This document shows positions 1 to 64,000 of a stretch of 64,000 nt of DNA, one piece after another. The stretch is from Proteus terrae subsp. cibarius (GTDB lineage: Bacteria; Pseudomonadota; Gammaproteobacteria; Enterobacterales; Enterobacteriaceae). The position numbers and the translations under genes were made by a program. The number at the start of each line of letters is the position of its first letter. Within the stretch, counting starts at the first letter, position 1. The DNA is taken from positions 806,001 through 870,000 of the forward strand of contig NZ_CP047349.1 of assembly GCF_011045835.1 (NCBI RefSeq). The letters are read 5' to 3'. The notes under the pieces are model-generated. The model saw only the letters and a list, made by a program, of their open reading frames with translations. It had not been told where the DNA came from and searched no databases.

Positions 1-1
1 A

Positions 2-892
2 GCATTAATGGCTGTTCACTGTATTGTTCCTCCTCATCCAGCTGCTCTATTCGTAACAAATGAATTAGGGGCAGATATGGGAACCGTTATTGTTGCAGGT
101 CTTGCGGTAGGCTTAGTTGCATCTTTAGTCGGTGGTCCTCTATTCTTAAAAATGTTAGGCGAGCGCTTACCATTTAAAACCGTACCTGAAGAATTTTCTG
201 ATATGGAAATTCGTGAAGAAAAAGATTTACCTTCATTAGGTGCGACTCTGTTTACTGTCTTATTACCTATTGTTTTGATGCTGATAAAAACAGCAGCAGA
301 ATTAAATATGACTAAAGGTACATCGGTTTATACCGCGTTACAGTTTATTGGTAACCCAATTACTGCGATGTTTATTGCTGCCTTTGTTGCTTATTATGTG
401 TTAGGTATTCGCCGTAATATGGGAATGAATACTTTATTAAAGAAAACAGAAGATAGCTTTAGCTCTATTGCCAACATCTTATTAATTATTGGTGCGGGTG
501 GTGCTTTTAACGGCATTTTAAAAGGTAGTGGTTTAAGTGAATCTTTAGCGTTAATTCTTTCTAACTTGGATATGCATCCAATTTTATTGGCTTGGTTAGT
601 CGCCATTATCCTTCATGCAGCTGTTGGTTCTGCAACTGTTGCAATGATGGGAGCTACTGCAATTGTTGCACCATTAATGCCTTTATACCCAGACATTAGC
701 CCTGAAATTATTACATTAGCAATTGGTTCAGGTGCTATTGGTTGTACCATCGTCACAGACTCACTGTTTTGGTTAGTGAAGCAGTATTGTAATGCAACTT
801 TAAGTGAAACTTTTCGTTTTTACAGTGTCGCGACCTTTATTGCCTCCTTTGTCGCATTAGGCGGTACATTTATGCTTTCTTTTGTCATATAA
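2..892 (+). CDS. dsdX: D-serine permease DsdX, 3' part (5' end outside window)
   Basis: Membrane permease of the GntP (gluconate:H+ symporter) family, most likely importing D-serine for the deaminase encoded next to it. The reading frame is open back to the window edge. The first visible residues (ALMAVHCIVPPHPAALF) match the middle of the family, where a conserved VPPHP motif precedes the second half. About 296 of the usual ~445 residues are present, so the ATG at 8 is internal. Several hydrophobic membrane segments are visible, ending in a hydrophobic C-terminus. The gene lies 12 bp upstream of dsdA in the same direction, which suggests one dsdXA transcript. The family assignment is firm. 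The D-serine specificity rests mainly on the neighbour. Confidence 0.88.
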   Translation, partial: ALMAVHCIVPPHPAALFVTNELGADMGTVIVAGLAVGLVASLVGGPLFLKMLGERLPFKTVPEEFSDMEIREEKDLPSLGATLFTVLLPIVLMLIKTAAELNMTKGTSVYTALQFIGNPITAMFIAAFVAYYVLGIRRNMGMNTLLKKTEDSFSSIANILLIIGAGGAFNGILKGSGLSESLALILSNLDMHPILLAWLVAIILHAAVGSATVAMMGATAIVAPLMPLYPDISPEIITLAIGSGAIGCTIVTDSLFWLVKQYCNATLSETFRFYSVATFIASFVALGGTFMLSFVI

Positions 893-904
893 AAGAGAAC
901 GACT

Positions 905-2233
905 ATGAACCATATAGATATAAATAAATTAAAAAGTAATTTTCCACTAGTTAATGACTTAGTGGACTTAAAAGAAGTGGTTTGGTTTAACCCAAAAGTG
1001 ACCACCACTGACCAGGGACTTCCATATGTTGGTTTAACGCAAGATGACGTAATTGACGCACAAGCACGGTTACAACGTTTTGCACCTTATTTAGCTAAAG
1101 CATTTCCAGAAACAGCGGTTACTAAAGGGATCATCGAATCAGAAGTGGTTGATATTCCTAAGATGAAAGTTGCTCTTGAAAAGCGTTATAACACCTCCAT
1201 TAGCGGTCAATTGCGTTTGAAAAAGGACAGTCATCTGCCTATTTCAGGTTCAATTAAAGCTCGTGGTGGAATTTATGAAGTACTGACTCATGCTGAGAAA
1301 TTGGCAATCAATGCGGGATTATTAAGTACAGATGATAATTATGAAAAATTATTTTCTGATAAATTCCGTGAGTTCTTTAGCCAATATAGTATCGCGGTAG
1401 GTTCAACAGGCAACTTAGGTATGTCTATTGGGATCATGAGTGCGAAATTAGGTTTTAGTGTGAGTGTTCATATGTCTGCTGATGCACGTCAGTGGAAGAA
1501 AGATAAATTACGCTCCCATGGCGTGAATGTTGTTGAATATGAACAAGATTACAGCATCGCGGTAGAAGAAGGTCGTAAAGAGGCAGAGAAAGATCCTAAC
1601 TGTTTCTTCATCGATGACGAAAACTCAAAAACATTATTCTTGGGTTATGCGGTAGCGGGATTACGTTTAAAACGCCAATTTGAAGAACAAGGTGTTCGTG
1701 TTGATAGTGAACATCCTCTGTTTGTTTATCTGCCTTGTGGTGTTGGTGGTGGTCCTGGTGGCGTTGCTTTTGGGCTGAAATTGGCATTTGGTGATGCAGT
1801 ACACTGTTTATTTGCAGAGCCAACGCACTCACCTTGTATGTTATTGGGCGTTTATACCCAATTACATGAAGGCATCTCAGTACAAGAGATTGGTATCGAT
1901 AACGTCACTGCCGCTGATGGTCTTGCTGTTGGTCGTGCATCAGGCTTCGTAGGTCGCGCAATGGAGCGCTTAATTGATGGTTATTACACTATTGATGACC
2001 AAGAGCTTTATGACTTACTCAGTTTATTAAATAAAGAAGAAGGGATTAAGTTAGAACCTTCGGCTTTAGCGGGAATGGCTGGTGCTATACATGTCACTCA
2101 AGCTAAAGATTATCTGCAAGGCTTATCACTGGACAGTCAAAAAATGCAAAATGCGACGCATTTAGTGTGGGCGACGGGGGGGGGTATGGTTCCTGTGGAT
2201 GAAATGCAAAAATATCTCGCTCAAGGAAAATAG
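905..2233 (+). CDS. dsdA: D-serine ammonia-lyase (D-serine dehydratase)
   Basis: PLP enzyme that converts D-serine to pyruvate and ammonia, detoxifying D-serine (abundant in urine) and letting it be used as a carbon and nitrogen source. It has 442 residues, the same length as E. coli DsdA. The PLP lysine is K118 in SGSIKARGG, and the glycine-rich phosphate loops GSTGNLG and [10 protein letters not shown] are intact. The C-terminal ATGGGMVP motif is encoded across a run of nine G (2176-2184), which is unusual in this AT-rich DNA. The ATG follows an AGAG ribosome site (896-899) and dsdX closely. Expression is presumably under DsdC, which would lie upstream of the window. Confidence 0.97.
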
Positions 2234-2246
2234 AGTGTAGAACGGG

Positions 2247-2276
2247 TGCTATCAGTTTTTGTTCTGATAGCATCTT
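2247..2276 (+). terminator. Hairpin after dsdA
   Basis: A perfect 9-bp stem, TGCTATCAG (2247-2255) and CTGATAGCA (2264-2272), lies 14 bp after the dsdA stop. Only a short TCTT follows it, so termination may be weak or factor-assisted. Confidence 0.5.
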
Positions 2277-2414
2277 AAAAAATAAAGGGAGTAGTACAAG
2301 TATCTCCAATCATTATCTAAAACAATAATAGCGTAGCAATGTGTTACACCAAGTGTTACATCAAACATTCACACCAGGATGTCACACCAGGGGAAAATGT
2401 CGTAGTATTATTAT

Positions 2415-2441
2415 AAAAAAGAGGCACCCATTGGGTGCCTC
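2415..2441 (-). terminator. Terminator of the uhp-afu operon
   Basis: A 9-bp GC-rich stem, GAGGCACCC (2421-2429) and GGGTGCCTC (2433-2441), is followed on the minus strand by a run of six T (2415-2420). It lies 29 bp after the afuC stop. The convergent dsdA transcript could also be slowed here. Confidence 0.85.
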
Positions 2442-2470
2442 GCTTACTTTTATCCTATTCAACATTATGT

Positions 2471-3511
2471 TTATTCTAAAATAAACATGCCATAAGGATG
2501 GATTTGTAGATAGTAGCTATCGCCTACATTAGGTTGAAGCTGTGTGGCATTGACTTGTAATAGCAAGGTTTGATTTTGCCATTCCACTGTCACTTCATAT
2601 TGAGGCCCCATATAAGCGACATGGACAATTTTGCATTGCTGACAAGCATCGCCTTGCTGAGATAAGGTGATAGCTTCTGGTCTAACGCCCACTCTCACTT
2701 CTGTTTTAGTCGTATTAAACGTATCTGGTTTTGGTAAACGATATTGGAAAATATCAACATAATCAGCGCCCAATGTTGCTGGGAATAAGTTGGCATCTCC
2801 CATAAAGCTTGCCATAAATTCAGAAGCCGGTTGGCGATAAAGAGTTTGTGGTGAGCCTAGTTGCATTATCTTGCCTTTATTCATCACCAATACCATATCA
2901 GAAACCGCAAATGCTTCACTTTGGTCATGGGTTACGTAAAGAGAGGTGATATTAAACTGTTGTTGTAATTCACGAATTTTCTCTCTCATGCTACGACGTA
3001 AGTTCGCATCAAGGTTACTCAGTGGTTCATCAAAAAGCAGTACTTTAGGCTTTAAAATTAACGCACGCGCTAAGGCGACACGTTGTTGTTGTCCACCCGA
3101 TATTTGGTCAACAAAGCGGTCTTCAAAACCAGCTAAATCCACCAGCTCTAAGGCTTCAGAAACACGTTGTTTAATTTCAGCTTTAGGACGTCCTAGCATT
3201 TTTAAGCCATAGCCAATGTTTTCCCCCAAAGACATATGCGGGAAAAGGGCGTAAGACTGAAACACCATACAAATATCACGTTGCTGGATTGAGCGGTCAG
3301 TAACATCCTCACCATCAATAAAAATCTTACCTTCTGTCGGTTTTTCTAACCCTGCAACTAAACGTAACACCGTTGTTTTACCACAACCTGAAGGCCCCAA
3401 TAATGAAACCATTTTGCCTTGTGGAATAGACAAACTGAGATCTTCAATTACCGTGTTAGAGCCAAAACGCTTAATTACATTTTTCAGTTCAACGAAATGT
3501 TGTTGTGTCAT
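2471..3511 (-). CDS. afuC: ABC importer ATPase AfuC (sugar-phosphate uptake)
   Basis: Cytoplasmic ATP-binding subunit that would power the AfuB permease. Its 346 residues carry Walker [10 protein letters not shown] (39-47), the signature [14 protein letters not shown] (from 136), Walker B VLLFDEP (156-162) and the H-loop in [11 protein letters not shown]-terminal ~100-residue TOBE-type regulatory domain follows, as in the PotA/FbpC/MalK class. It is the last gene of a minus-strand operon, 15 bp after afuB. Such genes were long annotated as ferric-iron transporters. Work on AfuABC in Actinobacillus and Citrobacter showed transport of hexose and other sugar phosphates. The adjacent uhpABC genes favour the latter here. 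Confidence 0.88.
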
Positions 3512-3526
3512 GATTTATACTCCGTA

Positions 3527-5605
3527 TTACTGTGCATTTTTGGCTTTAGAGCGTGAAACACGGGCTTCGCCAATCAAATAGTCAAATAAGAAAATAATTG
3601 CCAACATCACAACGATTAAAATCGAGCCGTAGGCAATTGCGACGCCGTATTCACCATCTTCAACGCGGTTTAAAATATAAGCGGTGGCAACGCGTGTATC
3701 TGGTGTAACAAGGAAAACGATGGCACTGACAGTAGTAATGGCACGCACAAAGCTATAAATCAGCGCAGATAAAATAGCAGGGCGTAATAACGGTAATAGC
3801 ACATAGAAAATAGTTCTCATTGAATTCGCTCTTAAACTGAGAGAGGCTTCATCCAGCGATTTATCAATTTGTCCTAATCCCGCAATACCTGCACGTATCC
3901 CTACTGGTACGTTACGCATTGTCATAGAGATAATGACAATGGCGGCTGTTCCCGTTAAATAGAAAGGCGAGTCGTTAAATGCAAGAATATAAGAGACACC
4001 TGCAACGGTTCCTGGTACAGCGAAACAAAGCATTGTCGTGAACTCGATACTTTTCTTACCTTTAAAGTCTTGGCGCACCACAATATAGGCAATTAATAGT
4101 CCGAGAATGGCTGTAATCGGTGCTGCAATACCTGCATATAACAAGGTATCTAACAGCGAAGGCCATGCACCGTCACTCATTCCTTGACCAAATAGTTTGA
4201 TAAAGTTGTCGAGTGTTAAGGTGTAATCAACCCCCCAGTTAACAGTGAAACTGCCATAGAAAATACTGCCATAGAGCAAGATATTAAACACAACCCAAAT
4301 ACCTAGAACGGTAGTCACAAATGCAATTAGTGAAGATGGAAGAGGTTGAACATCACCGCGATAGGATTTACCTGATACCGTGACGTAAGAGCGTTTACCA
4401 ATCCACATATACTGCACACAGAACACTAATAGTGAGAAAACTAGCAGTGACGCACCTAATGTACTGGCTGATTGATAATCTAGCTGAGAGCCTGTGATAT
4501 AGAAGTAAATTTGTGTAGCGATAACGTCAAAGTTGCCCCCTAAAACCAGAGGGTTACTAAAGTCGGCCAGAGATTGCACAATCACAATTAAAAACGCATT
4601 GGCTAACGCGGGCTTAAGTAACGGCATAAAAACATTAAAGAAGGTTTGATAGCGATTAGCTCTTAAGGTGTAAGACGCTTCTTCCAATGAAGGATGAATG
4701 GTTTTTATCGCACCATCTAAAATCATAAATGACATTGGAGTAAAGGCGAGCACTTGAGCTAACCAAATTCCTGTAAAACCATATAACCAGTTGGTATTTT
4801 CCAGTCCTGCATACGTGGCGAGAAACTCTGTTACATAGCCAGAGCGACCCATCATTAATGTTACCCCTAAACCGACGACAAAAGGTGGCGTAACAATAGG
4901 TAAGATAGAAAATACACGGCCAATAATGGCAGAGCGTACCGCAATACGAGACGTATAAATTGCCAGAATTAAACCAAAGAAGGTACAACCGATACCCACT
5001 GCAATAGAAAGCGCAATAGAGTTGAGCATCACTTGCACAATATGCGCTTGGCTTAAAATAGCGATAAATTCAAAAGGCGCAAAATTGCCCGCGCTATCTT
5101 TAAACATCGGAATAAAAATAGCGATACTTGGAAAGATGATAAAGGCACCAATCAGCGCAACAACGGCGATTAAAGAGCCAATAACAAAGCTGTCACCGCC
5201 CAGCCATTCAAGGCGTGTTAAGGCGGTTTTCATGATCATTCCCAAAGAAATAAAGAGGATGATCGCAGAATAACCTAAGCCACGCCCTTCAAGAGTTGCA
5301 CTAACGATTGCAATGAATGCACAAAATAGCGCAAAACCAGCATCAAAATAGTGGCGAGAACGATTTTCACGCTTAGGAGCAGTTAATGGGCGAAATAACA
5401 GTAAACTAGGTAATAAAAACCAGAGCCAACTGATATTGACGCTACTCCAGCCGTAAGAGGTGAGTAATTCATCTGCTGTAGAATCTAAAAGACCGTAATC
5501 AAGGCTCCATGACGGCAGTAACGCAAAAGCCATCCATGCAATTAGGATCCATAAAAATATGGGATCCCGCCTCTTTTTTTCAGGTAAAGCGAGTGTGTGA
5601 GACAT
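3527..5605 (-). CDS. afuB: ABC importer permease AfuB (fused two-domain)
   Basis: Inner-membrane channel of the importer. It has 692 residues and is a tandem fusion of two binding-protein-dependent permease domains. Each half carries an EAA-type loop that contacts the ATPase (EEASYTLRANRYQTFF in the first, DEASLSLRANSMRTIF in the second), so one polypeptide supplies both membrane halves. More hydrophobic segments than a single permease are visible, including an N-terminal pair before the first domain. It lies 15 bp upstream of afuC and about 75 bp downstream of afuA. The fusion is typical of FbpB/AfuB. The substrate is inferred from operon context. Confidence 0.88.
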   Translation of the reverse strand: MSHTLALPEKKRRDPIFLWILIAWMAFALLPSWSLDYGLLDSTADELLTSYGWSSVNISWLWFLLPSLLLFRPLTAPKRENRSRHYFDAGFALFCAFIAIVSATLEGRGLGYSAIILFISLGMIMKTALTRLEWLGGDSFVIGSLIAVVALIGAFIIFPSIAIFIPMFKDSAGNFAPFEFIAILSQAHIVQVMLNSIALSIAVGIGCTFFGLILAIYTSRIAVRSAIIGRVFSILPIVTPPFVVGLGVTLMMGRSGYVTEFLATYAGLENTNWLYGFTGIWLAQVLAFTPMSFMILDGAIKTIHPSLEEASYTLRANRYQTFFNVFMPLLKPALANAFLIVIVQSLADFSNPLVLGGNFDVIATQIYFYITGSQLDYQSASTLGASLLVFSLLVFCVQYMWIGKRSYVTVSGKSYRGDVQPLPSSLIAFVTTVLGIWVVFNILLYGSIFYGSFTVNWGVDYTLTLDNFIKLFGQGMSDGAWPSLLDTLLYAGIAAPITAILGLLIAYIVVRQDFKGKKSIEFTTMLCFAVPGTVAGVSYILAFNDSPFYLTGTAAIVIISMTMRNVPVGIRAGIAGLGQIDKSLDEASLSLRANSMRTIFYVLLPLLRPAILSALIYSFVRAITTVSAIVFLVTPDTRVATAYILNRVEDGEYGVAIAYGSILIVVMLAIIFLFDYLIGEARVSRSKAKNAQ

Positions 5606-5679
5606 AAATCCCCCGAGAGTAAATGTATTTATTATTATGAGAAAAAGAGAGCGAGAGGTTATCTCGCTCTATTAATGAG

Positions 5680-6711
5680 CTATTTACCCATTTTTACTTC
5701 GGTAACCCACTTATTAATCAGCTCTTTACGCACTTCACTATCGCCATATTTATCCATGTCGTAGTTAATGAGTTTTAAGTCTGATAATTTCAGTGCCATT
5801 GGTGAAGATTCAGCCGAGGTATTAGTGAGAATTTGGTAAGATTTACCTTCTTTCCAGCTAATTTCCTGCGCTTCTTTTGAGAGTGTCCAATCTACGAATA
5901 ATTTTGCGTTATCCATATTGCGGGCATTTTTAATGATACTCACACCACCGATTTCATAGCCTGTACCTTCACAAGGTGAAATCAATTCAAGTGGAGCGCC
6001 ATTTTCAACTTCTAATGAGTAGTCATGTAAGAAACCAATACCAATGGTGGCTTCACCACGCGCTGCATTTCGTGCCGGAGCAATACCTGATTTGGTATAT
6101 TGAGAAATATTTGTATTGATTTTCTTCAGGTAATCAAAGGCTTGTTCGGTTCCCCACAATTGGTCAAAGGTTGCTAGTGCAGTGTAAGCTGTACCTGAGC
6201 TTTGTGGATCAGCGATTTGAATTTCACCTTTATATTCAGGTTTAATTAAATCTTTCCAGCAAGTTGGGATCGCGATGCCTTTTTCTTTTAGGCGATCTTT
6301 ATTAACGCCAAAGCCTAAAATGCCGACATAAACCGCAGAAGAGTAGTTACCTTTGCGTTTAGCCGGATCACGGAATTGTGGCATGATTTGATCGAGATTA
6401 GGAGAAACATAAGGCTCTAGCAGATCCATTTCACCAGCTTGTGAGTGAGGGTCCATCGTTCCACCATACCAAACGTCAGCTTGTGGATTGCGTTTTTCAG
6501 CTTCAATTTTAGCTAAAGTACTTCCTGAACCATTACGAACGAAGGTTGTTTTAACATCATACTTTTCGGCAAAGGCTTTTGTTTCAGCTTCACACATGGC
6601 ATTTGTCGCACTACAGTAAACCACTAAGCGACCAGCCGCATTTGTTGATAAGCTAACCGCAGAAAGAGCCAGACCAGCCGCAACGAGAGTAGAGAGGGTT
6701 TTCAATTTCAT
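5680..6711 (-). CDS. afuA: Periplasmic sugar-phosphate-binding protein AfuA
   Basis: Extracytoplasmic solute-binding protein. Its 343 residues begin with a signal peptide (positive MKLK, hydrophobic core, cleavage near STNAAG). The mature part starts RLVVYCSATNAMCEAE and contains the NPQADVWYGGTMD region of the family-1 iron/phosphate-type binding fold. No tyrosine pair typical of ferric binding is evident by eye. Together with the Uhp genes upstream this supports sugar-phosphate rather than iron binding. Its ATG lies only 2 bp after the uhpC stop and its AAAGG ribosome site lies inside the uhpC coding end, so translation is probably coupled to uhpC. Confidence 0.87.
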   Translation of the reverse strand: MKLKTLSTLVAAGLALSAVSLSTNAAGRLVVYCSATNAMCEAETKAFAEKYDVKTTFVRNGSGSTLAKIEAEKRNPQADVWYGGTMDPHSQAGEMDLLEPYVSPNLDQIMPQFRDPAKRKGNYSSAVYVGILGFGVNKDRLKEKGIAIPTCWKDLIKPEYKGEIQIADPQSSGTAYTALATFDQLWGTEQAFDYLKKINTNISQYTKSGIAPARNAARGEATIGIGFLHDYSLEVENGAPLELISPCEGTGYEIGGVSIIKNARNMDNAKLFVDWTLSKEAQEISWKEGKSYQILTNTSAESSPMALKLSDLKLINYDMDKYGDSEVRKELINKWVTEVKMGK

Positions 6712-6713
6712 GT

Positions 6714-8051
6714 TCAGAACCTTTTAAATGTGTCGTCATCGGAAAATGAAAGTGGGCCAACTAAATGCTCTTGTTTGCTAACATCAGCAATCAACAACGG
6801 CATTAGTAAGAGTCCCATTAAGGCCGCAGCACTGGTTAATAATGCAAACATCCCAGTCCAACCATAATGCGCCATGACCTGACTTAATGGCCAACCTGCC
6901 ATTGCTGCCCCTAAATAGGCAAACAATCCCAAGTAGCCAGTTACCGTGCCTGCTGCGTTTTTATGGCAATATTCTGTTGCAGCAAGCCCGATTAACATCT
7001 GTGGTCCGAACACAAAAAAACCGATACTAAAAAAACAGGCTGCGAGCAAAGCATAATGATGAATTGGAATTAACCAAAGTGCTGTTACTGCGGTAAAAAG
7101 TCCAAGTGAAAACAGCAATATCATTGGTGCTCGTTGGCCACGGAATAATAAATCCGAGCCCCAGCCTGAACATAACGCACCGAGTAAGCCACCCACTTCA
7201 AATAAAGAGAGAATGGCATTAGCACTCAATAAGTTGGCGCCATGTGTTTCTGATAACCAGATATTTCCCCAATCGTTAATCGCCATACGTATGAGATAAA
7301 CCAAAATATAGGAAAAACCCAGTAACCAAATCATTCGGTTAAATAAAATGCTCTCTTTCAAAATAGTTAGCATAGGTTTAGGAGGTGATGCCTGCTCTTG
7401 ACGTAATTCAAAAACATCGCGTCGCCACACGCCCACAGTAGGAAGCCCTTCCTCTGCAGGAGTACCTTTTAATCGTACACACAACCACAACCCGATGATG
7501 ATACCGATAATACCGGGAACAAGCAGTGCGACTTGCCAACTATAATGCGTCGCTAGCCACGCAGTTAAAATGGGAAGACTCATCCCGCCAAGGTTGATTG
7601 AGATATTCCATAATCCCCACCAGAAACCGCGTTCATTGCGTGAATACCAGTGTGTTAACAACCTTGCACAAGGAGGCCATCCAAAGCCTTGAAAGAAACC
7701 ATTTAGTGCCCAGACCAAAAGTAGCGCGGGAAATGAAAGGCAATAGGCAAAAATAATATTCATAATGCCTGTCATGACTAATCCCACACCCATAAACCAG
7801 CGATATCCCCATTTATCATGGAAAATACCGGAAACAAATTTAGATAAACCGTAAGTAAGATAAAAAAGGCTGGCTATCCAACCGATATCCCCTTTATCTA
7901 AATTCAATTCAACCTGCATAACGGGCATTACAAAGTTGACGCTTTTACGTGTGAGATAGAAAGTGGCATAACCGATAATCATCGACAGCATTAAATTTTT
8001 GCGCCAAAAGTTATAGGTCTTATTAATTGATGCCGAATTTTTACCTGACAT
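6714..8051 (-). CDS. uhpC: Sugar-phosphate sensor UhpC (MFS transporter-like)
   Basis: Membrane receptor of the organophosphate:phosphate antiporter family. In E. coli UhpC senses external glucose-6-phosphate and activates UhpB. The 445 residues show the typical twelve-helix MFS pattern with the family motifs FYLTRKSVNF near the N-terminus, YGLSKFVSGI, FFQGFGWPPCARLLTHWYSR, INDWGN and FVFGPQMLIG. The match to UhpC is closer than to the transporter UhpT, and a Uhp two-component pair lies directly upstream. It lies 82 bp after uhpB and abuts afuA, so sensor and transporter are probably co-expressed. UhpC-type sensors keep residual transport activity in some cases. Confidence 0.9.
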   Translation of the reverse strand: MSGKNSASINKTYNFWRKNLMLSMIIGYATFYLTRKSVNFVMPVMQVELNLDKGDIGWIASLFYLTYGLSKFVSGIFHDKWGYRWFMGVGLVMTGIMNIIFAYCLSFPALLLVWALNGFFQGFGWPPCARLLTHWYSRNERGFWWGLWNISINLGGMSLPILTAWLATHYSWQVALLVPGIIGIIIGLWLCVRLKGTPAEEGLPTVGVWRRDVFELRQEQASPPKPMLTILKESILFNRMIWLLGFSYILVYLIRMAINDWGNIWLSETHGANLLSANAILSLFEVGGLLGALCSGWGSDLLFRGQRAPMILLFSLGLFTAVTALWLIPIHHYALLAACFFSIGFFVFGPQMLIGLAATEYCHKNAAGTVTGYLGLFAYLGAAMAGWPLSQVMAHYGWTGMFALLTSAAALMGLLLMPLLIADVSKQEHLVGPLSFSDDDTFKRF

Positions 8052-8133
8052 AACATCCTCTTTGATGTTGCAAATGTAAAAAAAATGTCGCTAAAAAGAA
8101 TGAGATAAGGTTGTAGATGACTAAGACTTATTC

Positions 8134-9690
8134 TTAGTTTTCACTGTTTTCTTTTGAATTTGTGGGTAAGTTAACAATTATTTTCGTGCCGTGATGGTTA
8201 ATCACTTCCCATTCTCCGCCTAAAGCGCGAATGCGTTCTTCTATTCCTCGTAATCCAAAGCCACTACTTTGTTGTGCTGATAATGATGTCGGTAACATAC
8301 CAATGCCATTATCACTAATAATTAGCCGTAAACGGTTTTTATTTTGAGTCAGTGAGATTTGGATATAGGTTGCATTAGCATGTTTACTAATGTTGTTTAA
8401 CAGCTCTTGCACCAAACGGTAGAGAGTAAAAATAATGGTTTCGTTTTCAGGCTCTTTATCTAATGAGTAATTAAAATTACAGGTAATGCCGTTGTCATCA
8501 AAAGCAAACTCATTGATTAAATGATGAAGGGCTTTTTCAAGCGACATCTCCTCTAAAACAGGAGGGCGTAATTGTCGGAGTAGTTGACGTGTAGATTGAT
8601 GAATTTGTAGGGCGAGCCGCTCAATTTGCTCTCCGGTTTGGCGTGTTTTGTCGTTATCGGCCGTTCTTTTGATGAGCATTGATTGAATTTGGATAGCCGT
8701 AATATTCTGCCCAATTTCATCATGTAATTCGCGAGCAATGGCTTTTTTAACATCTTCTTCGGTATGAACCAGTTTTTCCATGAGATCACGACGAGCTTGT
8801 AACTCTTGTTCTAGGCGTAAACGGTAATGACGTAAATTATGAGCAAGTTGCTGTTGGCGACTAATTGCAATCCCTAAGCCGATACCGATAATGGCTTGTG
8901 TGGTTAAGAACATTTCTAACTCACGCAAATCATTAAAAGCACCATTGACTTGGCGAGCAAAAGTAATAATCAAACTACCTAACAGTGCGGATAAAACGCC
9001 ACCTTGCCAGCCATAACGGTAAGCCATAAAGACATTAGGAATAAACACAAGGATAACTAATAAACGCTCTATCTCGGGTGTTAAAAAAAACTGAGCACTT
9101 AACCCGATAAGACAAAATAGAAATCCCCACATTAGCAAGGAAGTTCTTAGCGGAGGATCGGGAGTACCATCAGAGATCAAGGTGCGACTTTGTAATTCAC
9201 GAAGATATTCATAAAGTAAAAAGACAAAAGGCGCGAGCAATATGCCCCCGGTTACTGATGTGAGGAAAATATCGCTGGTGGTATTAATAATAAACCCGAG
9301 AATAAAGGCTTGTAGCAGGCTATTAAAACCCACAGCGCCAATTAATAGGGTTAAGCGTTGCCAATAAAGTGGATATCGCCACCAAATACGCTGAACTTCT
9401 AGTGCGACAACGAGGCTGAGTATTGGAGAAAGATAAATAATGGCGTGGGTAATTAATTGCTCTTGTGCTAACCAGTAATAAAGCCCCCATTCGGCAAATA
9501 GCATCGGTAGCCAAAAGCGGCGCCAGAGTAAAATTATCAGGGCTAATCGTAGACCTTGAGGTAAGAAAAGGGCAGCTTGTTGCCCATTTTTACTTAAATA
9601 GAAGCCAATCACCCAAAGTGATAGCCAAAGTAAAGAGTAGGTGAGCAATAAAAAAAGGGATTGAAGAAGAAAACGCAGTCCCCTTTTCAT
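8134..9690 (-). CDS. uhpB: Sensor histidine kinase UhpB
   Basis: Inner-membrane histidine kinase of the sugar-phosphate response, controlled by UhpC. Its 518 residues have an N-terminal multi-helix MASE1-type membrane region (about 1-280), then a HisKA_3 dimerisation domain with the phosphorylated His323 in ARELHDEIGQN. The ATPase domain contains an N-box (ELLNNISKHA), a G1 motif SDNGIGM and GFGLRGIEERI. The ATG is 1 bp after the uhpA stop, so the two are tightly coupled. A small inverted repeat, ACTAAGA (8120-8126) and TCTTAGT (8132-8138), overlaps its stop codon before uhpC. Confidence 0.92.
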   Translation of the reverse strand: MKRGLRFLLQSLFLLLTYSLLWLSLWVIGFYLSKNGQQAALFLPQGLRLALIILLWRRFWLPMLFAEWGLYYWLAQEQLITHAIIYLSPILSLVVALEVQRIWWRYPLYWQRLTLLIGAVGFNSLLQAFILGFIINTTSDIFLTSVTGGILLAPFVFLLYEYLRELQSRTLISDGTPDPPLRTSLLMWGFLFCLIGLSAQFFLTPEIERLLVILVFIPNVFMAYRYGWQGGVLSALLGSLIITFARQVNGAFNDLRELEMFLTTQAIIGIGLGIAISRQQQLAHNLRHYRLRLEQELQARRDLMEKLVHTEEDVKKAIARELHDEIGQNITAIQIQSMLIKRTADNDKTRQTGEQIERLALQIHQSTRQLLRQLRPPVLEEMSLEKALHHLINEFAFDDNGITCNFNYSLDKEPENETIIFTLYRLVQELLNNISKHANATYIQISLTQNKNRLRLIISDNGIGMLPTSLSAQQSSGFGLRGIEERIRALGGEWEVINHHGTKIIVNLPTNSKENSEN

Positions 9691-9691
9691 A

Positions 9692-10324
9692 TTACAGCGA
9701 GCCTGTGATCAACTGATTTTTTAAGGCGAAATGAACTAAATCGATGGTGGTTTCACAGCCTAATTTACCCAGTATATTGGCTCGATGAACGTGTACGGTC
9801 TTATGGCTAAGATTAAGTTGTACAGCAATGGTTTTGACATTAACACCTTGAACTAACAGATTAAAAATCTCTTTTTCTCGAGGAGTTAAAGTATGGAGTG
9901 CATCTTCTTTTTCAGGTGTTTGTCGCAATGCCTTCATCGCATCAGAACAGAGATAACAACCACCTTGATGTACAGCACGTACTGCTTGTACTAACTCTTC
10001 AGGACCACAACGTTTTGTTAAATAACCGCGAGCGCCAGAGTCTAATGCACTTTGAACAAAGGCCGGGGTGTCATAGATACTTAAAATAATAGTCCGAAAA
10101 TCGGGGCGCTTTTGTTTTAAACGGCTTTGGAGTTGTAGACCACTTTCGCCAGGCATAGAGAGATCCATAACGGCAACATCAATATCGTCATGTGCTAAAT
10201 AAGGCCATGCTTCTTGCCCATTGGAATATTCACCCACGATGTGAATATCGGGTTCTAGCATTAGGAGTTGTGCAAAACCAGAACGCACAACAATGTGATC
10301 ATCTACTAAAGCAACTTTTATCAT
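9692..10324 (-). CDS. uhpA: Response regulator UhpA (NarL/LuxR type)
   Basis: DNA-binding response regulator expected to activate the downstream operon when sugar phosphates are outside the cell. Its 210 residues form a receiver domain with acidic residues D8/D9, phospho-acceptor D54 in AVMDLSMPG and a conserved lysine in LTKRCG. A LuxR-type helix-turn-helix follows (LTPREKEIFNLLVQGVN, LNLSHKTVHVHRANIL). It is first in the minus-strand order uhpA-uhpB-uhpC-afuA-afuB-afuC. The E. coli target gene uhpT is not in this window, and afuABC takes its place. The promoter should lie within 10325-10503, but I could not assign boxes confidently. Confidence 0.92.
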   Translation of the reverse strand: MIKVALVDDHIVVRSGFAQLLMLEPDIHIVGEYSNGQEAWPYLAHDDIDVAVMDLSMPGESGLQLQSRLKQKRPDFRTIILSIYDTPAFVQSALDSGARGYLTKRCGPEELVQAVRAVHQGGCYLCSDAMKALRQTPEKEDALHTLTPREKEIFNLLVQGVNVKTIAVQLNLSHKTVHVHRANILGKLGCETTIDLVHFALKNQLITGSL

Positions 10325-10503
10325 AATTTTTTATTAGTCAGAGAGTAGTCAGACAATACTTATATGATTTATAACAAGCTACAGAAAGATAAGCGAGGAA
10401 AAATGGAGAAGAAATCCGGTTTTGAGCTTTATATTTCGTTTTTATCAAGGTGAATCGTGACAAGCAAATAATAATAATGGGTTATTTATTGTTCTTATTA
10501 TTT

Positions 10504-10532
10504 CCCATAAGCAGGGAACCTCTGCCTATGGG
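10504..10532 (-). terminator. Hairpin after panD
   Basis: An 11-position stem with one mismatch, CCCATAAGCAG (10504-10514) and CTGCCTATGGG (10522-10532), lies 21 bp beyond the panD stop. The minus strand continues AAATAATAAG, so it is a weak or factor-assisted terminator candidate for panBCD. Confidence 0.5.
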
Positions 10533-10553
10533 AAGTGGGCAATATTTTATTGA

Positions 10554-10934
10554 TTAAGCAACTTGAACGGGCACGGCTTTGGCAATGCGCTTCATTTCAT
10601 TGTTGTCTTCAAAATATGCAATGTTTGGCTTATGGCTACGCGCATCGCTATCAGGAATTTGTACATAAGAGCAAATAATTAAGCGATCGCCAACAGCTGC
10701 ACGACGAGCGGCTGCACCATTGACAGATATAATTCGTGAACCTCTTTCTGCACAAATGGCGTAAGTTGAAAAACGTTCGCCATTATCAACGTTATAAATA
10801 TCGATCGCTTCATTTTCAAGAATGCCAGCAGCATCCATAAAATCCTGATCAATTGCACAAGAGCCTTCATAATGCAGATCGGCTTGTGTCACTTTTACGC
10901 GATGAAGTTTGCCTTGTAACATAGTGCGTAGCAT
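10554..10934 (-). CDS. panD: Aspartate 1-decarboxylase
   Basis: Pyruvoyl enzyme that makes beta-alanine from L-aspartate for pantothenate (coenzyme A) synthesis. It has 126 residues, as in E. coli. The self-cleavage site Gly24-Ser25 is present in YEGSCAID, and Ser25 becomes the pyruvoyl group. The NGAAARRA motif of the active site is also present. It lies 25 bp after panC, so panB-panC-panD form one minus-strand operon. In E. coli an extra gene (yadD) separates panC and panD. Confidence 0.97.
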
Positions 10935-10959
10935 TGTTGTGTTTCCTATATTCTAATAA

Positions 10960-11814
10960 TTAAGACACAAGATTAACTTGCTGGTTATCGATAAGACGCG
11001 TATTACCCAGCCATGCAGCCATTAAAATAACCGCTCGACGGCTCTCTTCATTTAATGGTGTGAGTGTATCTGCATCACAAATAAAGCACTCGTCTGCACG
11101 AAAACCTTGCTGCTCTAAGGTGTTTTTTGCATTTTGTAGTAACTGATTAACATCATGATCACCCGACTTTAATTGTTCTGCGATTACTTGCGTCGCTTGA
11201 TAAAGTGCAGGGGCTTGTTGTTTTTCGCTATCAGATAATAGGCGATTGCGCGAACTGAGCGCTAAACCATTTTTGTCACGTACGATAGCAACAGGAACGA
11301 TGCTGATATCCATACATAAATCACTTACCATCTTTTTGATAATTTGTAGTTGTTGAAAGTCTTTTTCTCCAAACATTGCAACATCAGGTTGCACAAGATT
11401 AAAAAGCTTACTGACAACCGTTGTGACACCACGGAAATGACCAGGACGGCTTGCACCCTCTAATACAGTAGACAATATAGGCACATCAACGGTGGTTTGA
11501 TTTTCCATGCCGTGTGGATACATCTCTTTCGCTGAAGGGGCAAAGATAATATCGACATGCTTATCACGCAGTAACTCGCAATCTTCTTGTAAAGTTCGAG
11601 GGTAGTTTGCTAAATCTGCTTCTCTATCAAATTGAAGTGGATTCACAAATATAGAAGCTATCACGACATCCGCGTGAATACGGGCTTCTTCAATTAATTT
11701 TAGGTGACCTTCATGAAGATTACCCATTGTTGGAACCAATGCAATGCGTTTACCTTCTTGCTTTAATCGCTTGATTTCTCTGCGTAAGATAAGCGTAGTT
11801 TCAATAATTAGCAT
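10960..11814 (-). CDS. panC: Pantothenate synthetase
   Basis: Cytoplasmic ATP-dependent ligase that joins pantoate and beta-alanine to give pantothenate via a pantoyl adenylate. It has 284 residues. The nucleotide-binding HIGH-like motif is in [18 protein letters not shown] and FGEKDFQQL form the substrate site, and the KMSKS-like region is [10 protein letters not shown]. The ATG opens the family consensus MLIIET. It sits between panB (42 bp) and panD (25 bp), so the full branch from ketopantoate-forming PanB to beta-alanine-forming PanD is together, apart from panE. Confidence 0.97.
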
Positions 11815-11856
11815 GGCGTGACTCCTTTAAACGATATTGATAATTAAGATAATAAA

Positions 11857-12648
11857 TCAGTTAAATGAATGTTTTTCTTCGGGAAACAGACCTTGTTCAA
11901 CTTGTTGAACATAAAGGCTGACAGCACCTTTTAATGATCCTGCTTCTTGTAAAAAATCTTTTGAGAACTTAGGTGCTTGAGGGGTTAAGCCTAATAAGTC
12001 ATGCATCACAAGAATTTGCCCATCAGTGACATTACCTGCGCCAATACCAATAACAGGCATCGTTAATGCGTCTGTAATTGCTTTAGCCAGAGTAACAGGA
12101 ACACATTCCAATACCGCTAATTGAGCACCTGCATCTTCAAGGGCAATAGCATCTTGCTTTAATTGCTCGGCTTCATCGTGCTCTCTACCTTGGATTTTGT
12201 AACCCCCGAAAACATTGACTGACTGTGGTGTTAATCCTAAATGGATACAGACAGGAACTGCACGCTCAGCCAGCATTTTAACGGTAGGAATTAACCAGCT
12301 TCCACCTTCAATCTTCACCATGTTGGCACCTGCTTGCATCAAAATGCCGGCGTTAAGGCAAGCTTGTTCAGGTGTTGAATAAGACATAAAGGGCATATCA
12401 GCAATTAAGAAGGCATTAGGAGCGCCTGCTCTTACACAGCGGGTGTGATAGGCAATTTGCTCAACAGTAACGGGGAGCGTGCTGTTATGGCCTTGTAATG
12501 TCATTCCTAGCGAATCACCAATCAGCATGGCTTGAATACCTTCTTGTGCAAAAAGGCGGGCAAAACTTGAATCATAAGCGGTGATTGTGGCGAATTTTTT
12601 CTTTTCTTGCTTATAGCGATTTAGCGTTGAAAGCGTAGTGGGTTTCAT
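11857..12648 (-). CDS. panB: Ketopantoate hydroxymethyltransferase
   Basis: First committed enzyme of pantothenate synthesis: it adds a hydroxymethyl group from methylene-tetrahydrofolate to alpha-ketoisovalerate. I place the start at 12648 ([13 protein letters not shown]), giving 263 residues, one fewer than E. coli. The frame stays open upstream to 12849, but that stretch is hydrophobic, AT-rich and unlike the family, and a GGAG ribosome site lies 8 nt before the chosen ATG. Visible motifs are [25 protein letters not shown] and GIGAGN. In E. coli folK lies directly upstream of panB; here a tnpB element separates them. Confidence 0.95.
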
Positions 12649-12964
12649 TGTAACAAACTCCATCATTGTCGTTTTTTGTGTGTAGATAAAATTAATTACT
12701 TCACATAATTGATTGTTTATTAAAGAAAATATTTGATTGTCAAAATAAAGCCGCTTTCGATTGTAGCATTTAAGGACTAAAAACGAAGAAAAAGTAACTA
12801 AATGAGTAATAAAAAATAACAAATGATAATTTTTATTTATATTCATCAATTGGTTATATATGAAAAATAAATATAAAAGAGTTTAGAGATTGAGGCAGTG
12901 AGGGGCGTTTGAAAAATAGAGGGAAAGCAAAGGAGAGGAGATAGGCTGATACTGTTTATGTTTT
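12649..12964. other. Gene-free stretch upstream of panB
   Basis: This AT-rich region should contain the panB promoter on the minus strand. I see no RNA gene, no credible coding sequence and no clear operator. It ends at the TTAC target of the tnpB element. Confidence 0.5.
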
Positions 12965-12968
12965 TTAC

Positions 12969-14235
12969 CAAACACGCCGTAAAGCTCCGTCGTTCAGGGC
13001 GGGGATATAATGCGGAAAAGCCCGAGAGGCTTTAAAGATCAGTCAGGTGTCTCCTGCTGTTCAATATATTGTTTTCAATCGTGCGCTGGCACTTCAAAAT
13101 GAAAATCATGAGGCAGGAAACAAATTTATTCCCTACACGAAAATGACTTCATGGCTCACTGAATGGAAAACCGATCCTGAGACACAGTGGCTAAAAAAAG
13201 CGCCATCACAACCGCTTCAACAATCCTTGAAAGATTTGGAGCGCGGCTACAAGAATTTCTTCCAAAAACGGGCTTCTTTTCCCCGCTTCAAAAAACGCGA
13301 GCAAAACGATGCGTTCCGCTATCCGCAGGGGGGGGGGAAGCTCGATCAGAGCAATAGTCGAATATCCTTGCCAAAGTTGGGATGGATACGCTATCGCAAT
13401 AGCTGTGAAGTCATTGGAGAAGTGAAAAACGTCACGGTCAGCCAGTCATGCGGAAACTGGTACGTCAGTATCCAGACAGAGTATGAAATATCCGAGCCTC
13501 AGCATGATTCAACAACGATGGTTGGTCTGGATGCAGGTATAACCAAACTCGCTACGTTGTCAGACGGCACAGTATTCGAGCCTGTTAACAGTTTCAAAAC
13601 CAGCCAGAAAAAGCTGGCAACATTCCAGCGCCAGTTAAGTCGTAAAGTGAAATTCAGTGCTAACTGGCAGAAACAAAAGCGCAAAATCCAGCGTCTGCAT
13701 TCCCATATTGCCAATATCCGCAAAGACTACCTTCACAAAGCCACAACGAAAATCAACAAAAACCACGCAATGATTGCCATTGAGGATCTGAAGGTCAGTA
13801 ACATGTCAAAATCGGCAAAAGGAACAGCAGAGCAACACGGACGAAACGTCAAAGCCAAATCAGGTTTGAACCGAGCGATATTAGATCAGGGTTGGCATGA
13901 AATGCGTCGTCAGCTTGAGTACAAGCAACTCTGGCGTGGTGGTCAGGTACTTGCTGTACCTCCTGCATATACCAGCCAGCGGTGCGCGTGCTGTGGTCAC
14001 ACCGCGAAAGAAAACCGTCTGTCACAAAGTAAATTTGAGTGCCTTGAGTGCGGATATACAGAGAACGCGGATATCAACGGTGCTCGTAACATTTTAGCGG
14101 CAGGACATGCCGTTCTAGCCTGTGGAGGGATGGTGCAGTCAGACCGCCCATTGAAGCAGGAACCCACCGAGGTGAGTCAGGCTACGGTCTGAACGCAGTA
14201 GGGATCCCCGTTCTTCAGGGCGAGGAGGATGTCAA
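12969..14235 (+). mobile_element. Solo tnpB element, IS200/IS605 superfamily (IS608-like ends)
   Basis: A 1267-bp segment with GC content visibly above its neighbours, holding tnpB alone and no tnpA. It is preceded by TTAC (12965-12968) and ends with TCAA (14232-14235). These are the target and right-cleavage tetranucleotides known for IS608-type elements. Both ends carry a related imperfect hairpin sharing the core TTCAGGGCG: left 12985-13004 region, right about 14205-14226. There is no terminal inverted repeat or target duplication, as expected for this superfamily. It splits the conserved folK-panB neighbourhood. Without tnpA it could only be mobilised in trans. Confidence 0.8.
13047..14192 (+). 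CDS. tnpB: TnpB RNA-guided nuclease, apparently 5'-truncated
   Basis: RuvC-type nuclease related to Cas12, which in studied TnpBs is guided by an RNA from the element's right end. Seen: RuvC acidic residues D162 ([11 protein letters not shown]), E246 ([10 protein letters not shown]) and D342 (NADINGARN), plus a zinc site C313/C316 and C332/C335. The 381-residue product starts at a GTG at [16 protein letters not shown]. Family members usually have about 25-30 more N-terminal residues (a basic YRIYP-type strand and first helix). No upstream in-frame ATG exists before the stop at 13008, so the N-terminal RNA-binding part seems lost. A run of ten G (13328-13337) lies in the coding sequence. Activity is doubtful. 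Confidence 0.88.
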
Positions 14236-14255
14236 AGTATCAACCTTTAGCATTA
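14150..14255 (+). ncRNA. Candidate right-end guide (omega/re) RNA of TnpB
   Basis: In IS200/IS605 elements the guide RNA covers the tnpB 3' end and the right-end hairpin, and its guide is the DNA just past the element. Here the hairpin around CCCCGTTCTTCAGGGCGAGG (from about 14206) ends at TCAA (14235). The guide would therefore begin AGTATCAACCTTTAG (from 14236). The 5' limit given is approximate. The RNA is inferred from element architecture, not from a promoter. Confidence 0.4.
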
Positions 14256-14274
14256 AGGGTGTATTAGTGTGAAA

Positions 14275-14769
14275 TTACCACTTTTCCATGCCATTTTCAG
14301 GCACTAACGCCAATCTATCTGCTAATAACTCGCCATCAGGAAAGCGAAGATCAGGTGCTAATTCAGCTAATGGGTAAAGCATAAATTCACGTACTTTAAG
14401 CCCGTAATGAGGTACGGTTAATCGCTCAGTTTGGATCACATCATCACCAAATAACATAATATCAAGGTCAAGCGTTCTTGGTCCCCAACGATTACCTTCT
14501 TTTCTAACACGACCTTGCGCCAATTCAATAGCTTGAGTGTTATCAAGTAACTCTTCTGGTGCTAATGTTGTATCAACCGCAACAGCGACATTTAGGTAAT
14601 CAGGCTGATCTTGAGGCCCCATTGGACGTGTACGATACCAAGATGACTGTGCAACCAATGTTGTTTGTGGGATCTCACTGATTGCCTTAATCGCTGAATT
14701 CACCTGATCGTCAGGTGAATTCAAATTACTTCCCAGAATGATATAAACACGTTTTTTCTGTTTACTCAT
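14275..14769 (-). CDS. folK: HPPK, folate pyrophosphokinase
   Basis: Transfers pyrophosphate from ATP to 6-hydroxymethyl-dihydropterin in folate synthesis. The product has 164 residues with the start at 14769 ([15 protein letters not shown]). The longer frame from 14802 adds eleven residues with no family match. Motifs: [47 protein letters not shown] (in parts) and the C-terminal EKW. Its start overlaps the pcnB end by 8 bp, so translation is probably coupled to pcnB as in E. coli. The tnpB element is inserted just beyond its 3' end. Confidence 0.96.
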
Positions 14770-16315
14770 TGGTACTCTCTTGTCTAGATGCAGGCTTTGC
14801 ACTTGGATGACGAGGGCGTTTACGTGGACGCGGACGTCTGCGAACCGGTGCTTGACCTAATTCAGATACCATTGAGCGCTGTTGCGTATTATTAGACGCT
14901 TGGAAATCAGCCCACCAACTTGCTAACGCTTCAAGCTCTGGATTGTGTTGTACATTGGCACGTAATTCCAGTAAATCGAACGCTGCACGGAATTTAGGGT
15001 GCTCAAGTAATTTATTCGCACGACGACCTTGGCGTTTAGGTAAACGTTGCTGTAATTGCCAGATATCACGCATTGTTGTGGTAATACGTTTGGGTATCGC
15101 AATAGTACGGCATTGCTCATCTAAAATATCGTTCATCGCCATAGAGAAAGAGTCATAGTAAGAAAGACCACTTTCTTGGACTAACTTTTCAGCATGTTCA
15201 ATTAATGGATACCACAACATTGCCGCAAATAAGAACGCCGGATTGACTCGCATCTCTTTATTAATGCGATAGTCCGTATTTTTGAGAACTTGATCTAACA
15301 TTCTCTCCATCGGCGTATCATGTTGCTCCGTCATTTTAGAAGCAATCAGCGGAAACAGTGGCTCAAGTAATTGATGGCGACACATTAATTTGTAAGTTTT
15401 GTAGCCTTGCCCTGTTTGTAATAATTTTAATGACTCTTCAAAAAGACGAGCCGATGGAATATTACGTAATAAAGGGGCGAGTCTGCTAATTGGCTCTGCG
15501 GTTTCAGGCGCAATTTGCATATCCAATTTGCTGGCAAAGCGAATGGCTCTAAGCATTCTGACGGGATCTTCGCGATAACGCGTTTCAGGATCGCCAATTA
15601 AGCGAATAATACCTGCTTTTAGATCCGCTAAACCGCCAACGTAATCACGTACAGCAAAATCATCAACACCGTAGTAGAGGCTATTTAATGTAAAGTCACG
15701 ACGAATGGCATCTTCTTCAATTGAGCCAAAAATATTGTCGCGCAGTAACATACCGCTTTGTGCTTGCTGAGATTGGTTATTGTCTGAAACTTCATGATCT
15801 TCATGAGAGCCGCGGAAAGTCGCCACCTCAATCACTTCAGGGCCAAACATAATATGAGCAAGACGGAAACGACGACCGACTAAACGACTATTGCGGAATA
15901 ATCGACGTACATCTTCAGGTGTTGCATTAGTGGCAATATCAAAATCTTTTGGTTTTTTTCCCAGTAATAAGTCACGAACACCACCACCAACTAAATAAGC
16001 CTGAAAGCCTGAGTTGTTGAGGCGATAAAGCACTTTTAATGCATTATCACTGATATCTTTACGTGAAATTGGGTGTTGATCTCTTGGGATCACAGTCATT
16101 GGCAAATCACTCCCGTTCGCCTTTTCTTTATTACTCTTTTTTTTACGGGGACGGTCTGCGGATATAGCAGGACGCCGACGCACAGGTTTCTGTGTTTCTT
16201 GTATTGGTCGGTCAGATGCAGTGACTGGCCTTTCACTTGCTACCGGTTGTGTGTCTGATGACGTTGTTTGTCGTCCTAGCAGATTACGGCAGAAATGTGC
16301 TACTCGATTAAAAAT
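14762..16315 (-). CDS. pcnB: Poly(A) polymerase I, AUU start codon
   Basis: Adds 3' poly(A) tails to RNA, promoting decay, and controls ColE1-type plasmid copy number through RNA I. The 517-residue product has the class II nucleotidyltransferase signature ([22 protein letters not shown]), the domain RNA-binding region, and an arginine/lysine-rich tail ([13 protein letters not shown]). E. coli pcnB is known to start at AUU, giving FTRVANFCRKVL. Here the aligned sequence [12 protein letters not shown] is preceded by ATT at 16313-16315, with a GAGGTG ribosome site 5 nt upstream. The frame continues to an ATG at 16369, but that extension lacks similarity. Compared with E. coli there is a longer linker of about 30 residues after the start. 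Confidence 0.93.
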
Positions 16316-16406
16316 ATGACACCTCGAATAATAAATTCTAATAATTAAAAAAATTAAGCGGCTAATCATAGCCTACTGAACATTTTTTGAGAATGCTTTG
16401 TGTGGT

Positions 16407-17318
16407 TTATTCATACCCTTGTTGCTGATGATTTTGTTTTAAAATCTCAGAAGGTGACCACTGCGCAGTCGCAATCTCTAACAATGATGCTAACGAATAA
16501 TCTTGCCAACCCGCAATAATAGGCTGATTAAGAAATCGCAAAGCATCGATAATGACGGGTCTTGGATCAGTATCTGGCAACGCATGTGCGTGATTTTGTT
16601 TTGATAATTTATTACCGTCATGATTTATTGCTAAAGGTAAATGAGCATAACGCGGAATAGGTAAATTCAGTTGTTTATGTAAACTGATTTGTCGCAACGT
16701 GGGATCAAGTAGATCGGCACCTCTAACAACTTCGGTTACACCCTGATAATTATCATCAATCACCGTCACTAGATTATACGCAAATAAGTTATCTTTTCTG
16801 TGAATAATCATATCTTCTAACACGATAGACGTACTCTTTGAATAATATGTACCTTGAATGACATCTTCAAAATGATAAACGGGATGCTGTTGGATCAACC
16901 TCCATGCACTCTCTTTATCAAAAGGTATCACATTATCTGTAAGTGGCTCTCGGTGGCGACAGTGGTTATCATACACGCCCCCTAAGTCATGTAAACGATG
17001 ACGGCTACAGTGGCAGTGGTAGCAAACACCCTCTTTCCAAAGCGTGTGTAAAATTTCACGGTAAGCATCATGGCGTTGCGATTGATAGAGGATCTCTTCA
17101 TCCCAAAACAAACCATAATGTTCTAATGTGCGAATAATTTGGGATGCAGTGCCGGGAGGTTCTCTAAGAGGGTCGATATCATCGATGCGCAGAAGCCAAA
17201 GCCCATGGTGTGCGCGAGCTTGAAGATAACTGCCAAGTGCAGTAACCAATGAGCCAAAATGAAGTTGACCCGTTGGCGATGGCGCAAAGCGCCCAATATA
17301 GTCTGTAATCTCGTGCAT
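16407..17318 (-). CDS. gluQ: Glutamyl-Q tRNA(Asp) synthetase
   Basis: Paralogue of glutamyl-tRNA synthetase without the anticodon domain. It attaches glutamate to the queuosine at the wobble position of tRNA-Asp. It has 303 residues, with the adenylate motif PSPTGQLHFGSLV (HIGH equivalent), a KLSKQN loop (KMSKS equivalent) and a cysteine-rich zinc region (CYHCHCSRHRL). It follows dksA closely (53 bp), as in E. coli. Its substrate, tRNA-Asp(GUC), is encoded at 43915-43991 in this window. Confidence 0.95.
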   Translation of the reverse strand: MHEITDYIGRFAPSPTGQLHFGSLVTALGSYLQARAHHGLWLLRIDDIDPLREPPGTASQIIRTLEHYGLFWDEEILYQSQRHDAYREILHTLWKEGVCYHCHCSRHRLHDLGGVYDNHCRHREPLTDNVIPFDKESAWRLIQQHPVYHFEDVIQGTYYSKSTSIVLEDMIIHRKDNLFAYNLVTVIDDNYQGVTEVVRGADLLDPTLRQISLHKQLNLPIPRYAHLPLAINHDGNKLSKQNHAHALPDTDPRPVIIDALRFLNQPIIAGWQDYSLASLLEIATAQWSPSEILKQNHQQQGYE

Positions 17319-17333
17319 CGAAAGATTCAGATT

Positions 17334-17362
17334 AACGCCTCAACGTATTAGGCTGAGGCGTT
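17334..17362 (-). terminator. dksA-gluQ intergenic hairpin
   Basis: A 9-bp stem, AACGCCTCA (17334-17342) and TGAGGCGTT (17354-17362), lies between the dksA stop and the gluQ start. Only TTAAT follows on the minus strand, so it probably attenuates rather than fully stops transcription into gluQ. Confidence 0.6.
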
Positions 17363-17371
17363 TACTTATTA

Positions 17372-17827
17372 TTAGCCAGCCATCTGCTTTTCGCGGATTT
17401 CAGCTAATGTCTTACAGTCGATACATAAATCGGCTGTAGGGCGAGCTTCTAAACGGCGAATACCGATTTCTACTCCACAAGATTCACAGAAACCAAAGTC
17501 ATCATCTTCAACTTTTTTCAGTGTTTTCTCGATTTTTTTAATGAGTTTACGTTCACGATCACGGTTACGCAGCTCAAGACTGAATTCTTCTTCTTGTGCA
17601 GCACGGTCAACGGGATCGGGGAAGTTTGCCGCCTCATCTTGCATATGAGTAACGGTGCGGTTGACTTCATCCCTGAGCTGATTGCGCCAAGATTCAAGTA
17701 TTAGCTTAAAATGCGCTAATTGGGCTTCGTTCATGTACTCTTCGCCCGCTTTTTCCTGATATGGCTCAACGCCAGCAATAGCGAGAATGCTCATGGACGA
17801 TGTTTTACGCTTTTGCCCTTCTTGCAT
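17372..17827 (-). CDS. dksA: RNA polymerase secondary-channel factor DksA
   Basis: Binds the secondary channel of RNA polymerase and works with ppGpp to repress rRNA promoters and activate biosynthetic ones. It has 151 residues, the E. coli length. I chose the ATG at 17827 ([13 protein letters not shown]); the frame open to 17929 has no family match. The coiled-coil tip carries the essential DPVDRA acidic pair, and the zinc finger is CESCGVEIG with CIDCKTLAE. RelA, which makes its partner ppGpp, is encoded at 30958-33195. Confidence 0.98.
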
Positions 17828-17951
17828 AATGCTTCTCCTACATACGCATTTCTGAATAATCCCCACCTTCAAAACAGGAAGGGGAAAAAATAGGGCGCTA
17901 TAAATAGCAGATGCCCGCGAGGATAGCAATTATTCCTTCAATAAGTTTTCT

Positions 17952-18015
17952 CATGGTGTGAAGGCACGCAAGTAAATGTCCCTTTTTAGTTAAAAAATGC
18001 TTAACTAACACCATG
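17952..18015. repeat. Nested inverted repeats between sfsA and dksA
   Basis: Outer arms CATGGTGT (17952-17959) and ACACCATG (18008-18015) enclose inner arms AGTTAA (17988-17993) and TTAACT (18001-18006). The region lies just after the sfsA stop and about 125 bp before dksA. It may be a terminator-like fold or an operator. Confidence 0.5.
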
Positions 18016-18023
18016 TGAATCAA

Positions 18024-18734
18024 TTAACCATTTGAAATAAAAGGTAATTGCTGTCCAATTGTTAAATCGTATTCACTAATATTGATGCGATAACACAAGA
18101 TTTCAACCCCTGCATCACAGGCTTCTTTTAGCAGTGAAGCATAGGCAGGGTCAATCTCTTTAGCAACAGTCACTTCCGTAATCCCAGTATGGGGAACTGC
18201 GTAGAATAAGACAGCCCTTAAGCCCAATTTTGCGATAGCCGTCAACTCTCGAAGATGTTTCTGACCGCGTTCTGTCTTTGCATCAGGGAAATAGCCCATA
18301 CCGTTGTCTAGCAAGGTGACTGACTTCACTTCAATATAACAGTCAACTTTATGATTTGATTTAAGTAAAATGTCAATACGGCTGTTCTCACTACCGTATT
18401 TCACTTCTCGTTTTATCTCGTCATACTCAGATAATTCTGGAATGTCGCCTGCCTCAATAGCATCAGCAATAATTCCATTCGCTCTTAAGGTATTTACACA
18501 AATCCAATCATCGGTTTGAGTTTGAGTCAGTTCCCAGCTATGCGGATATTTTCTTTTTGCATTTGAAGAGGTGGAGTACCAAACGGTATCACCGGGTGTC
18601 GCACATCCCGTCATTGCACCGGTGTTGGCGCAATGGAGCGTGAATTCTTCCCCATTAGGGGTAACAACGTCTGCTAAAAAACGCTTATATCGTTTTAGTA
18701 AAGTGGCAGATTGTAGCGGTTGCTCAAATTTCAT
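18024..18734 (-). CDS. sfsA: SfsA, nuclease-like DNA-binding protein
   Basis: First described as a factor that stimulates maltose genes when overexpressed. Its fold contains a PD-(D/E)XK-type nuclease core, but the cellular role is unsettled. The 236-residue product shows the family motifs [31 protein letters not shown] and [10 protein letters not shown], then [16 protein letters not shown]. The gene heads the minus-strand group sfsA-dksA-gluQ-pcnB-folK, the E. coli order, and is divergent from hrpB (67 bp). Confidence 0.95.
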
Positions 18735-18801
18735 GACAACTCCGATGAAAATACGACCTTTAATAAAGCGCTAATGCTACAATGCCTAGCCAAGAAAGTT
18801 A

Positions 18802-21252
18802 ATGAGTCATGGAGCCTGTGTGCATTTATTGCCAATCTTTGATGTAACAGAAAAAATCGTTACTGCGTTAAAACAATCCCCACAAGTTTTGCTTCATGCA
18901 CCTACTGGTGCTGGTAAATCCACGGCGCTTCCGCTCTATTTGCTGGAGCAAAATTGCTTTGATGGCAAAATCATTTTATTAGAGCCAAGACGAATAGCGG
19001 CTAAAAGCATTGCTTACCGTTTAGCCAGTCAGCTAAATGAAGATGTTGGAAATACGGTAGGTTACCGTATGAAGGCGGAAAGCAAAGTCAGCTTACAGAC
19101 TCGACTTGAAGTGGTAACTGAAGGGGTATTAAACCGGATGTTACAGCAAGATCCAGAGTTGACTGGCGTGAGCCTAGTGATTTTAGATGAATTTCATGAA
19201 CGCAGTTTACAGGCAGATTTAGCACTGGCTCTATTGCTTGATGTGCAGATGGGGTTACGTGATGATTTACGTGTTTTGATTATGTCTGCAACCTTAGATA
19301 ATCAAAAACTCACCTTACTATTACCAGATGCCCCCATGATCAGCGCACAAGGGCGTAGTTACCCCGTCGAAAGAGTGTATTCTCCTATCAATACGCATCA
19401 ACCCTTTGAACAAGAAATTGCCACAATGGCGTTGAGATTATTGGCACAAGAAACCGGTTCTATGCTGATATTCTTGCCGGGTAGTGCAGAGATAGTGCGT
19501 GTTGTAGATATTCTAAAAGATAAAGTGGATGGCAATATTTTACTATTTCCACTTTATGGCGCGCTTTCATTAGCGGAACAACAAAAAGCGATTGAACCAA
19601 CTGAAAAAGGTTATCGAAAAGTGGTACTTGCCACCAATATTGCAGAAACCAGTCTGACAATTGAAGGTATTCGCTTGGTTCTTGATAGCACTATTGAAAA
19701 ACGTGCTCAATTTGATTTGAAAAGCGGTGTTACTAGCTTACAGCGTCAAAGAATTAGTCAATCATCACAGACACAAAGAGCAGGGCGAGCAGGACGTCTT
19801 GAAGCGGGTATTTGCTGGCATTTAATAAGCCAAGAACAGGCAGAGCGTGTTGCTTCTCACCAAATACCTGAAATTTTAAGTAGTGACTTATCGTCGTTAT
19901 GGCTTTCTGTCTTGCAGTGGGGTTGTCGCGACATTAATCAGTTGAATTGGTTAGATACGCCAACACCTCAAGCATTACATGCCGCTAAAGATTTATTGTA
20001 CCGTTTAGGTGCAATAGATAAACAAGGTGGATTAACCGCACGAGGTTCACGCATGGCTCAATGGGGCATAGAGCCTCGATTAGCAGCAATCTTAGATTAT
20101 GCGAATGAGCAAAGTGACAATCATCTTGCGACAGCAGCACGCTTATGTGCAATCTTAGAAGAGCCACCCCGAGGACAAGAAATTAATTTAGAGTGGATTG
20201 CTCAACAAAAAAACACCTTTTGGGCACGACGTGAAAAACAGCTTTCTCAACATCGGAAAGGGATGTTTTGTCCTGAATTGTTAGGTTTATTATTAGCGGT
20301 TGGGTTTCCTGATAGGATTGCTAAAAATCGTGATAATCAAGGTCGTTTTCGCTTAGCAAATGGGCAAGGTGCTATGATGGAGCACTCGCACTCAATAAGT
20401 GATACAGCGTGGATCTTAGCACCATTATTACTACAAAATGCACATTATGCCGATGTCCGAATTTTATTAGCGCTACCGATTGATATTGATGAAATATCAG
20501 CTACTTTTCCAACGCTTATTGAAAATAATACAACTGTTGAATGGGATGAAAAACGCGGTACGTTGGTTGCATGGCAACAACGTCAGTTAGGACGATTAAC
20601 CTTAAGCCGGCGCCAATTAGATAAACCCAATAAACAGCAAATACAACAAGCATTATTGAATTGGTTGAGAGATAACGGTTTAAATGCTTTAGCACTGAGT
20701 GAAGAGACTCAACAGCTTTTTATACGCCTTTCTTTGGCGAAAAAATGGTGTCCAGAAGCTTTATTACCTGATTTAGAAGAAACTGTGTTACTTGAAACGT
20801 TAGAAACATGGCTGTTGCCTGAGCTGGGAGATGTTCAGACATTAAAGGCATTACAACAAATTGATATCAATACGATTATTAAAAATCAATTAACATGGCA
20901 TGAAAATCAGTTGCTTCAAAGTTTATTTCCGACGCATTATTTGGCGCCAACAGGCACAAAAGTGATTATCAACTATGATTTGGAGTTACCTCCTGTGATC
21001 GCGATCCGCATTCAAGAGGTTTATGGCGAACAGCAAAGCCCTATTGTAGCGAATGGTCAATTACCCGTAGTGATGGAATTATTATCACCTGCTCATCGAC
21101 CTATTCAGAAAACACAAGATTTAGCGACATTTTGGGCAGGAAGTTATAAAGAGGTGCAAAAAGAGATGAAAGGGCGTTATCCCAAGCATTTATGGCCTGA
21201 TTCACCCGCAGATACCGCACCCACACGACGAGTAAAAAAATATAGCCAATAA
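18802..21252 (+). CDS. hrpB: ATP-dependent RNA helicase HrpB (DEAH-like)
   Basis: Superfamily 2 helicase of unsettled physiological role. The product of 816 residues has Walker A APTGAGKST, the DExH box as DEFHERSL, motif III MSATLD, motif VI QRAGRAGR, then the helicase-associated and HrpB-specific C-terminal regions. The ATG at 18802 gives MSHGACVHLL. A GTG at 18820 preceded by GGAG with 5-nt spacing is an equally good start and better matches the usual N-terminus length. It is divergent from sfsA and upstream of mrcB, as in E. coli. Confidence 0.94.
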   Translation: MSHGACVHLLPIFDVTEKIVTALKQSPQVLLHAPTGAGKSTALPLYLLEQNCFDGKIILLEPRRIAAKSIAYRLASQLNEDVGNTVGYRMKAESKVSLQTRLEVVTEGVLNRMLQQDPELTGVSLVILDEFHERSLQADLALALLLDVQMGLRDDLRVLIMSATLDNQKLTLLLPDAPMISAQGRSYPVERVYSPINTHQPFEQEIATMALRLLAQETGSMLIFLPGSAEIVRVVDILKDKVDGNILLFPLYGALSLAEQQKAIEPTEKGYRKVVLATNIAETSLTIEGIRLVLDSTIEKRAQFDLKSGVTSLQRQRISQSSQTQRAGRAGRLEAGICWHLISQEQAERVASHQIPEILSSDLSSLWLSVLQWGCRDINQLNWLDTPTPQALHAAKDLLYRLGAIDKQGGLTARGSRMAQWGIEPRLAAILDYANEQSDNHLATAARLCAILEEPPRGQEINLEWIAQQKNTFWARREKQLSQHRKGMFCPELLGLLLAVGFPDRIAKNRDNQGRFRLANGQGAMMEHSHSISDTAWILAPLLLQNAHYADVRILLALPIDIDEISATFPTLIENNTTVEWDEKRGTLVAWQQRQLGRLTLSRRQLDKPNKQQIQQALLNWLRDNGLNALALSEETQQLFIRLSLAKKWCPEALLPDLEETVLLETLETWLLPELGDVQTLKALQQIDINTIIKNQLTWHENQLLQSLFPTHYLAPTGTKVIINYDLELPPVIAIRIQEVYGEQQSPIVANGQLPVVMELLSPAHRPIQKTQDLATFWAGSYKEVQKEMKGRYPKHLWPDSPADTAPTRRVKKYSQ

Positions 21253-21380
21253 ATGAATATTAGTTTTACCCTAGTTTTATTCGTATTTGAGAGCTTTCTT
21301 GTGGGATCACACAGAAAAATAGCGACAATGTTAGGCTTCTTTATCCCGAGATAAAGGGGTTTTAATGAGAGATACAGTTC

Positions 21381-23687
21381 ATGAGTAGAAAGAAAAGACC
21401 AGTGAAACAAACCAAGAGAGGTCGTTCTTGGTTTTGGTTATTTGTCAAAATCGCCATTGTGATTGCGGTTTTAATGGGCATTTATGGTGTTTATTTACAT
21501 TCTCAAATTAAAGAGCGCCTTGATGGCAATGTTTGGGAATTACCCGCCGCGGTTTACGGACGTACCGTTAACTTAGAACCGGGCATGAATTATAGCCAAA
21601 AAGAGATGGTGAGCTTACTAGAGGGTATGCAATACCGCAATGTTAACAAAATCACTCGTCCTGGCGAATTTGTTGTAAGAGGCAACACGATTGAAATGTT
21701 GCGTCGACCTTTTGATTTTCCTGATGGTCGTGAAGAACAAATTTTAGCTAAATTAGCCTTTGAGCAAAATTCCTTGGTTAGTATTACTAACATGGATAAT
21801 CAGCGGCAGTTTGGCTTTTTCCGTCTTGATCCTAAATTAATTACCATGATGCAATCTGCAAATGGTGAACAACGCTTATTCTTAGCAAGAGATAAATTCC
21901 CACAATTATTAGTGGATACATTAATTGCAACAGAAGATCGCCGCTTCTATGAGCACGACGGTATCAGTTTTTATTCTATTGGTCGTGCTGTATTAGCAAA
22001 CTTTACTGCGGGCAGAGCAGTTCAAGGTGGGAGTACTTTAACGCAACAGTTAGTGAAAAACCTATTTTTGACTAACGAAAGAACGTTAAAAAGAAAGCTA
22101 AATGAAGCCTATATGGCAATTATTATGGATGCGAGTTATAGCAAAGATCGCATCCTAGAGTTGTATCTTAATGAGGTTTTTTTAGGGCAAAGTGGCGATG
22201 AACAAATTCGAGGCTTCCCTTTAGCTAGCCTTTACTATTTTGGTCGTCCTGTTGATGAGTTAAGTCTTGATCAGCAAGCACTTTTAGTGGGGATGGTTAA
22301 AGGTGCTTCAGCTTATAATCCTTGGCGTAACCCTAAAGCAGCGTTAGAACGTCGTAATGTGGTATTAAAACTACTACAAACCCAAGAGATAATCGACCAA
22401 GAGCTTTACAATGTACTTAGTGCGCGTCCTTTAGGTGTGAAGCCACGTAGCGAAGCGTTAACGCCTCAACCTGCGTTTATGCAACTGGTTCGCCAAGAGT
22501 TACAAACAACCTTGGGCGATAAAGTGAAAGATTTATCGGGTACGAAAATTTTCACCACATTAGATCCTGTCTCACAAGATGCAGCTGAAAAAGCAGTTGA
22601 AGTGGGTGTCGCAGATATCCGTAAAGTTCGTAAAATAGACGATCTTGAAGGGGCGATGGTTGTTGTGGATCGCTTAAGTGGTGAAGTGAGAGCCTTAGTG
22701 GGGGGATCTCAACCACAATATGCGGGCTTTAACCGCGCATTATCGGCTCGTCGCTCTATTGGCTCTTTAGCAAAACCCGCGACCTATTTAACCGCATTAA
22801 GTGAACCAGAGCGTTTTCGTTTAAATACATGGCTTGCTGATGAACCGATTTCTGTACCTATTCCGGGGGGGAAACCTTGGCAACCTCGTAACTACGATCG
22901 TGGTTATAAAGGTAAATTAATGCTGGTGGATGCATTAGCAACATCACGTAATATACCTACAGTAAATCTTGGTTTAGAAGTGGGATTAGACCAAGTTATC
23001 AAAACATGGATCAACTTAGGCGCACCAGCGGAAAATCTGGAAAAAGTACCAGCGATGTTATTAGGTGCATTAAACTTAACACCGATGGAAGTGGCTCAAA
23101 CCTTCCAAACAATTGGTAGTTTAGGTAATCGTGCAAAATTATCATCATTACGTTCTGTTATTGCCCAAGATGGCACAGTGCTTTACCAAAGTTATCCTCA
23201 AGCTGAAACGACTGTCTCACCTCAAGCGGCTTATATGACGTTATTTGGTATGCAACAAGTGGTGAACTCGGGAACAGCATGGCGTGTATTAAAACCAAAA
23301 TTTGGCAATTATAACCTTGCAGGCAAAACCGGTACCACTAACGATCTTCGTGATAGTTGGTTTGCCGGAATAGATGGCAAGGAGGTGACGATTTCATGGA
23401 TGGGACGCGATAATAATGGTCCAACGAACTTAACGGGTTCAACAGGGGCGCTGTTGCTGTATCGTAACTATTTAGAAAATCAAGCACCGCTGAAATTAAA
23501 TCCACCAGTACCAGAAGATATCGCTGAAATGTCTGTTGATGCTCAAGGTAACTTTGCTTGTTATGGTGGAGGTGTTCGTATTCTACCTGTATGGACAGCA
23601 AATCCAGATGGATTGTGTACACCTATTCAGCAAGATACTGATGAAAGTGGCGCACCAAAATGGTTACAAGATCTATTTTCTGAGTAG
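21381..23687 (+). CDS. mrcB: Bifunctional penicillin-binding protein 1b
   Basis: Major peptidoglycan synthase with both glycosyltransferase and transpeptidase activity, anchored in the inner membrane. The 768-residue product has a basic cytoplasmic tail, one membrane segment (about 17-40), a UB2H-type domain, the glycosyltransferase domain (EDRRFYEHDGI, GGSTLTQQLVKNL), then the transpeptidase domain with active serine in SIGSLAKP and KTGTTNDLRDSWF. It is somewhat shorter at both ends than E. coli PBP1b (~844). A run of seven G (22865-22871) encodes part of PGGKPW. In E. coli the fhu siderophore genes follow; here hemL is the next gene, convergent. Confidence 0.97.
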   Translation: MSRKKRPVKQTKRGRSWFWLFVKIAIVIAVLMGIYGVYLHSQIKERLDGNVWELPAAVYGRTVNLEPGMNYSQKEMVSLLEGMQYRNVNKITRPGEFVVRGNTIEMLRRPFDFPDGREEQILAKLAFEQNSLVSITNMDNQRQFGFFRLDPKLITMMQSANGEQRLFLARDKFPQLLVDTLIATEDRRFYEHDGISFYSIGRAVLANFTAGRAVQGGSTLTQQLVKNLFLTNERTLKRKLNEAYMAIIMDASYSKDRILELYLNEVFLGQSGDEQIRGFPLASLYYFGRPVDELSLDQQALLVGMVKGASAYNPWRNPKAALERRNVVLKLLQTQEIIDQELYNVLSARPLGVKPRSEALTPQPAFMQLVRQELQTTLGDKVKDLSGTKIFTTLDPVSQDAAEKAVEVGVADIRKVRKIDDLEGAMVVVDRLSGEVRALVGGSQPQYAGFNRALSARRSIGSLAKPATYLTALSEPERFRLNTWLADEPISVPIPGGKPWQPRNYDRGYKGKLMLVDALATSRNIPTVNLGLEVGLDQVIKTWINLGAPAENLEKVPAMLLGALNLTPMEVAQTFQTIGSLGNRAKLSSLRSVIAQDGTVLYQSYPQAETTVSPQAAYMTLFGMQQVVNSGTAWRVLKPKFGNYNLAGKTGTTNDLRDSWFAGIDGKEVTISWMGRDNNGPTNLTGSTGALLLYRNYLENQAPLKLNPPVPEDIAEMSVDAQGNFACYGGGVRILPVWTANPDGLCTPIQQDTDESGAPKWLQDLFSE

Positions 23688-23712
23688 GTAATCACGTAGA
23701 TTAGCTAAAATA

Positions 23713-23736
23713 AAAACGGCACATAAGTGCCGTTTT
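23713..23736 (+). terminator. Bidirectional terminator between mrcB and hemL
   Basis: A 10-bp stem, AAAACGGCAC (23713-23722) and GTGCCGTTTT (23727-23736), with T-runs on both strands. It serves convergent mrcB and hemL. Confidence 0.9.
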
Positions 23737-23778
23737 TTGTTTATTTACATCTTATTTTATCAAAAAACTAATCGGATC

Positions 23779-25065
23779 TTAGCCCTTCATCTGAGCAAAA
23801 GCATATTCCGCTGCATCAATAGTGCGTTGAATATCTTCTTTGGTATGAGCAATCGACATAAAGCCAGCTTCAAATGCTGAAGGCGCAAGGTAGATGCGTT
23901 TTTCTAACATTAAGTGGAAAAATTGCTTAAAGCGCTCGACATCGCAGTTCATCACATCTTGATAGCAAGTCACTTCTTTTGCATCCGTAAAGAATAGACC
24001 AAACATACCGCCAACATGGTTGATAACCATCGGGATGCCCGCTTGTTGTGCTTTTTCAAGTAAACCATCAGCTAGCATTGTTGTTAGCTCATTTAATGTT
24101 TGATGAACACCCGGTTGTGATACTTCGTGTAAACACGCGAGACCTGCTGCCATTGCAATGGGGTTACCTGATAACGTCCCCGCTTGGTAAACAGGCCCAA
24201 TTGGTGCGAGTTTAGACATCACTTCCATATGTCCACCAAATGCACCCACTGGCATACCGCCACCAATGATTTTACCTAAGCATGTTAAGTCAGGATCAAC
24301 ATCGTAGTAAGCTTGTGCGCCACCTAATGCGACGCGAAAGCCTGTCATAACTTCATCTATAATCAGCAATGCACCAAACTCATCACATAATGCACGCAAG
24401 CCCGGTAAGAAGTCTGCTTTTGGTGGTACACAGTTCATATTGCCTGCAACAGGTTCAACAATGATACAAGCGACTTCTTCAGGGTAGTTTTCAAATGCTT
24501 GGCGTACAGAATTCAAATCATTGTAAGTACAGGTTAAGGTGTGTTTTACAAAATCAGCCGGTACACCCGGTGAATTTGGCTGCCCCATCGTTAATGCGCC
24601 AGAGCCCGCTTTTACTAATAGACAATCAGCATGACCGTGGTAGCAACCTTCAAACTTAATGATTTTGTCACGACCAGTGTAACCTCGAGCAAGGCGAATA
24701 GCGCTCATTGTCGCTTCTGTTCCTGAGTTCACCATGCGAACCATATCCATGGAAGGTACAAGTTCAGTAACTAGGTTTGCCATTTCAACTTCAGCTGCTG
24801 TTGGTGCACCAAAGCTTAGACCTTTTTGTACAGCGTCAGTAACTGCATGGCGAATAGAAGGGTGGTTGTGGCCTAAAACCATCGGTCCCCATGAGCCGAC
24901 ATAGTCAAGGTAAGCTCGTCCATCAACATCATAAATATACGCACCATTAGCACGTTCAATAAAAAGAGGGGTTCCACCTACACCGTTAAATGCTCTAACA
25001 GGTGAGTTGACACCGCCGGGGATCACTTGTTGTGCGAGATTATAAAGCGTTTCAGACTTGCTCAT
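23779..25065 (-). CDS. hemL: Glutamate-1-semialdehyde 2,1-aminomutase
   Basis: PLP enzyme of the C5 pathway to haem, converting glutamate-1-semialdehyde into 5-aminolevulinate. It has 428 residues. The PLP lysine is in [17 protein letters not shown], the gating region is [18 protein letters not shown], and [10 protein letters not shown] is present near the active site. The start at 25065 matches the family ([24 protein letters not shown] region). In E. coli hemL is flanked by fhuB and clcA; neither is present here, so the locus is more compact. Confidence 0.98.
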
Positions 25066-25340
25066 GTCAGACTCCTAATGATGGGTGAGCGTAAGATTAA
25101 GGCGTATTCTAAAGCACCGCGCAGATGAAGCCAAATATACGACAACAACATTTTGATTTATCACTGTTATTGTGGGTACGTGGTTTATCGTAAAAAGTGA
25201 TAGGTAGCAAAAAGTGTATTTTGTCCACAACAAACTTGAAGGTTATGAGCAGGTATTAGATAATCATCACATTATATCAGCAAGAAATATAAATTTTTGC
25301 TGGCTGTTTTTTTGCTGGAATACCCAGTCTGGAGTGAACA

Positions 25341-25685
25341 ATGAGTGATGATATGGCTCTGCCGTTACAATTTACTGACGCGGCTGCAAATAAAGTAAAA
25401 GATTTGATTGCGGATGAAGAAAATCCAAATCTGCGTTTACGTGTTTATATCACGGGTGGCGGTTGTAGCGGATTCCAGTATGGTTTTACCTTTGATGATG
25501 CAATGAATGAAGGTGATATGACCATAGAAAAACAAGGCGTTGCCTTAGTGGTTGATCCGATGAGTTTACAGTATTTAGTGGGTGGCTGTGTGGATTATAC
25601 CGAGGGATTGGAAGGGTCGCGTTTTATTGTGACGAATCCTAATGCTAAGAGTACGTGTGGTTGCGGTTCCTCCTTTAGTATTTGA
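25341..25685 (+). CDS. erpA: A-type iron-sulfur carrier ErpA
   Basis: Delivers Fe-S clusters to apoproteins, including isoprenoid synthesis enzymes (IspG/IspH). The 114-residue protein has the three conserved cysteines of the A-type family (GGGCSGFQY and CGCGSSF). The ATG follows a GGAG ribosome site. It has its own upstream region of about 275 bp shared with divergent hemL. I could not recognise an IscR box by eye. Confidence 0.97.
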
Positions 25686-25906
25686 TCCTTCTTTGGCGTC
25701 GTGGCTGTGCAGTAGTGCCACGGCGTTAGAGCAGTGCTCGTAATGCTCACATACTAATATATGCTCCGCTTACTGTGCGCTGTCTGTCTTGTTGCACTGC
25801 TTGCTCACGACTTTTGTCTGTGGTTACTCTTCTCTTTTTTTCTTCTCTTCTTTATTTTTGATTGTTTAAAGGGTTGTGTATTAGTAGCGATAGAATAATT
25901 ATTTTG

Positions 25907-26734
25907 CTAATGGTTCGTTGCTATTGCCTTACAAACTTGCTGTGCTGCGTTAATAATACGCGGTGCAGGTCGACTAAAACTGTCTTCATCAATAGCAATA
26001 ACGGGTACAGTGAGCTGAGGTTGCCAAAATGCTTGTACTGTAGGTATTTGATCTGCTTTACCACTGAATATAATTAAATCAGGTTGTTTTGTAAGTACTT
26101 GCTCACGACTTACTTGAGGCCATGCCACAGAGCTATTAGCAAAGATATTTTCACCGCCACAAAGTTCAATAATATAGCTTTGTAATGTGTTATTTGATGT
26201 GGTAAATAACGGCTGCATCCCAAATTGGATAAACACCTTTTTCTTGGGATGATTAGATATAGTTGATGAGTATTGTTGCTGCAATACTTGATATTGCTGG
26301 CGTAATTGTTGGGCATTTTTTAATGCAATATCAGGATGATGGCTATAATTGGAAAGAGTAACGAGATCGTCTGCAATTTCTTCAATACTTTGTGGATCAG
26401 AATAGATGATAGGGATACCCAAAGCTTTTAACTGATCTAACGAACGTTGTGGATTACCGCCTTGCCATGCAATCACTAAATCTGGCTTTAATAATAGAAT
26501 GCGTTCGATATTAATACCCTGCCAATTGGCAACTTGTTCAATACTTTTGGCTCTCTCTGGATAATCAGAGTAAGCACTAACTCCGACAATATTATCACTC
26601 ATCCCTGCGGCATAAGCCATTTCGGTGGCTGATGGCGATAGCGTAATAACACGATCAGCAGGCGTGATAGCAATGGCAAAGTTTAGCCAAAATAATGAAC
26701 AGAGTAATAATCCAAAATTGATAAATAAACGCAT
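25907..26734 (-). CDS. btuF: Vitamin B12 periplasmic binding protein BtuF
   Basis: Periplasmic cobalamin-binding component of the BtuCD importer. The 275-residue product has a signal peptide ([22 protein letters not shown]), then the helical-backbone class III binding fold: [40 protein letters not shown] and the second lobe [17 protein letters not shown]. It lies about 105 bp downstream of mtnN in the same direction, the E. coli arrangement. No cobalamin riboswitch is evident near it. Confidence 0.92.
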
Positions 26735-26839
26735 TGCTATTCCAATAATAAAAAATACCCACCTAACTTTTATCTTAGAATAAGTAAAAAATAAAGGTGG
26801 GGGTATTGATAAAGCGATATTAGGATTATCTCGACTTAA

Positions 26840-27535
26840 TTAGTCTTTTAATTTATCCAACATCGCTGTCACCATTAAGCTTGATTGTTCTGCTGCTACA
26901 GATAAAAATTCATCAAAGCTTAAATGTGATTCTTTATCAGCCACATCAGAAATAGCGCGAACTACAACAAATGGTGTGTTGAATTGATGACAAACATGAC
27001 CAATCGCGGTGGATTCCATTTCTACGGCAGCAACATCTGGGAATGTACGACGAATGCGCGCTAAAGGCTCTGAACCATTAATAAAGGCATCACCGCTACA
27101 AATTAAACCACGAACAGCATTTAATTTTAGCGATTCAATACACTCTTCTGCGATGCTAACAAGTTTAGGATCTGCAATAAAAGCAGGAGGGCATTGTGCC
27201 ATTTGACCAGGTTCATAACCAAACGCAGTAACATCTGCATCGTGATAGCGAACTTCTGTTGAAACAACGATATCACCGACATTTAATCTTGAGTCTAAGC
27301 CACCCGCAGAACCAGTATTGATAACAACATCAGGGCGAAAATGCTCAAGCAATAAGGTTGTGCCAATCGAAGCCGCAACTTTACCAATACCTGATTTTAA
27401 TAATGCAATATCAACACCGTTGATTGTGCCTGTATAGATTTCACAACCGCCACGAGATAAGATTTGGCAATCTTCAATTTTCTCACGTAGAAGTGTGACT
27501 TCTTGCTCCATTGCACCTATTACGCCAACTCTCAT
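26840..27535 (-). CDS. mtnN: MTA/SAH nucleosidase (Pfs)
   Basis: Cleaves adenine from S-adenosylhomocysteine and 5'-methylthioadenosine, feeding the LuxS autoinducer-2 and methionine salvage routes. It has 231 residues, against 232 in E. coli. Catalytic regions are visible: MEQEV (Glu near 12), [30 protein letters not shown] and [12 protein letters not shown] with the catalytic aspartate. It is divergent from dgt (127 bp) and upstream of btuF. Confidence 0.97.
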
Positions 27536-27662
27536 TGTGTCATACTCACTTGTAGGTTAATAATAAATAGAAATTTAAATAGAGTTTAACATCTATCGGA
27601 AAAACACGATATAACACAAAGAATAGAGAATTCGTTTCATCGAAACCAGAAAGAGGACAGAA

Positions 27663-29171
27663 ATGATCGATTTTAAGCTGAAGTTAAATTATCAACGCAA
27701 ATATAACAGCAGTGATATCGATATTAACGATGAAATGCAGGTTTCTCGTCAATTTGAAAGTGATCGTGGCCGTATTATTAACTCAGCCGCTATTCGGCGT
27801 TTACAACAAAAAACGCAAGTCTTTCCTTTAGAGCAAAATTCCGCAGTACGTAGCCGTCTTACTCATTCTCTTGAAGTTCAGCAAATTGGTCGTTATATCG
27901 CTAAACAAATTATCGGCGAATTAAAAAAACAAAATAAGCTTGAAGTGTATGGCTTAATTGATCGCATCGATAGTCTTGAAAGTTTAATTGAGATGGCGTG
28001 CTTAATGCACGATATTGGTAATCCACCTTTTGGTCATTTTGGTGAGGCCGCGATTAAGCATTGGTTTCAAAAAGTATTATCACCAGAGGCGACAGCCGAA
28101 TTCGATAATTGCCCGTTTATCCCTATGCAGTATTCAGCTAAAGTGCAATTAAATGAATTGCGACAAACTTTACGCCAAGATTTATGCCAATTTGAAGGCA
28201 ATGCTCAAGCTATTCGAATGGCGCATCATCTTCTTAAATTGAATTTAACCTATGCTCAAATAGGTTGTGTATTAAAATATACTCGTCCTGCTTATTGGCA
28301 AGGTGAAATCCCCAAAGAATATAGCTATTTAATGAAGAAACCGGGGTATTACTGGTCTGAATTAGCATTCGTAAAAGAAGTACAAGAAAAATTAGATATG
28401 GGCGAATTTTGTCGCTTTCCTCTCACATATATTATGGAAGCTGCCGACGATATCTCGTATTGCATTGCGGATTTAGATGATGCGGTAGAAAAGGGGATTT
28501 TTGATATCAACCGTCTTGTTCAACTTTTACGAGATGCATGGCGTGAAAATGGTGATGTGACCGAAGGTGATTTATTCGATATTACAGTAAATCGTGCCTA
28601 TAAAAAAGTCGATCAAAATGAAGCTAAACGTAGCATGCAAGATCAGTTTTTTATGTATTTACGAGTTTATATTACAGGAAAATTAGTCCCTTATACGGCG
28701 TACCGTTTTATAAAAAATCTCCCTCAAGTTTATGACGGGAGTTTTAATCACGCCTTATTGGAGGGAGATAGTGCAGAGCATCGTTTATTAACAACATTAA
28801 AAAGTGTCGCTAAAAAATGGGTGTTTAGCCATCCTGAAGTTGAAGAGCTTGAAATGAAAGGATATCGCGTGATCAGTGGATTACTTGATATTTATAAGCC
28901 CTTGCTTTTATTATCAACTGAAGATTTTTTAAGATTGCATAAATATAACGAACATCCTAAATATGTAATTGAGACGCGTTTATATCATAAGCTTTCTGTT
29001 AAACATAAACTGGCTTATAACGAAATGTTAGAAAAGCTAAATGATATAAATACTGAAAAAGGAAAAATTTTAGAGTTTTATTATCGTACCAGATTAATTC
29101 AAGATTATATCAGTGGAATGACTGATCATTATGCTTATGAAGAATATAGAAAATTAATGGTTTGTGATTAA
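27663..29171 (+). CDS. dgt: dGTP triphosphohydrolase
   Basis: Hydrolyses dGTP to deoxyguanosine and tripolyphosphate, which helps set dNTP balance. The 502-residue product matches the E. coli length (505). HD-domain metal ligands appear in [14 protein letters not shown] (His), [18 protein letters not shown] (His-Asp) and [15 protein letters not shown] (Asp). An AGAGGA ribosome site precedes the ATG. In E. coli degP follows dgt; here the next gene is rlmD. Confidence 0.97.
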
Positions 29172-29560
29172 TTTGTAATCATTAAGAGAAATGCTATCTA
29201 ATTGATTGGTGATAATTTTTAGACTTTTCTTAGTGATAATAAATGTTTATTAAAATAACAGAAAATAGATGTTATTAATTGTAAATATATTCAATATAAA
29301 AGTTATATATAATATTTGTTAGTTATAGAACAATATAAAATTCATAAAGCGAGTGCCTTAGGTTGTTATCATTAAAAGTTTTCTCAATTTAACAAAAATA
29401 TTGCTTATATCAGTTAAGTAAATAACTTGTTCGATGTTATACTCTTCCCATGTTTTCTTCTGAAATGCATAGTCATTCATGTAACGCTGAAAAACATACA
29501 GCGTATTCTAAAACGATGCCATTTCACTGTTAATCCGTCATTGATACTTAATTTAATACT
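29172..29560. other. Gene-free stretch dgt-rlmD
   Basis: 389 bp of AT-rich DNA between two genes of the same direction. No terminator with a clear stem and T-run, RNA gene or coding sequence was found. In E. coli barA lies divergent from rlmD and degP follows dgt, so this is probably a rearrangement junction. Confidence 0.5.
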
Positions 29561-30886
29561 ATGGTGCAGTTTTATTCTCCTAAAAAACGCCCTGTGAAAA
29601 AACAGGCGACAACTCTGGAAGTGACCGCCAGTGCATTGGATGCAAATGGTCAAGGTATTGCTCATGCTGAGGGCAAAACGATTTTTGTAAAAGGATTACT
29701 CCCACAAGAAACTGCTCGTATTCGTTTAACAGAAGAAAAGCGCCAGTTTGCTAAAGGCGAGGTTATTAAGCGTTTAACTACTAGTGAGCAGCGTATAACG
29801 CCTCATTGTGAATATTATGAGCGTTGTGGTGGTTGTCAGCAGCAACATGTGCCGATTGCGTTACAACGTACAACAAAAGCGGGTGTGTTATCACATCTTA
29901 TTAAACGTGAAACGGGTGTGGTGATTTCGGCGGAACCTGTTATTTCCGGCGCTGAATATGGTTATCGTCGTAGAGCAAGATTGGGATTGCGTTATCAACC
30001 TGAAAAAGGGTTGGTGATGGGCTTTCGCCAAGAGCGCTCTAATGATTTGGTCATGATAAAAAAATGCCCAGTATTAAAATCACAGTTAAATGATTTATTG
30101 TCTCCTCTTTGGGAATGTCTTAAACAATTAACATCAGTACGTGATTTAGGGCATGTTGAAATGGTGCTCGCTGATAATGGGCCGTTGGTGATTTTACGTC
30201 ATCTATCACCATTACCTGAGAGTGATAAACAGAGTTTGCGTGATTTCTCTCAAACTCATCAAGTTACGATGTATCTTGCAGGTGATAATAGCGAGATAGC
30301 ACGATTAACTTCAATTGAGAAGGAACCCTTCTATCAAATAGAAGGTCTAAATTTACGTTTTGCACCTACTGATTTTATTCAAGTAAACGATGAAATAAAT
30401 CCTAAGATGGTTGCACAAGCTATTGAATGGCTTGATTTATCGCCAGAAGATCGCGTGTTAGATCTGTTTTGTGGTATGGGAAACTTTACTTTACCTATCG
30501 CAAAACGTGTCAGTGAAGTGGTGGGCATCGAAGGTGTACCTGCGCTGGTTGAAATGGCGAAAAAGAATGCAGAACTAAACCAACTAGGTAATGCGCATTT
30601 TTGGCATGCAGATTTATCAGCTGATTTCTCTGCGATGTCGTGGTCGAAAGAAGGTTTTAACAAAGTGTTGTTAGATCCCGCAAGAGCAGGCGCTTTGGAG
30701 GTAATGTCACATATTGTGAAGTTATCCGCAGAAAAAATTGTGTATGTCTCCTGTAATCCGACCACGTTAGCCAGAGATAGTAAGATATTATTAGATTCTG
30801 GATATCAGCTAGCCGGTTTAAAAATGTTGGATATGTTTCCACAAACGGGTCATCTGGAATCAATGGCACTGTTTAGTCGAAAGTAA
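29561..30886 (+). CDS. rlmD: 23S rRNA m5U1939 methyltransferase
   Basis: SAM-dependent methyltransferase that makes 5-methyluridine at position 1939 of 23S rRNA. The 441-residue product has an N-terminal TRAM domain, an Fe-S cysteine set ([15 protein letters not shown] and KKCP), the SAM motif [12 protein letters not shown], and the catalytic cysteine in [13 protein letters not shown]. The start [11 protein letters not shown] matches the family. It precedes relA by 71 bp, the E. coli order. Confidence 0.97.
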
Positions 30887-30957
30887 ATTTATTTGAAAAT
30901 AAACAGTTAGCCAGTAAATAAGTCGCAAATAAGATTTATACCGTGTAGGGAGAGAAT

Positions 30958-33195
30958 ATGGTTGCAGTAAGAAGTGCTCACTTAACACCTGCAGGAGAGT
31001 TTGCTGTTGATAAATGGGTCAATAGCTTGAACTTAACCCATGTCAATGCGGGTAGTGAAATCATGCAAACCTGGGAATACTGCCATCGTACTGTTCAAGG
31101 GCGTGAAGATGCCGAACTGTTATTGTGGCGTGGTGTTGAAATGGTTGAGCTTCTTTCGACACTAAGCATGGATAAAGACAGCATGAGGGCAGCGCTTCTT
31201 TTCCCTCTTGCTGAAGAAAATCTTATTGATCAGGAAATTGTTACTGAACACTTTGGTGATGCCATTTGGAGCTTAGTGCGTGGTGTTATGGAGATGGATG
31301 CCATACGCCAATTAAAAGCGACACACACTAATGAAACAAGTTCAGTTCAGGTAGATAACGTGCGTCGCATGCTGTTATCTATGGTGGAAGATTTCCGTTG
31401 TGTGGTCATTAAACTTTCAGAACGTATTGCCCATTTACGTGAAGTGAAAGATGCCACAGAAGATGAGCGCGTACTGGCTGCTAAAGAGTGTTTTAATATT
31501 TATGCACCATTAGCCAACCGATTGGGTATTGGTCAATTAAAATGGGAGTTAGAAGATTTTTGTTTCCGCTATCTTCATCCTGATGAATATAAAAAAATAG
31601 CAAGCTTGCTTCATGAGCGCCGTATCGATCGCGAACAGTACATTGATAATTTTGTCAGTACAGTACGTGGTTATATGAAAGAAGAAAATGTCGATGTAGA
31701 TATCTATGGACGTCCCAAACACATCTATAGTATTTGGCGCAAAATGAAGAAAAAGAACCTCGCATTCGATGAGTTATTTGATGTGAGAGCGGTACGTATT
31801 GTTGTTGAACGTCTTCAAGACTGCTATGCAGCATTAGGGATTGTACATACGCATTTCCGTCATTTGCCTGATGAATTCGATGATTATGTTGCAAATCCAA
31901 AACCGAATGGCTATCAATCTATTCATACGGTTGTGTTAGGGCCTGAAGGCAAAACGGTTGAGATCCAAATTCGTACTCGCCAAATGCATGAAGATGCTGA
32001 ATTGGGTGTGGCTGCGCACTGGAAATATAAAGAAGGTGCAACTGGCGCTGCAACGAAAGGCGGTACAGGCAGTTATGAAAACCGCATTGCATGGTTACGT
32101 AAACTGATTGCATGGCAAGAAGAGATGGCGGATTCTGGCGAAATGTTGGATGAAGTCCGGAGCCAAGTCTTTGATGATAGAGTTTACGTCTTTACACCAA
32201 AAGGTGATGTAGTTGATTTACCAGCGGGATCAACACCACTTGATTTTGCTTATCATATTCATAGTGATGTGGGACATCGCTGTATTGGAGCGAAAATTGG
32301 CGGGCGTATTGTGCCGTTTAGCTATCAATTACAGATGGGTGACCAAATTGAAATTATCACGCAAAAACATCCTAATCCAAGTCGTGATTGGTTAAATCCT
32401 AACTTAGGTTATGTCACCACAAGTCGTGGGCGTGCGAAAATTCATAATTGGTTCCGTAAGCAAGATCGCGATAAAAATATTCTTGCTGGACGCCAGATTT
32501 TAGATAACGAATTGGCGCATATGGATATCAACATGAAAGAAGCAGAAAAACTGCTGATTGCGCGTTATAACGTGCATAGTGTTGATGAAGTATTAGCTGG
32601 TATTGGTGTCGGTGATATCAGAATTAACCAGTTAGTGAACTTTATTCAAAGTAAATTAAATAAAGCCACTGCGGAAGATGAAGATAAAGAAGCTCTGCGG
32701 ACACTTGAAAACAAAACGCCAGCACCTAGAGCCACAGGATCAGGTGGAAGCATTGTTGTCGAAGGTGTGGGTAACTTAATGCATCATATCGCACGTTGTT
32801 GCCAACCTATTCCGGGTGACAATATTGTCGGCTTTATCACTAAAGGTCGTGGTATTTCGATTCACCGCGCTGACTGTGAGCAACTTGCTGAACTGCTTTC
32901 TCATGCACCAGAACGTATCGTTGATGCGGTATGGGGAGAGAATTACTCTAGTGGTTATTCATTAGTTGTTCGTGTTGTTGCTAATGATCGTAGTGGATTA
33001 TTGCGTGATATCACCACTATTTTAGCGAATGAAAAAGTCAATGTGCTAGGTGTCAGTAGCCGTAGTGATGTGAAGCAACAAATTGCGACAATCGATATGA
33101 ATATTGAGATTTATAATCTCCAAGTATTAGGTCGTATTTTGGCAAAACTTAATCAGTTGCCTGATGTGATAGAGGCGAAACGCTTTTCTCACTAA
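30958..33195 (+). CDS. relA: (p)ppGpp synthetase I RelA
   Basis: Ribosome-associated enzyme that makes pppGpp/ppGpp when uncharged tRNA enters the A site. The 745-residue product (E. coli 744) has a degenerate N-terminal hydrolase domain, the synthetase domain (YGRPKHIYSIWRKM, DVRAVRI, PKPNGYQSIHT), a TGS domain (VYVFTPKGDVVDLPAGSTPLDFAYHIHS region), a zinc-finger CCQPIPGD region and a C-terminal ACT/RRM domain. Together with dksA in this window it provides both halves of the stringent response. The E. coli toxin-antitoxin pair mazEF is absent between relA and mazG. Confidence 0.98.
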   Translation: MVAVRSAHLTPAGEFAVDKWVNSLNLTHVNAGSEIMQTWEYCHRTVQGREDAELLLWRGVEMVELLSTLSMDKDSMRAALLFPLAEENLIDQEIVTEHFGDAIWSLVRGVMEMDAIRQLKATHTNETSSVQVDNVRRMLLSMVEDFRCVVIKLSERIAHLREVKDATEDERVLAAKECFNIYAPLANRLGIGQLKWELEDFCFRYLHPDEYKKIASLLHERRIDREQYIDNFVSTVRGYMKEENVDVDIYGRPKHIYSIWRKMKKKNLAFDELFDVRAVRIVVERLQDCYAALGIVHTHFRHLPDEFDDYVANPKPNGYQSIHTVVLGPEGKTVEIQIRTRQMHEDAELGVAAHWKYKEGATGAATKGGTGSYENRIAWLRKLIAWQEEMADSGEMLDEVRSQVFDDRVYVFTPKGDVVDLPAGSTPLDFAYHIHSDVGHRCIGAKIGGRIVPFSYQLQMGDQIEIITQKHPNPSRDWLNPNLGYVTTSRGRAKIHNWFRKQDRDKNILAGRQILDNELAHMDINMKEAEKLLIARYNVHSVDEVLAGIGVGDIRINQLVNFIQSKLNKATAEDEDKEALRTLENKTPAPRATGSGGSIVVEGVGNLMHHIARCCQPIPGDNIVGFITKGRGISIHRADCEQLAELLSHAPERIVDAVWGENYSSGYSLVVRVVANDRSGLLRDITTILANEKVNVLGVSSRSDVKQQIATIDMNIEIYNLQVLGRILAKLNQLPDVIEAKRFSH

Positions 33196-33212
33196 AACAT
33201 TAAAATGATAAG

Positions 33213-33243
33213 ATGCCGAGACAACTGTTCTCGGCATTTTTTT
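33213..33243 (+). terminator. relA terminator
   Basis: A 9-bp stem, ATGCCGAGA (33213-33221) and TCTCGGCAT (33229-33237), with a T-run to 33243, 18 bp after the relA stop. Confidence 0.93.
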
Positions 33244-33297
33244 ATCTAAAAATGTATTAAACAGGATAAAGCTCACTCTTATTTAAAAGGCAATATG

Positions 33298-34095
33298 ATG
33301 TCAGAAAATCGTGAAATCTTTCGTTTATTAGAAATTATGGCGCAGTTACGTGATCCAGATACTGGATGCGAATGGGATAAAGTGCAGACTTTTGACACTA
33401 TCGCGCCTTATACATTAGAAGAAACGTATGAGGTGTTAGATGCTATTACTCGTAAAGATTTTGCTGATTTAAAAGAAGAGTTAGGCGATTTGCTTTATCA
33501 AGTTGTTTTTTATTCACGAATGGCGCAAGAGCAAAAATTATTTGATTTTAATGATGTTTGTGAAGCGATTAGTAATAAGCTAGAACGTCGTCATCCTCAT
33601 ATCTTTGCCTCTGAAAGCGAAAACAATTTATCAACGGAAAAACATCGCTGGGAAAAGCTGAAAGCACAAGAGCGTGAAGCAAAAGCACAATTTTCATTAT
33701 TAGATGATATTCCCGCTACATTACCCGCTTTGATGAAAGCAGAAAAAATTCAGAAACGATGTGCTTCTGTCGGATTTGATTGGAATGAACTTGAACCTGT
33801 TTTAGGTAAAGTGTTTGAGGAAATTAATGAAGTGATGGCTGAAGTGAAAAAAACACCTCAAGATGCGTCTAAAATTGAAGATGAATTGGGTGATTTACTA
33901 TTTTCAGTTGTAAATTTATCTCGGCATTTAAAACAAAAACCAGAACAAGCATTAAATCGAGCATGTCGTAAATTTGAACAACGCTTTCGCTTTGTTGAAA
34001 AAACGCTCTCGGAAGATGGCATAGACATAGAAAATGCTTCATTGGAAGAGATGGAGATCTGTTGGCAGAAAGCAAAGAAACAACAGATTGAGTGA
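33298..34095 (+). CDS. mazG: Nucleoside triphosphate pyrophosphohydrolase MazG
   Basis: All-alpha NTP pyrophosphatase that removes aberrant nucleotides and in E. coli lowers ppGpp. The 265-residue product has two MazG domains; the metal-binding EExxE-type helices appear in LEETYEVLDAI, LKEELGDLLYQV and the second repeat EDELGDLLFSVVN. Two ATGs are adjacent (33295 and 33298). The second has 7-nt spacing from AAGG and I prefer it. It stands alone after the relA terminator. Confidence 0.96.
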   Translation: MSENREIFRLLEIMAQLRDPDTGCEWDKVQTFDTIAPYTLEETYEVLDAITRKDFADLKEELGDLLYQVVFYSRMAQEQKLFDFNDVCEAISNKLERRHPHIFASESENNLSTEKHRWEKLKAQEREAKAQFSLLDDIPATLPALMKAEKIQKRCASVGFDWNELEPVLGKVFEEINEVMAEVKKTPQDASKIEDELGDLLFSVVNLSRHLKQKPEQALNRACRKFEQRFRFVEKTLSEDGIDIENASLEEMEICWQKAKKQQIE

Positions 34096-37608
<3,513 letters not shown>

Positions 37609-37642
37609 TCTTGCACCTTTGATTAAAAAATCTTATTGATTG

Positions 37643-37677
37643 AAAAGGGGAGAGCCTTAAGTTCTCCCCTTTTTTTA
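37643..37677 (+). terminator. pyrG-eno terminator
   Basis: An 11-bp stem, AAAAGGGGAGA (37643-37653) and TCTCCCCTTTT (37663-37673), with a T-run, 34 bp after eno. Confidence 0.95.
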
Positions 37678-37929
37678 ATTTTTTTTCAGAAAAAACAGAA
37701 TATTTATTCTTAACATCATTGAAAAAAGTGTGATGTGTAAGAGAAAATAGTGTTCAATTATTACTCTTTTATTAATAAATTGGTTAATTCTCGTGGATGA
37801 GATCCCAATTATACGTTTTGCACATTTTCAATGGTGCGAAATGTTTTTATATTTCACATATAACCTATTTCGTTAACAATTTAAGCTTAGTGAATCCAAT
37901 ATTCATATCAGCTAATGTGGAGTATTATC

Positions 37930-39312
37930 ATGGACGCGTCCAATTTAGCCCCATCGGCGAAGTCGAGCCCGATAAACAAACGAGGGTTAATCATTCTGGC
38001 TATTGATGTGGTGTTATTACTACTTCTGCTAGAATTTTTACCTTATGATCCAAAGGCCAATGCAGGTTTAGCATTAATGGTGTTTGTGGGAGTGTTATGG
38101 CTGACAGAAGCCATTCACGTTACGATAACAGCATTATTTATACCTATTTTAGCCGTTGTGCTTGGGCTAATGAATACCAATGAGTCATTAAAATCATTTG
38201 CGAATCCTATCATTTTCTTATTCTTCGGTGGCTTTGCATTAGCGACAGCGCTTCATATTCAAGGGCTAGATCGCTTAATTGCTAACCGCTTGCTGATGAT
38301 TGCAAAAGGTAAACTTTCAATTGCTGTATTGCTGTTATTTGGTGTTACTGCATTACTCTCAATGTGGATCAGTAACACAGCAACAGCCGCGATGATGTTA
38401 CCTTTAGTGTTAGGTATCCTCTCCAACCTAGATATTCGTTCAGAGCGTAATACCTTTGTATTCGTATTATTAGGTGTTGCTTATAGTGCGAGTATTGGTG
38501 GCTTAGGTACGTTAGTGGGAAGCCCGCCAAATGCGATTGCAGCAGCTCAGCTGAACTTAGATTTTATTACGTGGATGAAGTATGGTGTCCCAATCATGCT
38601 GGTATTATTACCTATCATGTTTATTGTCATGTATCTGATGCTACGTCCTAACTTAAAACATAAGTTTGATCTGAAATTAGAAGTGTTAGAGTGGAATAAC
38701 AAACGTGTTATTACCATGATCATCTTCTTGGTTACTGTATTTTGCTGGATCTTCAGCTCTTTTATTAGCAGCGCTTTTGGTGGTGTAAAAGATCTGGATA
38801 CCGTTATTGCGGTCAGTGCTGCAATTGTTATCGGGGTGACTGGGGTCGCTAGTTGGAGCCAAATCCAAGAGAACACAGAGTGGGGAGTATTAATGCTGTT
38901 TGGTGGTGGTTTAACACTAAGCGCAATTTTACAATCATCTGGTGCAAGTTTAGTTATGGCTGACTTTATGAAAGATACCTTTGGTAATAGCCACTGGTTC
39001 GTGATTATCCTTGCAGTAACAACCTTCATCATCGTATTAACTGAATTTACCAGTAATACAGCGAGTGCGGCGTTATTAGTACCAATCTTTGCAACGGTTG
39101 CACAAGCATTAGGCATGCCAGTAATGGCGTTAACTATGATTATCGGTATCGGTGCATCTTGTGCGTTCATGCTACCTGTTGCAACCCCACCAAATGCGAT
39201 TGTCTTTGGTTCTGGTTATATCAAACAGACAGAGATGGTACGTGTCGGTGGTGTACTGAACTTAGTGTGTATCTTAGTTATCTCTCTGTTTGCTTGGTTC
39301 TTCTGGCTATAA
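37930..39312 (+). CDS. DASS/SLC13 sodium:dicarboxylate transporter (INDY type)
   Basis: Inner-membrane symporter of the divalent anion:Na+ family, probably for C4-dicarboxylates such as succinate, malate or fumarate. The 460-residue product shows about eleven hydrophobic segments and both Ser-Asn-Thr substrate/sodium motifs: SNTATAAMMLPLV in the first half and SNTASAALLVPIF in the second, as in VcINDY. Helix hairpins with GTLVGSPPNAIAAA and PVATPPNAIVFG are also family signatures. I chose the ATG at 37930 because GGAG lies 7 nt upstream; the earlier ATG at 37915 lacks this. It has its own terminator. The exact substrate is not readable from sequence. Confidence 0.9.
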   Translation: MDASNLAPSAKSSPINKRGLIILAIDVVLLLLLLEFLPYDPKANAGLALMVFVGVLWLTEAIHVTITALFIPILAVVLGLMNTNESLKSFANPIIFLFFGGFALATALHIQGLDRLIANRLLMIAKGKLSIAVLLLFGVTALLSMWISNTATAAMMLPLVLGILSNLDIRSERNTFVFVLLGVAYSASIGGLGTLVGSPPNAIAAAQLNLDFITWMKYGVPIMLVLLPIMFIVMYLMLRPNLKHKFDLKLEVLEWNNKRVITMIIFLVTVFCWIFSSFISSAFGGVKDLDTVIAVSAAIVIGVTGVASWSQIQENTEWGVLMLFGGGLTLSAILQSSGASLVMADFMKDTFGNSHWFVIILAVTTFIIVLTEFTSNTASAALLVPIFATVAQALGMPVMALTMIIGIGASCAFMLPVATPPNAIVFGSGYIKQTEMVRVGGVLNLVCILVISLFAWFFWL

Positions 39313-39340
39313 AGTTAATACACTAAATTAACCTAAATAG

Positions 39341-39372
39341 AGCGCTTGATAGTTATATCAGGCGCTTTTTTA
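39341..39372 (+). terminator. Terminator of the DASS transporter gene
   Basis: An 11-bp stem with one G-T pair, AGCGCTTGATA (39341-39351) and TATCAGGCGCT (39356-39366), followed by six T. Confidence 0.92.
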
Positions 39373-39465
39373 TTGCTATCGTTTGTCTATTATTTGAATT
39401 GATATCATTGAGATAAGATTAGAAAAGAAATAGAGCAAACACAGTATGTGGCATGAATTGGATAA

Positions 39466-39536
39466 ATGGCTTTTTTATCACTTGTAAAAAAGCCATCAAG
39501 ATTAAGACTAAAGATGTCATAACATTGATGGCTTTT
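39466..39536 (-). terminator. Two mutually exclusive hairpins after mltD
   Basis: Three segments share sequence: A ATGGCTTTTTTA (39466-39477), B TAAAAAAGCCATCAA (39485-39499) and C TTGATGGCTTTT (39525-39536). B pairs perfectly over 12 bp with C, and on the minus strand this hairpin ends in a T-run, making a normal mltD terminator. B also pairs perfectly over 12 bp with A. Only one fold can form at a time. Confidence 0.75.
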
Positions 39537-39559
39537 AATCAGAATAGAAAATGAGCTAA

Positions 39560-40894
39560 CTATTTTGTATAAAGCGTAAGTTGTGTACCGGGCTTTAACA
39601 TTTTAATATCTGAGTTCCAACTCATTAATAATTTAAGGTTAATGCCGTGGCGACGGGCAATACTGTAATAAGAATCACCTTGGCGTACTTTATAGTAGCT
39701 TGGTGAAGGTTTTGTTGGTTTCGTTGTCGTGGTGCTACTGACACTACCTGCATTATGAATTTTTAATGTCTGACCAACCAGCAATGTGCTCTTTGCATTT
39801 AACCCATTAATACGCTGTAAGTCTTTGATACTCATATTATAGCGACGAGCAATAGCGTAAAAGGAATCCCCTGAACGAACCTTATAAACGCCTTCTTGCT
39901 TAATAGATTGATTCGTTTTGGCGACGGCCAAGCGAATAGTTTCTAATATAGCTTCATCTTCAAAAGCGTTACGGAATTGGTCAAGCTTATTGCGAGGCAA
40001 CATAATGACATGAGGGCCATTAGGTGCAGTTATTCCACGTTTATAGCCGGGGTTATAGTCTTTCACGGTATTAATAGGTAACTGACTTAATTCAGCGACT
40101 TTACTTAACGTGATTTGCTCACCGACATCAAATGAGGCTAATGCTTTATCGCGATAGTTACTTTTTGGGAAAGTAATATCTTGTTCGTTTTCACGAATAA
40201 CCTTACTTAAAGCGAGAATTTTCGGCACGTAATTCATCGTTTCTTTAGGTAAAGAAAGCGACCAATAGTCTGTTGGTAGGTTTTTACTTTCATTTGCCTT
40301 TATTGCTTGCATAACACGGCCTTCACCAGCGTTATAAGCAGCAAGGGCAAGTGCCCAATCACTATCAAACATCACATACAAACGCTCTAGTAAATCAAGA
40401 GCCGCTTTAGTTGATGCCATAACATCACGACGACCGTCATACCATTGATTTTGTGCCAAACCATAGTAATTACCCGTTATTGGTACAAATTGCCATAAAC
40501 CCGCTGCATTTGCAGAAGAGGTAACATGAGGATTAAACGCACTTTCAACGACAGGAACAAGAGCAAGTTCCATCGGTAATTCACGTTTTTCAATTTCATC
40601 AATAATCGAATACATATAAGGCTCAGCGCGAGTAGCAACGCTCTGTATATGTTTGGGATTATTTAAAAAATATAATTCTTGCTGCGAGATCCTTTCATTT
40701 TCGGGGAGGTCCATTTTTAATTCACTTACTACATAACCCCATAAATTGGTTTTTACATCATATTGAGGTTGGTGAGAAGTTGAAGTCCCTTTCGTTGATA
40801 TTGGTGCATTCGCAGACAAATTAGGTTTAATGTTCTCAGATTGCTGGCAACCCGCCAGTAGCAATATGGAGAACAAAATCGCTTTTGTCTTCAT
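39560..40894 (-). CDS. mltD: Membrane-bound lytic murein transglycosylase D
   Basis: Outer-membrane lipoprotein that cleaves peptidoglycan glycan strands, releasing anhydro-muropeptides. The 444-residue product has a lipoprotein signal with lipobox LLAGC, a family 1 transglycosylase domain (catalytic Glu in PVVESAFNPH, then SSANAAGLWQF and AAYNAGEGRV) and two C-terminal LysM repeats (YKVRSGDSFYAIARRYN and YKVRQGDSYYSIARRHG). I place the start at 40894 (MKTKAILFSIL), the E. coli-like N-terminus. An ATG at 40909 is possible. It follows gloB in the same direction, the E. coli arrangement. Confidence 0.95.
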   Translation of the reverse strand: MKTKAILFSILLLAGCQQSENIKPNLSANAPISTKGTSTSHQPQYDVKTNLWGYVVSELKMDLPENERISQQELYFLNNPKHIQSVATRAEPYMYSIIDEIEKRELPMELALVPVVESAFNPHVTSSANAAGLWQFVPITGNYYGLAQNQWYDGRRDVMASTKAALDLLERLYVMFDSDWALALAAYNAGEGRVMQAIKANESKNLPTDYWSLSLPKETMNYVPKILALSKVIRENEQDITFPKSNYRDKALASFDVGEQITLSKVAELSQLPINTVKDYNPGYKRGITAPNGPHVIMLPRNKLDQFRNAFEDEAILETIRLAVAKTNQSIKQEGVYKVRSGDSFYAIARRYNMSIKDLQRINGLNAKSTLLVGQTLKIHNAGSVSSTTTTKPTKPSPSYYKVRQGDSYYSIARRHGINLKLLMSWNSDIKMLKPGTQLTLYTK

Positions 40895-40969
40895 AATAGA
40901 AAAATTCATCCTGTGTGTTTTTTGAACCAAATGATACTTAGTGTGCCAAAATAAAACAACCAATAGGAA

Positions 40970-41725
40970 TTAAAAGTTGTCTTTTAATTCTCTTAATTTT
41001 GTAAATGTCTTAATTGGAGCATAAGTATTAGTGGTTATACCTAAAATCCTTTGCAAATCAATATCGTCAGATTTCAAAAAAAGATTAATATTCTTTTCGT
41101 TTTTCAGTGTCATTGGCACAGTAGGTTGCAAATTTTTACGCATTTCACTAACTTGGGCTAAATAATCGGTAATAAGTGCATTTTCTGGCATGATATGATG
41201 TGCAAAGGTCATATTTGATAGGGTGTATTCATGAGCACAACAAATTAATGTGTCATCAGGTAAAGCACTCAATCTTTGTAATGAACTGAACATTTGTTGT
41301 GCGGTTCCTTCGAATAAACGGCCACAACCACCAGAAAAAAGTGTATCGCCACAAAATAAATAGGGCTCGCAATAATAAGCAACATGACCCAATGTATGGC
41401 CCGGCGTACCAATCACATTAAAAGTAAAAGAGCCAACAATAATACGCTCTTGATTATGAATAATATTTTCAGCCCCTTTACTTTGTGTTTCTTGTGGGCC
41501 AAAAATGTCGATGTTAGGATATTTTTTGGCAAGTTCAGCAACACCACCAACATGATCATCATGATGATGGGTTAATAAAATCGCGATAGGCGTTAGTGAA
41601 CGTTGTGAGAGCATTTCAATAACAGGTTTGGCCTGTGACGGATCAACAATCACACATTCACTATTTTCATTACTTAATAGCCAAATGTAGTTATCGGATA
41701 AAGCAGGAATTCTGATAAGCTCCAT
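40970..41725 (-). CDS. gloB: Hydroxyacylglutathione hydrolase (glyoxalase II)
   Basis: Metallo-beta-lactamase fold enzyme that hydrolyses S-D-lactoylglutathione to D-lactate and glutathione in methylglyoxal detoxification. With the start at 41725 (MELIRIPALSDNYIWLL) the product has 251 residues, the E. coli length. An AAGG ribosome site precedes this ATG, and the frame upstream is non-homologous. The metal motif is LLTHHHDDHVGG, with GTPGHTLGHVAYY and FCGDTLFSGGCGR. It is divergent from the methyltransferase gene (38 bp). Confidence 0.97.
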   Translation of the reverse strand: MELIRIPALSDNYIWLLSNENSECVIVDPSQAKPVIEMLSQRSLTPIAILLTHHHDDHVGGVAELAKKYPNIDIFGPQETQSKGAENIIHNQERIIVGSFTFNVIGTPGHTLGHVAYYCEPYLFCGDTLFSGGCGRLFEGTAQQMFSSLQRLSALPDDTLICCAHEYTLSNMTFAHHIMPENALITDYLAQVSEMRKNLQPTVPMTLKNEKNINLFLKSDDIDLQRILGITTNTYAPIKTFTKLRELKDNF

Positions 41726-41763
41726 ATAAGTTACCTTACTTATAAAATATAAAGGGTTAAACG

Positions 41764-42480
41764 ATGAAAGCAGCGCGTTCAGTAAAACCAATTACAATGC
41801 CGGACTCTTGGCGTGATATTCCTTGGGGAGAATATTATCGCATGGCGATTGAATTGCGTTTACAAAACTGGTGGCCGAAAATGTATGGCTTTCATTTGCT
41901 GAAACTCGGTCAACTCAGTGCCGAACTGGATACCAAATTAAGTATCGTTTCACATCAAGTCAATGTGACATCAAATGCAATAAATGCGGATGTTATAGCG
42001 TCTTTGGATTATCTACCCTTTGAAAATAAATCGGTTGATGTTTGCCTTATGGCTCATGTGCTTGATTATAGTGCAGATCCCCATTGGCTATTAAGAGAAG
42101 CTGATCGTGTTTTAATTGATGATGGCTGGATAGTATTAACGAGCTTCAACCCTATTAGTTTATTAGGACTGGGTAAATGCACGCCTCTTTTGCGACAAAA
42201 ACAGCCTTATTCAAGTCGTATGTTTTCACTTCGTCGGCAAATTGATTGGCTTAGTGTGCTAAATTACGAAGTGATGACACAACAGAATTTTCAGATTATG
42301 CCATTTTCAAGACCAATAAAACGTGATGGTAGCAGCTATCACACCGGAGGCTGTTTAAATTTAATTATCGCTCGCAAAAGAACGCTCCCTTTAACACCCA
42401 CCGCGTTGAAATTTGCATTGCCACGCATGAGTGTAAAAGGTCGAGTTTTAGGGGTTACACGCAATCACTCAGAGCCATAA
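41764..42480 (+). CDS. yafS: YafS-like SAM-dependent methyltransferase
   Basis: Predicted cytoplasmic class I methyltransferase of unknown substrate. The 238-residue product has a central region reminiscent of the UbiE/ubiquinone-type family (ASLDYLPFENKSVDVCLMAHVLDYSADPHWLLREADRVL in parts), with the acidic post-SAM motif and hydrophobic strand, but the first glycine-rich SAM motif is weak. Position between gloB (divergent) and rnhA (convergent) matches E. coli yafS. The stop is 4 bp from the rnhA stop. Confidence 0.85.
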   Translation: MKAARSVKPITMPDSWRDIPWGEYYRMAIELRLQNWWPKMYGFHLLKLGQLSAELDTKLSIVSHQVNVTSNAINADVIASLDYLPFENKSVDVCLMAHVLDYSADPHWLLREADRVLIDDGWIVLTSFNPISLLGLGKCTPLLRQKQPYSSRMFSLRRQIDWLSVLNYEVMTQQNFQIMPFSRPIKRDGSSYHTGGCLNLIIARKRTLPLTPTALKFALPRMSVKGRVLGVTRNHSEP

Positions 42481-42484
42481 AACA

Positions 42485-42973
42485 TTACTCGTTGGCTGTC
42501 TTATCTTTCTGGCTTTCAATATAGCCCGTGTCTTCTTGTGTAGGTGATTGAGCCGCCGTTTTTGCTAATTCATCACAACGTTCATTTTCATCATGACCTG
42601 CATGGCCTTTTACCCAATGCCATTCAATTTCATGACGAGTAATAGCACTATCTAAGCGTTTCCATAAATCAACATTAAGTACAGGGCTTTTGTCTGCTTT
42701 ACGCCATTGACGCTTTTTCCAGCTATGGATCCACTGTGTAATACCCTGTCTGACATATTGGCTATCTGTTGTCAGTGTAATTTTACAAGGGAATTTTAAT
42801 GTTTCTAATGCTACGATAGCGGCAAGAAGTTCCATTCGGTTATTGGTGGTCATAAAAAATCCTTCACTTAGGGTTTTTTCATGTTGTTGATAGCGTAAAA
42901 TAGCGCCATAACCACCGGGGCCTGGGTTGCCTAAGCATGAACCATCGGTGAATATTTCTACCTGCTTGTGCAT
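42485..42973 (-). CDS. rnhA: Ribonuclease HI
   Basis: Cleaves RNA in RNA-DNA hybrids, suppressing R-loops and removing primers. It has 162 residues. The four active-site acids are visible in [14 protein letters not shown] (D10), [12 protein letters not shown] (E48), [11 protein letters not shown] (D70) and [10 protein letters not shown] (D134 position), along with the basic handle [12 protein letters not shown]. It is divergent from dnaQ with 65 bp between starts, as in E. coli. Confidence 0.98.
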
Positions 42974-43038
42974 AAAGGCGACTTATCCTTTTTGATTAAT
43001 ACGAAAAACTAACCCTAAGTCTGACATAAAAACGGATT

Positions 43039-43791
43039 ATGAGCACTCCAATCACACGACAAATTGTACTTGATACCGAAACCACCGGTATGAATAAGCT
43101 GGGCGTTCATTATGAAGGTCATAATATCATTGAAATTGGTGCCGTAGAGGTTATCAATCGTCGATTAACAGGGCGAAATTTCCATGTTTATATTAAGCCT
43201 GAAAGATTAGTTGATCCTGAAGCATTTGAAGTTCACGGTATTAGTGATGAGTTTTTAGAGGATTGTCCTTCTTTTGCCGATATTGCTGACGAATTTTTAG
43301 AATATATTCGTGGCGCAGAGCTGATCATTCATAACGCATCGTTCGATATCGGCTTTATGGACTATGAGTTTAGAAAGCTTAATCGTGATATTCCGCCTAC
43401 TGAAACGTTCTGCCAAATTACTGATAGCCTTGCAATGGCAAGGGCATTATTCCCCGGCAAACGAAATAACCTTGATGCCTTATGTGATAGATACTTTATA
43501 GATAATTCTAAACGTACTCTTCACGGCGCGTTATTGGATGCTGAAATACTTTCTGATGTTTACTTGGCGATGACTGGTGGACAAACAGCACTAGCATTTT
43601 CAATGGATGGTGAATCAAGTAACGAACAAGAGCAAAATGATATTCAGCGTATCGAGCGCCCAGTTTCAGGTTTAAGAGTAATAAGAGCCACCGCAGAAGA
43701 ACTTGCTGAGCATGAGTCTCGATTAGACTTAGTTGAGAAGAAAGGTGGGCATTGTTTATGGCGTCCTGCATCAAATGATGAGGCGGTTTGA
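43039..43791 (+). CDS. dnaQ: DNA polymerase III epsilon (proofreading) subunit
   Basis: 3'-5' exonuclease of the replicative polymerase. The 250-residue product carries ExoI LDTETTGM, ExoII HNASFDIGFMDYE and ExoIIIe HGALLDAEILSDVY motifs in the N-terminal domain, and a C-terminal tail that in E. coli binds the alpha subunit. The ATG at 43039 gives MSTPITRQIVLDTETTG. It is followed by tRNA-Asp, as in many enterobacteria. Confidence 0.98.
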   Translation: MSTPITRQIVLDTETTGMNKLGVHYEGHNIIEIGAVEVINRRLTGRNFHVYIKPERLVDPEAFEVHGISDEFLEDCPSFADIADEFLEYIRGAELIIHNASFDIGFMDYEFRKLNRDIPPTETFCQITDSLAMARALFPGKRNNLDALCDRYFIDNSKRTLHGALLDAEILSDVYLAMTGGQTALAFSMDGESSNEQEQNDIQRIERPVSGLRVIRATAEELAEHESRLDLVEKKGGHCLWRPASNDEAV

Positions 43792-43862
43792 ATATAAAAA
43801 AAGCAGAATTGTTTAGTTGAGATTAAAAACTATCCAAATGCATCTTTTTGTTAGAAAAACAG

Positions 43863-43891
43863 TTGACGACAAGGCAAGAGATTCGTAATAT
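43863..43891 (+). promoter_or_regulatory. Promoter of tRNA-Asp
   Basis: TTGACG (43863-43868) and TAATAT (43886-43891) are separated by 17 nt, a near-consensus sigma70 promoter. The downstream region CACCTCGTCCG is GC-rich, as in stringently controlled tRNA promoters. Start is expected near 43898. Confidence 0.85.
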
Positions 43892-43914
43892 TCACCTCGT
43901 CCGAAAGGATACGC

Positions 43915-43991
43915 GGAGCGGTAGTTCAGTTGGTTAGAATACCTGCCTGTCACGCAGGGGGTCGCGGGTTCGAGTCCCGTCCGTTCCGCCA
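43915..43991 (+). tRNA. tRNA-Asp (GUC)
   Basis: A 77-nt cloverleaf with encoded CCA. Acceptor GGAGCGG pairs with CCGTTCC, the D-arm is GTTCAGTTGGTTAGAAT, the anticodon loop CTGTCAC gives anticodon GTC (43949-43951), and the T-arm is CGGGTTCGAGTCCCG. GluQ, encoded at 16407-17318, would modify its queuosine. Confidence 0.99.
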
Positions 43992-43998
43992 ACATTCC

Positions 43999-44027
43999 AA
44001 ACCCCAGCATTTATGCTGGGGTTTTTT
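43999..44027 (+). terminator. tRNA-Asp terminator
   Basis: A 12-bp stem, AAACCCCAGCAT (43999-44010) and ATGCTGGGGTTT (44013-44024), with a T-run, starting 8 bp after the tRNA. Confidence 0.96.
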
Positions 44028-44126
44028 GCTTTATTAGCCTAAAAAACTTCAAATTTTAATTATTCCAATCCTCAGTTAATACGCTATCTTATCTTAATAG
44101 TTAACACTATTCTTGAGGCAGTTCTT

Positions 44127-44672
44127 ATGTTATTAACTCTCGACCAAATCACAAAAGAGTTAGAAGATAAATTTTCTCCTTTAGGTGAGGATTTTAATGA
44201 TTTAATTCTTTTTAAAAGAACAACACCTCTTACTGGTTTAGGTTTGCTAGAACAGACGCTAACACTCTCCCTTCCTGATGATTTTACTTCTTTTATTTCT
44301 CTCTATAATTTAGATAATTTCTCATTATTTAATATCAGTTTTGGCTGTGGTGAAGATTATCTTGAAAGACTTTTCATGCTAAATAGTCCTAATGAGTTTG
44401 CTCAATGGTGGATTGGTGATAAACGACCTGAAAACATCATTGTTATTGCATTGTCAGATCCTTATACCATCTTATTAAATACTCAAACAGGGAATGTTTT
44501 TGCAATGACGAGTGAATCATCTATGGATAGTTTCGAACATATTGCAGTGAATTTTTGTGTTTTTTTTCGCGCAGTTGCCACACTGTTTTTAACAGATATT
44601 TCGCCAGAGAGAATTATTGAGCTAACCTCATCTCAAACAACTTCATTTTGGTATCAATTAAGACCTGAATAA
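44127..44672 (+). CDS. SMI1/KNR4 (SUKH) family immunity-like protein
   Basis: 181-residue cytoplasmic protein with the SUKH fold pattern: an N-terminal helix, TLSLPDDFTSFISLYN (the LPxDYxxFL-like motif), a FGCGEDYL turn, then NIIVIALSDPYTILLNTQTGNVFAM, the strand pair typical of the family, and a C-terminal helix. SUKH proteins commonly neutralise toxins of contact-dependent or type VI systems. No toxin gene is adjacent in the window. It lies between tRNA-Asp and tktA, and its stop is 1 bp before the next ATG, forming a two-gene unit. Identified by pattern only. Confidence 0.7.
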   Translation: MLLTLDQITKELEDKFSPLGEDFNDLILFKRTTPLTGLGLLEQTLTLSLPDDFTSFISLYNLDNFSLFNISFGCGEDYLERLFMLNSPNEFAQWWIGDKRPENIIVIALSDPYTILLNTQTGNVFAMTSESSMDSFEHIAVNFCVFFRAVATLFLTDISPERIIELTSSQTTSFWYQLRPE

Positions 44673-44673
44673 G

Positions 44674-45027
44674 ATGAAAAATATAAAGAAAAAAGAGCTA
44701 GTTTATGATGGTTTTGAAGATGATTTTTATCAGTTAAATCACCTTATTCAATGTCCTTATTATGATGAAGATATGTCAGTTAGCGTAACGCAATTAAGAG
44801 ACTTAGACAGCTTAGATGAAGAGGTAACACAGCAGGTAATAAATAAGATTAAAGGACTTACTTTAAATCTAGGAACGCGCTATAGCTATGATGGTTTATC
44901 GGTAATGTGTGATATTCAAAAATCAAAAAAAGAAAATATGCAGTTGCTTGGTTTATTTGCTATTGGTGAAAGACAGCCTGCGCGGTATCAAATAATAGTC
45001 TTAGGGATATTTAGGATTAATTTATGA
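44674..45027 (+). CDS. Unrecognised 117-residue protein, possible immunity-like partner
   Basis: I do not recognise this family. The acidic N-terminal half (VYDGFEDDFYQLNHLIQCPYYDEDMSV) and the short hydrophobic C-terminal end (YQIIVLGIFRINL) are visible; no signal peptide, metal site or nuclease motif is seen. It starts 1 bp after the SUKH-like gene, so it is probably translated with it. Its stop overlaps an ATG (45024) of a 16-codon frame that then stops, which looks like a decayed third gene. Low GC like the surroundings. Confidence 0.55.
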   Translation: MKNIKKKELVYDGFEDDFYQLNHLIQCPYYDEDMSVSVTQLRDLDSLDEEVTQQVINKIKGLTLNLGTRYSYDGLSVMCDIQKSKKENMQLLGLFAIGERQPARYQIIVLGIFRINL

Positions 45028-45133
45028 ACACGGAATTTTATTTACGTTTAAGTATGCTATCTAAAAAAACATAATCATTATGTTATGTTGAAATCAGACA
45101 GAATTAACGTAGAAATAATTGAGTCTATTAGCC

Positions 45134-45592
45134 ATGAACTTTTTTAACGAAATCCAACAAAAAGTCAGCATTACACCTTTCTTTTCTAATATGGGAAAGG
45201 GAAGCATTGATGATAAGAAAATTATCTATTTTCAAAGTATCCAAGCTTGTTTTGAATCGTCTTTAAATGTTGAATGGTTGCCAACTTCTCCTACGCAAGA
45301 TGATCCTTTCTATATAAAACAAGAATACCCCAAAGATTTGGCCGAGATGCGATTAGTTGTCAGTAAAGCCGTGATAGAGAGTCTAAAAGCGTTTTCTGTA
45401 CCAGATAGTCAATTTCAATACGATGTACATAACTTTAAAATTGCAGCAAGAAATGCGATATGTTACGCATTTAGGCAGTATCTTACTGAAAAATACTTCA
45501 ATTATGGTGACAACTGGGAAAGGATCATTCAGATTTACTACCAAGGTCATTTTCCGATAGGTTTTTATAAAAAGAAATTAGTGGTGATTTAA
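45134..45592 (+). CDS. Unrecognised 152-residue protein
   Basis: I do not recognise this family. The start at the ATG at 45134 (MNFFNEIQQKVSITPFF) is preferred; a TTG at 45119 would add five residues. The protein is soluble-looking, has a WLPTSPTQDDPFYIKQEYPKD stretch and a C-terminal aromatic-rich region (YCYAFRQYL-type, YFNYGDNWERIIQIYYQGHFPIG). It sits about 105 bp after the preceding small gene. With the SUKH-like gene it forms an accessory patch between conserved genes dnaQ and tktA. Immunity function is only a guess from context. Confidence 0.55.
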   Translation: MNFFNEIQQKVSITPFFSNMGKGSIDDKKIIYFQSIQACFESSLNVEWLPTSPTQDDPFYIKQEYPKDLAEMRLVVSKAVIESLKAFSVPDSQFQYDVHNFKIAARNAICYAFRQYLTEKYFNYGDNWERIIQIYYQGHFPIGFYKKKLVVI

Positions 45593-46150
45593 CTGCTAGT
45601 TATTTAAAAAGAGTTTTCAGTTAGAGTGACAACTAGAATTAAATTTGTTTTTATCCTTTTTTATTAATATTAAAAAGTAACATTTACGTTACGCTGATTT
45701 TTCCTTTTAGCTATATATGATGTAAATAAGATTTTTATTACTGAATCAGTGAATTATCTGCTTTTTATCTTTTTTAAGCTCTTATAATTCTACGTCCTTG
45801 CAACAAGTTTAGTTAGTTATTAGGTTATAATTAAAACAAATACAGTATTTGTTTGATTTGATGGATAATTCAGCAATAAAATTTTATCTTGATTAGTCAT
45901 ATCAAGCTAAGGTTTAATAGCACGCTTCTCAATTGCGCAAATTATTGTCTTTTTTGCTTTTTGTTGCGCAACAATGCGGTGGTGTAATGTTATTTTCCGC
46001 TTTAATCGTAAAAAATGCTGTGCAAATCAAAGAATTATTGCTTTATGCTAATTACGATAGCCACCTTTGTGGATTTTTTATATTGCGGTTTTTTGCCCGC
46101 ATTGAGAGAATCAGCTATCTAGATGCTTTTTATCCGACTTGGAGTAGAAA
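45593..46150. other. Gene-free stretch upstream of tktA
   Basis: 558 bp of AT-rich DNA that should hold the tktA promoter. Two identical 8-bp palindromes TTGCGCAA occur at 45933-45940 and 45964-45971, 31 bp apart (about three helical turns), 180-218 bp before tktA. They could be a paired operator. No coding sequence or terminator is convincing. Confidence 0.5.
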
Positions 46151-48145
46151 ATGACCACTCGTAAAACCCTTGCTAATGCGATCCGTTTTTTAAGTATGGA
46201 TGCTGTGCAAAAAGCTAAATCAGGACACCCTGGCGCCCCTATGGGTATGGCTGATATTGCAGAAGTATTATGGCGTGATTTTTTAAATCATAATCCAACT
46301 AACCCTAACTGGGCTGATCGTGACCGTTTCGTTTTATCTAATGGTCATGCTTCAATGCTGATTTACAGCTTACTGCACCTGTCTGGTTATGATCTTTCTT
46401 TAGATGATCTGAAAAATTTCCGTCAATTGCATTCTAAAACACCAGGTCACCCAGAATATGGTTACACCGCGGGTGTTGAAACAACAACAGGTCCTTTAGG
46501 TCAAGGTATTGCAAACGCAGTGGGTTTTGCAATTGCAGAACGTACATTAGCGGCTCAATTTAACCGTCCTGGTCATGATATCGTTGACCACTACACCTAC
46601 GCCTTTATGGGTGATGGTTGTATGATGGAAGGTATCTCTCATGAAGCATGTTCTTTAGCGGGAACATTACAGTTAGGTAAACTGATTGCATTTTACGATG
46701 ACAATGGTATCTCTATTGATGGTCAAGTGCATGGTTGGTTTACTGATAACACAGCAGAACGTTTCGACGCTTATGGCTGGCATGTAATTAGTGGCATTGA
46801 TGGTCACGATGCAGCAAGCATTAAAGCCGCTGTTGAAGCAGCAAAACAAATCACTGACAAACCTTCACTGTTGATTTGTAAAACCACTATCGGTTTTGGT
46901 TCTCCTCATAAAGCAGGTACTGCTGATTCCCACGGTTCTCCATTAGGTGATGCAGAAATTGCTGAAACACGTAAAGCGTTAGGTTGGGAATACGGTGCAT
47001 TCGAAATTCCACAAGAAATCTATAAAGAGTGGGATGCAAAAGAAGCGGGTAAAGCAAAAGAAGCTGCATGGGATGCTAAATTTGCCGCATACGCAGCACA
47101 GTTCCCTGAATTAGCGGCTGAATTTAAACGTCGTATTTCTGGTGAATTACCAGCAAACTGGGAAAAAGATTCCAAAGCATTTATTGAAAATCTGCAACAA
47201 AACCCTTCAAGCATTGCAAGCCGTAAAGCATCTCAAAATGCATTAGAAGCATTCGGTAAAGTATTACCAGAATTTATGGGTGGTTCTGCGGACTTAGCAC
47301 CAAGTAACCTGACTATGTGGTCTGGTTCTAAAGCGCTGAATGAAGACAAAGCGGGTAACTACATCCATTACGGTGTACGTGAATTCGGTATGTCTGCAAT
47401 CATGAACGGTATTGCATTACACGGCGGTTTTGTTCCTTATGGCGCTACCTTCCTGATGTTTATGGAATATGCACGTAATGCTGTACGTATGGCTGCACTG
47501 ATGAAGATCCGTAGTATCTTTGTTTATACTCATGACTCTATCGGTCTGGGTGAAGATGGCCCAACTCACCAACCTGTTGAGCAAATGGCTAGCCTGCGTG
47601 TAACACCAAACGTGAGCACATGGCGTCCATGTGACCAAGTTGAATCAGCTGTTGCATGGAAATATGCAATAGATCGTAAAGATGGCCCAACAGCTCTGAT
47701 ATTCTCTCGTCAAAATCTTGCACAACAACCTCGTACTCCAGAGCAACTGGCAAATATCGAGAAGGGTGGTTACATCCTGAAAGATTGCGCAGGTACTCCA
47801 GAATTAATCTTTATCGCAACAGGCTCTGAAGTTGAATTAGCGGTTAGCGCTTATGAACAACTGACAGCTGAAGGCCGTAAAGTACGTGTTGTTTCTATGC
47901 CAGCAACTGATGCATTTGATAAACAAGATGCAGATTACCGTGAAGCAGTATTACCAGAATCAGTGAAAGCTCGTGTTGCTATCGAAGCAGGTATTGCTGA
48001 CTACTGGTTCAAGTATGTTGGTTTAGATGGTGCGATTGTAGGTATGCGTAGCTTCGGTGAATCTGCGCCTGCAAACGAACTATTTGAAGAGTTTGGTTTT
48101 ACTGTTGAAAATGTGGTTACACAGGCAAAATCTTTACTTAAATAA
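46151..48145 (+). CDS. tktA: Transketolase
   Basis: Thiamine-diphosphate enzyme of the non-oxidative pentose phosphate pathway, moving two-carbon ketol units between sugar phosphates. The 664-residue product (E. coli 663) has the start [32 protein letters not shown] region, the ThDP motif [13 protein letters not shown] ... NGI, the pyrimidine-binding domain with [11 protein letters not shown] and [12 protein letters not shown], and the C-terminal domain. Codon use is like that of a highly expressed gene. It precedes epd-pgk-fbaA. Confidence 0.98.
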
Positions 48146-48160
48146 TCAATAAGTGTTAAC

Positions 48161-48205
48161 AAGAGCACATTTTTGGGAAGAATTTCTCAGATGTGCTCTT
48201 TTTTT
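48161..48205 (+). terminator. tktA terminator
   Basis: A 10-bp stem, AAGAGCACAT (48161-48170) and ATGTGCTCTT (48191-48200), with a T-run, 15 bp after tktA. Confidence 0.92.
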
Positions 48206-48268
48206 ATCCTTCCATCTTTGTTTACTATTGCGATCTTCTCTCATTTCTCGTAATCTGATTATCAGTAA

Positions 48269-48284
48269 GCTGAACCGTTTCAGT
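48269..48284. promoter_or_regulatory. Cra (FruR)-like operator upstream of epd
   Basis: GCTGAACCGTTTCAGT differs from the Cra core TGAAACGTTTCA at one position and keeps the flanking GC..AG symmetry. It lies about 120 bp before the epd ATG. In E. coli the epd-pgk operon is a known Cra target. Confidence 0.7.
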
Positions 48285-48402
48285 TAATCCTAAAATGTCG
48301 GTGACTGCACAATTTCTAGATTTACTTGATTTATCGTTGTTGATTAGTATCTTGCTCTATTATTCTAAGCGGTTGCAAATCACAAGTTATCAAGGGAGTC
48401 AC

Positions 48403-49422
48403 ATGACAATCAGAGTCGCTATTAACGGTTTTGGCCGTATAGGGCGTAATGTGTTAAGAGCGCTTTATGAATCAGGTAAACGAGCTGAAATAACGGTTGT
48501 TGCAATAAATGAATTGGCTGATGCGCAAGGTATTGGGCATCTTCTCAAGTATGACTCTAGTCACGGACGTTTTGCTTGGGATGTACGAATTAATAACGAT
48601 TTATTGCAAGTAGGTGATGATACTATTCGACTTTTTCACCACGCTGATATCACTGATTTACCTTGGGGTGAACTTGGTATCGATGTTGTACTTGATTGTA
48701 GTGGTGCTTATGGCTCCCGTGCTGATGGCGAAGCGCATATTGCACAAGGTGCGAAGAAAGTGCTTTTTTCTCATCCCGGTACAACCGATTTAGATGCAAC
48801 AGTCGTTTTTGGTGTCAATCAACACGAACTAAAAAAAGAGCACCGAATTGTTTCAAACGCATCTTGTACAACAAATTGCATTATTCCCATTATTAAAATG
48901 ATGGATGACGCATTTAATATAGAATCAGGAACTGTAACAACAATCCATGCAGCCATGAACGATCAACCCGTGATTGATGCATACCATAAAGATTTACGTC
49001 GTACTCGTGCAGCTGGACAATCTATTATTCCAGTTGATACGAAGTTGGCTGCGGGAATTACTCGAATTTTCCCGAAATTTAAGGATCATTTTGAGGCAAT
49101 TTCTGTACGAGTTCCTACAATTAATGTGACGGCAATTGATTTAAGTGTCACTGTAAAAACTGCTGTAAATGTGTTAGATGTCAATCGGTTAATTCAAAAA
49201 TCAGCAACTGGCGCATTTCGTGGTATAGTGGATTACACAGAATTGCCATTAGTCTCAACTGATTTTAACCACGACCCTCATAGTGCAATCGTTGATGGCA
49301 CACAAACAAGAGTCAGTGGGCAACACCTGATCAAGACTTTAGTCTGGTGTGATAATGAATGGGGCTTTGCTAACAGAATGCTTGATACAACGTTAGCAAT
49401 GGCTGCAACTGGTTTTAAATAA
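48403..49422 (+). CDS. epd: D-erythrose-4-phosphate dehydrogenase
   Basis: NAD-dependent GapA paralogue oxidising erythrose-4-phosphate to 4-phosphoerythronate for pyridoxal phosphate synthesis. With the ATG at 48403 ([21 protein letters not shown]) after GGGAG it has 339 residues, the E. coli length. The Rossmann motif NGFGRIGR and the catalytic cysteine in [10 protein letters not shown] are present, and [12 protein letters not shown] at the C-terminus is conserved. It heads epd-pgk-fbaA. A Cra-like operator lies upstream. Confidence 0.97.
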
Positions 49423-49509
49423 TCATGTTTTAATGACGGTGTCGCGTAATAATACGACGCACTGAACAGAAGATTACTAAATTTTAGAGAATCAATGAGA
49501 GGATTCATC

Positions 49510-50673
49510 ATGTCTGTAATTAAGATGACCGATTTAGACCTAGCGGGTAAACGAGTTCTTATCCGTGCTGACCTGAACGTTCCAGTTAAAGATGGTAAAG
49601 TGACTTCAGATGCGCGTATCCGTGCTTCTTTACCAACAATTGAAGCCGCGTTAAAACAAGGCGCTAAAGTGATGGTAACTTCTCACTTAGGTCGTCCTAC
49701 CGAAGGTGAGTACAACGAAGAGTTCTCTTTAAAACCAGTTGTTGACTATCTGAAAGACAAATTAACTGCACCAGTTAGTCTTGCTAAAGACTATTTAAAT
49801 GGTGTTGAAGTCAATGCAGGCGAATTAGTTGTTCTTGAAAACGTTCGTTTTAACAAAGGCGAAAAGAAAGACGACGAAACTCTGTCTAAACAATATGCTG
49901 CATTATGTGATGTATTCGTAATGGATGCATTCGGTACTGCTCACCGAGCTCAAGCGTCAACTCATGGCGTTGCTAAATTTGCACAAGTTGCTTGTGCAGG
50001 TCCACTGTTATCAGCAGAACTTGAAGCATTAGGTAAAGCATTAGATAAACCAGCTCGCCCAATGGTTGCGATTGTTGGTGGTTCTAAAGTTTCAACTAAA
50101 CTGACTGTATTAGATTCTTTATCAAAAATTGCTGACCAATTAATCGTTGGTGGTGGTATCGCAAATACCTTTATCGCAGCAGAAGGTCATCCAGTAGGTC
50201 GCTCTTTATATGAAGCAGACCTTGTTGATGATGCTAAAAAGCTGATGGAAAAATGTGATATTCCAGTACCAAGTGATGTTCGCGTTGCGACTGAATTCTC
50301 TGAAACAGCAGAAGCTGTTTTAAAATCAGCAAACGACATCAAAGATGATGAACAAGTACTGGATATCGGTGATGTGACTGCGGAGCGTTTAGCTGAAATC
50401 CTGAAAAATGCGAAAACTATCCTGTGGAATGGCCCAGTAGGTGTGTTTGAATTCCCTAACTTCCGTAAAGGTACAGAAATCATCGCTAATGCAATCGCAG
50501 AAAGCGAAGCGTTCTCTATCGCAGGTGGTGGTGATACGCTGGCTGCTATTGATTTATTTGATATCGCAGACAAAATCTCTTACATTTCAACCGGTGGTGG
50601 TGCTTTCTTAGAATTCGTTGAAGGCAAAAAACTTCCTGCTGTTGCAATGTTAGAAGAACGCGCTAAACAGTAA
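49510..50673 (+). CDS. pgk: Phosphoglycerate kinase
   Basis: Glycolytic kinase exchanging phosphate between 1,3-bisphosphoglycerate and ADP. With the ATG at 49510 ([25 protein letters not shown] region) after GAGAGG it has 387 residues, the E. coli length. Visible: [27 protein letters not shown], the KVSTKL hinge, [13 protein letters not shown] [13 protein letters not shown] and GGGDT. The intergenic region to fbaA holds a perfect hairpin. Confidence 0.98.
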
Positions 50674-50687
50674 TTAAGTCAGCTCAT

Positions 50688-50714
50688 ACAGGTAGAAAGT
50701 TATTTTCTACCTGT
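50688..50714 (+). other. Intercistronic hairpin pgk-fbaA
   Basis: A perfect 11-bp stem, ACAGGTAGAAA (50688-50698) and TTTCTACCTGT (50704-50714), lies between pgk and fbaA without a T-run. It is likely an mRNA-stabilising or processing hairpin rather than a full terminator. Confidence 0.7.
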
Positions 50715-50736
50715 TCCAAATATAGGATCTTATTAC

Positions 50737-51816
50737 ATGTCTAAAGTTTTTGATTTCGTGAAACCGGGTGTCATCACTGGTGATGATGTACAAAAAGTAT
50801 TTGCAGTAGCAAAAGAAAATAAATTTGCTCTGCCTGCGGTTAACTGTGTAGGTACTGACTCAATCAATGCTGTGTTAGAAGCTGCTGCGAAAGTTCGTTC
50901 TCCTGTTATTGTACAGTTCTCTAACGGTGGTGCTACATTTATCGCAGGTAAAGGTCTTAAATCTGATGTACCACAGCAAGCTGCTATTTTAGGCGCAATT
51001 TCTGGTGCTCATCATGTGCATCAAATGGCCGAATACTACGGTGTTCCTGTTATTCTGCATACAGACCACTGTGCGAAAAAATTATTACCATGGATTGATG
51101 GTCTGTTAGATGCAGGTGAAAAACACTATGCTAAAACAGGTAAACCACTGTTCTCTTCTCACATGATTGACTTATCTGAAGAGTCATTAGAAGAAAACAT
51201 CGAAATCTGTGCTAAATATTTAGCGCGTATGGCTAAAATCGATATGACTTTAGAAATCGAATTAGGCTGTACTGGTGGTGAAGAAGACGGTGTTGATAAC
51301 ACTGGTATGGACAGCTCTGCGCTTTATACTCAACCAGAAGATGTTGCTTACGCATACGAAAAACTGAGTGCGGTAAGCCCTCGTTTCACTATCGCGGCAT
51401 CTTTCGGTAACGTTCATGGTGTTTATAAACCAGGTAACGTTCAGTTAACGCCAAAAATTCTACGTAACTCACAAGACTACGTATCAGAGAAATTTAATCT
51501 GCCACATAATAGTTTAGATTTTGTTTTCCATGGCGGTTCTGGTTCTTCTGCAGAAGAAATCAAAGAAGCCGTTGACTATGGTGTTATCAAAATGAATATC
51601 GATACCGATACTCAGTGGGCAACTTGGGATGGTATCTTACAGTTCTATAAAAAGAACGAAGGCTATCTGCAAGGCCAATTAGGTAACCCAGAAGGTGCTG
51701 ATAAACCTAACAAGAAATACTACGATCCACGTAACTGGTTACGTCAAGCACAAGAATCTATGGTTGTTCGTTTAGAACAAGCATTTAAAGAACTGAATTC
51801 AGTTGACGTTCTGTAA
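50737..51816 (+). CDS. fbaA: Fructose-bisphosphate aldolase, class II
   Basis: Zinc-dependent aldolase interconverting fructose-1,6-bisphosphate and triose phosphates. The 359-residue product is the E. coli length. Zinc ligands lie in ILHTDHCAKK, GNVHGVY and FVFHGGSGS; ELGCTGGEEDGVD is a class II signature. It is the last gene of epd-pgk-fbaA, and its codon use is typical of a highly expressed gene. Confidence 0.98.
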   Translation: MSKVFDFVKPGVITGDDVQKVFAVAKENKFALPAVNCVGTDSINAVLEAAAKVRSPVIVQFSNGGATFIAGKGLKSDVPQQAAILGAISGAHHVHQMAEYYGVPVILHTDHCAKKLLPWIDGLLDAGEKHYAKTGKPLFSSHMIDLSEESLEENIEICAKYLARMAKIDMTLEIELGCTGGEEDGVDNTGMDSSALYTQPEDVAYAYEKLSAVSPRFTIAASFGNVHGVYKPGNVQLTPKILRNSQDYVSEKFNLPHNSLDFVFHGGSGSSAEEIKEAVDYGVIKMNIDTDTQWATWDGILQFYKKNEGYLQGQLGNPEGADKPNKKYYDPRNWLRQAQESMVVRLEQAFKELNSVDVL

Positions 51817-51841
51817 TTGAGTTACTCTTAATGATTAAACT

Positions 51842-51868
51842 AAACCCGCTTATTTGGCGGGTTTTTTT
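51842..51868 (+). terminator. fbaA terminator
   Basis: An 8-bp stem, AAACCCGC (51842-51849) and GCGGGTTT (51857-51864), with a T-run, 25 bp after fbaA. Confidence 0.93.
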
Positions 51869-51953
51869 ATACCTGATAAAAAGCGATTAGGGAGTTTGGT
51901 TATGATGATATTTATTATTAAGGTTGGGCGCGAAGGGGGGATGTAGGTTAGTC

Positions 51954-51990
51954 TCTATTAGCAATATCTATTAGCAATATCTAGCCAATA
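51954..51990. repeat. 13-bp tandem repeat
   Basis: TCTATTAGCAATA occurs twice in direct tandem (51954-51966 and 51967-51979), followed by a degenerate third copy TCTAGCCAATA (51980-51990). It is in the fbaA-dtpA convergent intergenic region. Confidence 0.8.
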
Positions 51991-52025
51991 CGAAATAAAA
52001 TCTAACGTTGAGATAAAGCAGATAT

Positions 52026-52055
52026 AAAAAAGCGCCTATTAATAAATAGACGCTT
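52026..52055 (-). terminator. Terminator of the peptide transporter gene
   Basis: Arms AAGCG-C-CTATT (52030-52040) and AATAG-A-CGCTT (52045-52055) form a stem with one mismatch, followed on the minus strand by six T. It lies 27 bp after the gene's stop. Confidence 0.8.
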
Positions 52056-52082
52056 AAATCGAGCAATATATTATTTGGAAGA

Positions 52083-53570
52083 TCAGCCAGTGATTTTAGC
52101 GCCTTTGCTTTCTTCTTTCATCATACGATTTAATAAAGGTACTGTCGCCCACATAACGATACCTACAATTAAGGTCACAATACCAATTTTACCAAACACA
52201 TCAGTGTAAATAGGTAATGTTTGTAGTGGATCAGTAATACCTTCTGGTGCTGCGGTGAAGGTTGCTACATAACCGCCTAGCAAATAAGCCGTAGCTTGCG
52301 TTAAGAACCACATACCTAAAATAAAGCCCATCATGTATTGCGGTACGAACGCTGCAACCATTGCTAAACCTAACGCACTGATCATCAATTCACCTAAGCT
52401 CTGGAATAAATAAACCAGAACGATAAACCAAGGTGAAGTCAAGCCTTGAGCATCGGCAAACCACATGCCTGATGCTGCCGCTGTAAGGAATCCTAACGAG
52501 CACAGAAGCATACCTGCGGTAAACTTCGCTGGCATTGATAAGTCTTTACCTTTCGCGCCAAAATGGCTATAAGCGATTGCAAGGATTGGGCTAGCAATAA
52601 TGATCCAGAATGGATTTAGTGCTTGGAAACTTACAGGGTTAATATCAAAGCCTAAAAGTGTGTGGTGAACGTTATGAATAGCAAAGAAGTTCAGTGAAGT
52701 TGGCATCTGTGCATACAGAATGTAGAAAACAACAGCTTCTAACATCAGAACAAATGCAACATACATTTTATTACGTGCAACTCTATCTTTTTGTTTAAAA
52801 GCTTCACGGAAATAAATGAAGACAACAATAATAGACAGGCTGACTAAAACGATATTTGCAATCATCACGTTGTGCAGTAGCCATGCACAAATAAATACCA
52901 TCGCAACAGAACCCGCAATAACTAATAGTAGTTTGCTAAAGCTCATTGGTAAATGGTCAGGTTCAGAACCAATATTGGCAACCATTTTACGACAGAAGAA
53001 ATAGACTAATAACGCCATGATCAAGCCAATACCACAGATATTATAAGTCAGTGCATATCCGTAGCGTTCAGCAAGTACAGGGGCGATAGATAAAGAAATT
53101 AATGAGCCGATATTAATCGACATATAAAATAGCGTAAATGCGCCATCAAGACGTGGATCTTTAGGTGGATAACATTTTGCTAATAGGCTGGCAGGGTTGG
53201 CTTTAAATAAACCATTACCAACTGCGATAGTTCCTAATGCATAGAAAATTAAATTAGGATACATAATTGACATACCAGTCATGAAATAACCGATAGCCAA
53301 GACAATAGCACCTAAAACAATTGTTCGTTTTGTTCCTAATAAGTGGTCACCAACATAACCACCAATAGAAATAAGCCCATAAACGAGTGCAGAGAATGCA
53401 CCAAAAGTAATGAAAGCCTGTTCTTGAGAGAAACCGAGTTTACTAACAAAATAAACGGCAAGAATACCTTGTACGCCGTAGTAACCAAAACGTTCCCATA
53501 ATTCTACAAAGAAAATCATAAAGAATGGTTTAGGCTGTTGTAATAAACCGACTTGAGCGGGTTTATCCAT
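52083..53570 (-). CDS. dtpA: Proton-dependent di/tripeptide transporter (POT family, DtpA-like)
   Basis: Inner-membrane MFS symporter that imports di- and tripeptides with protons. The 495-residue product shows about fourteen membrane segments and the POT signatures: the ExxERFxYY motif as [10 protein letters not shown] near residues 28-37, AIGGYVGD-like [29 protein letters not shown] and FFAIHN. It most resembles E. coli DtpA/DtpB, and the two cannot be separated reliably here. It stands alone between fbaA (convergent) and an AT-rich intergenic region. Confidence 0.9.
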
Positions 53571-54113
53571 ATCTGTAATGCCCCTAATTATTATTTATTT
53601 TCAACAACGATGTTATTTACTCACATTCACGAGGAATGTTACACAACGGTAACATTATCTGTCGCATTTAGAGTGATGTTTGCAAATTTAAGAAGGTAAT
53701 CAGCAAGTCGAGTAGACTAATATATTGATAGAATGACTTCTCAAAGGTTGATCACACTGTAGGTAAGATTAATACCAGATTGAAAAAAATATTCATTAGT
53801 TTATTTTCAAATAAAGTCATTTAATTGATGTTTGGTATGAAATATAACCAGTAAGATTATTGTTTGTTTATATTTTAATCTGATTAAATTAAATAAAGAT
53901 AAAGGGAAAAAGTGGAGGGGAAATATTCTTGATTATGTGACTGATTGATTCTAGAAAGAATTTTTTCACTATAATTAAAAATTATTCTTTTATAACAAAC
54001 AGATGTTAATAAATATTTAATAAATACCTAAAAGTCAGCCAATGTTATTTAATTAAATAAATATTCACTTAATATAAATAAATATTTAATTTTACTTTGT
54101 GATTATAATCAAT
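53571..54113. other. Gene-free, very AT-rich stretch upstream of dtpA
   Basis: Holds the dtpA promoter. A perfect 8-bp inverted repeat with 6-nt spacer, AATGTTAC (53635-53642) and GTAACATT (53649-53656), lies 65 bp before the dtpA ATG and may be an operator. The rest is low-complexity AT-rich DNA with several AATAAATATT-type repeats around 54005-54090. Confidence 0.55.
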
Positions 54114-54142
54114 AAAAAACGCCCTTATTAAAAGTGCGTTTT
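54114..54142 (-). terminator. hpaC terminator
   Basis: Arms AAAACGC-C-CTT (54116-54126) and AAG-T-GCGTTTT (54132-54142) form a stem with one mismatch. T-runs lie on both sides, and it is 25 bp beyond the hpaC stop. Confidence 0.75.
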
Positions 54143-54167
54143 TATTTTGAGGTAAAATAAGTGAAAG

Positions 54168-54686
54168 TTAAACGGAGATTGGTACTTGTTCATTTTTAAC
54201 AGAATGGAAACGACGTTTGAAATAAATAAGTCCATCACCATCTTCACGTACTGAAATATTCCTAATTTCGGTCATATAAACAAAATGTGTACCGACTTGG
54301 CGCACATCATAAATATCACCTTCAAGGCAGGCAAGCGCATTAGTTAATACGGGTTGTTGTAATTGTCCGTTTTGCCATCCTGGTTGGGTAAAGCGATCTG
54401 CCATCGCGAGCCCTGTCATGCCGGCGAAATGGCATGCCATTTCTTCTTGCTCATGATTCAATATATTGATACTCAATTTTCCATTCTCTTGAAAAATTGA
54501 GTTCATCTGACTTTTACTGTTGATGCAAACCATCACGGTAGGTGGGTTATCAGTAACGGAACATACTGCTGTTGCCGTTAAGCCACAACATCCCGCATCG
54601 CCATTTGTTGCCACAATATTGACCGCAGCGCCTAAGCTTGCCATTGCATCCCGAAAAAGTGGGTTAGCCTGTTTTTCCTCAGACAT
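54168..54686 (-). CDS. hpaC: Flavin reductase HpaC-like (4-hydroxyphenylacetate 3-monooxygenase reductase)
   Basis: NAD(P)H:flavin oxidoreductase of the flavin-reductase-like family, which in E. coli supplies FADH2 to the HpaB monooxygenase. The 172-residue product shows FRDAMASLGAAVNIVATNGDAGCCGLTATAVCSVTDNPPT (in parts), the usual flavin-binding start, KLSINIL, GxxxF-type DRFTQPGW and a C-terminal FKRRFH. No hpaB or hpaGEDFHI gene is in the window, so its monooxygenase partner is either elsewhere or different. Upstream lies a perfect palindrome that HpaR could bind. Confidence 0.85.
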   Translation of the reverse strand: MSEEKQANPLFRDAMASLGAAVNIVATNGDAGCCGLTATAVCSVTDNPPTVMVCINSKSQMNSIFQENGKLSINILNHEQEEMACHFAGMTGLAMADRFTQPGWQNGQLQQPVLTNALACLEGDIYDVRQVGTHFVYMTEIRNISVREDGDGLIYFKRRFHSVKNEQVPISV

Positions 54687-54742
54687 TATTTACTCCTACT
54701 GCCAGACTTCTCGTCTGTGGGCGTCTTCACTTAAAATAATTA

Positions 54743-54758
54743 TTAGTTAGATAACTAA
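54743..54758. promoter_or_regulatory. Palindrome upstream of hpaC, candidate HpaR operator
   Basis: TTAGTTA-GA-TAACTAA (54743-54758), a perfect 7-2-7 palindrome, 57 bp before the hpaC start. Size and symmetry fit a MarR-family site. Assignment to HpaR is inferred from proximity. Confidence 0.55.
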
Positions 54759-55144
54759 AGAATCACCTAACTACTCCGCTAACAAAGTTGTAATGTTATT
54801 GCCGGTTTCTTTGTTGCGTTGTTTTAAAGCCGTAACGCTACCGCGCATAAACAAAGATAGCAATCTTTCTTTGTTACAACCTGTTAACTTTATCTCAAAA
54901 AATAGTGAGACAACCTTATCGCTAAGCGCCATTATTCCTAATTTAAAGGTAGGATAATAGGCAAATCAGGCTACTTTGGGGGATTGGCTGAGGGATAACA
55001 CAAATTGCCAATTGATGAAAATTGCGTATAGGTCAAGATGTTGCAGAATATGAAATAAACACGAAAAGAAGCATGGGTGATAAATTGCACAAAGGGAATA
55101 AAATTGCAAAAATTGAGTCAACTTTATTTATTTGTTAATATGAA

Positions 55145-55159
55145 TAATTGTAACAATTA
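55145..55159. promoter_or_regulatory. Palindrome upstream of hpaR
   Basis: TAATTGT-A-ACAATTA (55145-55159), a perfect 7-1-7 palindrome, about 118 bp before hpaR. It could be an autoregulatory MarR-type operator. It differs in sequence from the site before hpaC. The rest of 54687-55270 (584 bp) contains no gene; an imperfect inverted repeat around AACAAAG is visible near 54780-54895. Confidence 0.45.
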
Positions 55160-55276
55160 GTCTATTCTTAGAATATAGTCATTTTATAAACCATAAGTAG
55201 CGGTACTTTTTCACTATCTCTATTGAGTGATATTTTGTCATTTCACCTATAACACCATATAAAGAGCTTCTTGATT

Positions 55277-55714
55277 ATGCATGAATCATTAACTATCGCG
55301 CTATTACAAGCACGGGAATCTGCGATGGGTTTTTTTCGACCTGTTCTCAAAGAGCATAATCTGACAGAACAGCAGTGGCGGATCATTCGCGTACTTGCGG
55401 ATAAACGCTCTATTGATTTCCACGAATTAGCACAAAAATCGTGTATTCTTCGACCAAGTCTAACGGGTATTCTTATTAGAATGGAAAGAGACGAGCTAAT
55501 TTGTCGTTTAAAACCTGTGAGTGACCAACGTAAACTTTTCGTTTCACTGTCTGCCAATGGGCAAAGTTTATACGATAAAATTCATCCTAAAATTGAAGAA
55601 GGCTATCAATTACTTGAGCAAAAATTTTCCACTGAAAAACTACAACGACTAGCTGGATTATTAAAAGAGCTGATTGCGCTTAATCCAGATGATGTTGAAC
55701 AATCAGAGAAATAA
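55277..55714 (+). CDS. hpaR: MarR-family regulator HpaR
   Basis: Winged-helix repressor that in E. coli controls the homoprotocatechuate (hpa) genes in response to aromatic acids. I start at ATG 55277 (MHESLTIALLQARESAMGFF), which aligns with E. coli HpaR; a TTG at 55271 is two codons earlier. The 145-residue product contains LTEQQWRIIRVLAD, the recognition region LAQKSCILRPSLTGILIRMERD and the wing RLKPVSDQRKLFVSL. It faces away from hpaC across 590 bp that contains two perfect palindromes. Confidence 0.9.
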   Translation: MHESLTIALLQARESAMGFFRPVLKEHNLTEQQWRIIRVLADKRSIDFHELAQKSCILRPSLTGILIRMERDELICRLKPVSDQRKLFVSLSANGQSLYDKIHPKIEEGYQLLEQKFSTEKLQRLAGLLKELIALNPDDVEQSEK

Positions 55715-55727
55715 GTTATTTGATAAG

Positions 55728-55758
55728 AAAAAAGGAGATGCTATGGCATCTCCTTTTT
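55728..55758 (+). terminator. Bidirectional terminator between hpaR and betT
   Basis: A 13-bp perfect stem, AAAAAGGAGATGC (55729-55741) and GCATCTCCTTTTT (55746-55758), with T-runs on both strands, serves convergent hpaR and betT. Confidence 0.93.
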
Positions 55759-55779
55759 GTTGTTTTCACTCAGGTAAAA

Positions 55780-57783
55780 TTATTGCTTACCTAACACATG
55801 TAAGAAGTGAATGTGTTTTTCATACTGATCAAGAATATCGTGAATGATTTGTTCTTTCGTCCAACCCATTACATCGTAATCTTGTCCGCCTTCTTTTAAG
55901 TGAATTTCAGCGCGATAATATTTATGTTCTTCGTCTTTTTCTTCATCGCTTAATCCCGCTAAAGCAAAGGCCGGTTGAGTATAAAAACGCAAACGAACTT
56001 CATAGAAGAAATTTAAGTCATCACCTAAATCGACCTCAAAACCAATACGATCTTCTTCTTCATTATGAATATAGCATTGTATCGCTTGCTTACTTAGTTC
56101 CGCAGAAACCATTTCCATTGATGGCTGAATGACTTCATCCATAAAACGTTTTACATGAGAACGCTTAGGGAAATAGGCAATATTTCTTAAACGGCGTTGC
56201 CAAGGGATCGGATTACGGCTTGCTGGTGGTGCAATTGTCGTTAGCTGTTGGCTATCACGTTTATATACATCTACTCGCAATGCCTTTATTAGTCCATATA
56301 TAGAAGCAAGCAATACCATTGAGAAGGGAAGTGCGCTCGCAATGGTGACTGTTTGTAGCGCGGTTAATCCACCCGCTAATAATAAAGTGATGGCTGAAAT
56401 ACCCATTAAGGCGGCCCAGAAAATACGTTGCCATACAGGTGTTTCACTATCTCCCCCTGATGCTAAGGTGTCCACTACCATAGCTCCAGAGTCCGCAGAT
56501 GTGACAAAAAACACAATGACCATTAGCATCGCAACAAAGGATAATACGGTTGAGAATGGAAAATAGTTTAAGAACTCAAATAAAGCTAAGGAAACATCTT
56601 GTTGCACAATATTGGCGAGTGCCTCGGCACCTTTATCTTTGATTAAATGGATTGCAGTGTTACCAAACACTGTCATCCAAAGTAAAGTAAAGCCAGCAGG
56701 AACAAACAGAACACCGACAACAAATTCGCGGATAGTACGACCACGAGAAATGCGGGCAATAAACATCCCTACAAATGGAGACCATGAAAGCCACCAGCCC
56801 CAATAAAGCAGAGTCCATCCCCCTAACCAGTCACTCGATTTTGGTTCGTATGCGTAAAGATTAAAGGTTTTACTCACAATTTCGGATAGATATCCCCCCG
56901 TATTCTCAACAAATGATTTTAATATCAATACGGTTGGGCCGAGGATAATGACTAATAAAAGAAGAATTACCGCTAATCCTAAGTTAAGTTCAGATAAAAA
57001 GCGGATCCCTTTTTCTAATCCAGAAACAACTGAAATAGTCGCAAGTCCTGTTATTACAACAATCAATACAACTTGCACGGTTGGATTAATGGGTACATCA
57101 AAAAGGTGATTTAAACCAGCGTTAACTTGCAGAACACCGAAACCAAGAGAAGTTGCGACACCAAAAACTGTTCCCATAACAGCAAAAATATCGACGGCAT
57201 GACCAATAGGTCCATGTATGCGATCACCAATAATAGGATAAAGTGCAGAACGTAATGTTAATGGCAAACCATGGCGATAAGAGAAAAAAGCCAAGATTAA
57301 AGCGACAATGGCATAAATAGCCCACGCATGTAATCCCCAGTGGAAAAAAGTTAATCGCATAGCTTCTTTGGCTGCTTCTATGGTTTGAGCATCACCGGTC
57401 GGGGGCATTAAATAATGCATGACAGGTTCAGCAACGCCAAAGAACATTAACCCAATTCCCATTCCCGCAGAAAAGAGCATGGCAAACCAGGCAAAATAGC
57501 TAAAATGAGGGCGTGCATGGTCGGGTCCCAGTTTTATTTGACCAAAACGGGAAAGACCTAAATAAGTCACACTCAGCAAAACCAATGCTACGGCTAGAAT
57601 GTAGAACCAACTCGCATTTGTGAAGAGGTTTTCCTGAAGATGACCTAATTTATCATTAGCCAGCTCTGGAAATAATGCAGAGAAGCCAACGACCAATAAA
57701 ATTAACAACGCTGATGTATAAAAAACGGGAGGATTAATTTTCATCCTAACTTTTTGAGGGGTTATATCATTTTGTTGACTCAT
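55780..57783 (-). CDS. betT: BCCT-family choline/betaine transporter (BetT-like)
   Basis: Inner-membrane symporter for choline or related quaternary amines, used in osmoprotection. With the start at 57783 (MSQQNDITPQKVRMKINPP) the product has 667 residues (E. coli BetT 677); the frame open to 57963 is non-homologous. Family signatures: FAWFAMLFSAGMGIGLMFFGVAEP, the aromatic box GWTLLYWGWWLSWSPFVGMFIA and TSADSGAMVVDTLASGG. A hydrophilic C-terminal domain of about 160 residues follows the last helix, as in BetT. betIBA are not in the window. The specific substrate is inferred. Confidence 0.88.
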   Translation of the reverse strand: MSQQNDITPQKVRMKINPPVFYTSALLILLVVGFSALFPELANDKLGHLQENLFTNASWFYILAVALVLLSVTYLGLSRFGQIKLGPDHARPHFSYFAWFAMLFSAGMGIGLMFFGVAEPVMHYLMPPTGDAQTIEAAKEAMRLTFFHWGLHAWAIYAIVALILAFFSYRHGLPLTLRSALYPIIGDRIHGPIGHAVDIFAVMGTVFGVATSLGFGVLQVNAGLNHLFDVPINPTVQVVLIVVITGLATISVVSGLEKGIRFLSELNLGLAVILLLLVIILGPTVLILKSFVENTGGYLSEIVSKTFNLYAYEPKSSDWLGGWTLLYWGWWLSWSPFVGMFIARISRGRTIREFVVGVLFVPAGFTLLWMTVFGNTAIHLIKDKGAEALANIVQQDVSLALFEFLNYFPFSTVLSFVAMLMVIVFFVTSADSGAMVVDTLASGGDSETPVWQRIFWAALMGISAITLLLAGGLTALQTVTIASALPFSMVLLASIYGLIKALRVDVYKRDSQQLTTIAPPASRNPIPWQRRLRNIAYFPKRSHVKRFMDEVIQPSMEMVSAELSKQAIQCYIHNEEEDRIGFEVDLGDDLNFFYEVRLRFYTQPAFALAGLSDEEKDEEHKYYRAEIHLKEGGQDYDVMGWTKEQIIHDILDQYEKHIHFLHVLGKQ

Positions 57784-58091
57784 AGCTAACCTATTTTTTG
57801 TTATTTTCCTAGAAAGAGACTTTTCGCTACCTACTTTCTGATTATTTATGTTATCAGAAAAGAAAAGTTCATAAGAAAATTTGAATAAAACACCAAGCTG
57901 GAAAGATGTTTTATAAAAGAACGGAAATAAATTATTTTTTCCGCAATATGAAGAAAAATACAATTAAATCAATTTATTAATAACTTTATATATTAAATGA
58001 TTTCGCTCTTTAATAGGTTTCTCCTGTTGAAAAAAGGAGAACATGGTTACATTTTTTGCTTAATCGATCAACCCTTGTCTTTTTTTTGTAC
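57784..58091. other. Gene-free stretch upstream of betT
   Basis: About 300 bp of AT-rich DNA with the betT promoter. A 7-bp inverted repeat TTCTCCT / AGGAGAA is visible near 58019-58040. I see no gene. Confidence 0.45.
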
Positions 58092-58122
58092 AAAAAAAGC
58101 CAGTGAAAATTTACTGGCTTTT
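58092..58122 (-). terminator. Terminator of the repeat lipoprotein gene
   Basis: A 10-bp stem, AAAAGCCAGT (58095-58104) and ACTGGCTTTT (58113-58122), with seven T on the minus strand, 27 bp after the stop. Confidence 0.93.
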
Positions 58123-58148
58123 GATTCATCAAAAAAACTGAAATCAGA

Positions 58149-58784
58149 TTATTTGTTCTCAGTTTTTAAATCATCAATTTTTTGTTTGGCTTGATCCGTT
58201 AATTGATCAGCTTTATCAAGTGCTTTATTTTCAGTCTCTTGAGCTTGTTGTTTTACATCATTACTGGTTTTTGATGCATCATCTTTTAACTGATCAACCT
58301 TGTTGTCTGCTTCTTGCATCAGGTTATCTGCTGTTTTGCTCGCATCTTGTTTTAGCTCTGCAGCTTTTTCAGATAACTTATTGCTTTCGGCTTCTAGGCT
58401 TTGTTTAATTTCTTCAGATTTTGCAACACTTGCATCTTTTAGCTCATCAGTTTTCTGTGAAATGCTCTCTTTTAGAGCATCTGTTTTTTCATCAGCTTGT
58501 GTTTTTAACTCAGCGGCTTTTTGTTCAGCTTTATCTTTTAGCTCTTGAGCCTGTTGTGTTAATTCATCTGCTTTTGCCGATGCATCTTCTTTCAAGTCGG
58601 CCGCTTTGTCTTTTGCTTGTTGTGTTAATTCATCTGCTTTCTCTTGTGCTGTTTCAGTTACTTGAGTCGCTGTTTCTTTTGCCTTATCAATACCTTCATC
58701 AACTTTTTTAGATGAATCATCACAACCTGCTGTAATTGTAACAAGACCCGCTAGAACCAATGAAGTAAGTAGTTTTTTATTCAT
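58149..58784 (-). CDS. LEA-like repeat lipoprotein
   Basis: Predicted lipoprotein of unknown function. The start is ATG 58784 (MNKKLLTSLVLAGLVTITAGCDD), with GGAG 7 nt upstream; the TTG four codons earlier lies inside that ribosome site. Lipobox ITAGC, and Asp at +2 would favour inner-membrane retention by the Lol rule. The mature ~190 residues are almost entirely K/E/D/Q/A, arranged as 11-residue repeats (KADELTQQAKD, KADELTQQAQE, KTDELKDASVA) with strong helix propensity, as in LEA/apolipoprotein-type proteins. A 23-bp DNA stretch repeats exactly at 58552-58574 and 58618-58640. A role in envelope or osmotic stress is plausible but unproven; note betT nearby. Confidence 0.8.
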   Translation of the reverse strand: MNKKLLTSLVLAGLVTITAGCDDSSKKVDEGIDKAKETATQVTETAQEKADELTQQAKDKAADLKEDASAKADELTQQAQELKDKAEQKAAELKTQADEKTDALKESISQKTDELKDASVAKSEEIKQSLEAESNKLSEKAAELKQDASKTADNLMQEADNKVDQLKDDASKTSNDVKQQAQETENKALDKADQLTDQAKQKIDDLKTENK

Positions 58785-59051
58785 TTTTTTCTCCAAAATG
58801 TGTGTTCAAAAACAATTCAGTGATATCCCGCGTAAGAACTAGAAAAGGCGAGAAGCTATTGAGTTGATAGTAAGAGTTTACGGATAAACTATCGTAATAA
58901 GTATAGTGTGAGTCTTAAAATCAACAAATCTAAGTATATTAAGTGTTTTTTCTTAGTCAAATATCATCAAAAATAATTTAGATTTTTATCTGGATGAGAT
59001 TTTCTGCTTTATAATAATAAGCGTAGAGATTATTGGAAATGTGAGACGGAA

Positions 59052-59714
59052 ATGGAATATTACTTTTTGGTTATTATCAAATTTATTATTGGTTTTACTA
59101 TCATATTAGCCCATATGAATTTATCGGGTAAAACACAACTCTCTCAATTAACTCCTATTGATTTTATTGGTAATTTTGTACTCGGTGGCATTATGGGAGG
59201 GGTAATTTATACTGATGCGATCCCTCTTTATCAATATATTATCGTCTTCCTAATTGGTGTTTGTTTTATCTCTTTGCTTAATTATATCAGTAAGCGATTC
59301 AATTTTTTTCGTGCAGTAACTATTGGTGATCCTATTCCCATTATAAAAAAGGGCGAGTTTATAATGGAAAACATTATGGAGAAAAAGAACAAAATAGACA
59401 TTTTAAATATAACATCTCGTCTTCATGCTCAAGGCATTCACTCATTTCAAGAGGTCAATTACGCGCAAATTGAACCTGATGGACAAATCACCGTGGTATG
59501 TGATGGTGCAAAAATGCCTTCGATTATTGTTATGAAAGACGGTGTTATTCGAACATCAGAATTAGCGCAAATAGAAAAAGATGAAGCATGGCTTCAAGAA
59601 GAGATGAAAAATCAGCATATTGATAAACCAGAAACTATTTTCTTAGCTGAATTTTGGGATGGAAAAGTTAATTTTATTTTGCTAGATGGGAAGATAAAGC
59701 GAACTACGGTATAG
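59052..59714 (+). CDS. DUF421/YetF family membrane protein
   Basis: 220-residue inner-membrane protein of unknown function. Three hydrophobic N-terminal segments (about 5-25, 38-55, 62-80; the first with FIIGFTIILAHMNLSGKTQLSQLTPIDFIGNFVLGG in parts) precede a cytoplasmic domain with the family pattern GxPxPIIKKGEFIMENI and INVVIVMKDG-like IIVMKDGVI. YetF-like proteins are linked to spore or stress phenotypes in other bacteria, but the mechanism is not known. It is monocistronic, with its own terminator. Confidence 0.85.
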   Translation: MEYYFLVIIKFIIGFTIILAHMNLSGKTQLSQLTPIDFIGNFVLGGIMGGVIYTDAIPLYQYIIVFLIGVCFISLLNYISKRFNFFRAVTIGDPIPIIKKGEFIMENIMEKKNKIDILNITSRLHAQGIHSFQEVNYAQIEPDGQITVVCDGAKMPSIIVMKDGVIRTSELAQIEKDEAWLQEEMKNQHIDKPETIFLAEFWDGKVNFILLDGKIKRTTV

Positions 59715-59756
59715 ATAACTCACTAAAATATACGTTGATGAGTGGAATATGATTGA

Positions 59757-59790
59757 TAACGGTGGCGGCATAATATCGCCACTGTTATTT
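59757..59790 (+). terminator. Terminator between DUF421 gene and rnz
   Basis: An 11-bp stem with one G-T pair, TAACGGTGGCG (59757-59767) and CGCCACTGTTA (59777-59787), followed by TTT. It serves the plus strand and may also act on rnz. Confidence 0.75.
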
Positions 59791-59803
59791 AGTGAAAATG
59801 CGA

Positions 59804-60721
59804 TTACAATTTAAATACCTCAAAATCAGAAGCCATTTCAGTATGACTAAAGATCTGCTGACTTTCTTTGAGTAATCCAACACAGTCTTCGGGGGAATAG
59901 CGACTACTAATATGTGTGATAATCAGCTTTTTGGCATTAGCGTCTTTGGCTAATTGTGCCGCTTGTACCGTTGTTGAGTGTCCACGGCTATTCGCTTGCT
60001 CTGCCATTTCATGTTTAAACGTCGCTTCATGAACAATAACATCTGCATTATTAGCCAGTTTTAATGCATTTGGTGTGGGTTGTGTATCACCAAAAATAGC
60101 AATACGACGGCCTTCTGTTTCAGGGCCAATATACTCTTTGCCGTCAACGACCCTTCCATCTGGCAATGTAATGGTTTTACCTTGTTTTAACTCTTGTAGC
60201 CAAGGGCCAGCAGGAATATTGTCAGCTTTCAATTTTATGGCATCTAATTTACCCGGTCTGTTTTCTTCTTCTAAGCGATAACCAAAACAAGGTACAGGAT
60301 GAGAAAGAGCTTCACAGCTGACTTTCATGCCTTCCTCTTCAAACAGAAAGCCCGCTTCGTCAATTTCAACAATATTAATAGGGTACGTTAAATAGGATTG
60401 GCTTAATGTCAACGCCGTTTCTATAAAGGTTTTTATACCCGTAGGGCCATACACGGTTAAAAGTGTTTCGGTTCCTCCCATTGAGCGACTACAAAGTAAT
60501 CCCGGTAAACCAAAAATATGATCGCCATGTAAGTGGGTAATAAAAATTTTATTTAAACGCGGTAGTTTTACGCGGGTATGCAATATTTGATGTTGTGTCG
60601 CTTCACCACAATCAAACATCCACATACTTTTTTGTTTATTTTGTAAATCAAGCACCATGCTGGTGACATTGCGATCTTTAGAAGGGACGCCTGCGTTAGT
60701 GCCTAAAAAAGTGAGCTCCAT
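59804..60721 (-). CDS. rnz: Ribonuclease Z (RNase BN, ElaC)
   Basis: Metallo-beta-lactamase nuclease that matures tRNA 3' ends; in E. coli it also has exonuclease activity (RNase BN). The 305-residue product is the E. coli length. Metal motifs: FDCGEATQHQ, THLHGDHIFGLPGLL, GDTQPTPN and HEATFKHEM, then ITHISSRYSPED. Its ATG lies 9 bp after the rtcR stop in the same direction, so it is probably co-transcribed with the RNA-repair regulator. Confidence 0.95.
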   Translation of the reverse strand: MELTFLGTNAGVPSKDRNVTSMVLDLQNKQKSMWMFDCGEATQHQILHTRVKLPRLNKIFITHLHGDHIFGLPGLLCSRSMGGTETLLTVYGPTGIKTFIETALTLSQSYLTYPINIVEIDEAGFLFEEEGMKVSCEALSHPVPCFGYRLEEENRPGKLDAIKLKADNIPAGPWLQELKQGKTITLPDGRVVDGKEYIGPETEGRRIAIFGDTQPTPNALKLANNADVIVHEATFKHEMAEQANSRGHSTTVQAAQLAKDANAKKLIITHISSRYSPEDCVGLLKESQQIFSHTEMASDFEVFKL

Positions 60722-60730
60722 AATGAAATA

Positions 60731-62323
60731 TTATTCTCCATGTCGAATTTGTTCCCAACTTAAATCGAATTTCGCAAGATATTTACGTAGGCGATCGGCA
60801 TCGTTGGGTTGTTTTTTATTTTGTCTTGATACTGCGAAAAGTTTTCTACCGGCTTCTGAGAGCGTTGATGATTGCTGGCACGTTTTGATAACTGTATTGA
60901 GTTGGCTAAGATCGAAAAGATCAATATCAGTACTATTAAATAAAGAAGAGGAAGTAACTCCCCAATTTTGTTTTAAACGATTAATTTCTTCATCAACAAG
61001 AGGAAGGGTAATACGACCATTTTCGGCAAGTGTTGCCATTCGCGTTATACTAGCACTAAGTTCACGGAAATTACCACGCCATAATGCCTGTTCAGATGTT
61101 GCAAATCGAATATAGTGTGATTTCGCATCAGAATTAAAGCGAATTGCCTTTTGATAAAGCTTTGCAAAGTGATGCAATTCATAATCGACGTTAGGCTCAA
61201 TATCCTCTTTACGATCGGCTAAACCCGGCAGTGAAAAAGACCATAAATTGATCCTCGCATAGAGATCTTCACGAAAAAGCCCTTTTGCGATTTGTTTGTC
61301 CATATCTCGATGCGTTCCCGCAATTAGCTGAAAATCGCTTTGAACTTCAGTATCGGAGCCATAAGGATAAAAAGATTTCTCTTCTATTGCTTTCAGCAAC
61401 ATTGCTTGTTCATCAAGTCCTAGTTCCGCAATTTCATCAAGAAATAAAATTCCTTTATCGGCCTCCCTTAATAAACCTTGTCTGGCTTGTAATGCGCCTG
61501 TAAATGCCCCTTTTACGTGGCCAAATAAAGTAGACATGGCGTTATCACCGCGCAAAGTGGCGCAGTTAACAGCAATAAAACGTCCTTTTACAAAATGACG
61601 AGACTGCCGTAATTCATAAATACGCTGAGCAAGAAATGATTTCCCGGCTCCTGTAGGGCCTGTTAATAAAATGGGTGCAACAGAGCGTAATGCCACTCGC
61701 TCAATCTGAGCAATTAAAGTATTAAAACGTTCGTTGCGTGTGGCTATTCCTGATTTTAAGAAAGAGAGTGACTCATTATGGTAGTGCTCGAATCGGCTGG
61801 TTAGTTTTGTATAACGGCTTAAATCAAGATCAATAACAGAATAACTCCCCGTGGCTGATTGTACTGTTTTGATACCATCTTCATTTTCGATTTTAGAAGA
61901 AGGGGAAGTTTGTAATAGTTTTGCAGGTAAGTAGTGCGCTTCAGTCAGTAAAAACCAGCAAATCTGAGCGATGTGAGTACCCGTTGTGATATGGATATAA
62001 TATTCTTCATTTTCAGTATCAAATGGATAATTCACTGCAAAATCAAGAAAGTGACTGTAAACCTCTTCCAGATCCCAAGGATCACAAATATCAATTTCGT
62101 AAGGTAATACTTCTGTATCAGGAGAGACAGTATGAATATCTTCAATGATTTTTGATGCTAATATTGAATCATTGGGTTGATGGATCATGACCAATCGACT
62201 AACGGGGAAATCTTTTTGATGGCAAATAGAAATTGTTGGACGCCATGAGTTCCATCTTTTATGGCTTTTTCCCCGTTTATCTAATGTTGTGCCTAAAACA
62301 CCAATCACCACTTTGCGTTTCAT
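60731..62323 (-). CDS. rtcR: RtcR, CARF-domain sigma54 activator of RNA repair
   Basis: Transcription activator of the rtc RNA-repair operon. The 530-residue product (E. coli 532) has an N-terminal CARF-type domain (about 1-180, with TTGTHIAQICWFLLTEA), which in Salmonella responds to damaged-tRNA fragments. The sigma54-activating AAA+ domain follows: Walker A GPTGAGKS (222-229), GAFTGA (272-277), Walker B ILFLDE (292-297). A C-terminal helix-turn-helix region completes it. An AGGG ribosome site precedes the ATG, and a 19-bp perfect inverted repeat lies just upstream of it. A sigma54 promoter faces away at 62489-62504. Confidence 0.96.
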   Translation of the reverse strand: MKRKVVIGVLGTTLDKRGKSHKRWNSWRPTISICHQKDFPVSRLVMIHQPNDSILASKIIEDIHTVSPDTEVLPYEIDICDPWDLEEVYSHFLDFAVNYPFDTENEEYYIHITTGTHIAQICWFLLTEAHYLPAKLLQTSPSSKIENEDGIKTVQSATGSYSVIDLDLSRYTKLTSRFEHYHNESLSFLKSGIATRNERFNTLIAQIERVALRSVAPILLTGPTGAGKSFLAQRIYELRQSRHFVKGRFIAVNCATLRGDNAMSTLFGHVKGAFTGALQARQGLLREADKGILFLDEIAELGLDEQAMLLKAIEEKSFYPYGSDTEVQSDFQLIAGTHRDMDKQIAKGLFREDLYARINLWSFSLPGLADRKEDIEPNVDYELHHFAKLYQKAIRFNSDAKSHYIRFATSEQALWRGNFRELSASITRMATLAENGRITLPLVDEEINRLKQNWGVTSSSLFNSTDIDLFDLSQLNTVIKTCQQSSTLSEAGRKLFAVSRQNKKQPNDADRLRKYLAKFDLSWEQIRHGE

Positions 62324-62335
62324 TAAGTTATCCCT

Positions 62336-62383
62336 ACTTATCTTTTTATCTATATTTATAAATGTATAGATAAAAAGATAAGT
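62336..62383. repeat. 19-bp perfect inverted repeat in the rtcR leader
   Basis: Arms ACTTATCTTTTTATCTATA (62336-62354) and its exact complement (62365-62383), with a 10-nt spacer that is itself mostly palindromic. It lies 13 bp before the rtcR ATG, immediately 5' of the ribosome site. It could be an RNA hairpin in the leader or a DNA operator. Confidence 0.9.
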
Positions 62384-62488
62384 TTTTATCGATTTTAATT
62401 CAATAGCTAAATATTTAAAAATTACACTGAAAATCCTTTTATTAATTAAAACATATAGTTATAAATATTTTTGGTGATATTTAAAAAC

Positions 62489-62504
62489 TTGGCACGATAC
62501 TCGC
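62489..62504 (+). promoter_or_regulatory. Sigma54 promoter of the RtcR-controlled operon
   Basis: TTGGCACGATACTCGC keeps the invariant GG (62491-62492) and GC (62503-62504) with exactly 10 nt between them, and TGGCAC matches the -24 consensus fully. It reads rightward toward the tRNA-like RNA and the slipin gene, divergent from rtcR. Start expected near 62516. RtcR binding sites should lie between it and rtcR (62384-62488). Confidence 0.88.
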
Positions 62505-62563
62505 AATATTATTAATGTCTTGAGCAGATTTTAAATCTGGTAGGCACATAAAGAACACTCTGT

Positions 62564-62648
62564 GGTGTTATCTAAATGTGTTCCTCCACATCGGGACTCT
62601 GTAGGTGAAGAGGGTTATTTTCAGGTTCGATTCCTGACACCAAAACCA
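62564..62648 (+). ncRNA. tRNA-like RNA downstream of the sigma54 promoter (candidate Y RNA)
   Basis: A perfect T-arm TCAGG-TTCGATT-CCTGA (62621-62637) follows a D-arm-like hairpin CTCT-GTAGGTGA-AGAG (62597-62612) and another hairpin ATGTG-TTCCTC-CACAT (62576-62591). GGTGT (62564-62568) can pair with ACACC (62637-62641). A CCA occurs at 62646-62648. The anticodon arm and a 7-bp acceptor of a true tRNA are missing. In Salmonella the RtcR-controlled operon encodes Y RNAs (YrlA/YrlB) whose one end mimics a tRNA. Ends are approximate, and assignment as a Y RNA needs covariance evidence. Confidence 0.6.
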
Positions 62649-62685
62649 TTACAAATCCAAATGTAAAATTAAATATAAAAAATCG

Positions 62686-62742
62686 TTGTGACAGCAGTAT
62701 CGTCACCTTGCTTATCCACCAGCAACTACGCTGGATTGAAGG
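62686..62742 (+). other. Structured leader RNA upstream of the slipin gene
   Basis: Hairpins GTGAC (62688-62692)/GTCAC (62702-62706) and CCAGC (62719-62723)/GCTGG (62730-62734), the latter enclosed by CCTT (62706-62709)/AAGG (62739-62742). It could be a second small RNA, as yrlB lies beside yrlA in Salmonella, or a leader structure. Confidence 0.4.
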
Positions 62743-62880
62743 CAGAAGAAGAGACAAACAAAGTATCGTTCCTCTCTTGTTTTCCCTTCGATTTCGCCAA
62801 GTTTGTTCGTGGGAAGCAAGTCACGATAAAAATGGTAATAAAAGAAAGCCAATAATAAAGAAGAGAAAAAGGAAGCAATG

Positions 62881-64000
62881 ATGATAAGAACAACAATAAA
62901 AGTGAAACAGGGACAACTGGGTTTATTAAAGAAGGACGATGAATATATTGATGTCCTTGCTGTGGGTGAACATAAATTTTTCGATCTTCGCCGTCAATTA
63001 AGTGTTGAGCTGGTGGAATTAAACGGCCCTGCAATTGAAAGGGAAAAAGCTGAATTTTTACGCCAATATCATCCAGAATGGGTGAGTGAATATTGTTTTG
63101 ATATTGTGCTATCTGATGAAGAGATTGGCTTACTTTATGAAAATGGCTCTCTCAAAGAGATCTTATCGCCGAGTACTCGCCGCCTCTATTGGAATTATGC
63201 ACAGCGCTCAATGGAAGTGTTGTCAGCAAATGAATTGGAAGTTTCGCCAGCTTTGGTTAAAAAATTACAGTATCCAAAATTACGTAACCAGACGATAAAA
63301 GGCAGTGAAGGTGTATTAAGTGTGGATATTCCGACATGGCATGCTGGCATTATCCGTGTTAATGGTGAAACTCAATCACTATTACCACCTGGATTAAAAG
63401 GCTATTGGCGTTATCAGCACAAAGTTGATGTTGAAGTCGTTGATATGCGCTTGCAAACACTCGATGTAAGTGGTCAAGAGATCTTAACAAAAGATAAAGT
63501 GACCTTACGCATTAATCTGTCAGCGAGTTGGCGTTATCGCGACGTGCTTTCAGCGTACCAACTACTGAGTTCACCTCTTGAGTTCTTATATAAAGAGTTG
63601 CAGTTTGCGTTACGTGAAGCCGTAGGAACAAGAACATTGGATGAATTATTAGAAAATAAAACACTGATTGACAGTTTAGTGAGTGAAAAAATCAGGGAAG
63701 TGACTAAAGGATATGGCATTGAAGTAGCTTCATTAGGGGTAAAAGACATTGTTTTACCGGGTGAAATGAAAACGATTTTAGCGCAGGTGGTTGAGGCTGA
63801 AAAATCAGCTCAGGCTAATGTTATACGTCGAAGAGAAGAGACATCCGCGACACGTTCTTTATTAAATACGGCAAAAGTGATGGAAAACAATCCAGTAGCT
63901 CTACGATTAAAAGAGCTAGAAACCGTAGAACGTATTGCAGAACGTATTGATAAGATTTCCGTTTATGGTGGTTTAGACCAAGTATTAAACGGGCTAGTAC
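62881..64000 (+). CDS. Slipin (stomatin/SPFH-like) protein, 3' end outside window
   Basis: SPFH-family scaffold protein. 373 residues are visible, and the frame is open to the window end. Seen: an unusual soluble N-terminal extension (about 1-135) with no clear membrane segment, then an SPFH core (VDVEVVDMRLQTLDVSGQEILTKDKVTLRINLS in parts) and the slipin C-terminal coiled-coil region with SATRSLLNTAKVMENNP. The ATG at 62881 has 7-nt spacing from AGGA; 62878 is an alternative. It is the first protein gene after the RtcR-type promoter, so it is probably induced with RNA repair. RtcB/RtcA would be expected next, beyond the window. Confidence 0.85.
   Translation, partial: MIRTTIKVKQGQLGLLKKDDEYIDVLAVGEHKFFDLRRQLSVELVELNGPAIEREKAEFLRQYHPEWVSEYCFDIVLSDEEIGLLYENGSLKEILSPSTRRLYWNYAQRSMEVLSANELEVSPALVKKLQYPKLRNQTIKGSEGVLSVDIPTWHAGIIRVNGETQSLLPPGLKGYWRYQHKVDVEVVDMRLQTLDVSGQEILTKDKVTLRINLSASWRYRDVLSAYQLLSSPLEFLYKELQFALREAVGTRTLDELLENKTLIDSLVSEKIREVTKGYGIEVASLGVKDIVLPGEMKTILAQVVEAEKSAQANVIRRREETSATRSLLNTAKVMENNPVALRLKELETVERIAERIDKISVYGGLDQVLNGLV

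Follow-up and report, generated by a model that had tools for sequence, protein, structure and literature searches.

The RtcR-linked locus of Proteus terrae subsp. cibarius described here appears, from its sequence, to combine a sigma54-type promoter element, a compound non-coding RNA whose tRNA-like part has lost a normal decoding loop, and the gene of a slipin-type SPFH protein, which is linked to such an RNA in relatives as well, followed by rtcB. We give an even chance to the explanation that the tRNA mimic is an RNA cofactor of a soluble SPFH assembly working in tRNA repair, rather than part of a membrane scaffold or of a Ro60/Y RNA system. We infer that the locus may be transcribed as a single unit and that the protein may assemble into rings, bind RNA and help in repair. 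The window is the whole 64,000-nt stretch of DNA that was analysed (contig NZ_CP047349.1, positions 806,001 to 870,000), and the features are given in window positions unless the contig is named:

60731..62323, minus strand: rtcR, a sigma54-dependent activator with a CARF-type regulatory domain (PF06956, E 1.2e-78; NCBIfam RNA_repair_RtcR, NF038308, 794 bits against a cut-off of 650)
62336..62383, no strand: perfect palindrome with 19-bp arms and a 10-nt spacer (sequence)
62489..62505, plus strand: predicted sigma54 promoter (-24/-12), TTGGCAC-N5-TCGCA, GG-N10-GC (sequence; like element in Proteus relatives)
62517..62597, plus strand: leader RNA (R2 match at 62522-62588; covariation in relatives)
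62517-62523 with 62591-62597, plus strand: leader stem P1 (Proteus group fold and by eye)
62525-62539 and 62540-62584, plus strand: leader hairpin P2 and leader arm P3 (covariation of both in relatives)
62602..62648, plus strand: tRNA-like minihelix (sequence; acceptor kept in relative L025)
62602-62607 with 62638-62643, plus strand: acceptor of the minihelix, with its T-arm at 62621-62637, A at 62645 and CCA at 62646-62648 (sequence)
62682..62827, plus strand: folded 3' part of the RNA, after the minihelix and before slipin (RNAalifold, 11 Proteus sequences)
62878..64000, plus strand, running 23 nt beyond the window: slipin-type SPFH protein gene (PF01145, E 8.1e-27)
contig 870020-871243, direction of slipin: rtcB, 407 aa (PF01139, Pfam RtcB, E 7.9e-131)

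The rtcR gene is divergent from the promoter element, which lies at 62489-62505 with exactly the GG-N10-GC spacing that the sequence-only reading had claimed, and in the Proteus relatives L010-L025 a sigma54-like element lies at -380 to -389 relative to slipin. The palindrome may be an enhancer site for RtcR. Of 85 distinct loci, 41 carry a TATC-N3-7-GATA motif no more than 230 nt before the sigma54 site, compared with 2.4% in mononucleotide shuffles. The same reading had placed the RNA and slipin in an RtcR-type RNA-repair operon, and extension of the assembly past position 64000 bore this out: the stop of the full slipin ORF (381 aa) overlaps the start of rtcB by four bases, ATGA, in the same direction, and slipin therefore precedes rtcB in an operon of this type. 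Since the next gene 3' of rtcB, encoding a tyrosine-type DNA invertase, is on the other strand, the co-directional unit comprises the RNA, slipin and rtcB. Apparent fimbrial genes, judged by eye, are also present beyond rtcB. The slipin protein is 96% identical to the slipin of a named Proteus.

Ro60 was absent from the genome, as was rtcA (PF01137), the usual partner of rtcB, which was also found in none of 20 genomes of the genus, with E. coli among the positive controls. RtcR scored above the family cut-off in 16 of 20 Proteus genomes, the identical 16 that carry slipin. Activation of E. coli RtcR is reported, in the available passages of PMC9650030, to require RtcA and RtcB; a genus with RtcR and without RtcA must rely on ends that nucleases make directly or on another route. 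Set against the E. coli requirement as given in those passages, the retention of RtcR where no RtcA was found makes the activation signal testable.

The SPFH (Band 7) domain PF01145 was found in all 48 aligned slipin members, the alignment (A4) consisting of the window protein and 47 of 80 named loci, whereas loci whose matches were longer, and many close relatives, were left out of it; the 80 loci are the best 80 of 546 confirmed candidates from a scan of species genomes with a slipin alignment. Stomatins typically carry an N-terminal membrane hairpin or helix. Ahead of the SPFH domain, the structure predicted for slipin is made up solely of beta modules and short helices (residues 1-189, pLDDT 91.5); judged from the model itself, it has neither a membrane helix nor an N-terminal membrane hairpin. 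The model predicts a soluble N-terminal extension, as proposed from sequence, and lends no support to the membrane scaffold proposed along with it. In a Foldseek search with the full slipin model, major vault protein was matched at E about 1e-11; this protein of the vault ribonucleoprotein resembles slipin in having SPFH plus a long C-terminal helix.

The tRNA-like RNA announced earlier is real, yet smaller than implied, being an acceptor/T-arm minihelix. In its acceptor, TAGGTG faces CACCAA with four contiguous pairs, an A-A mismatch and one further pair; the T-arm, with the stem TCAGG/CCTGA and the loop TTCGATT, is followed by CACCAAA, A and CCA. The acceptor of the relative L025, TCAGTG with CACTGA, is fully paired (six pairs), with bases changed on both strands. 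The register of the CCA is not fixed, because three Proteus relatives (L014, L015 and L018) have one extra A before it. The D-arm and the anticodon arm, and with them a cloverleaf with a 7-nt anticodon loop and U33, are absent from the window element. ARAGORN made no tRNA call on it, and Rfam reported nothing over the window RNA at its thresholds; lax settings gave sub-threshold matches only, one of them to permuted tmRNA (E 4.8) over the T-arm. Taken by itself, 62514-62660 has a folding energy that does not stand out from shuffles (z -0.34); the evidence for the window RNA is comparative.

Upstream of slipin, on one strand, a strict T-arm motif was found at 1.54 per kb in the 1 kb before the gene, versus 0.043 per kb elsewhere in the same loci on both strands with true tRNAs included (both among the best 80 of 546). 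Within this set, 75 of the 80 named loci have the motif upstream of slipin, and 43 have two or more; a wider count gives 124 of 130 loci, including near-identical Proteus loci and some duplicate loci. In an even phylum sample of 398 genomes, 23 slipin loci were selected by protein alone, and T-arm motifs stand upstream in 22 of them (two or more in 20), the 23rd having only ~0.1 kb of upstream sequence. The RNA regions contain one to three copies of the element, relatives often carrying two in tandem, and the spacing is 65-77 nt in 60 of 65 loci with exactly two motifs. Among 87 distinct elements with no recognised D-arm, 51 have an acceptor of at least six contiguous pairs, where shuffled upstream sequence would give 14.2; the window element is not one of these 51. 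The Pseudomonas loci L065 and L070 possess the leader (both are seeds) and lack the T-arm motif.

Cloverleaf elements were examined for their loop at the anticodon position, using a parser that demanded a D-stem and a T-arm, counting each distinct element once and excluding five genuine tRNAs upstream in L030 and L116. Of 87 such elements, 34 have a 7-nt loop at this position (20 with U33), 27 a 4-nt loop (13 GNRA, 7 UNCG) and 10 a loop of another size or none, one element (L121, -614) having no hairpin there at all; a further 16 have 5-nt loops, which may be 7-nt loops with one extra pair, as genuine-tRNA controls show. When applied to 20 genuine tRNAs, the same parser parsed 14, with no 4-nt loop and with U33 in nine of nine 7-nt loops. 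Many elements of relatives can hardly decode, because the anticodon arm is capped by a GNRA or UNCG tetraloop or has no U33. The anticodons predicted by ARAGORN in relatives are scattered, include two-base ones and a stop, and differ between close relatives, which together with the tetraloops and variable loops shows that decoding is not the conserved feature.

The leader follows the sigma54 site and precedes the first of the tRNA-like elements; it has two hairpin arms, with a closing stem seen in several group folds. Its structures were scored as the RNAalifold consensus of the tested alignments, a bias in their favour: in 24 leaders of beta-/gammaproteobacterial type, 14 of 18 pairs changed on both sides (covariation 0.472 versus 0.07-0.15 for slid partners), and in 22 Enterobacterales leaders 15 of 20 (0.646 versus 0.10-0.15). 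The 24 leaders (alignment A2) were hand-picked for a clear GGTGC...ATGCCG pattern and are biased to that form. By the further-pair-types measure, the Enterobacterales leaders fell below shuffles and were reached by 499 of 500. The first leader model, R1, matched 52 of 94 sources at E <= 1e-3, once each, on the slipin strand and upstream of slipin, including 28 non-seeds. Across the 398 genomes it gave five matches, all 370-431 nt upstream of a slipin match; 23 of these genomes have slipin, and R1 finds a leader in no more than 5 of them. The leader of the Proteus window escapes R1, whereas R2, built without Proteus, matches it with E 2.2e-4 over 291 kb and E 4.2e-7 in 551 nt, and matches the corresponding place in the other Proteus loci listed. 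At genome scale, R2 missed the Proteus leader and gave three weak matches away from slipin. The promoter region of E. coli K-12 rtcBA, used as a single negative control, has a sigma54 site but no T-loop motif or leader match. For the 3' part, RNAalifold predicted 52 pairs from the 11 Proteus sequences, six of them changed on both sides; in other groups folds were predicted group by group, some of them ragged, with cross-group homology judged by eye.

We typed by blastp 83 loci, comprising the best 80 of 546 and three plasmid-collection records. Within the stretch examined, RtcR was identified in 71, RtcB in 70, RlaP in 45 and RtcA in 18 loci; five of the 12 loci without RtcR have less than 2 kb upstream, and two of the 13 without RtcB have less than 2 kb downstream. 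The nucleotidyltransferase was recognised as RlaP by PF10127 in the three proteins tested, and RlaP is found across several counter-RNase repair systems according to the part of PMC6514570 that was available. In nine Enterobacteriaceae loci of this set, including ones from E. coli and Citrobacter, RlaP comes after slipin and RtcB is absent from the stretch examined (L040, L042, L051, L053, L057, L058, L059, L063 and L066).

If the tRNA mimic is a cofactor of the SPFH protein, the transcript would begin with the compound RNA, made of the covarying leader, the tRNA-mimicking element or elements and the folded 3' part, and continue into the genes for the soluble SPFH protein and the RtcB ligase, joined in many relatives by those for RlaP and/or RtcA. 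Broken tRNAs with cyclic-phosphate ends would turn RtcR on, and the RNA would be produced together with the SPFH protein, which may assemble into a soluble, ring-like structure and bind the mimic at its acceptor/T-arm elbow. Via the mimic, or in its place, this assembly would bind damaged tRNA halves, which RtcB (and RlaP) would mend and reseal; mimic and assembly may thus hold or present broken tRNAs.

Several observations favour such a cofactor, namely the gene order, the T-arm motifs in all but one of the 23 slipin loci of the phylum sample, a leader whose pairs covary far more than slid and shuffled controls, the location of all five R1 genome matches at slipin, anticodon loops that vary freely or are tetraloops, and the co-occurrence of RtcR and slipin in the genus. 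Others count against it: the window RNA folds no better than shuffles, its acceptor has only four contiguous pairs, R1 and R2 have their misses in Proteus, R1 finds a leader in 5 of 23 slipin genomes, and L065 and L070 are without a T-arm motif. In addition, P. aeruginosa deleted for the SPFH gene of its rtc locus showed no phenotype in growth, swimming, biofilm, pyocyanin or oxidative stress according to the available text of PMC13086221, although the operon may have been off there.

An unlikely, though credible, alternative is that the RNA is a structured 5' leader regulating slipin-rtcB, in which a tRNA-processing enzyme, RtcB or slipin binds the tRNA-like part and controls its own mRNA. 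In most of the loci examined, the RNA does lie downstream of a sigma54-like element and ahead of the start codon of slipin, and a CCA, which could invite tRNA-processing enzymes, comes directly after the first element in 51 of 108 distinct cases and after the second in 9 of 64. However, two or three tandem elements with a folded 3' part would be much for a leader, and the leader and tRNA-like elements persist at L101, L106, L119 and L120, which have no rtcR in the 6 kb upstream.

A bolder explanation is speculative and in our estimate improbable. It assumes a bacterial vault-like ribonucleoprotein, in which a soluble SPFH protein with tandem beta modules and a cap helix forms a shell or ring around a compound tRNA mimic that, having no anticodon loop, could not be cut by anticodon nucleases; the particle would collect tRNA halves for RtcB and RlaP, and the E. 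coli slipin-RlaP operons without their own rtcR would be switched on in trans by the RtcR of the rtcBA locus.

That the RNA is a decoy which absorbs anticodon nucleases and spares real tRNAs seems very doubtful. The window RNA has no anticodon arm, 4-nt loops cap 27 of the 87 cloverleafs, and only 20 of the 34 7-nt loops have U33, which means that a cleavable loop is not conserved; a decoy that works through the elbow alone would be compatible with this loop evidence. Ordinary tRNA genes that happen to stand before slipin are extremely improbable: ARAGORN and Rfam do label some elements as tRNA, but the tetraloops found where an anticodon loop would be expected and the loss of U33, neither of which appears in the genuine-tRNA control, argue against this, as do anticodon predictions that differ among close relatives and the arms missing from many first elements. 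A Ro60/Y RNA system is hardly tenable, for although the Salmonella rsr-yrlBA-rtcBA operon is under RtcR and its YrlA has a tRNA-like domain (PMC7790460, in the passages available), no Ro60/TROVE gene (PF05731) was found in the genome, one control genome being positive.

Judging from the same passages of PMC7790460, RtcR and RtcB are common to the Salmonella operon and the Proteus locus, as is a non-coding RNA that contains a tRNA-like domain, and the Proteus locus differs in having an SPFH protein instead of Ro60 and RtcA. In P. aeruginosa, according to the available text of PMC13086221, the SPFH gene PaFlo8 (PA14_60630) is embedded with rtcR, rtcB and rtcA, thus sharing with Proteus an SPFH gene beside rtcR and rtcB; the main text nowhere contains the term trna, and its available passages mention no RNA. 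Two further conserved operon proteins of unknown function are listed for P. aeruginosa in the accessible part of PMC8619066. In the literature searched, mostly listings and passages, we found no description of the RNA upstream of slipin.

Burroughs and Aravind, in NAR in 2016, reportedly proposed SPFH/Band-7 modules with a cognate novel tRNA-like molecule among RNA-repair systems; by this description, their system has the same pairing of an SPFH gene with a tRNA-like RNA. The kind of system is therefore already known, both as an SPFH gene in an rtc locus and as the reported SPFH/tRNA-like pairing. Subject to Burroughs and Aravind 2016, this work adds the architecture of the RNA, the finding that its decoding loop is lost, the setting of RtcR without RtcA and the extent to which the system is present in E. 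coli. A little-known side of bacterial RNA repair thereby gains a concrete anatomy, in which a tRNA mimic appears to keep its acceptor and T-arm while its decoding loop is free to vary or capped by a stable tetraloop. The E. coli version, consisting of the RNA, slipin and RlaP, was matched in 1624 of 5426 complete genomes and offers an easy test bed; in 1616 of the matched genomes, a single place accounts for 80% or more of the query. At the RNA-slipin-RlaP locus of E. coli strain WAT, the annotated features are all protein genes.

The sigma54 promoter, from which rtcR diverges, is preceded in the window by the following element.
62336-62383: perfect 19-bp palindrome, 5' of the sigma54 promoter.
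This palindrome is likely an enhancer site for RtcR. A sub-threshold match to mir-1277 overlies the same positions.

A related slipin operon occurs in E. coli, where slipin is accompanied by the nucleotidyltransferase gene RlaP.
NZ_CP012380.1 (locus L157): slipin-RlaP operon of E. coli strain WAT.
At this operon, WAT is a 100% match to another E. coli locus, L040, which carries a sigma54-like element and a tRNA-like minihelix. No rtcR gene adjoins the operon in either locus, and a natural guess is that the rtcR belonging to the rtcBA locus controls it in trans.

Among the relatives, two Pseudomonas loci (L065 and L070) possess both the leader and slipin, whereas the strict T-arm motif is absent from them; their tRNA-like part seems to have been either lost or altered past recognition. 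Two other loci, L088 and L096, have a second RtcB-like gene, located beyond rtcR. Since ARAGORN and Rfam label some of the tRNA mimics upstream of slipin as tRNA genes, with calls in many loci, public tRNA sets may contain such mimics as false tRNAs.

For Anabaena (alr0740), one study names slipin and rtcB genes together among those affected by the TrcR repressor, which also controls a tRNA operon in that organism (PMC10272220). This set is possibly an independent tie between slipin, RtcB and tRNA-type genes.

In the source genome, the region past rtcB (5680-18001 of L009, the extended operon locus) holds an invertase gene and, as judged by eye, a pair of similar fimbrial gene clusters in succession. 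Distant from the slipin operon, two RlaP-family genes lie side by side (G000:C1:2176073-2177888; 1574-3389 of L154).
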